DNA from: a virus
Virus record (IMG/VR): IMGVR_UViG_3300046517_001666
Location: 1 to 21,764 of that record
Length of the DNA: 21,764 nt
Direction: 5' to 3' (one strand)
Shown here: positions 1 through 21,764 of the stretch, in pieces
Numbering within the stretch: the stretch's first letter is position 1
How the letters are laid out: every line of letters starts with the position of its first letter
Program-made: the position numbers and the translations under genes
The notes under the pieces: generated by a model
Database searches by the model: none
Told to the model about the DNA's origin: nothing
Seen by the model: only the letters and a program-made list of their open reading frames with translations

Positions 1-2
1 GC

Positions 3-203
3 TACAGCAAGGCTCGCACGGCCAGGGAGCTATACTTTGCCCTGCGGCGCTACACCAAGACCCCTGAGCGGATGAGCGACCTGCTCAGGGACCTGCTCGA
101 CTACAAGATGACGGACACGTTTGCCAAGGACCTCGCCATCTTGATGGTGATGATCCACAGAGAGGAGAGGGACAAGGAATGGCCTCCACTGACGACGAGA
201 TAA
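3..203 (+). CDS. Hypothetical protein, 5'-truncated C-terminus
   Basis: An open frame runs in from the left edge and ends at TAA 201-203, giving 66 residues. It reads YSKARTARELYFALRR at its beginning and is charged and apparently all-helical, with regularly spaced Leu, Arg and Asp/Glu. The other two + frames hit a stop within the first 90 bases. Its end overlaps the next gene by 25 bp, the tight packing seen throughout this arm. Its start lies outside the window and I do not recognise the family. It could be the tail of a larger protein, and no function is assigned. Confidence 0.6.
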   Translation, partial: YSKARTARELYFALRRYTKTPERMSDLLRDLLDYKMTDTFAKDLAILMVMIHREERDKEWPPLTTR

Positions 204-367
204 CCGAACTGGCTATTGTATATCTGGCCGGCCAGATGCCTCCGCATGAGTACCGCAACCTGATGATCGTTGAACTGATGAACCTCTCCCTCTCCCGCCA
301 CAGCGGCGAGGAGAGTGAGGACGACGACAGGCTGACCAAGCTTGCAACCGCAATCAGGGGGAAATAA
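179..367 (+). CDS. Small acidic hypothetical protein (62 aa)
   Basis: The ATG at 179 follows a purine-rich ribosome site (AGAGAGGAGAGGG) and overlaps the end of the preceding gene. The protein is short and probably helical, with an acidic stretch (EESEDDD) near residues 44-50 and a basic end. There is no membrane segment, signal peptide or Cys motif. Its TAA at 365-367 directly abuts the GTG of the next gene, which suggests translational coupling. It is one of a chain of small accessory genes. The family is not recognised, and the start and end are well supported by the gene chain. Confidence 0.65.
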   Translation: MASTDDEITELAIVYLAGQMPPHEYRNLMIVELMNLSLSRHSGEESEDDDRLTKLATAIRGK

Positions 368-745
368 GTGAGGCAACATATACCCGCCATCCTGGAGAAC
401 GATCGGATCACGACGGGGGAGTACGCCACCCACGTCGGGGACCTGCACGGGGCCTTCATCGTCAGAGGGCCGCACGGGACCGAGCTTAAAATCATTTCGA
501 GTGGTACCGGTCCGATCTGCGAGGGCTGGGAGCACGTCAGCGTCTCTACCCCCAACCGTATGCCAACGTGGGCGGAGATGTGCTTCGTCAAGAGCCTGTT
601 CTGGCGAGACGACGAGTATGTTGTTCAGTACCACCCTGCGAAGTCTGAGTACGTCAACTATCACCCGTACTGCCTCCACCTGTGGAGACCGATCGCAATG
701 TTCATGCCGACCCCGCCGCCTGGCTTCGTCGGCCCAAAGGAGTGA
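368..745 (+). CDS. DUF7694-like phage protein
   Basis: The GTG at 368 immediately follows the previous stop and gives 125 residues. The second half carries a pattern I associate with a small conserved phage family, DUF7694 as best I recall: WEHVSVS, then PTWAEMCFVKSLFW, QYHPAKSEYVN and HPYCLHLWRP. These Trp, His and Cys residues (about 55-109) are the conserved core of that family, which has no established activity to my knowledge. The first 40 residues look like a lead-in β-rich region. It is found mostly next to other small early phage genes, as here. The assignment rests on remembered motifs and should be confirmed by a profile search. Confidence 0.75.
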   Translation: MRQHIPAILENDRITTGEYATHVGDLHGAFIVRGPHGTELKIISSGTGPICEGWEHVSVSTPNRMPTWAEMCFVKSLFWRDDEYVVQYHPAKSEYVNYHPYCLHLWRPIAMFMPTPPPGFVGPKE

Positions 746-747
746 AG

Positions 748-981
748 ATGTCGAAGACACTGCAAGAGAGATACCAGGCCGCTCTAGAGCGGTCCGGTGA
801 GAGAGTGGTCAAGCGCCTTAACTCTGGCGTCATCGTCATGACCAGGACCAAGGGCAGCCACTACTACCTCGGCCCCAGCGGGAGCCTGCGGGTGGGTCCA
901 ACGCGAGAAGGCAGCCTTCCCGCATCGGACAAGTTCAAGATGCTGCTGCTGCGCGACCCTGCCCTCGAGGGCAAGTCGTGA
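748..981 (+). CDS. Hypothetical protein (77 aa)
   Basis: I chose ATG 748 because AAGGAG at 737-742 sits five bases upstream. A longer reading from 682 would run through the previous gene. The protein starts MSKTLQERYQAALERSGE, with a helix followed by a β-rich middle (VVKRLNSGVIVMTR) and a YYLGPSGSLRVG segment. It looks like a small compact α/β domain, but the family is unknown to me. Its stop shares bases with the GTG of the next gene (GTGA at 978-981), so the two are probably co-translated. Confidence 0.7.
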   Translation: MSKTLQERYQAALERSGERVVKRLNSGVIVMTRTKGSHYYLGPSGSLRVGPTREGSLPASDKFKMLLLRDPALEGKS

Positions 982-1790
982 AGGAGCAGGTCATCGTTCA
1001 CGGCGAGTGGAGGGCGGACCTGCTCCAGGAGGGGCCCGAGCAGAGCCTCGTTAAGATTATCAAGGGACCCTCCAACCTGATTGGCCTGTCTCTGTGCTTT
1101 CCCAATAGCCACATAGCCAGGGCCACAGGAAGCGAGTACACTGAAGACAACCAGGAGCTGCCTATGTCGGAAGATAACCATACCGCGAGGTACAACGAGC
1201 TCGTTGAGGAAGCGATTGCCGCAGGTCTCTCTGCAAAGAAGATCGGCACACGCTTCCGCAATGCAGAGACCGGGGCCAAACGCTGCGAGGCCCTGGAGGC
1301 TGCGATCGCCTCCCATAAAGAGAAGGTCGCGGAAGGGGTCGTGCCCGAGAAGGGCACGGTAGAAGTCGCAGCCATACCGGCGGAGGGTGAGAAGACTGAA
1401 CCCCCGCGCATCAACCAGGAGAAGAAGATGGCTAAGAGTGCAACGAAGAAGAAACCGACGGCTGCCGCCAAGAAGGCCACGAAGCCCGCAAAGTCTGTAG
1501 TCGTTGCAGAGAAGCGGAACGGTATCGTTGGAGAGTTCGGTACCAGAGCGGATACAAACAAGGAGAAGCTACTCCTGGCGCTCTATGCCAAAAAGAACAA
1601 GCCGGTGCCGGCTCTCGATCTGATTAAGGCCGTCTACGGTAAGCAAGACATCGAGATGTTGGGAAGCCTGAAGATGGTCCTCCAGGGTCTCCAGGTCGCA
1701 ATTGATAGCGACAAGCTGCCGTATACCATCGAGGTAGAGGGACGCCTGAAGGAAGCCACCATTACACTGGCATCGAAGTCCGGCCGCTGA
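978..1790 (+). CDS. Lys/Ala-rich winged-helix-like protein with nested in-frame starts
   Basis: The reading frame from GTG 978 encodes 270 residues in three visible segments. Residues 1-62 are a small domain of unknown type. Residues 63-150 begin MSEDNHTARYNELVEEA and are helical. Residues 151-270 begin MAKSATKKKPTAAAKKATK, a basic Lys/Ala/Pro tail like those of histone H1 or HU-type nucleoid proteins, followed by a probable winged helix (about 190-258). ATG 1164 and ATG 1428 each have AGGAG exactly six bases upstream, and GTG 978 has GAGGG at the same distance, so shorter products are likely. I infer DNA binding, perhaps of phage or host DNA. A strong terminator follows at 1806. It could instead be three formerly separate genes fused in frame. 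Confidence 0.7.
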   Translation: MKEQVIVHGEWRADLLQEGPEQSLVKIIKGPSNLIGLSLCFPNSHIARATGSEYTEDNQELPMSEDNHTARYNELVEEAIAAGLSAKKIGTRFRNAETGAKRCEALEAAIASHKEKVAEGVVPEKGTVEVAAIPAEGEKTEPPRINQEKKMAKSATKKKPTAAAKKATKPAKSVVVAEKRNGIVGEFGTRADTNKEKLLLALYAKKNKPVPALDLIKAVYGKQDIEMLGSLKMVLQGLQVAIDSDKLPYTIEVEGRLKEATITLASKSGR

Positions 1791-1805
1791 TTTCGGCCGT
1801 TACGT

Positions 1806-1851
1806 GAGGGAGGGGGAGGGGGACTAGTCCCCCTCTCCCTCTTTTGCTTTT
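1806..1851 (+). terminator. Rho-independent terminator
   Basis: Sixteen bases after the preceding stop there is a long hairpin. The inner arms GAGGGGGA (1816-1823) and TCCCCCTC (1828-1835) flank CTAG. The outer arms GAGGGA (1806-1811) and TCCCTC (1836-1841) pair across a four-G bulge. It is followed by TTTTGCTTTT (1842-1851). The centre, 1818-1833, is a perfect 16-bp palindrome. It probably ends or attenuates the first transcription unit before the helicase cassette. Confidence 0.85.
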
Positions 1852-1868
1852 GGAAGGAGAAGTCCGAA

Positions 1869-2153
1869 ATGAGAACCGCAGTAGCTAAAAAAGATATCGA
1901 GTACTCTCCATCGGAGAGGGAGCTACTCGATTGTATCCCCATGGACGGCAAGAAGATCACCATCGAGGAGCTAACCAAGCGGCGCTATGCCAGGGATAGA
2001 GAGCCGCCATTCAATGCTACGGGCAGCGTCAGGGCTACGCTGTCCCAGCTCATGCGCAAGGTCGACCACAACCTAGAGACCTTCCGCATCAGGAAGGGGC
2101 GGCGCATGGGGCCAATCTCTTCAGAGGTCTGGGTAGAAAAGCGAGGACGCTAG
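1869..2153 (+). CDS. Small winged-helix-like DNA-binding protein
   Basis: The ATG at 1869 follows GGAAGGAG with good spacing and comes just after the terminator. The 94-residue protein resembles the C-terminal domain of the previous gene: both read roughly E-x-LL, then a basic turn with K-I/V, an L-x-K-x-x-Y helix, GS-V/L followed by a long helix (L..L....D), and a strand before a basic end. That is the order expected of a winged helix. It abuts the helicase gene by one base, suggesting a shared transcript and possibly a shared process. DNA binding is inferred from fold-like pattern only, and no catalytic motif is visible. Confidence 0.65.
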   Translation: MRTAVAKKDIEYSPSERELLDCIPMDGKKITIEELTKRRYARDREPPFNATGSVRATLSQLMRKVDHNLETFRIRKGRRMGPISSEVWVEKRGR

Positions 2154-2154
2154 T

Positions 2155-3612
2155 ATGTACGAGCCAAAGTGGCCATGCCATCCCCACCAGTTGATCGGGG
2201 AGAGGAAGATGAGAGGGAGAAGGGCATTCGCCCTGCTGATGGCCATGCGGACCGGCAAGACCAAAACGGCAATAGATGACTTCGGGGAAATGGAGTCGGC
2301 CGGAGAGGTAAGGGACTTGCTGGTTTTGGCTCCCGCCGGGGTCTACCGGACCTGGCACGATGAGTTCGATAAGCACGCGGGTGCGGACCTGCTGGACAGG
2401 GCCCGCATCCATACCTGGGAGACCGGAGGCGGCGCGGGCCATGCCAGGGCGGCCACCAGGTTTATGGCCGAGCGCGATGACAGGGTGCCTCGGATTATGC
2501 TCATGAATATCGAGGCTCTCTCCTACAAGACCGCGGGGGCCAGGGAGCTGGCGGCAGAGTTCGTCGGCCACAGGCACGCAGAGGTCATCGTAGACGAGAG
2601 CACCACCATCAAGAGTCACGCTACGAACCGAACTAAGTTCGTTATAAGAGCACTGCGCGACGCAGGTAGCTATAGGAGGATACTGTGCGGCCTGCCGACT
2701 CCGCAGAGCCCGCTCGACCTGTTCGGCCAGTTCACCTTCCTCGACGAGAACATCCTCGGTTACGCGTTTACCGAGTTCACCCTATTCCGGGCGCGCTATG
2801 CCAAGGTCGTAATGACCCAGCTCCCGGGCAGGAAGTTTCTCGTACCACTGATCAGGGGCTTCCAGAATACCGATGAGCTGTACGCCAAGATCGAGCCCCA
2901 CTCGTACCGCATCAGGCTGGAGGACGTCAAGGACCTCCCGGTCACCTACCAGGTCAGGCACGTCGAGCTGACCCCAGAGCAGAAGAAGGCCTACGACAGT
3001 CTGAAGAAGAACGCCATCGCCGAGCTGGAGGGAGGCAGGCTGGTGACGGCCCAGTTGGTTATCGTCCAGATGCTCAGGCTCCACCAGATCCTGTGCGGCT
3101 TCGTCAAGGACTCGGAGGGGGTAGTCAGGGAGCTGCCGGAGAAGCGCACGGCAGCCTTGCTCGATCTATTCGAGGAGTATGACGGCAAGGCGATCGTGTG
3201 GTGCTCCTACGACCTCTCCATCAGGAGAGTGGCGGCCGCGCTCAAGGACAAGTACGGAGAGGGCTCCGTCGCCCTGTTCTGGGGCGGCAACATCAGGGAG
3301 AGGGAGGGAGAGGACAAGCGCTTCAAGGAGGACCCCAAGTGCAGGTTCATGGTCGCCACACCGGGGGCAGGCGGGAGGGGGAGGCGGTGGGACGTGGCCA
3401 ACCTGGTCGTCTACTATAGCAGCACCAACAACCTAGAGCACCGAGACCAGAGCGAGGAGAGGGCCAAGGACATGACCAAGACCGACAGCACGGCCTACGT
3501 CGATTTGATCGTGCCTGGTTCTATTGACGAGAAGTTCATCCACGCGCTGCGGCGCAAGATCGACCTCGCCAGTGTGATCACCGGCGACGCCTACAGGGAG
3601 TGGCTGGTATGA
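2155..3612 (+). CDS. SNF2-family DNA helicase/ATPase
   Basis: The 485-residue protein shows SNF2/superfamily 2 motifs in order: Walker A MRTGKTK (31-37, Lys35), motif Ia LVLAPAGVYRTW (about 55-67), motif II DEST (147-150), motif III LCGLPTPQSPLDLF (about 177-190), and motif V in the ATPGAGGRGRRWD region near 400. It is close to the minimal size for phage SNF2-like ATPases and has no obvious nuclease or accessory domain. In motif VI, where Q..(D/E)R..R is usual, the sequence reads QSEERAKD (from Gln432), so the second Arg is replaced by Asp439. Family members translocate on double-stranded DNA and act in replication, recombination or remodelling. The two winged-helix genes directly upstream may be partners. 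Arginine is mostly AGG (7 of the first 14). Confidence 0.93.
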   Translation: MYEPKWPCHPHQLIGERKMRGRRAFALLMAMRTGKTKTAIDDFGEMESAGEVRDLLVLAPAGVYRTWHDEFDKHAGADLLDRARIHTWETGGGAGHARAATRFMAERDDRVPRIMLMNIEALSYKTAGARELAAEFVGHRHAEVIVDESTTIKSHATNRTKFVIRALRDAGSYRRILCGLPTPQSPLDLFGQFTFLDENILGYAFTEFTLFRARYAKVVMTQLPGRKFLVPLIRGFQNTDELYAKIEPHSYRIRLEDVKDLPVTYQVRHVELTPEQKKAYDSLKKNAIAELEGGRLVTAQLVIVQMLRLHQILCGFVKDSEGVVRELPEKRTAALLDLFEEYDGKAIVWCSYDLSIRRVAAALKDKYGEGSVALFWGGNIREREGEDKRFKEDPKCRFMVATPGAGGRGRRWDVANLVVYYSSTNNLEHRDQSEERAKDMTKTDSTAYVDLIVPGSIDEKFIHALRRKIDLASVITGDAYREWLV

Positions 3613-3634
3613 TACAACCAACGGAGCAGGATAA

Positions 3635-3883
3635 ATGATCAAATTCAAGGCGGCGGGTTCAAGTGATCGCGAGATCGTCGGCTTCGGCCTCACCGAGAAA
3701 AATATCGAGCATTTGAAAAAGGGCAACCCGATATTCGTCATGGGCCTCGAGATGGGCCTGCCGTTTGACGTGACCATCTTCTACGGCAAGGACGAGCAGA
3801 CGATGGCTGCCAGCCTGCGCAGGTCCGGCTTGATCGACGAAAAGACCGTCATCCACGATACCGGCAAGAAGGTACGCCAATAA
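3635..3883 (+). CDS. Hypothetical protein (82 aa)
   Basis: The ATG at 3635 is preceded by GGAGCAGG. The protein is an apparent small α/β domain containing REIVGFGLTEKNIEHLKKG, then PIFVMGLEMGLPFDVTIFYG and a C-terminal helix. It has no membrane segment and no metal or Cys motif. It follows the helicase by 22 bases and precedes the AP2-like gene, so it probably belongs to the same early transcript. I do not recognise the family and assign no function. Confidence 0.65.
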   Translation: MIKFKAAGSSDREIVGFGLTEKNIEHLKKGNPIFVMGLEMGLPFDVTIFYGKDEQTMAASLRRSGLIDEKTVIHDTGKKVRQ

Positions 3884-3895
3884 CGGAGGGGGGCC

Positions 3896-4102
3896 ATGAA
3901 AGTCTACAAGGAGGGAAACTCGCGGGGAGTGACCAACCGGGGCAGGGGCATCAAGCCCTGGCAGGTCCGCCTCTATGCCGACGGCCACTTCACCTACATC
4001 GGGTCATTTGCAACACAAGAGGAGGCCCAGGCAGCCTACCGCGAGGCCTGGGATAGATACGTCAGTAAGACTGCGACCGCCAACAAGAGGACCAAGGTGT
4101 AG
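3896..4102 (+). CDS. Stand-alone AP2-like DNA-binding protein
   Basis: The ATG at 3896 has GGAGGGGGG just upstream. Residues 18-55 read like an AP2/ERF-type domain: a Trp-x-Val strand (PWQVRLYADG), a second strand (HFTYIGSFAT) and the closing helix EEAQAAYREAWDRY. In phages this domain is usually attached to HNH homing endonucleases, where it contacts DNA. Here it is alone in a 68-residue protein with basic ends (RGRG, NKRTKV). I infer sequence-specific DNA binding. It may be the remnant of a homing endonuclease or a free small regulator. No HNH motif lies nearby in any frame that I could see. Confidence 0.75.
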   Translation: MKVYKEGNSRGVTNRGRGIKPWQVRLYADGHFTYIGSFATQEEAQAAYREAWDRYVSKTATANKRTKV

Positions 4103-4172
4103 CGGCAGGCACCAATGCAGTCTGGGCAAAGAGCCCCTCGACCTACCCGCTACAGCGCAAGGAGTGGCTAGT

Positions 4173-4424
4173 ATGAATGAGAGCGTAAAAAACTTTTTTG
4201 AACTGCCTGGCGACACACTCGTAAGTTGTAAGGAGCTATGCAGAAGCCTGCATTGCGATAGACAGCAATTTAATAGGTGGTGTCGAGTTGGTAAGGGTCC
4301 TCAACGAACGCAATTGGCTCCGAGACTGATCATGTATCGAGTGGATCACGTGAAGGAGTGGATTATGGATAATCTTCTCTACGATGCTATTGCAATGTAT
4401 TTTTCACGTGGAGGCAGACCATGA
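4173..4424 (+). CDS. AlpA/excisionase-like helix-turn-helix protein
   Basis: ATG 4173 was chosen because AAGGAG (4159-4164) lies eight bases upstream. The 83-residue protein has a MerR/AlpA-like pattern: a start strand (TLVSCKELCRS), an HTH (about 18-38, with a WCRVGKGP turn) and a closing Y-x-V-D-x-V-x-x-W helix typical of Xis/AlpA winged helices. Such proteins bind DNA in excision or transcription control. The gene is clearly AT-richer than its neighbours (AAAAAACTTTTTT at 4187-4199) and does not show AGG preference, which suggests recent acquisition. Its TGA overlaps an ATG (ATGA at 4421). No integrase lies in the window to pair with it. Confidence 0.7.
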   Translation: MNESVKNFFELPGDTLVSCKELCRSLHCDRQQFNRWCRVGKGPQRTQLAPRLIMYRVDHVKEWIMDNLLYDAIAMYFSRGGRP

Positions 4425-4447
4425 CTAACCAAAAGGAGACGATATAA

Positions 4448-4696
4448 ATGATGACCTATAGCTACGCACTCAGCGGCACCAACAGGGACGGCCAGACCTG
4501 GACCGCCAGGGGCAGGGTAGAGATTGAAGGGGATAAGGGAGACCTCATGGTGGCCATGGAGCGCTGCCTCTCCGACGCCTTCCTCAGGCTGACCAAGGGT
4601 GAGGCCGTCTACGGCCAGCCCGGGGTGGCGTGCCGCGGCCCGTATCGGGTTACGGGCTTTGAGCTTAAGGTGGGGGAGGGGAGCGATGTTGATTAG
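4448..4696 (+). CDS. Hypothetical protein (82 aa)
   Basis: The ATG at 4448 lies nine bases after AAGGAG (4433-4438). The protein has a β-rich start (YSYALSGTNRDGQTWTARG), a central helix (LMVAMERCLSDAFLRLTKG) and a final strand, the layout of a small phage accessory domain. The last ten or so bases overlap the next gene, which encodes a membrane protein, so the two are probably co-translated. I do not recognise the family. Two Cys residues are present but do not form a motif. Confidence 0.7.
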   Translation: MMTYSYALSGTNRDGQTWTARGRVEIEGDKGDLMVAMERCLSDAFLRLTKGEAVYGQPGVACRGPYRVTGFELKVGEGSDVD

Positions 4697-4901
4697 GCTC
4701 CCGCACTGGCTCACCATCGTTATCGACTGGCTTAACGAGCCCCTCTATGGCGCACACCTGCGCAGGATAGACCCGCTACTGCTGGCGATCGGGGTCGTCG
4801 TCACCGCCTACTACTGGACAACCGGAGGCTGGTACCTCGCGCTAGAGGGGGCTGCCCTATACGCCTTCATCATCGTCTGCGTACTGTGGGTGATGCCGTG
4901 A
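4686..4901 (+). CDS. Small membrane protein, two transmembrane segments
   Basis: The start at ATG 4686 sits inside the end of the previous gene, behind GGGGGAGGGGAG. The 71-residue protein has a hydrophobic N-terminus (LPHWLTIVIDWL) and two convincing membrane helices, near residues 30-42 (LLLAIGVVVTAYYW) and 50-69 (ALYAFIIVCVLWV). An Arg-Arg pair lies before the first. It may sit in the host inner membrane. It is far from the lysis genes, so a holin role is unlikely. Function is unknown. Confidence 0.65.
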   Translation: MLIRLPHWLTIVIDWLNEPLYGAHLRRIDPLLLAIGVVVTAYYWTTGGWYLALEGAALYAFIIVCVLWVMP

Positions 4902-5077
4902 CGTGGGTCTTCGTATTCGCCTGCGCCGCCTTCTTCTGCCATGGAGCCGCCAAGCCTGGCAATGGAGAGTACTACGCCGCCAAGGCCGCCTGCATTAGGG
5001 CGGCCCTAGTCTACGCCAAGCGACATCGGATCGGCACGGGCCATTGGGAGGTAGCATGCGTAGAGAGGGAGAGATGA
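4898..5077 (+). CDS. Small secreted or membrane-anchored hypothetical protein
   Basis: GTG 4898 overlaps the previous TGA (GTGA), the coupling used elsewhere in this arm. A GTG at 4886 is the alternative. The 59-residue product begins with a short hydrophobic segment, MTWVFVFACAAFFCHGAA, that could be a signal peptide or membrane anchor. An Ala-rich helix with YYAAKAACIRAALVYAK follows. The three-gene series 4448, 4686, 4898 forms a small membrane-linked cluster. No family is recognised. The short length and uncertain start limit confidence. Confidence 0.55.
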   Translation: MTWVFVFACAAFFCHGAAKPGNGEYYAAKAACIRAALVYAKRHRIGTGHWEVACVERER

Positions 5078-5259
5078 CCAAGCCGGCCATGACCCGCTAC
5101 TTCATTATCATAGAGACCGCAGAGGGAGAGAGGCTGTTCCACTGCCGCCGCGCCAATAGGACCGAGGCATACAAGTACGCCATGGAGAGGGCGAAGGAGT
5201 ACCAGGGCAAGATAACGCTCTGCCGCCCAGCCAAGAACCAGGAGGGAGCCGTAACATGA
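5074..5259 (+). CDS. Hypothetical protein (61 aa)
   Basis: ATG 5074 overlaps the preceding stop (ATGA) and follows GAGAGGGAGAG. ATG 5056, with GGGAGG upstream, would add six residues. The protein has a strand (RYFIIIETAEGERLFHCR) followed by a helix (TEAYKYAMERAKEYQG) and another strand, a compact β-α-β shape. It is soluble and positively charged. It overlaps the next gene by four bases. The family is not recognised. Confidence 0.65.
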   Translation: MTKPAMTRYFIIIETAEGERLFHCRRANRTEAYKYAMERAKEYQGKITLCRPAKNQEGAVT

Positions 5260-5663
5260 ACTTCGTCACTATCATCCCAGAGCGCCAGGCCATCGAGGAG
5301 ATCGCCTGCGGCGACATCATAGATGCCTACGAGGTAGTAGGACTCGAGCCTAGCCAGATCGACATCGGCATCGTCCGCAGACTGGGAGACGGCTTTGCCG
5401 TCAACATCGTAGTCGCAGGGCAGGGCCTGCTTAAGCCACCAGAGGAAGGTCGCTACTTCTCTATCGACCGCCAGCTCTACGAGGGCAGGGCGGTCATCTT
5501 CCTCTCTGACATCGAGGGAGAGACAGTATCGTGTCGGATTAAGCCACCTGTTACGTTCTATCGCAGCCACGTTGAGGTCGAGGCAGCAATCCAACGCAAA
5601 GAAATCGACCGTCCATATCTGGCCGTCGGCAAGGAGGTATGCTGGCAGTGGGAGGGAGGATAA
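5256..5663 (+). CDS. Hypothetical protein (135 aa)
   Basis: ATG 5256 overlaps the previous TGA by four bases and has GGAGGG upstream. The 135-residue protein is acidic and β-rich, with alternating hydrophobic strands (GIVRRLGDGFAVNIVVAGQG, then RAVIFLSDIEG). It has no membrane segments. Its stop TAA at 5661-5663 shares a base with an ATG at 5663. I see no recognisable motif, and the role within the early arm is unknown. Confidence 0.65.
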   Translation: MNFVTIIPERQAIEEIACGDIIDAYEVVGLEPSQIDIGIVRRLGDGFAVNIVVAGQGLLKPPEEGRYFSIDRQLYEGRAVIFLSDIEGETVSCRIKPPVTFYRSHVEVEAAIQRKEIDRPYLAVGKEVCWQWEGG

Positions 5664-5692
5664 TGTTCGTGACATTTAGTGGAGGACGACGC

Positions 5693-6322
5693 ATGAACTC
5701 AGTTCGCACCCAAGCGCAGATCGACAATCTGGCGGTGATGTTGCGCCGCATGATTTGGATGGCACGGAAGCAAGTGGGCGACACTTCGATGAAGGTGATC
5801 GCGGGGAAAGCCGAGGAGCTTTTGAAACTTTACGGCCTTCAAGGATCGCTGCTCCGGGAAATGTCGCCGAACGCCGACACTTCGGAATGTCGCCAAGCGA
5901 CAGTAACACCAGCTACAACCGAATTGTTGGATGAGCTTCTCGATATGGAGGCGCTTCTCGCTGATAGCACTGTTATCAAATGGCAGCTTGACAAGGCTCA
6001 TGCCGAGATCGCCCGCCTCTGCGCCGAGAATGAAAACCTGCGGCGTTGGAAAGCACTCGACAAGCCGCTAACCGCCGCGATGGAAATCGCCAATCTCGCC
6101 ATAGACCAACGTCGCGCGGAGAACGACTGCCTCCTCGCCCAGCGGGACCAACTGCTCGCAGCGCTGCTTCCATTTGCAAATGCCCGCTGGGATTTGCTGA
6201 ACGATGAGCATGACAGTGTTTTCACGCAAATCACGAGCGGAGCTAACGGCATTCGTGTTGGCCATGTACGCAATGCCCGCGCCGCCATCGCATCCGTGGA
6301 CTTAAGGGAGAGAGGAAGATGA
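5693..6322 (+). CDS. Coiled-coil phage protein with foreign codon usage
   Basis: ATG 5693 was preferred because GGAGG (5681-5685) lies seven bases upstream. ATG 5663, which overlaps the previous stop, is the alternative. The 209-residue protein is mostly helical. A central heptad-like stretch runs over LDELLDMEALLADSTVIKWQ and on through LCAENENLRRW. The end has LLAALLPFANARWDLL and NARAAIASV, a pattern I associate with Ea22-like or similar small phage proteins. Codon usage stands out: about 16 successive Arg codons are CGN and none AGG, while neighbours prefer AGG. Only the last three Arg codons (AGG, AGA, AGA) match the neighbours. Recent insertion is likely. Confidence 0.7.
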   Translation: MNSVRTQAQIDNLAVMLRRMIWMARKQVGDTSMKVIAGKAEELLKLYGLQGSLLREMSPNADTSECRQATVTPATTELLDELLDMEALLADSTVIKWQLDKAHAEIARLCAENENLRRWKALDKPLTAAMEIANLAIDQRRAENDCLLAQRDQLLAALLPFANARWDLLNDEHDSVFTQITSGANGIRVGHVRNARAAIASVDLRERGR

Positions 6323-6663
6323 CGATCATCTGGGACCCCCGCATCCGCTACCTGGGATGGGGCGCACTGACGCTGATCGGGGCGTCAGTCGTGGCCGCAG
6401 TAATGCTGACTGTGGCCGCCCCGATCCCTACTGCTGCCCCGAAGGGGGACCGCCTGGTGTTGGTACCGCGGCATCAGGCTGTGGTTGAGACACCGCAGCC
6501 GACTGCCCCGATACTAACGGAGCCCCTACCCCTACCCCTGCCCCTACCGTTACCGCTCCCTACCCCTCCAGAGAGAGTCCTCGCCGCCCCGTACGACGTC
6601 TGCGCGGCCCACCACTTAAGGAAGGTGTACACACACAACGGTAGGGGATGGCGCTGCCGCTAA
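6319..6663 (+). CDS. Membrane-anchored protein with Pro-Leu spacer and WRCR end
   Basis: ATG 6319 overlaps the previous stop by four bases and follows GGGAGAGAGGAAG. The 114-residue protein has one membrane helix (about 13-34, GWGALTLIGASVVAAVMLTV), a periplasmic-style Pro-rich stretch and a Pro-Leu repeat (PLPLPLPLPLPLPTPP, about 69-85). A conserved-looking tail follows: DVCAAHHLRKVYTHNGRGWRCR. The tail, with paired Cys residues and Trp-Arg-Cys-Arg, recurs in small phage proteins as I remember them. A stiff Pro spacer on a membrane anchor recalls TonB- or spanin-like designs, but it lies far from the lysis genes. Function is unknown. Confidence 0.7.
   Translation: MTIIWDPRIRYLGWGALTLIGASVVAAVMLTVAAPIPTAAPKGDRLVLVPRHQAVVETPQPTAPILTEPLPLPLPLPLPLPTPPERVLAAPYDVCAAHHLRKVYTHNGRGWRCR
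6521..6569 (+). repeat. Degenerate CCCCTA hexamer tandem repeat
   Basis: Seven to eight imperfect copies of a six-base unit (CCCCTA, CCCCTG, CCGTTA, CCGCTC) encode the Pro-Leu repeat of the membrane protein in which they lie. Six-base units keep the frame, so copy number can change without breaking the gene. Confidence 0.75.
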
Positions 6664-6839
6664 TGCGCGACACAGTCTGGGTCACCCGCGAGGGGGAGAA
6701 AATACTCGTCTCGCAGATGGAGACGCGCCACATCAAAAACTGCATCGCAATGATCTTGCGGCACAGGTGCTGGAGGCGAGAATATCTTGATCGCCTCCAG
6801 CTAGAGCTATTGATCCGAGATATGAAACTGAGAGGATGA
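6663..6839 (+). CDS. Small basic hypothetical protein
   Basis: ATG 6663 overlaps the previous TAA (TAATG). ATG 6648 in the same frame is possible, but a GTAGGGG run touches it directly with no spacing. From 6663 the product is 58 residues: TVWVTREGEKILVSQMETRH, then a helix with IKNCIAMILRH and a C-terminal helix ending LLIRDMKLRG. The W-x-T-R-x-G, M-x-x-x-H, I-x-N-x-I pattern occurs in a family of small phage proteins that I remember without a known role. It is strongly basic. Overlap with the following frame (ATGA at 6836) suggests coupling. Confidence 0.6.
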   Translation: MRDTVWVTREGEKILVSQMETRHIKNCIAMILRHRCWRREYLDRLQLELLIRDMKLRG

Positions 6840-6856
6840 AAGAAGGAAGAAAGACA

Positions 6857-7243
6857 ATGCACTTCTGCACATCAACAATGAAGTTTCTCAAGAACGACTG
6901 GTTCTGGCAGAAGACCGACATGCTGGTCGCCCGCATGACCTCGCAGGACCTGGTCAACGTCTACTCCCACATCGATAGGTTCTTTGACGACCACTTGAGG
7001 GATTGGACCAACGTGGTCGGGGTAGCCAGGAACTGCCCTGACCCGTGGCCTCCGGTGCTCGCTCCAGTATGGGTCTCCGCCTGGAGGAACGAGGACGAGG
7101 CTGCAATGTTCCTCGGCAACCTATACTGTCGCAAGGCGATAGTCCGCCCGGAGGTTTGGTGGAGCTTCTCGGACACGGTGCTACCGGGGAGGCCTAGGCG
7201 CTACATCGTACAGCACCACATGATGACACCGCACTCAAAGTAA
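6857..7243 (+). CDS. Hypothetical protein (128 aa)
   Basis: ATG 6857 has AAGGA (6843-6847) nine bases upstream. ATG 6836, overlapping the previous stop, is the alternative and adds seven residues. The protein is rich in Trp and aromatic residues (NDWFWQKTD, RDWTNVVGVARNCPDPWPPV, VWWSF) and seems to be a compact α/β domain. It contains a helix DLVNVYSHIDRFFDDHL. It ends with a basic strand (RPRRYIVQHHMM). I do not recognise the family. Clean boundaries and good ribosome spacing support a real gene. Confidence 0.65.
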   Translation: MHFCTSTMKFLKNDWFWQKTDMLVARMTSQDLVNVYSHIDRFFDDHLRDWTNVVGVARNCPDPWPPVLAPVWVSAWRNEDEAAMFLGNLYCRKAIVRPEVWWSFSDTVLPGRPRRYIVQHHMMTPHSK

Positions 7244-7258
7244 GCAGAGGAGAGAGCA

Positions 7259-7618
7259 TTGACTAACCAAGATAGCGAGCGAATAGCAGAGTTGACGTCA
7301 GAGGCGATCCGCACCTCCGGTGAGGAGGTGATCAAGGACATCGTCGCAGCAATAGAGAGGGCAGAGGAGACGGCCAAGGCGCTGCGCGCAGAGGGCGACG
7401 CCCTGATCGAGGCGATCAGGGGGCAGACCTATCGCTTCGCCGACAAGGTGTCGAGGTACGTAACCAACTGCCAGGAGGTCAAGGACCTATTCCAGGTCCA
7501 ACAGGTCAAGGCGTTCGACCCTGACAACTTCCTCGATGAGAAGAAGAAGGCCCCTCGAGAGGTCCCCGTACTCATCACCGAGGAGCACCTCGCGACTGAA
7601 GAGGAGATACCATTCTGA
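7259..7618 (+). CDS. Acidic coiled-coil hypothetical protein (TTG start)
   Basis: TTG 7259 follows AGAGGAGAGA at a good distance, and no closer ATG exists in frame. The 119-residue protein has a long helix rich in Ala, Glu and Arg, about residues 5-60 (AIERAEETAKALRAEGDALI), then YRFADKVSRYVTNCQEV and an acidic C-terminus ending EEEIPF. The length and composition suggest a coiled-coil protein that self-assembles or binds a partner. It is followed by an 86-base gap with a weak hairpin. No family is recognised. Confidence 0.65.
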   Translation: MTNQDSERIAELTSEAIRTSGEEVIKDIVAAIERAEETAKALRAEGDALIEAIRGQTYRFADKVSRYVTNCQEVKDLFQVQQVKAFDPDNFLDEKKKAPREVPVLITEEHLATEEEIPF

Positions 7619-7648
7619 TGGCGTGGTATGTAAAGTAACCCGGCGCAC

Positions 7649-7675
7649 GGGGCCGGCTGGATTAAATCAGGCCCC
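7649..7675 (+). terminator. Weak hairpin, possible attenuator
   Basis: In the 86-base gap between genes, GGGGCC (7649-7654) can pair with GGCCCC (7670-7675) around a 15-base loop, followed by CTCTT. The stem is short and the T-tract poor, so termination is uncertain. It may lower expression of the downstream regulator. Confidence 0.35.
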
Positions 7676-7704
7676 CTCTTAAGCAAGGAAGGAAGAAGTT
7701 GGAC

Positions 7705-8079
7705 ATGGCAAAGATCGTAAAATTTCCAAGGGGCCGCAAGTCGTCCGCGGACCCCATCTACTCCGACGAGGTCTCCCAGTTCGTGGACGACCTCGGAGGC
7801 TTCGTGCTCAACCTCAAGGCGGCAACCCACTCGACGTGGGAGGAGCTGGCCCACCGGACGGGCCTCAACGATATGACCCTGGTCAGGCTGGCGGATAGGA
7901 AGACCAAGGCGCCGATGTTCAGAACGGTGTACGCCATCCTGCGGGCACTCGATGAGAGGTCCCTGATTAGGCACTCGCTGTTCGAGAAGTACAGGGGGTT
8001 TAACCGGGCAGATGCCAAGCGGCTGGACAAGAGCGTCGCAGGCATGGGGGAGAGGGGGAGGGGGAGTGCAAGAACCTAG
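7705..8079 (+). CDS. Cro/C1-type HTH transcriptional regulator
   Basis: ATG 7705 follows GGAAGAAG by six bases, and an in-frame TTG at 7699 is less likely. The 124-residue protein has an XRE-like helix-turn-helix near residues 43-80: STWEELAHRTGLNDMTLVRL, the usual x-x-L-A-x-x-x-G-L-x-x-x-T-L pattern, then VYAILRAL as the closing helix. The N-terminus (MAKIVKFPRGR) and C-terminus (GERGRG) are basic. It is the last + strand gene and lies directly before the convergent hairpin region, so it could control either arm. It resembles phage repressors, but the operator is unknown. Confidence 0.75.
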   Translation: MAKIVKFPRGRKSSADPIYSDEVSQFVDDLGGFVLNLKAATHSTWEELAHRTGLNDMTLVRLADRKTKAPMFRTVYAILRALDERSLIRHSLFEKYRGFNRADAKRLDKSVAGMGERGRGSART

Positions 8080-8087
8080 CCTTCATA

Positions 8088-8112
8088 GAGCCCCTAGGAG
8101 GGGGCTCCTAGG
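8088..8112. repeat. Overlapping alternative hairpins
   Basis: GAGCCCC (8088-8094) pairs perfectly with GGGGCTC (8101-8107). CCTAGGAG (8093-8100) pairs perfectly with CTCCTAGG (8105-8112). The two stems share bases and cannot form together. Confidence 0.8.
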
Positions 8113-8121
8113 CCTCCTCTA

Positions 8122-8145
8122 AGGGGGGAGGACTAAGGCCCCCCT
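8122..8145. repeat. Inverted repeat, 7-bp stem
   Basis: AGGGGGG (8122-8128) and CCCCCCT (8139-8145) form a perfect seven-base-pair stem around a ten-base loop (AGGACTAAGG). It is one of the run of hairpins just after the + strand regulator gene. Confidence 0.7.
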
Positions 8146-8165
8146 CTCTGGACCCCCTAATCAGG

Positions 8166-8220
8166 GGCCTTCCTAGGCCCCCTGTAAGGGGCCTTTAGGA
8201 AGGCCAGGGAGGGGCCTTCC
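8166..8220. repeat. Three-arm inverted repeat with competing stems
   Basis: The arm GGCCTTCCTA (8166-8175) pairs with TAGGAAGGCC (8196-8205), and inside it GGCCCC (8176-8181) pairs with GGGGCC (8188-8193). This gives a 16-bp stem with a two-base bulge. GGAAGGCC (8198-8205) can instead pair with GGCCTTCC (8213-8220). The same middle arm serves both stems, as in an attenuator. Confidence 0.8.
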
Positions 8221-8264
8221 AGAGCCGGGCTGTGGCCTAGCCCCCCTCCCTTAGAAACTAACCA

Positions 8265-8284
8265 GCGGCCTGTTTGTAGGCCGC
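8265..8284. repeat. Perfect 7-bp hairpin
   Basis: GCGGCCT (8265-8271) and AGGCCGC (8278-8284) flank the six-base loop GTTTGT. The hairpin lies three bases before the strong terminator stem and may stack with it. Confidence 0.75.
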
Positions 8285-8287
8285 CAC

Positions 8288-8323
8288 GGGCCTAGGTCCT
8301 CCCGGACCTAGGCCCCCCTTTTT
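8288..8323 (+). terminator. Strong rho-independent terminator of the + strand arm
   Basis: GGGCCTAGGTCC (8288-8299) and GGACCTAGGCCC (8304-8315) form a perfect 12-bp stem with a TCCC loop, followed by CCC and TTTTT (8319-8323). This is a textbook + strand terminator. No T-tract exists for the - strand on the other side of the stem. Confidence 0.9.
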
Positions 8324-8325
8324 GA

Positions 8326-8392
8326 CCTAGGGGAGGTATCCAGGTAGGTATCTATTGGGGGCCCAGGCCGCCAAGGACCCTCCTCCCCTAGG
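8326..8392. repeat. 11-bp inverted repeat with a 45-base interior
   Basis: CCTAGGGGAGG (8326-8336) is exactly complementary to CCTCCCCTAGG (8382-8392). The interior contains a direct AGGTA repeat and a GGGCCC palindrome. It lies just after the last - strand gene and may shield or end that transcript, although it lacks a T-tract on that strand. Confidence 0.75.
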
Positions 8393-8420
8393 CCCCCCTC
8401 CCCGCGCGACGGCCCTACGG

Positions 8421-8621
8421 CTAGTGGTCCTCCTCCGTAACCTTGCCGTACAGGATACCCTGGAGCACCTTGATCAAGTCCGGCGTCCTCGATCTTGGTA
8501 CGACTATCTCACAGATCGGCTCATCATCCTCGCCCATGGCGACGATGTGCGGTCCGCACTTGGGATCGCTGCACTCGGTAACCTCGAAGCTCCGAGCCCT
8601 CCTCAGCATGGTTCGCCTCAC
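8421..8621 (-). CDS. Small hypothetical protein, last late gene (66 aa)
   Basis: GTG 8621 overlaps the amidase stop (GTGA). ATG 8609, with GAGG six bases upstream, is a good alternative and removes four residues. The protein has a basic start (LRRARSFEV), then TECSDPKCGPHIVAMGEDDE with a C-x4-C pair, a strand CEIVVPRSR and a C-terminal helix. It is the final gene before the hairpin junction and shares its transcript with the lysis-type genes. I do not recognise the family. Confidence 0.65.
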   Translation of the reverse strand: MRRTMLRRARSFEVTECSDPKCGPHIVAMGEDDEPICEIVVPRSRTPDLIKVLQGILYGKVTEEDH

Positions 8622-9352
8622 TCTCTATTGTGGAAGTCCTCCCCGTTGAGCGAGACGACTACGTCGCCAGTCATGGTGATGACCAGGGAGACCGTATTGG
8701 GGCACCTGCGGTCTCCCCCAAACACGGTCGTCCCGTTGATTACGACCTTGACGTCGCCCTCCGCCCTGCCCCTAATGTTGACCCGGTTATTGTCCTCCTC
8801 GACGATCTCCTCCGGAGGCGGCTCAGCCTCACCGAGCTTCTCTCCCGCCAGGGTCTCTGCGATCGCGCGGCATATCTCGTCGAAGCTCTCCTGGTATAGG
8901 TTGGCGTCCTCCTGGCTGTCGACGAAACACGTCTCGATCAAGAGCGCGGGCATCTCCGTGTTGTTGAGGAAGAACAAGTCGGAGCGGTACTTCTCTCCTC
9001 GGTCGATGAAGTCTCCCGCCTCCGCTAGGGCTGCCGAGAGCTCGGCCGCCGCCTTGGACTGGGTGACGTAGAGGACCTCGCAGCCCATCGCCTTGGTGGT
9101 GTCCTCATATGCATTGAAGTGAATGCTGACGTCGAGGTCGCGGGACTGGGCGTTATGGTAGGCGACAATGGCTTCCAGGTTCTCGCTCTGCGACTTTGAC
9201 TCGTCGTCGTGGAAGGTCTTGACCCCTACCCCAAGGGCGGTCAGGTAGGAGGCCACCTTGTCGACGACCATGCGGGCCTCGTCGACCTCATCGATGTATC
9301 CGGAGGCGCCGCGGACGTACTTGCCGTGGCCCGACGAGATTACTATGTCCAT
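8618..9352 (-). CDS. N-acetylmuramoyl-L-alanine amidase (Amidase_3)
   Basis: ATG 9352 overlaps the upstream gene's stop by ten bases and follows GGGAGAGAAG, giving 244 residues. Amidase_3 features are clear: SSGHGKYVRGASG with Zn ligand His9, a nearby Glu22 or Glu25, VSIHFNA with His78, and ALLIETCFVD with catalytic-type Glu140. The family cleaves the amide bond between MurNAc and the stem peptide. There is no signal peptide, so it would need a holin or delivery with the virion. After residue 180 comes an acidic linker (EAEPPPEEIVEEDN) and a short β-rich tail of unknown type, perhaps for binding wall or tail. It is most likely the endolysin. Confidence 0.9.
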   Translation of the reverse strand: MDIVISSGHGKYVRGASGYIDEVDEARMVVDKVASYLTALGVGVKTFHDDESKSQSENLEAIVAYHNAQSRDLDVSIHFNAYEDTTKAMGCEVLYVTQSKAAAELSAALAEAGDFIDRGEKYRSDLFFLNNTEMPALLIETCFVDSQEDANLYQESFDEICRAIAETLAGEKLGEAEPPPEEIVEEDNNRVNIRGRAEGDVKVVINGTTVFGGDRRCPNTVSLVITMTGDVVVSLNGEDFHNRE

Positions 9353-10326
9353 ATCACTTCTCTCCCTTCGATATAGTTTTGAACACTGCTGAGCATGTCG
9401 TCCGCATCGCTGCGCAGCTCTGCCTCCTTGCGGTTGATCGGCCCATAGTGCTGGCGCAGATTGCGCAGGGTCAGGCCGCAACTCTCAACGGCAAAGGCGG
9501 GACAGGACTTGCACAAGGTCTGAAACTCATAGCCCCTGCCGCTGCCGTAGCAGGCCCAGTCGCTCTCAGAGCAGCTCACCCCATCGGCAAAGACATAGAG
9601 ATAGCAGGCCCCCGGGTTGCGCGCAAACTCGTCCATTAGCTCATCGAACTCTGGGGAGCTACCGTTGCTGGCGTTGTAGCTGGTCTGGTACATGCCTGCC
9701 TCTGCGGTATCGCTACTCACGTTGTCGGCAGACTGGTCGCGGCCCTCGCAGTGCCGTCCGCTCGACTCTCTCATCCCAAGGCCCATCAATAGGACGTAGA
9801 GGTGGCGGAGCGTGTCCGTTCCGGAGGCATCATTACTCATACCGAGCTCAGAGAAGTCGGAGTTGTACCACGACAGGGCATCGATATCGTCGTCTCCAGT
9901 ATTCCTCCTCGCCATATTGACGACGGCTGCGTGGCCGCTGTGCCACCTTAGGAGTGACTGGGCAAACGCCACGGCGATGCCTCGGGTATAGCCGGGAGGG
10001 GCAGAGCCTCGATCATGCCAGGAGTAGCCGGCGATCGCGGAGTCGTCGGCAATCTTGCAGATGGCAGAGACCTGGGCCACGCTGAGGCCTCCCGGAGCAG
10101 GCTCTGGGATAATCGGCGGGGCATGCGCCTCGAGGGCAGCCCAGGTCTGCTGGCCTACGACGCCGTCCACCTCGAGACCTCTGGTGCGCTGGAAGTCGCG
10201 TACCTCTCCGTCCGTAATTGGGCCGAAGTCTCCATCTGCCTTTGGCCCGCGCGGCAGGAGGGACTGCATGTAGCTAACTTCCATACCGCTATCGCCTTGG
10301 GAGAGTACGGGGCGCTCTGTCGTCAT
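9343..10326 (-). CDS. Peptidoglycan-binding lysozyme-like hydrolase
   Basis: ATG 10326 has GAGGTAGAG just upstream. Residues 7-65 form a PG_binding_1 domain (GDSGMEVSYMQSLL, DGDFGPITDGEVRDFQRTRG, VDGVVGQQTW). A Pro-rich linker (HAPPIIPEPAPGG) leads to a helical domain with GLGMRESSGRHCEGRD. Glu187 is the likely catalytic acid, and AEAGMYQTS follows, as in lysozyme/transglycosylase-like phage enzymes. Eight Cys residues, all after residue 89, suggest disulfide bonds. It sits next to the amidase, so the two would cut glycan and peptide bonds respectively. It could be a virion-carried entry enzyme or part of lysis. The exact bond cleaved is not proven. Confidence 0.8.
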   Translation of the reverse strand: MTTERPVLSQGDSGMEVSYMQSLLPRGPKADGDFGPITDGEVRDFQRTRGLEVDGVVGQQTWAALEAHAPPIIPEPAPGGLSVAQVSAICKIADDSAIAGYSWHDRGSAPPGYTRGIAVAFAQSLLRWHSGHAAVVNMARRNTGDDDIDALSWYNSDFSELGMSNDASGTDTLRHLYVLLMGLGMRESSGRHCEGRDQSADNVSSDTAEAGMYQTSYNASNGSSPEFDELMDEFARNPGACYLYVFADGVSCSESDWACYGSGRGYEFQTLCKSCPAFAVESCGLTLRNLRQHYGPINRKEAELRSDADDMLSSVQNYIEGREVIWT

Positions 10327-10330
10327 CTCT

Positions 10331-10693
10331 CTACCTCGCCTTAAACTTGTCTCCAGCCCTGATGGTGATCGGAGAGAGGCTCAGCGTATCTCCGGTATTG
10401 ACTGGATTTGCATACGGGGCTATCGTCCCTGCGGAGTACAGCCCGTCGCTGGTGGTGATTGCCCAGTAGGTCGGGCAACCCTTCTTCTTCGCGATCATAG
10501 TCACGTTCCGCGTCTCGACGAAGACGCCTCTCACCACCCTGGCGAACACCCTGCCCGCGCCATACTCGCGCGAGGCGATAGCGCGGGCAAAGACGTCGTC
10601 GTATGACGACGGCTCTCCGTCACAGACGTGGATGCGGTTGGCAGTGAGCACCAGCCTGGCCTGACCCTCTTGGCTCATTTCGTAGCGCATCAT
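10331..10693 (-). CDS. Small virion-type protein, paralogue of the gene at 15947-16327
   Basis: ATG 10693 overlaps the previous stop (ATGATG with TGA). The 120-residue protein begins MMRYEMSQEGQARLVLTANR. It matches the pattern of the protein at 15947-16327: a helix, then A-x-x-I-H/Y-V/L-C, a P-x-x-Y/F-x-D-x-x-x-x-A segment, and a β-rich end with T/S-x-Y/K-W-A-I/A, a serine-glycine strand, then N/A-x-x-T-x-G-x-T-x-x-L and a final I-R. I take both for small tail- or head-decoration-type proteins. The role is unproven. It is odd to find it between lysis genes. Confidence 0.7.
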   Translation of the reverse strand: MMRYEMSQEGQARLVLTANRIHVCDGEPSSYDDVFARAIASREYGAGRVFARVVRGVFVETRNVTMIAKKKGCPTYWAITTSDGLYSAGTIAPYANPVNTGDTLSLSPITIRAGDKFKAR

Positions 10694-11247
10694 GGCCACG
10701 GCACCTGGGGTGGTTTTGCGGGCCTCAGCATGCCTCTCCAGACCAGCTCTCGGACGGCGGCATGAGTTACGAGGGGAGGGATATTCAGATAGGCGCTGAT
10801 GGAGTCGATATTCCAACGGCCGCCAGGGAGGAGCAGGGCGAGGATGTCACTGGCCGCTGGGCTTAAATTGAAGTTGTTCACTGGCGCTGGCTTCTCTTGC
10901 TCCAGTCTCTTGCGCTCTTGCTCTGCCGCCAGTCTATTTGCTGTCGCCAGTCTGGCGCGGCGCTTGAGCTCAACCTTCCAGGCGGCCTTGGCCAGGGCGC
11001 GCTTCCGCCGGCGGCGCTCAATCATTTCATCGGTGAAGTATACGCTGTTCGATCTATCTGCCTCTGCGCAGTGCCTCTCTAGTGCCTCCCAGCCCCCGTC
11101 TGCTATATTGTAGCGGTGCTCGTGGCTCGGCAGAGAGACCTCTTCGGAGTATGAGAATAGCGGCTCGAGCCTTCCCGTCGTTTTGACGTGCTCGATAAAG
11201 TCTATGTCCTCGATCTCGAGGTATTCACTCCACTCCAGGGTCTCCAT
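10690..11247 (-). CDS. Coiled-coil protein with C-terminal helix-turn-helix
   Basis: The ATG at 11247 begins a 185-residue protein with an acidic N-terminus (METLEWSEYLEIEDIDFIEH), a very basic central helix about residues 74-118 (ERRRRKRALAKAAWKVELKR), and a C-terminal domain at about 128-180. The last part has LSPAASDILALLLPGGRWNI, then LNIPPLVTHAAVRELVWRGM, which looks like a winged helix. DNA or RNA binding is inferred. The Shine-Dalgarno is weak. A transcription-type domain among late lysis genes is unusual, and the family is not recognised. Confidence 0.65.
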   Translation of the reverse strand: METLEWSEYLEIEDIDFIEHVKTTGRLEPLFSYSEEVSLPSHEHRYNIADGGWEALERHCAEADRSNSVYFTDEMIERRRRKRALAKAAWKVELKRRARLATANRLAAEQERKRLEQEKPAPVNNFNLSPAASDILALLLPGGRWNIDSISAYLNIPPLVTHAAVRELVWRGMLRPAKPPQVPWP

Positions 11248-11314
11248 CGCTACCCAACCTATCTGGCAGAGTATAAAAGTCTACCACCAGTAGGGCAGCC
11301 AGGGAAAGCCCCCC

Positions 11315-11596
11315 CTATTTAGACGGATTGATGTGAAGCTCCTTGGTCATGATGTCTACGATCCTCTCCATGCGAGCCTTGTTAGCCTGGGTCTCCTTCT
11401 CGGTCACGGTCAAGCGGTTATTGATCTCGGCCAGGTGAGGAGAGCCGCGCACCTCCAGAGTCGTAACCCGCGTCTCGAGCCTGACCATATATGCGGTGAA
11501 GCTGAGTCCCGCCACGGCGATGGCAACGACCTGGCCGATCAGGAAATAGACGAGCGTTTGGTTCTCACCGATCCAGCTCCTTGCCTTATCGATCAC
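11315..11596 (-). CDS. Membrane protein with coiled coil, holin-like candidate
   Basis: GTG 11596 has GAAGG about seven bases upstream and overlaps the tail of the 33-residue gene. The 93-residue protein has one membrane helix (about 16-38, VYFLIGQVVAIAVAGLSFTA) and then a helical region of heptad type (RLETRVTTLEVRG, EINNRLTVTEKETQANKARM). Single-span membrane proteins with an exposed helix occur next to endolysins as holins or XhlA-like partners. Its place upstream of the two wall hydrolases fits that. The lytic role is inferred from position and topology only. Confidence 0.65.
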   Translation of the reverse strand: MIDKARSWIGENQTLVYFLIGQVVAIAVAGLSFTAYMVRLETRVTTLEVRGSPHLAEINNRLTVTEKETQANKARMERIVDIMTKELHINPSK

Positions 11597-11687
11597 GGCG
11601 CACCTTCCCTCGGATCTTCTTGAGACGACGCGCCAATGCGGCCAGGAGGGCCGCCCGCCTTTGCTCGCACTCTCGGCATGAGGTCAT
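11586..11687 (-). CDS. 33-residue C-x2-C basic protein
   Basis: ATG 11687 overlaps the TGA of the large fibre gene (ATGA), and the stop TAA (11588-11586) overlaps the start of the next gene. The product reads MTSCRECEQRRAALLAALAR, then a short basic end RLKKIRGKVRRDR. The Cys pair followed by an Arg/Ala-rich helix recalls half a zinc finger. Overlap at both ends, at precisely the coupling spacing used by neighbouring genes, is the main argument that it is real. I remember similar tiny CREC proteins in phages, without a function. Confidence 0.65.
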   Translation of the reverse strand: MTSCRECEQRRAALLAALARRLKKIRGKVRRDR

Positions 11688-14600
11688 GGCGTGCCATCCA
11701 TCGAGTGGCCCGGCTGTAGGTTGGAGTATGAATAGACGATCTCCGAGTGCGCCGGCTTCCAGCGATTGAACAGGCAGTCCTGGTCAATGAATAACCCGAT
11801 GCGCAGGTGGGGGTCTACTCCGGCCTGGCCCTGGCTTGCGCGGAACCAATTCAGGCTCGCATTAGTGACGTGGATGGTCCAATAGAACCTCATCTCTGGC
11901 CGCCCGATCTGCCAGCGGGGGCTCTTGTGGTCCTGGCTAAGTGCGCTGGTGTCCCCGCACTGGCTGATGCCGACCATGAACGGCGAGTACTCCTCGATCA
12001 GGACCTGGTAGCCCATCCACTCTGCGACGCTATAGAAGAAGGAGCGCGACTGGCCGCCCATCAGCGTCATCTTCATAACGAGCATGTCTCGCCGCTCGCC
12101 AATGGTCGCCGTCTCCTTGAAGCATGGGTCGGGCAGTCCCCAGGCCCGCTCCCAGTCCGGCAGTAGCTCGAGAGTCGACCGCGGGTCCGACTCTATCTCG
12201 AGGAGGTCTGCGGCGCGGCCGTCTACGAAGCCGTAGTACCTGCCCAGGCCGGTCACGGTCTTGACCAGCGTTGACTCATGGCGCCTCGGCCACGCCTGCC
12301 CCTTTGGCAAGAGGTCCATCAGCGCGTACGCGTAGTCGTCGCCAGACCTCCGCACGTGGCGGTCCATATCGGTGGGGTAGGTTGGCGGCGGCTGGGGCAT
12401 GCGCCCCGGCTCACCGAGGTCTGGCGGCTCCGGCACCAGATCATCGGCATAGAGGATTTGCGGGTGCTGTTGCAGCACCGGGTCGATAGGAACATCCGGC
12501 GAGCCGGTGACGAGGTTGTTAGCACGCAGCACACCGATCGAATAGCCAAGCCCGAGGTACGGCGAGCTAGTGACAAGGTCGATTGCGTGCGGGATTGCAT
12601 AGAAGTGCGCGAGGGCGGGCGTCCCGAGCACCGGGCTAGACGTGACGAGGTCGAGCGCCGCCATGCTGCCGCCGAGGCCGGGAGACCCGAGCGCAGGCGA
12701 CGACGGCGCAAGCGGAGTCCCGTAGAACAGGTAACCGTAGGGCGCATTCGGCGGCGAGAAGTTGTTGGTCCACCGCGCCACGCCCTTGGTGACGCGGATT
12801 TCGTCTAAGTAGCCGTTGACGCAATTTGCGCCGCTTGGATTGTATGAGTTGCCGCCGATGAACGGCAGTCCCGCGCTTATCGCATAGTTGTTCGCATCGA
12901 CGTAGCTTGCACCTTCCTGCATTCCATTCAGATAGAGCTTAGTGACCCCTGCCGAGCGAACGAGCGCGACGTGATACCAGACGTTCGCAGATAGAGTTGT
13001 CGATCCAGTGATTATACCCGCCGCATTTACTAAAACCCAAAGGACGCCATTAGTTGTGTAGATAGTTGGATGTGTAAACGAGTTAACACCGCTCGGGCGC
13101 CCATCGTAGATGATTACTGCATTACTCGGATTATTAAGGTTCGCCCAAAAATCAATCGTGAAGTCACCGGTGCCATAGGCAAAATCATTAGAGCCATCCA
13201 GCGCCAGACCGCAATTTGCGCTCCCGTCGAAGATCGCCGCTGCGCTACCAAACTTTTCTTGTGCAACAGAAAGCTGTGCAGTTCCGTGGATCGTGACCGG
13301 GTGATTGCGCCCCGACGTGTCCGGAATGACGGTCGAGCCGTTGAAGCCGTCGCAGTGCAGCAGCAGTACGGTCGCGGCGTCGATAGACTGCAGCGGCCAT
13401 GCGGCGCCGAGGACGGGTGAGGCTGGCGCGAGTGGCTGTGCGAAGAACTGATATGGCGGGTACGGCGCAGTCGGTGGCGAGAAGTTCGTCGTCCAGCGGG
13501 CAACCCGCGAGACGCGGATTTCATCCATGAAGCCGTTGAAGCAACCGGGCGGGTAGGCTGGCCCCGAGGCGCCGATGCGCGGATAGCCGCCAGCGCCAAC
13601 CGCGTAGTTGTTGGCGTCGGTGTAGATCGGGCCTTCCTGTACGCCGTTGACGTAGAGTTTGGTGACACCTGCCGCGCGAACGGCAGCGACGTGGTACCAC
13701 ACGCCAGTCGTGGCTACGGTCGTGCCGGTGATCGGGATCGCGCCATCGTAGCCGAACTGGAATTTGTTCGTTAGCCCGTCGATTACAACAAACGGTGCGA
13801 CGGTCGCCCCGGCATCGCGGCTATCGTAGATGATGAATGTCGCGCCCGTTGTGGACGGCAATCCCACCAGATTGACCCACGCCTCTATGGTGAAATCGCC
13901 AAGGCCGAACGCAAAGTCTACTCCGCTATCGAGCGATAGGTAAGAGGCTGTCGTTCCTCCAAACTCAGCGCCTCCTCCGCCAAACCTTGCAGCGCCAGTA
14001 TTGTTGTTGACCCGCGTGCCGCCGTTCGACGTAACTGCGTGGTTCTTGCCCGAGTAGTCGGTGAATGTGGTTGCGAACTGCGTTCCCTCGCAGTGCAGCA
14101 GCAGGACCGTGTTGCCGTCCTGCTTCGTCAGTCCCGGCAGACCCAGCGGAGCCGCGCCGACCATCGGCGTAGGTGTGTACGGCGCAGCCGGTGGCGTGAA
14201 GGCGCCGGTCCACAGCGCGCGGCCCTTGGTGACGCGCACTTCGTCCATGTACCCGTAAGTACCGAGAAGTGGATAAACACTCGCGCCGATCTGAGTGTAA
14301 TTCCGCGTATCGGCGATACTGCCTTGAGACACGCCGTCAAGATAAAGAGTAGAGGTTCCGCCCGAGCGCACCAGGGCAATGTGGTGCCAGACATTGGCGG
14401 TGATTGCGGTCGTACCAAGTATAAGGCCAGAGGAATAGACGACATTATTGCTGTGGGCTAACGCAAGACCGACGTTCGCTTCCGACCCAGTGGCATACGG
14501 CCAGTAGATGATGAAGTCGGCACCTACGACAGACGGAAGGGCCGTCAAATAGAGCCAGAGGTCAATCGTAAAGTCGTTGGTGCCGAAAAGAAAATCAACA

Positions 14601-15931
14601 CTCGAGTCAGCTATCAGAACGCCATTCTGGTCCGGCGCGTTAAACGAGGCACCACCAAACTTTGACTGCGCAGTGGAGATAGCATAGCTGGCGTTTCCAG
14701 TGTTTGACGCAACCGCATGGCGCGCCGTCGCATCAGTGATGGTCTGCGAGCCGTTTGCCCCATCCATGTGGAGCAACATGACGGTGCCGTCCGCAGACGG
14801 CGCGAGCCCCAGCGGAACGAAATAGTACGGAGGGAACGGTGCTACTGATGGCGTGAAGTTTGCGGTGTAGCGTGCACCTCTTGAGATACGATACTCGTCA
14901 ATGTAGCAGTTTGCGCAGGGGCCGTAGTTGATCGTTGCATATGTGTTGGTATACGAATAGGTGTCTGCGAAGGTGCCGCCCTCCGACACGCCGTTGACGT
15001 AGACCCGAGAGACTTGCAGATAGCGGACGAGCGCGACGTGGACCCACTGATTGACCGGGATTGGCGTCGTCGTAGTAATGCGCGCGCCCTGCTGCGTATA
15101 ATACTGAACGACCTCTGCCGACCCATTCCAGAAGAAGCCGAGATATGGGTTGTTCGCATCACCAACCTGTCGGCCATCATAGATGCCGCCATCGTAACCG
15201 ACGTTCCGGAACGAGTTGACCCAAATCCACGCCTCAATCGTAAAGTCGTCAGTCCCAAAACCAAAATCAGCGTGGGGTACAGTATTGTCAGTTACGACAT
15301 AGGACGAGGCCGATCCGTCACACGAGAGCGAGCCGGAGCCAATCTTAGACCGCGCTGACGTTAGTATCGCACTGCTTTGCAGATTGACCGCGTGGCGACC
15401 GGCACTGTCCGGCGCATATGGGCCATCAAAGTGCAGCAGTAGCGAGGTCGAGAGCGGAGTGGCGACGAGAGACGCCGTGTAGGTGATCGAAACATAGCCA
15501 GTGCCAGCCGTGACGCCGTCGCCAGCGTCGGTTCCTGCCTGTCCGACGACGACGGTGATGTTTGCCGAGGCGGCAGGAGCGCCGCCGTCGCTTGGCGCCC
15601 ATGTCTGAGTGACCCTACCTCCTGCACTGCCCCAATAGAAGCTACCACCTCCTGATGAAACACTGGTACTGCCAGCGCCGCCACCGCCTACAGTGACTGC
15701 ACCTCCAAAGCCACCTTGGGCGGCCGGTTGACCAGTCATCGTATTGCCAGTGCCACCGTAGGCAACGACTGCAGAGCTTGAGCCAAACGAGCTATTACCG
15801 CCACTCGAACCATTGTTAACGCGGTTATAGCTCGACCCTCCGCCAGGAGCACTCACATCGACACTTAACGTCGTGTAAGCTACGACGGTAAAAGTATAGG
15901 TGCCCGGCGTTGTGTAGTTGACAGTCGGCAT
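11684..15931 (-). CDS. LamG-repeat tail fibre fused to YmfQ/gp48-like baseplate domain
   Basis: One intact frame of 1415 residues. Residues 1-155 are Gly-rich (PGTYTFTV start, GGRVTQTW). Then come four LamG/concanavalin-like domains, about 160-370, 380-590, 605-830 and 850-1070. Each has the signature F-x-x-D-F-T-I-E/D-x-W and W-x-H-V/I-A-x-V-R with Y-x-N/D-G. A linker of degenerate LVTGSPVLG units (about 1070-1180) follows. The end (about 1187-1415) is a DUF2313/YmfQ domain, with DMDRHVRRSGDDYAYALMDL, LPKGQAWPR, CGD and KPAHSEIVYSYS. YmfQ-like proteins (Mu gp48) cap the baseplate and are usually about 200 residues. The LamG domains probably bind host-surface sugars. The baseplate module is at the C-terminus, opposite to most fibres. 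Confidence 0.9.
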   Translation of the reverse strand: MPTVNYTTPGTYTFTVVAYTTLSVDVSAPGGGSSYNRVNNGSSGGNSSFGSSSAVVAYGGTGNTMTGQPAAQGGFGGAVTVGGGGAGSTSVSSGGGSFYWGSAGGRVTQTWAPSDGGAPAASANITVVVGQAGTDAGDGVTAGTGYVSITYTASLVATPLSTSLLLHFDGPYAPDSAGRHAVNLQSSAILTSARSKIGSGSLSCDGSASSYVVTDNTVPHADFGFGTDDFTIEAWIWVNSFRNVGYDGGIYDGRQVGDANNPYLGFFWNGSAEVVQYYTQQGARITTTTPIPVNQWVHVALVRYLQVSRVYVNGVSEGGTFADTYSYTNTYATINYGPCANCYIDEYRISRGARYTANFTPSVAPFPPYYFVPLGLAPSADGTVMLLHMDGANGSQTITDATARHAVASNTGNASYAISTAQSKFGGASFNAPDQNGVLIADSSVDFLFGTNDFTIDLWLYLTALPSVVGADFIIYWPYATGSEANVGLALAHSNNVVYSSGLILGTTAITANVWHHIALVRSGGTSTLYLDGVSQGSIADTRNYTQIGASVYPLLGTYGYMDEVRVTKGRALWTGAFTPPAAPYTPTPMVGAAPLGLPGLTKQDGNTVLLLHCEGTQFATTFTDYSGKNHAVTSNGGTRVNNNTGAARFGGGGAEFGGTTASYLSLDSGVDFAFGLGDFTIEAWVNLVGLPSTTGATFIIYDSRDAGATVAPFVVIDGLTNKFQFGYDGAIPITGTTVATTGVWYHVAAVRAAGVTKLYVNGVQEGPIYTDANNYAVGAGGYPRIGASGPAYPPGCFNGFMDEIRVSRVARWTTNFSPPTAPYPPYQFFAQPLAPASPVLGAAWPLQSIDAATVLLLHCDGFNGSTVIPDTSGRNHPVTIHGTAQLSVAQEKFGSAAAIFDGSANCGLALDGSNDFAYGTGDFTIDFWANLNNPSNAVIIYDGRPSGVNSFTHPTIYTTNGVLWVLVNAAGIITGSTTLSANVWYHVALVRSAGVTKLYLNGMQEGASYVDANNYAISAGLPFIGGNSYNPSGANCVNGYLDEIRVTKGVARWTNNFSPPNAPYGYLFYGTPLAPSSPALGSPGLGGSMAALDLVTSSPVLGTPALAHFYAIPHAIDLVTSSPYLGLGYSIGVLRANNLVTGSPDVPIDPVLQQHPQILYADDLVPEPPDLGEPGRMPQPPPTYPTDMDRHVRRSGDDYAYALMDLLPKGQAWPRRHESTLVKTVTGLGRYYGFVDGRAADLLEIESDPRSTLELLPDWERAWGLPDPCFKETATIGERRDMLVMKMTLMGGQSRSFFYSVAEWMGYQVLIEEYSPFMVGISQCGDTSALSQDHKSPRWQIGRPEMRFYWTIHVTNASLNWFRASQGQAGVDPHLRIGLFIDQDCLFNRWKPAHSEIVYSYSNLQPGHSMDGTP
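12725..15450 (-). repeat. Four tandem LamG-coding repeats
   Basis: The DNA holds four homologous units, roughly 14820-15450, 14165-14785, 13440-14115 and 12725-13370, each of about 0.65 kb. All begin at an LLLH-coding stretch and end at an N/A-F-x-P-P/S-x-A-P-coding stretch. Units three and four are the most alike, both encoding VTKLY, NG, QEG and DANNYA in register. The rest are more diverged, so one duplication is younger than the others. Confidence 0.85.
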
Positions 15932-15946
15932 CTGGCGCCTAGAGTT

Positions 15947-16327
15947 TTACTGGTTCGGCAGCCGGATCAGGAAGCTCGCCAGCGTGAACGTATTGCCCGC
16001 CGTCACCGCTTGCGAGGCCGAGAGCGAACCGTTTGCCAGCAGGCGCGAGTTGACGCTATCGACCGCGGCCCACTTCGACGCCGTCGCTGTGCCGGTAACG
16101 GTCCCGTCCGTAATCGGCGTCGAGGCGATCTGCCTGCCGTTTGGCGAGCCAGCACCCGATGCGCCAAAGCAGCCTCCCGCACCGAAGTTCTTGTTACCCA
16201 GTGCGTAGGTCGAGGTCGCGTCGGTGAACGTCAGGGGGTCCTGTGTACAAAGATAGATGTGCGTGGCATAGGTCTTGATCGCGTTAAGACCGTTGTCCAG
16301 CGCGTAGTCGCCAACCACGTTTGCCAT
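15947..16327 (-). CDS. Small virion-type protein (126 aa)
   Basis: ATG 16327 lies four bases after the previous gene's stop. The 126-residue protein has a helix (GDYALDNGLNAIKTYATH), a strand IYLCTQDPLTF and a Gly/Ser-rich middle. Its β-rich end KWAAVDSVNSRLLANG with AVTAGNTFTLASFLIRL is typical of small phage tail-associated proteins as I recall them. It lies between the LamG fibre and other small fibre-region genes and is a paralogue of the protein at 10331-10693. Structural role is likely, exact placement unknown. Confidence 0.75.
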   Translation of the reverse strand: MANVVGDYALDNGLNAIKTYATHIYLCTQDPLTFTDATSTYALGNKNFGAGGCFGASGAGSPNGRQIASTPITDGTVTGTATASKWAAVDSVNSRLLANGSLSASQAVTAGNTFTLASFLIRLPNQ

Positions 16328-16330
16328 ATC

Positions 16331-16633
16331 TCATTCCTCCACTGCCGTTGCCTTGATACCCGAGAGCTGGGAGCACAGCGCTGCTGCATCTGCCTCTTCG
16401 CCCATACCCTGCTGTACCCAGACGGCAGGCTCCGTCGTCCCCCCAATACCATCCGTCGGGTGCTCGCCGGCTTGCGTAGGGACTAGTGCATAGACGACCC
16501 AAGCGAACTGCCCATTGTTCTTTGGCATAGTCATGCGATCCATGCGCACCGTATTGCCGTAGTGATAGATCGTTCCGTCCGGGTTCATCGTCACGCCAGG
16601 AGGAAGCGGCTTTGCCTTGTCGTCGTCTGCCAT
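16331..16633 (-). CDS. Hypothetical tail-region protein (100 aa)
   Basis: ATG 16633 was chosen because AAAGGAAC lies seven bases upstream. A longer reading would begin inside the next fibre gene. The product begins MADDDKAKPLPPGVTMNPDG and continues with IYHYGNTVRMDRM and AWVVYALVPTQAGEHP, a mixed α/β composition with an acidic end. It sits between two fibre genes with only short gaps, so it may be a fibre chaperone or small structural part. No family is recognised. Confidence 0.65.
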   Translation of the reverse strand: MADDDKAKPLPPGVTMNPDGTIYHYGNTVRMDRMTMPKNNGQFAWVVYALVPTQAGEHPTDGIGGTTEPAVWVQQGMGEEADAAALCSQLSGIKATAVEE

Positions 16634-16646
16634 ATTTTGGTTCCTT

Positions 16647-17699
16647 TCATGACCACGAAATATTAGCTCTCCCGTTTGCACCTGGTTGCGCCGGTCCAAG
16701 CGGAGTAACGGCGCCCACCCCACCTGCACCGACCATCAACAGGATATTAGTGCCGGGCACTGGTGCGCCCGCATCAGTCGGTAGCCACGTCTTGGTGACG
16801 CGACCTCCCTTACTTCCGTTATAGTAGGCTGCCGGTTGCGCCGGGGAGTAGGTCCATGAGATATTGACCCAACCGTTGCCAGAGTTCTGAACGGGGCGAC
16901 CGCCGTCGAGGCCACCAGAGCCGATGACGACTGTTATGTAGCCTCCGACAGCCAGGGCACCCGCTGTAAACGCTTGGGCGACACGACCACCTGCAGCACC
17001 GTTGTACTGGGGAACGCCGTTAGCCGAGCCAGTAGGGCTCCCAGCTCCACCACCGCCGGTCGTCACCGTTCCGCCGCTACCGCCACCAGGCACTGACGGA
17101 AGGTGCTGAGGATCGCAGCCTCCGCCGCCATTTGCAGTAACGGAAGGAAATATGCTGGGATTGCCATTCTGTCCAACGAAACTCCCATCAGTCGCGCCAC
17201 CGCCACCTGCAGCCACATCGACTGTGAGCACCGTATAAGTTGGTACCATGAAGCCATAAGTACCGGGGGGAAATGAGGCGGTACCGCCAGCCCCGCCGAT
17301 GATGCCACTCCCGCCCAGTCCGCCACCGCCCGTCGTGACGATACTGCCGCTCCCACCGCTTCCGCTTTGATCTGGAGGGACTGGGCCGATACCGGCGAGT
17401 CCTCCAGTCGCGCTCAGCGCCGTACTGGACGCAAACGAGGACGTACCCCCGCCGCCTGCCGATACCGTAACGACGTCCGACGAACCACCGCCGCCTGCAC
17501 CCTCGACCGTCACCGTGAGCGTATTATAGTTCGGGACCGGAAAGTTGACGGTGCCGGGTACCACTTGTGAATATGACCCAGGTTGCACCGACTGAAGCGC
17601 GGGCATACCGAGAACGGGTGAGCCGCCAACGAGTGGCAGCGCATTCGGGATCACCCACCCGCGCTGAAACGGCCCAACCATTGCTTTGACGTGGAACAC
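16647..17699 (-). CDS. Glycine-rich tail fibre protein with duplicated modules
   Basis: GTG 17699 gives MFHVKAMVGPFQRG; ATG 17681 is an alternative six residues in. The 350-residue protein carries a GGSPVLGMPAL motif (about 25-35), like the linkers of the LamG fibre. Two copies of an opening module follow (PGTVNFPVPNYNTLTV near 48 and PGTYGFMVPTYTVLTV near 145). Two copies of a closing module come later (GGRVAQAF and GGRVTKTW, each followed by a TVVIG/LLMVG strand and an NISW end). Gly makes up a large share. This is a typical repetitive phage fibre head, likely exposed for surface contact. The first opening module lacks a closing partner, suggesting an internal deletion. Confidence 0.75.
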   Translation of the reverse strand: MFHVKAMVGPFQRGWVIPNALPLVGGSPVLGMPALQSVQPGSYSQVVPGTVNFPVPNYNTLTVTVEGAGGGGSSDVVTVSAGGGGTSSFASSTALSATGGLAGIGPVPPDQSGSGGSGSIVTTGGGGLGGSGIIGGAGGTASFPPGTYGFMVPTYTVLTVDVAAGGGGATDGSFVGQNGNPSIFPSVTANGGGGCDPQHLPSVPGGGSGGTVTTGGGGAGSPTGSANGVPQYNGAAGGRVAQAFTAGALAVGGYITVVIGSGGLDGGRPVQNSGNGWVNISWTYSPAQPAAYYNGSKGGRVTKTWLPTDAGAPVPGTNILLMVGAGGVGAVTPLGPAQPGANGRANISWS

Positions 17700-17703
17700 G
17701 GTA

Positions 17704-18174
17704 TCACGCCTTGATGTTGAGTTGCGCGCCAATAAATTCGAGCACGTTCCCCTGAGCTCCCCTGAAATGGAAAATATCGATTGCACCAGCAACGTTCGAC
17801 GGCGCAACCGCGGCAGCCGCACCGCCCGGCCAATGATACGGACCCGTTTGCCAAGTGAGCACGCGTGGAGTGACCGGGTCTTGGACGATGCGCAGCGCGT
17901 AGTAGGCGCCCTCGACCACATTCATCGGCGACCCCATTGCGGAGTTGCCACCGACCATCGCCAGCCGCGCGCTCGGCGACTGCCTAGTATCCCACACCGT
18001 CGTGCCGCTTACCGCATAGGCGATATCTTGCGGCACAAAATACTGCAGCGTAGTCCAGCCGCGCATCACATCAAGCGCAACGATCTGCCCGGGAGGTCCC
18101 TGCGCACCGTCCTGGCCAGGAGGTCCGGGCTGGAGAGCAATACCCTGTACGACCGTAAGCTGGACTATCGTCAT
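17704..18174 (-). CDS. Tail-associated protein with a collagen-like stretch
   Basis: ATG 18174 overlaps the previous stop by four bases. The 156-residue protein has a short collagen-type Gly-x-y run, GPPGQDGAQGPPG (about 17-29), used in phage fibres to form trimers. A β-rich domain of about 110 residues follows (WTTLQYFVPQDIAYAV, YYALRIVQDP, IDIFHFRGAQG). It probably trimerises and joins the tail fibre assembly. The position between the collar fibre and the Gly-rich fibre fits. The C-terminal domain is not recognised. Confidence 0.7.
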   Translation of the reverse strand: MTIVQLTVVQGIALQPGPPGQDGAQGPPGQIVALDVMRGWTTLQYFVPQDIAYAVSGTTVWDTRQSPSARLAMVGGNSAMGSPMNVVEGAYYALRIVQDPVTPRVLTWQTGPYHWPGGAAAAVAPSNVAGAIDIFHFRGAQGNVLEFIGAQLNIKA

Positions 18175-18551
18175 CGGGTTACTCCCTGGACCACAGATAT
18201 CGTCCCGTTCATGATGACGCGCTGCATCCCATCCGCACGGCCTACGGCATCGAGCACATAGTCACCCTTTGGGATGCGCGACATCTTAGATATCGGTACA
18301 TTGATGGCAAACTGATTGCTAACGATACCGATCTTGCCGTCTGCGGGGTCATCGTAGGGATTGTTACTGATGTTGATGAGCGCGGTTACGTCCTCGGCTG
18401 ATGCACGCATCTCAAGCTGGAAGTCGATGCCAGAGAGGTCAATGGGGGACCCGGAGACGTCATAGTACGCAAGTGTATCCAACCAATCCTCATTGGTGTA
18501 GACCACCACTACTACGGTGCAGAAGGGTATAGCGAGAAGCTGGGTCGTCAT
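18171..18551 (-). CDS. Small tail-region protein (126 aa)
   Basis: ATG 18551 lies four bases after the collar fibre's stop, and its own stop overlaps the next gene. The protein is β-rich with NEDWLDTLAYYDVSGSPIDL, DFQLEMRAS, a vpi-x-x-M (VPISKMSRIPKGDYVLDAVG) segment and a VVQGVTR end. This is a pattern I know from small proteins in the tail-fibre region of many phages. The strands suggest a single β-sandwich domain. A role in fibre attachment or the baseplate edge is likely but unproven. Confidence 0.75.
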   Translation of the reverse strand: MTTQLLAIPFCTVVVVVYTNEDWLDTLAYYDVSGSPIDLSGIDFQLEMRASAEDVTALINISNNPYDDPADGKIGIVSNQFAINVPISKMSRIPKGDYVLDAVGRADGMQRVIMNGTISVVQGVTR

Positions 18552-18555
18552 TTGC

Positions 18556-19995
18556 TCACCGCCAAATGATAGCCATCATATTAATGTTGACCGGCCTCGT
18601 CTCTGCACCACCGGTCGTCGCGAGCGATCCAGTAATCGGAAGGCCAGTGATACGGTTGGCGATAGCCACGCTCGAGGCTCCCCTGGTGTCTGGAAGGTTA
18701 ATGCCTCCGAGATCTGGAGTACCATTGATCTTGACGGCCATCCCTAGCAGCGAGCCAAGATCAATCTTGTCGTTCGGCGGCGCAACGGTAGAGTCAATAA
18801 CATAGGCTCCGGTGGCTGGATTTCCTTGACGCGGGTTTCCAAAATCGATCGTCACACCGCCGGCAGGAAACATATGCGTATGCGACTGAACCTGTGAGGT
18901 CTGCTTAGTACCAACGTGGTCTCCCGCAACTCCGTCGCCTCGATCTGTGCGGGTCGCGGCATCTGGGTCAACCCCGCTACCATGGCTCCAGCCCCGAATG
19001 AATTGACCACGGAAGTCCGGCACTTTAAATGTATTGGGATCAGGCGCTCCGTAGCGTACCCCAATAATGCCAAACAGCCGCGAGTCAGTCACCCGAGACA
19101 GCGCCTGACCGTTACACTCATATGCGCCAGATGGCGGTACGTCGGTTGGCCACAAATCAATTGTACCAGGGACACCCCCAGTTATTGCCGGGGGGCCTCC
19201 GCCTCCGCCATTGATGACAGTCATCAACTGCATCTTTATCCCATCGAATACGCAGAAGATCAGGCCGCCAGTAACGATCTGCCCTGCAGTGAGCTGGCTC
19301 TGGTCCGGCCACACCAACTGCACGGCGGCCAGGCCGTCCATCTTGATGGTGACCGGCCCGGTATTAGTATTCATCACCTTGACCAGGAACGGGTCACCCG
19401 CAGACATAATTGTAATGTGCGGGTTAAAGATACCGACAATATTATTGACCGCGCCCGTATCCGTCGAGAAGGGGATCTTAAGGGTAAAGTTATTGACCGT
19501 TGTATCAGACTGAAAGCCCAAGAAGTTGATGACCTGCCAGTACGCACCATCAAAAACAAGATAGGCTATCTGACCCGCCCGTAAGTCCCCCGATACGAGG
19601 TCTGCACCAGTTGCGCGCCGAACGGCGTGGGCACCCAGCGAGTTACAGTTGAATGTCGATGGTCCGGTATTGGCGTTGCCGATCTTCACTGCCACCCGCA
19701 TCCCAACGTACAATTGCGTAGGCACCGGAGTAATCGAGGCAGAGTAGACATTGGCAGACCCCGTATCGACCCCGTACTCATTGATCCACGGACCAATCTG
19801 TAGCGCCTGCCACATCTGTGTCAGATCGGTATCGGAGGGCGTCAAGCCGCAACCAGTGATGCACTGGGCGAGCTCGCGCATCGGCTGCTCGAATGCGGCA
19901 GCGGGCGGGATCGACCCAGGGCGACCCTGAGACGGATCGCCATTGATGTACGGGGCATTAGGATCGAGGATGCCATATGGCGCTTGATATTTCAT
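18556..19995 (-). CDS. Tail fibre with phage tail collar domain
   Basis: ATG 19995 opens a 479-residue protein. The first 50 residues are probably the attachment end. Two related β-repeats of about 80 residues follow, each with N-A/T-NTGP, then L-x-AGQI and an F-DG-x-x-x-Q-L/V end. A tail collar domain (about 276-336) has PPSGAYECNGQALSR, the LFGIIGVRYG stretch and FKVPDFRGQFIRGW. The C-terminal end GGAETRPVNINMMAIIWR is typical of this family, where the collar folds into a receptor-binding tip. It directly follows the gp47-like gene, so it is likely the main fibre. Confidence 0.9.
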   Translation of the reverse strand: MKYQAPYGILDPNAPYINGDPSQGRPGSIPPAAAFEQPMRELAQCITGCGLTPSDTDLTQMWQALQIGPWINEYGVDTGSANVYSASITPVPTQLYVGMRVAVKIGNANTGPSTFNCNSLGAHAVRRATGADLVSGDLRAGQIAYLVFDGAYWQVINFLGFQSDTTVNNFTLKIPFSTDTGAVNNIVGIFNPHITIMSAGDPFLVKVMNTNTGPVTIKMDGLAAVQLVWPDQSQLTAGQIVTGGLIFCVFDGIKMQLMTVINGGGGGPPAITGGVPGTIDLWPTDVPPSGAYECNGQALSRVTDSRLFGIIGVRYGAPDPNTFKVPDFRGQFIRGWSHGSGVDPDAATRTDRGDGVAGDHVGTKQTSQVQSHTHMFPAGGVTIDFGNPRQGNPATGAYVIDSTVAPPNDKIDLGSLLGMAVKINGTPDLGGINLPDTRGASSVAIANRITGLPITGSLATTGGAETRPVNINMMAIIWR

Positions 19996-20010
19996 GGTGG
20001 GTCTTCCCCG

Positions 20011-21090
20011 TCAGCCGTAGGAGATAGTGCCGACGATGGGTATATACCCATTCGACGGCATGGTTGTGTTCTCGTACTGAAGATCGAAGTGGTCAACTCC
20101 AGGAGCCTCCGAGATTGCCTCCGAAACCCATGAGCGGTAAATCTCTTGCCCCGGCTTAGCGCGCTCCATGAACATAGCAATGACTGACTTCTCAATGCTG
20201 GCGCGAGTTGGTACGTCGTCAGGAGACAGGTTGATGATCTTTAAGTTGATCGGGAAGCGCAGAGGAGCCTCAACAAAGAAGTCCTTTACGGTGACCGGCC
20301 TCACGTTATCGATGAACTGGGTTACAGTCTGCACGTCCTCATCTAGTGGAAAGCCATCATTCTCCAGGGCACGCAGGTCGTCGCACATGAACCTAACGGT
20401 AACGGTACCGATCCCCATCTCGAGTGGGTAGCACCAGGCCCGGGTCACGCCAGGCACCATCAGCGCCCAATGAACATAGTCCTCCTGGTCGCCACCCATC
20501 GGCGGCTGCTGGATGCGCTCGATGACACGATAGCGAAGCTCGTCGTCGGTCTCCTGGTCAGTGCCGCCCTGGAGGGTATCAACCACGCAGACGGTCTCTA
20601 CGAGGGGAGGCGTCACAATGAAGCTGACGTAAGTGCCAGGGTCGAGGTTGGTGATCGTCCCTGGTGTCAGGGACCTGATGGGCACGGGAGTCGGCTGATC
20701 AGTAACGGTAACCGGAGCGGTCGTCTCGAACACAGTGAAGCCGTCGGTGACTTGGGAGGCCAAGGGGACGGTGGCCCCCTCTGGGGGTCCCGTCACCAGC
20801 ACGGTGCCGACTGACAACGTGGCGAGCTTCCTTCCCGTCGTCCCGTCGGCATTGACCAGCCAGATCTGGCCATGGCGATCCAGCCACTCGGTCTCCGCTG
20901 TATCCGGTAAGAGTTGAAGTGCCAGCCAATCGATATACTCCAAGGTCAGAAAGCACAGCGCGCCCTGGGCGTCACTGAGCACGCGCAGCACGCTATTGGG
21001 TACAGACGCATCGCTACCAGGAAGGGTACCGTGGATAGAGTCCCTGACAAAGGAACGCACTTCCTTGAGAGTTGGGGTTGACCAGGGCAT
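20011..21090 (-). CDS. Baseplate J-like protein (Mu gp47 family)
   Basis: The ATG at 21090 sits at the stop of the gp46-like gene. The 359-residue protein fits the baseplate J family: LEYIDWLALQLLPDTAETEWLDRHG near residues 50-75, then G-T-x-V-x-V-P strands, the hallmark GGTDQETDDELRYRVIER near 180, GGDQEDYVHWAL, and the end IEKSVIAMFMERAKPGQE with a WVSEAISEAPGVDHF helix. The family forms the wedge or inner ring of contractile-tail baseplates. Gene order gp45, gp46, gp47 is as in Mu. Confidence 0.93.
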   Translation of the reverse strand: MPWSTPTLKEVRSFVRDSIHGTLPGSDASVPNSVLRVLSDAQGALCFLTLEYIDWLALQLLPDTAETEWLDRHGQIWLVNADGTTGRKLATLSVGTVLVTGPPEGATVPLASQVTDGFTVFETTAPVTVTDQPTPVPIRSLTPGTITNLDPGTYVSFIVTPPLVETVCVVDTLQGGTDQETDDELRYRVIERIQQPPMGGDQEDYVHWALMVPGVTRAWCYPLEMGIGTVTVRFMCDDLRALENDGFPLDEDVQTVTQFIDNVRPVTVKDFFVEAPLRFPINLKIINLSPDDVPTRASIEKSVIAMFMERAKPGQEIYRSWVSEAISEAPGVDHFDLQYENTTMPSNGYIPIVGTISYG

Positions 21091-21614
21091 TAGGCTCTAA
21101 TCTCCTGCCAGAGCAGTTGGTACATCAGGTCTACGGCCGCCTTGGGACCGCGATAGAGGCGCACGCCTACATCGATGCGCTGCTTGTCAACCCTTGTCGA
21201 AAGTATCGCGAACTGGGTGGCGATCTTATGGTCGACAAAGGCCTGCATTGAGTCGCGGATATAATTCATAACCCGCGTCTGGGTCGCTCCCCACATCGAC
21301 TCTCTCGACTCGACGGCGCTGCGGCTCTCCAACCATATCTTGCAGCCGATCGGCCAACCCTTCCAGATCTCCTCGGCGTCCATGTCTCCCCACCACCCCT
21401 GGCGGTCCGTACTATCTGGGTCTGGCAGGCGGTCGTCAATATCGGCTAGAGAGTTAGTGCCAAGCGCCACGCAGACGGCGGTCGCCAGGGCCTGGGTATC
21501 ATCCAGAGTTCCGTTATCCGTCAAGCTCCAGTCGAGAGTGACCGAATACTTGGGGAAGTAGACGTTCTGAACGAGACGAACGTCGGGGACCCGTTGAACG
21601 ATCTGGGTGGGCAT
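21090..21614 (-). CDS. Phage GP46-family baseplate protein
   Basis: ATG 21614 was chosen because it opens just after the gp45-like stop (TAAG then ATG) with GGGTAAG upstream. The 174-residue protein has the GP46 family pattern: DWSLTDNGTLDDTQALATAV, a GWWGD stretch (WWGDMDAEE), GCKIWLESR, RVMNYIRDSMQAFVDHK and a β-rich end (VDKQRIDVGVRLYRG). GP46-type proteins are part of the Mu baseplate and fit between gp45 and gp47 as found here. The length is normal for the family. Confidence 0.9.
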   Translation of the reverse strand: MPTQIVQRVPDVRLVQNVYFPKYSVTLDWSLTDNGTLDDTQALATAVCVALGTNSLADIDDRLPDPDSTDRQGWWGDMDAEEIWKGWPIGCKIWLESRSAVESRESMWGATQTRVMNYIRDSMQAFVDHKIATQFAILSTRVDKQRIDVGVRLYRGPKAAVDLMYQLLWQEIRA

Positions 21615-21615
21615 C

Positions 21616-21764
21616 TTACCCAATCTTTCCCTTAGTATTGACGCAGGGTCCGCCAGTCGTAACGACATAGGCAAACTTCGCCTTAGTCGCCTCGGCACCA
21701 AGGTAGACGTGCTTGTCGTTCCCCTGGACGTGGACGTACGTGTTCTTATCGTCGAGGTCCATAT
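21616..21764 (-). CDS. Mu gp45-like baseplate spike protein, C-terminus only
   Basis: The frame runs in from the right edge on the - strand and ends at TAA 21618-21616. The last 49 residues include MDLDDKNTYVHVQGNDKHVY, then LGAEATKAKFAYVVTTGGP and a VNTKGKIG end. The strand-rich pattern with VYLG, KF-x-x-V-x-T-x-x-GP-x-VN-x-K matches the end of Mu gp45/GpV-type baseplate spike proteins as I know them. Position just before gp46 and gp47 supports this. The start lies outside the window. Confidence 0.8.
   Translation of the reverse strand, partial: MDLDDKNTYVHVQGNDKHVYLGAEATKAKFAYVVTTGGPCVNTKGKIG

Follow-up and report, generated by a model that had tools for sequence, protein, structure and literature searches.

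A CTAG-rich hairpin array where two phage operons converge: a probable 3'-end and insulator module

The window analysed here (the whole stretch of DNA, 21,764 nucleotides, from IMG/VR virus record IMGVR_UViG_3300046517_001666) carries two phage operons that run head-on, and roughly 340 non-coding bases lie where the replication genes meet the lysis/tail genes. The rightward operon encodes an SNF2-type helicase within the window, and a DNA polymerase and an exonuclease subunit on overlapping contigs. The leftward operon, on the right side, encodes baseplate J, tail collar, tail fibre, Gp48-like and laminin-G-like tail proteins, an amidase endolysin and a 63-aa protein. The features are as follows.

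4448..4696, + strand: 82-aa gene; in relatives, its homologue is the final gene ahead of the array
7699..8079, + strand: gene for a 126-aa small DNA-binding-like protein, the final gene of the rightward replication operon
8080..8420, no strand assigned: convergent non-coding junction, with the hairpin array and seven CCTAGG
8088..8107, + strand: hairpin 1, GAGCCCCT-AGGA-GGGGGCTC, 8 bp (minimum-energy fold)
8118..8255, + strand: long imperfect hairpin, left of the terminators (minimum-energy fold)
8177..8323, + strand (replication strand): match to the relatives' covariance model R2, 18.7 bits
8286..8263, - strand: intrinsic terminator-like hairpin of the leftward late operon, with the tail GTTAGTTTCT at 8262-8253 (terminator scan)
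8288..8325, + strand: intrinsic terminator of the rightward operon, hairpin 8288-8315 with a 12 bp perfect stem containing CCTAGG, and the tail CCCTTTTTGA (terminator scan)
8326..8392, no strand assigned: inverted repeat CCTAGGGGAGG (8326-8336) / CCTCCCCTAGG (8382-8392), with a 45-nt loop
8421..8612, - strand: 63-aa gene, the final gene of the leftward lysis/tail operon

By inspection the 126-aa product is putatively HTH-like, and searches of Pfam and PHROG gave no match for it. Just 5' of its gene, at 7640-7679, lies a GGGGCC...GGCCCC inverted repeat, a possible internal terminator or attenuator. In the opposite operon, positions 11684-15931 encode a 1415-aa tail protein in which four laminin-G/ConA-like repeats are fused to a Mu Gp48-like C-terminus, and the gene shows DNA self-similarity at a spacing of about 720 nt. 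Contig G001 is identical to the window from before base 1 through 15624, junction included, and contig G002 (L006), also identical, ends at window base 8010, 70 bases ahead of the array, likely an assembly break due to the hairpins. From our reading of the source collections, the samples came from soil.

The strong terminator placed at 8288-8323 by the original prediction was the top hit of the terminator scan. Moreover, the two best hits in 20 kb form a back-to-back pair, 8286-8263 (-) and 8288-8315 (+), so that in either direction the transcribed strand has a GC-rich hairpin with a T-run directly behind it. Structure in excess of one terminator, which had also been proposed, was recovered as stems at 8088-8107, 8118-8255, 8263-8286, 8288-8315 and 8326-8336 with 8382-8392; in the minimum-energy fold of the + strand the third of these spans 8265-8284. 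Against dinucleotide shuffles, the folding of 8080-8420 was better than expected on both strands, as anticipated (z -3.88 for + and -5.12 for -, reached by none of 100 shuffles in either case), and 8080-8258, from which the terminators are excluded, gave z -2.4/-3.0, with 3/200 and 1/200 shuffles folding as well. Significant structure in the right-hand third did not hold up, since 8322-8420 folded no better than shuffled sequence (z +0.5/+0.4). In a scan along the window, the most stable 120-mers of both strands fell at 8101-8400, and the composition-corrected signal peaked at 8221-8400.

All seven CCTAGG copies reported within 8093-8392 were found (8093, 8107, 8172, 8291, 8307, 8326 and 8387), and only one more, at 7193, occurs in the rest of the window. 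The assumed chance rate of about one per 4 kb is close to that of a whole-window dinucleotide model, which expects 5.8 per window, or about one per 3.7 kb; under the local dinucleotide content the junction would hold 2.05, and 5 of 2000 shuffles reach seven. Likewise, three of the sites extend as the recurring unit CCTAGGCCCCC, a number of copies that none of 2000 shuffles attained. Six-base palindromes as a class are not enriched at the junction (10 vs 9.1 expected), so the excess belongs to CCTAGG itself. The hexamer is nevertheless not the conserved signal, because each relative's junction holds only 0-1 copies (17 CCTAGG in 830 kb of relatives); what the relatives share is richness in CTAG, at 8-36 per kb in 8/8 junctions (the window plus seven relatives) vs 0.8-2.2 per kb elsewhere. 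Within the window CTAG is rare beyond the junction (23 in the remainder), and GG+CC is raised in 7/8 junctions and CG lowered in 8/8. A collection-wide scan for clustered CCTAGG returned mostly unrelated tandem repeats, and clustering of this hexamer alone is thus not diagnostic. CTAG density is a trait of the phage family; CCTAGG is not.

Relatives were located via baseplate J, the L211 holin, a DNA pattern and the last early protein, and the records found have the same late module facing an early operon head-on. Close relatives picked by flanking proteins were identical sequences only, with no covariation information, and those picked by the amidase had unrelated downstream regions. An alignable element is present in six relatives (L211, L184, L255, L256, L258 and L276), and that of L227 is more distant (39-42 bits). 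It occurs once per record, between holin/spanin or late genes on one side and the end of the early gene on the other. Read in the direction of replication, variable CTAG-rich stems are followed by a small GC hairpin and then by a long one (CTGGTAGGTGTTT...AAACACCTACCAG), a terminator and a conserved block; the terminator stem usually holds CTAG and is followed by CCCCCTTTTTTGCGTT and then by the block ...CCCTACTATNNTACCTCT. Among the relatives the replication-strand terminator and its C5-T6 tract do not vary. Their late strand has no constant T-run, and a late-direction terminator is not conserved. The phages that carry the element are uncultured, and their tail proteins are related to those of Bradyrhizobium-group prophages.

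The block AGAGGTANNATNGTAGGG (L211 11274-11286, and likewise in L184, L255, L256, L258, L276 and L227) lies on the late strand just outside the replication-strand terminator; it resembles a -10 element (TANNAT), with exact copies once per genome. The idea of GGTANNATNGTAG as a repeating promoter was dropped because exact copies occur only once per genome. A coding reading of the block (ATG GAA CGC AAA AAA GG..) was rejected by eye, since the relatives do not have the start codon in common and an extra G in L211 shifts the frame.

Across the six aligned relatives, standard pairs fill 92.8% of pair cells. Both partners have changed in 10 pairs (0/500 shuffles; 2-4 in slid controls); the long hairpin (columns 89-175) accounts for 7 of these and the terminator stem for 2. 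Because this alignment also supplied the structure, and because its sequences are related and not many, the covariation is good, not overwhelming, evidence. The relatives' 150-nt arrays also fold well on the replication strand (z -4.6 to -7.4). Conservation beyond the single terminator, on which the original prediction had staked its case, was borne out: relatives keep a hairpin array at the equivalent junction, and compensatory changes reach beyond the terminator stem. A structure that recurs at one position while its paired bases change together marks a real element rather than noise.

The window itself entered neither of the covariance models, R1 built from five relatives and R2 from six. 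With R1 its junction was found first (13.3 bits), and within the window the models find only the junction. The R2 match has an E-value of 1.8e-4 in the window and 0.009 in 1.08 Mb, both rough values to which composition contributes. In the same 1.08 Mb the best unrelated match, collagen-like coding repeats in L203, scored 13.8 bits. The wrong strand of the window's own stretch scored 15.5 bits and the longest single word common to the window and the relatives was not significant, which indicates that composition contributes to the membership score. The sequence-only score of 10.6 bits was equalled in 4/2000 shuffles, and L276 shares three colinear exact words with the window (13, 13 and 10 nt), which 4/2000 shuffles matched. 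As in the relatives, the match lies 3' of the end of the replication operon, on the same strand, and faces the late operon. The order is also parallel, with a small hairpin, a long hairpin (8118..8255 being the candidate counterpart of the relatives' long covarying one), a terminator with CTAG in its stem, and CCCCCCTTTTT. The invariant block CTTTTTTGCGTT...CCCTACNAT...TACC that follows the stem in relatives is absent from the window, which has CCCTTTTTGACCTAGGGG, and a relaxed block pattern was found in 7/7 relatives and at 0 loci of the window's own phage. Taken together, these comparisons give moderate support to the window's junction being a likely member of the relatives' element family.

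Given this architecture, 8080-8420 is probably a composite module, 3' end and insulator in one, at the point where two phage operons collide, with paired terminators and about 200 nt of structured 3' UTR ahead of the replication-strand terminator. Transcripts of the replication operon would pass the large hairpins and end at the strong intrinsic terminator (C-run plus U-run) on the late-operon side, as the sequences of the window and the relatives suggest, and late-operon transcripts would end at the adjacent, oppositely directed terminator, as suggested by the window alone. The additional stable hairpins that precede the terminator may remain part of the replication mRNA at its 3' end, and could there shield it from 3' exonucleases and/or be cut by RNase III. 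They may also reinforce termination, which would keep either operon from yielding antisense RNA over the other. Termination efficiency, 3'-end protection, RNase III cutting and insulation are, at this stage, what we infer from sequence. This phage group would build such hairpins from CTAG-containing stems rich in G-runs and C-runs, with CCTAGG as a palindromic by-product of the stems. Weighing against the module reading are the moderate strength of the homology between window and relatives, the non-conservation of the late-direction terminator in the latter and the lack of the element in contig G005. Among the roles that had been offered for the extra structure, a terminator or 3'-end array fits best, and nothing was found for an origin or a packaging site.

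A first competing explanation is a plain bidirectional terminator, the remainder being intergenic filler rich in G-runs and C-runs that folds well through its composition. The fold of the right third, the modest z-scores of the left part, the very stable folds of many sequences of the same dinucleotide content and the inflation of model matches by composition would all fit it; however, the relatives' long hairpin has compensatory changes outside the terminator, and a like array stands at the equivalent junction in eight phages, and we regard this explanation as unlikely. The same covariation, showing that the structure is maintained, would also suit a phage non-coding RNA that acts in trans or as an antisense RNA: a stable RNA released by cleavage from the 3' UTR of the replication transcript, or one that starts at AGAGGTANNATNGTAGGG and runs through the array. 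Such an RNA would account for a conserved 30-bp block past the T-run, with the same first base despite different abutting genes and one copy per genome, but no -35-like conservation was seen, the block is absent from the window, the far end has no late-direction terminator and Rfam gave no match above the gathering score, so that we hold it to be very doubtful.

An element acting at the DNA level (a cruciform, protein-binding palindromes, a replication terminus or origin, or a packaging site) appears highly improbable. Its palindromes are symmetric, and the G-U vs A-C counts in the six-relative alignment (17:11 cells, 12:10 pairs) are too even to tell the strands apart, the strand assignment of the element coming from the invariant T-run; yet the stem is followed by the conserved C5-T6 run, the signature of RNA termination. 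The GC skew changes sign at the junction, but this coincides with, and is explained by, the coding-strand switch. One contig does end just before the array, although contig ends are expected at hard-to-sequence hairpins, and no terminase was among the families found in the scanned proteins.

Several known systems resemble the proposed 3'-end and insulator module in part. Phage early mRNAs may carry RNase III-processed 3' hairpins, as at the R sites of phage T7 and at lambda sib, and the junction likewise has a long double-stranded hairpin 3' of early phage genes, here known as a predicted stem only. Convergent gene pairs have been studied (e.g., PMC3027695); the junction is like bidirectional intrinsic terminators between convergent bacterial operons in its position, GC-rich stem, T-run and two directions, and unlike them in having two separate back-to-back hairpins together with about 200 nt of further stable hairpins that covary in relatives. 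REP/BIME palindromic elements, which lie at 3' ends, have been proposed to act in mRNA stabilisation and termination (e.g., PMC3733652), and they too are GC-rich palindromes 3' of genes; they are, however, high-copy and dispersed, whereas the junction element has one copy per phage record.

Covariation outside the terminator stem points to selection on structure where two phage operons meet, well beyond what termination alone requires. Should the hairpins stabilise, process or insulate transcripts, they would form a compact module for keeping opposing phage operons apart and a structured-RNA family absent from Rfam. Neither the junction nor a relative's element had a match in cultured-phage DNA, bacterial genomes yielded neither an exact copy of the conserved block nor a match to the element, and no description of it was found in the open-access literature. 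A bolder reading, which we judge quite improbable, is that of a previously undescribed structured phage RNA family of about 200-250 nt, single-copy and covarying, that would act as RNA itself in the replication-to-late switch, either as a stable 3'-derived RNA or as an antisense RNA from the conserved promoter-like block. Such a family would be found where replication and late operons converge in uncultured phages with kinship to Bradyrhizobium-group prophages.

Among bacterial genomes, baseplate J relatives come mostly from Bradyrhizobium, and also from Methylobacterium, Chelatococcus and Faunimonas, which suggests a host in the Bradyrhizobium group; it goes no further than a suggestion because the conserved block is in no bacterial genome searched and there is no cultured-phage match. 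Contig G005 (a record of 61 kb; L150 2740-13087), a close relative by its tail module, which is about 93% identical to that of the window, differs downstream and is without such an element; we read the shared module as a recent module exchange or a mosaic phage. In L184, between the array and the early gene (19910-20190), HNH endonuclease-like remnants were seen by eye in different frames (CVYCGSLATERDH.., CCRDCNHKL..), apparently a decayed homing endonuclease. Furthermore, long runs of repeated short words (GCTTTGCT, GCTTCGCT, CCTGCT) without a clear gene occupy L254 3520-4140 and L211 13070-13950, those of L254 coming after an ordinary terminator.
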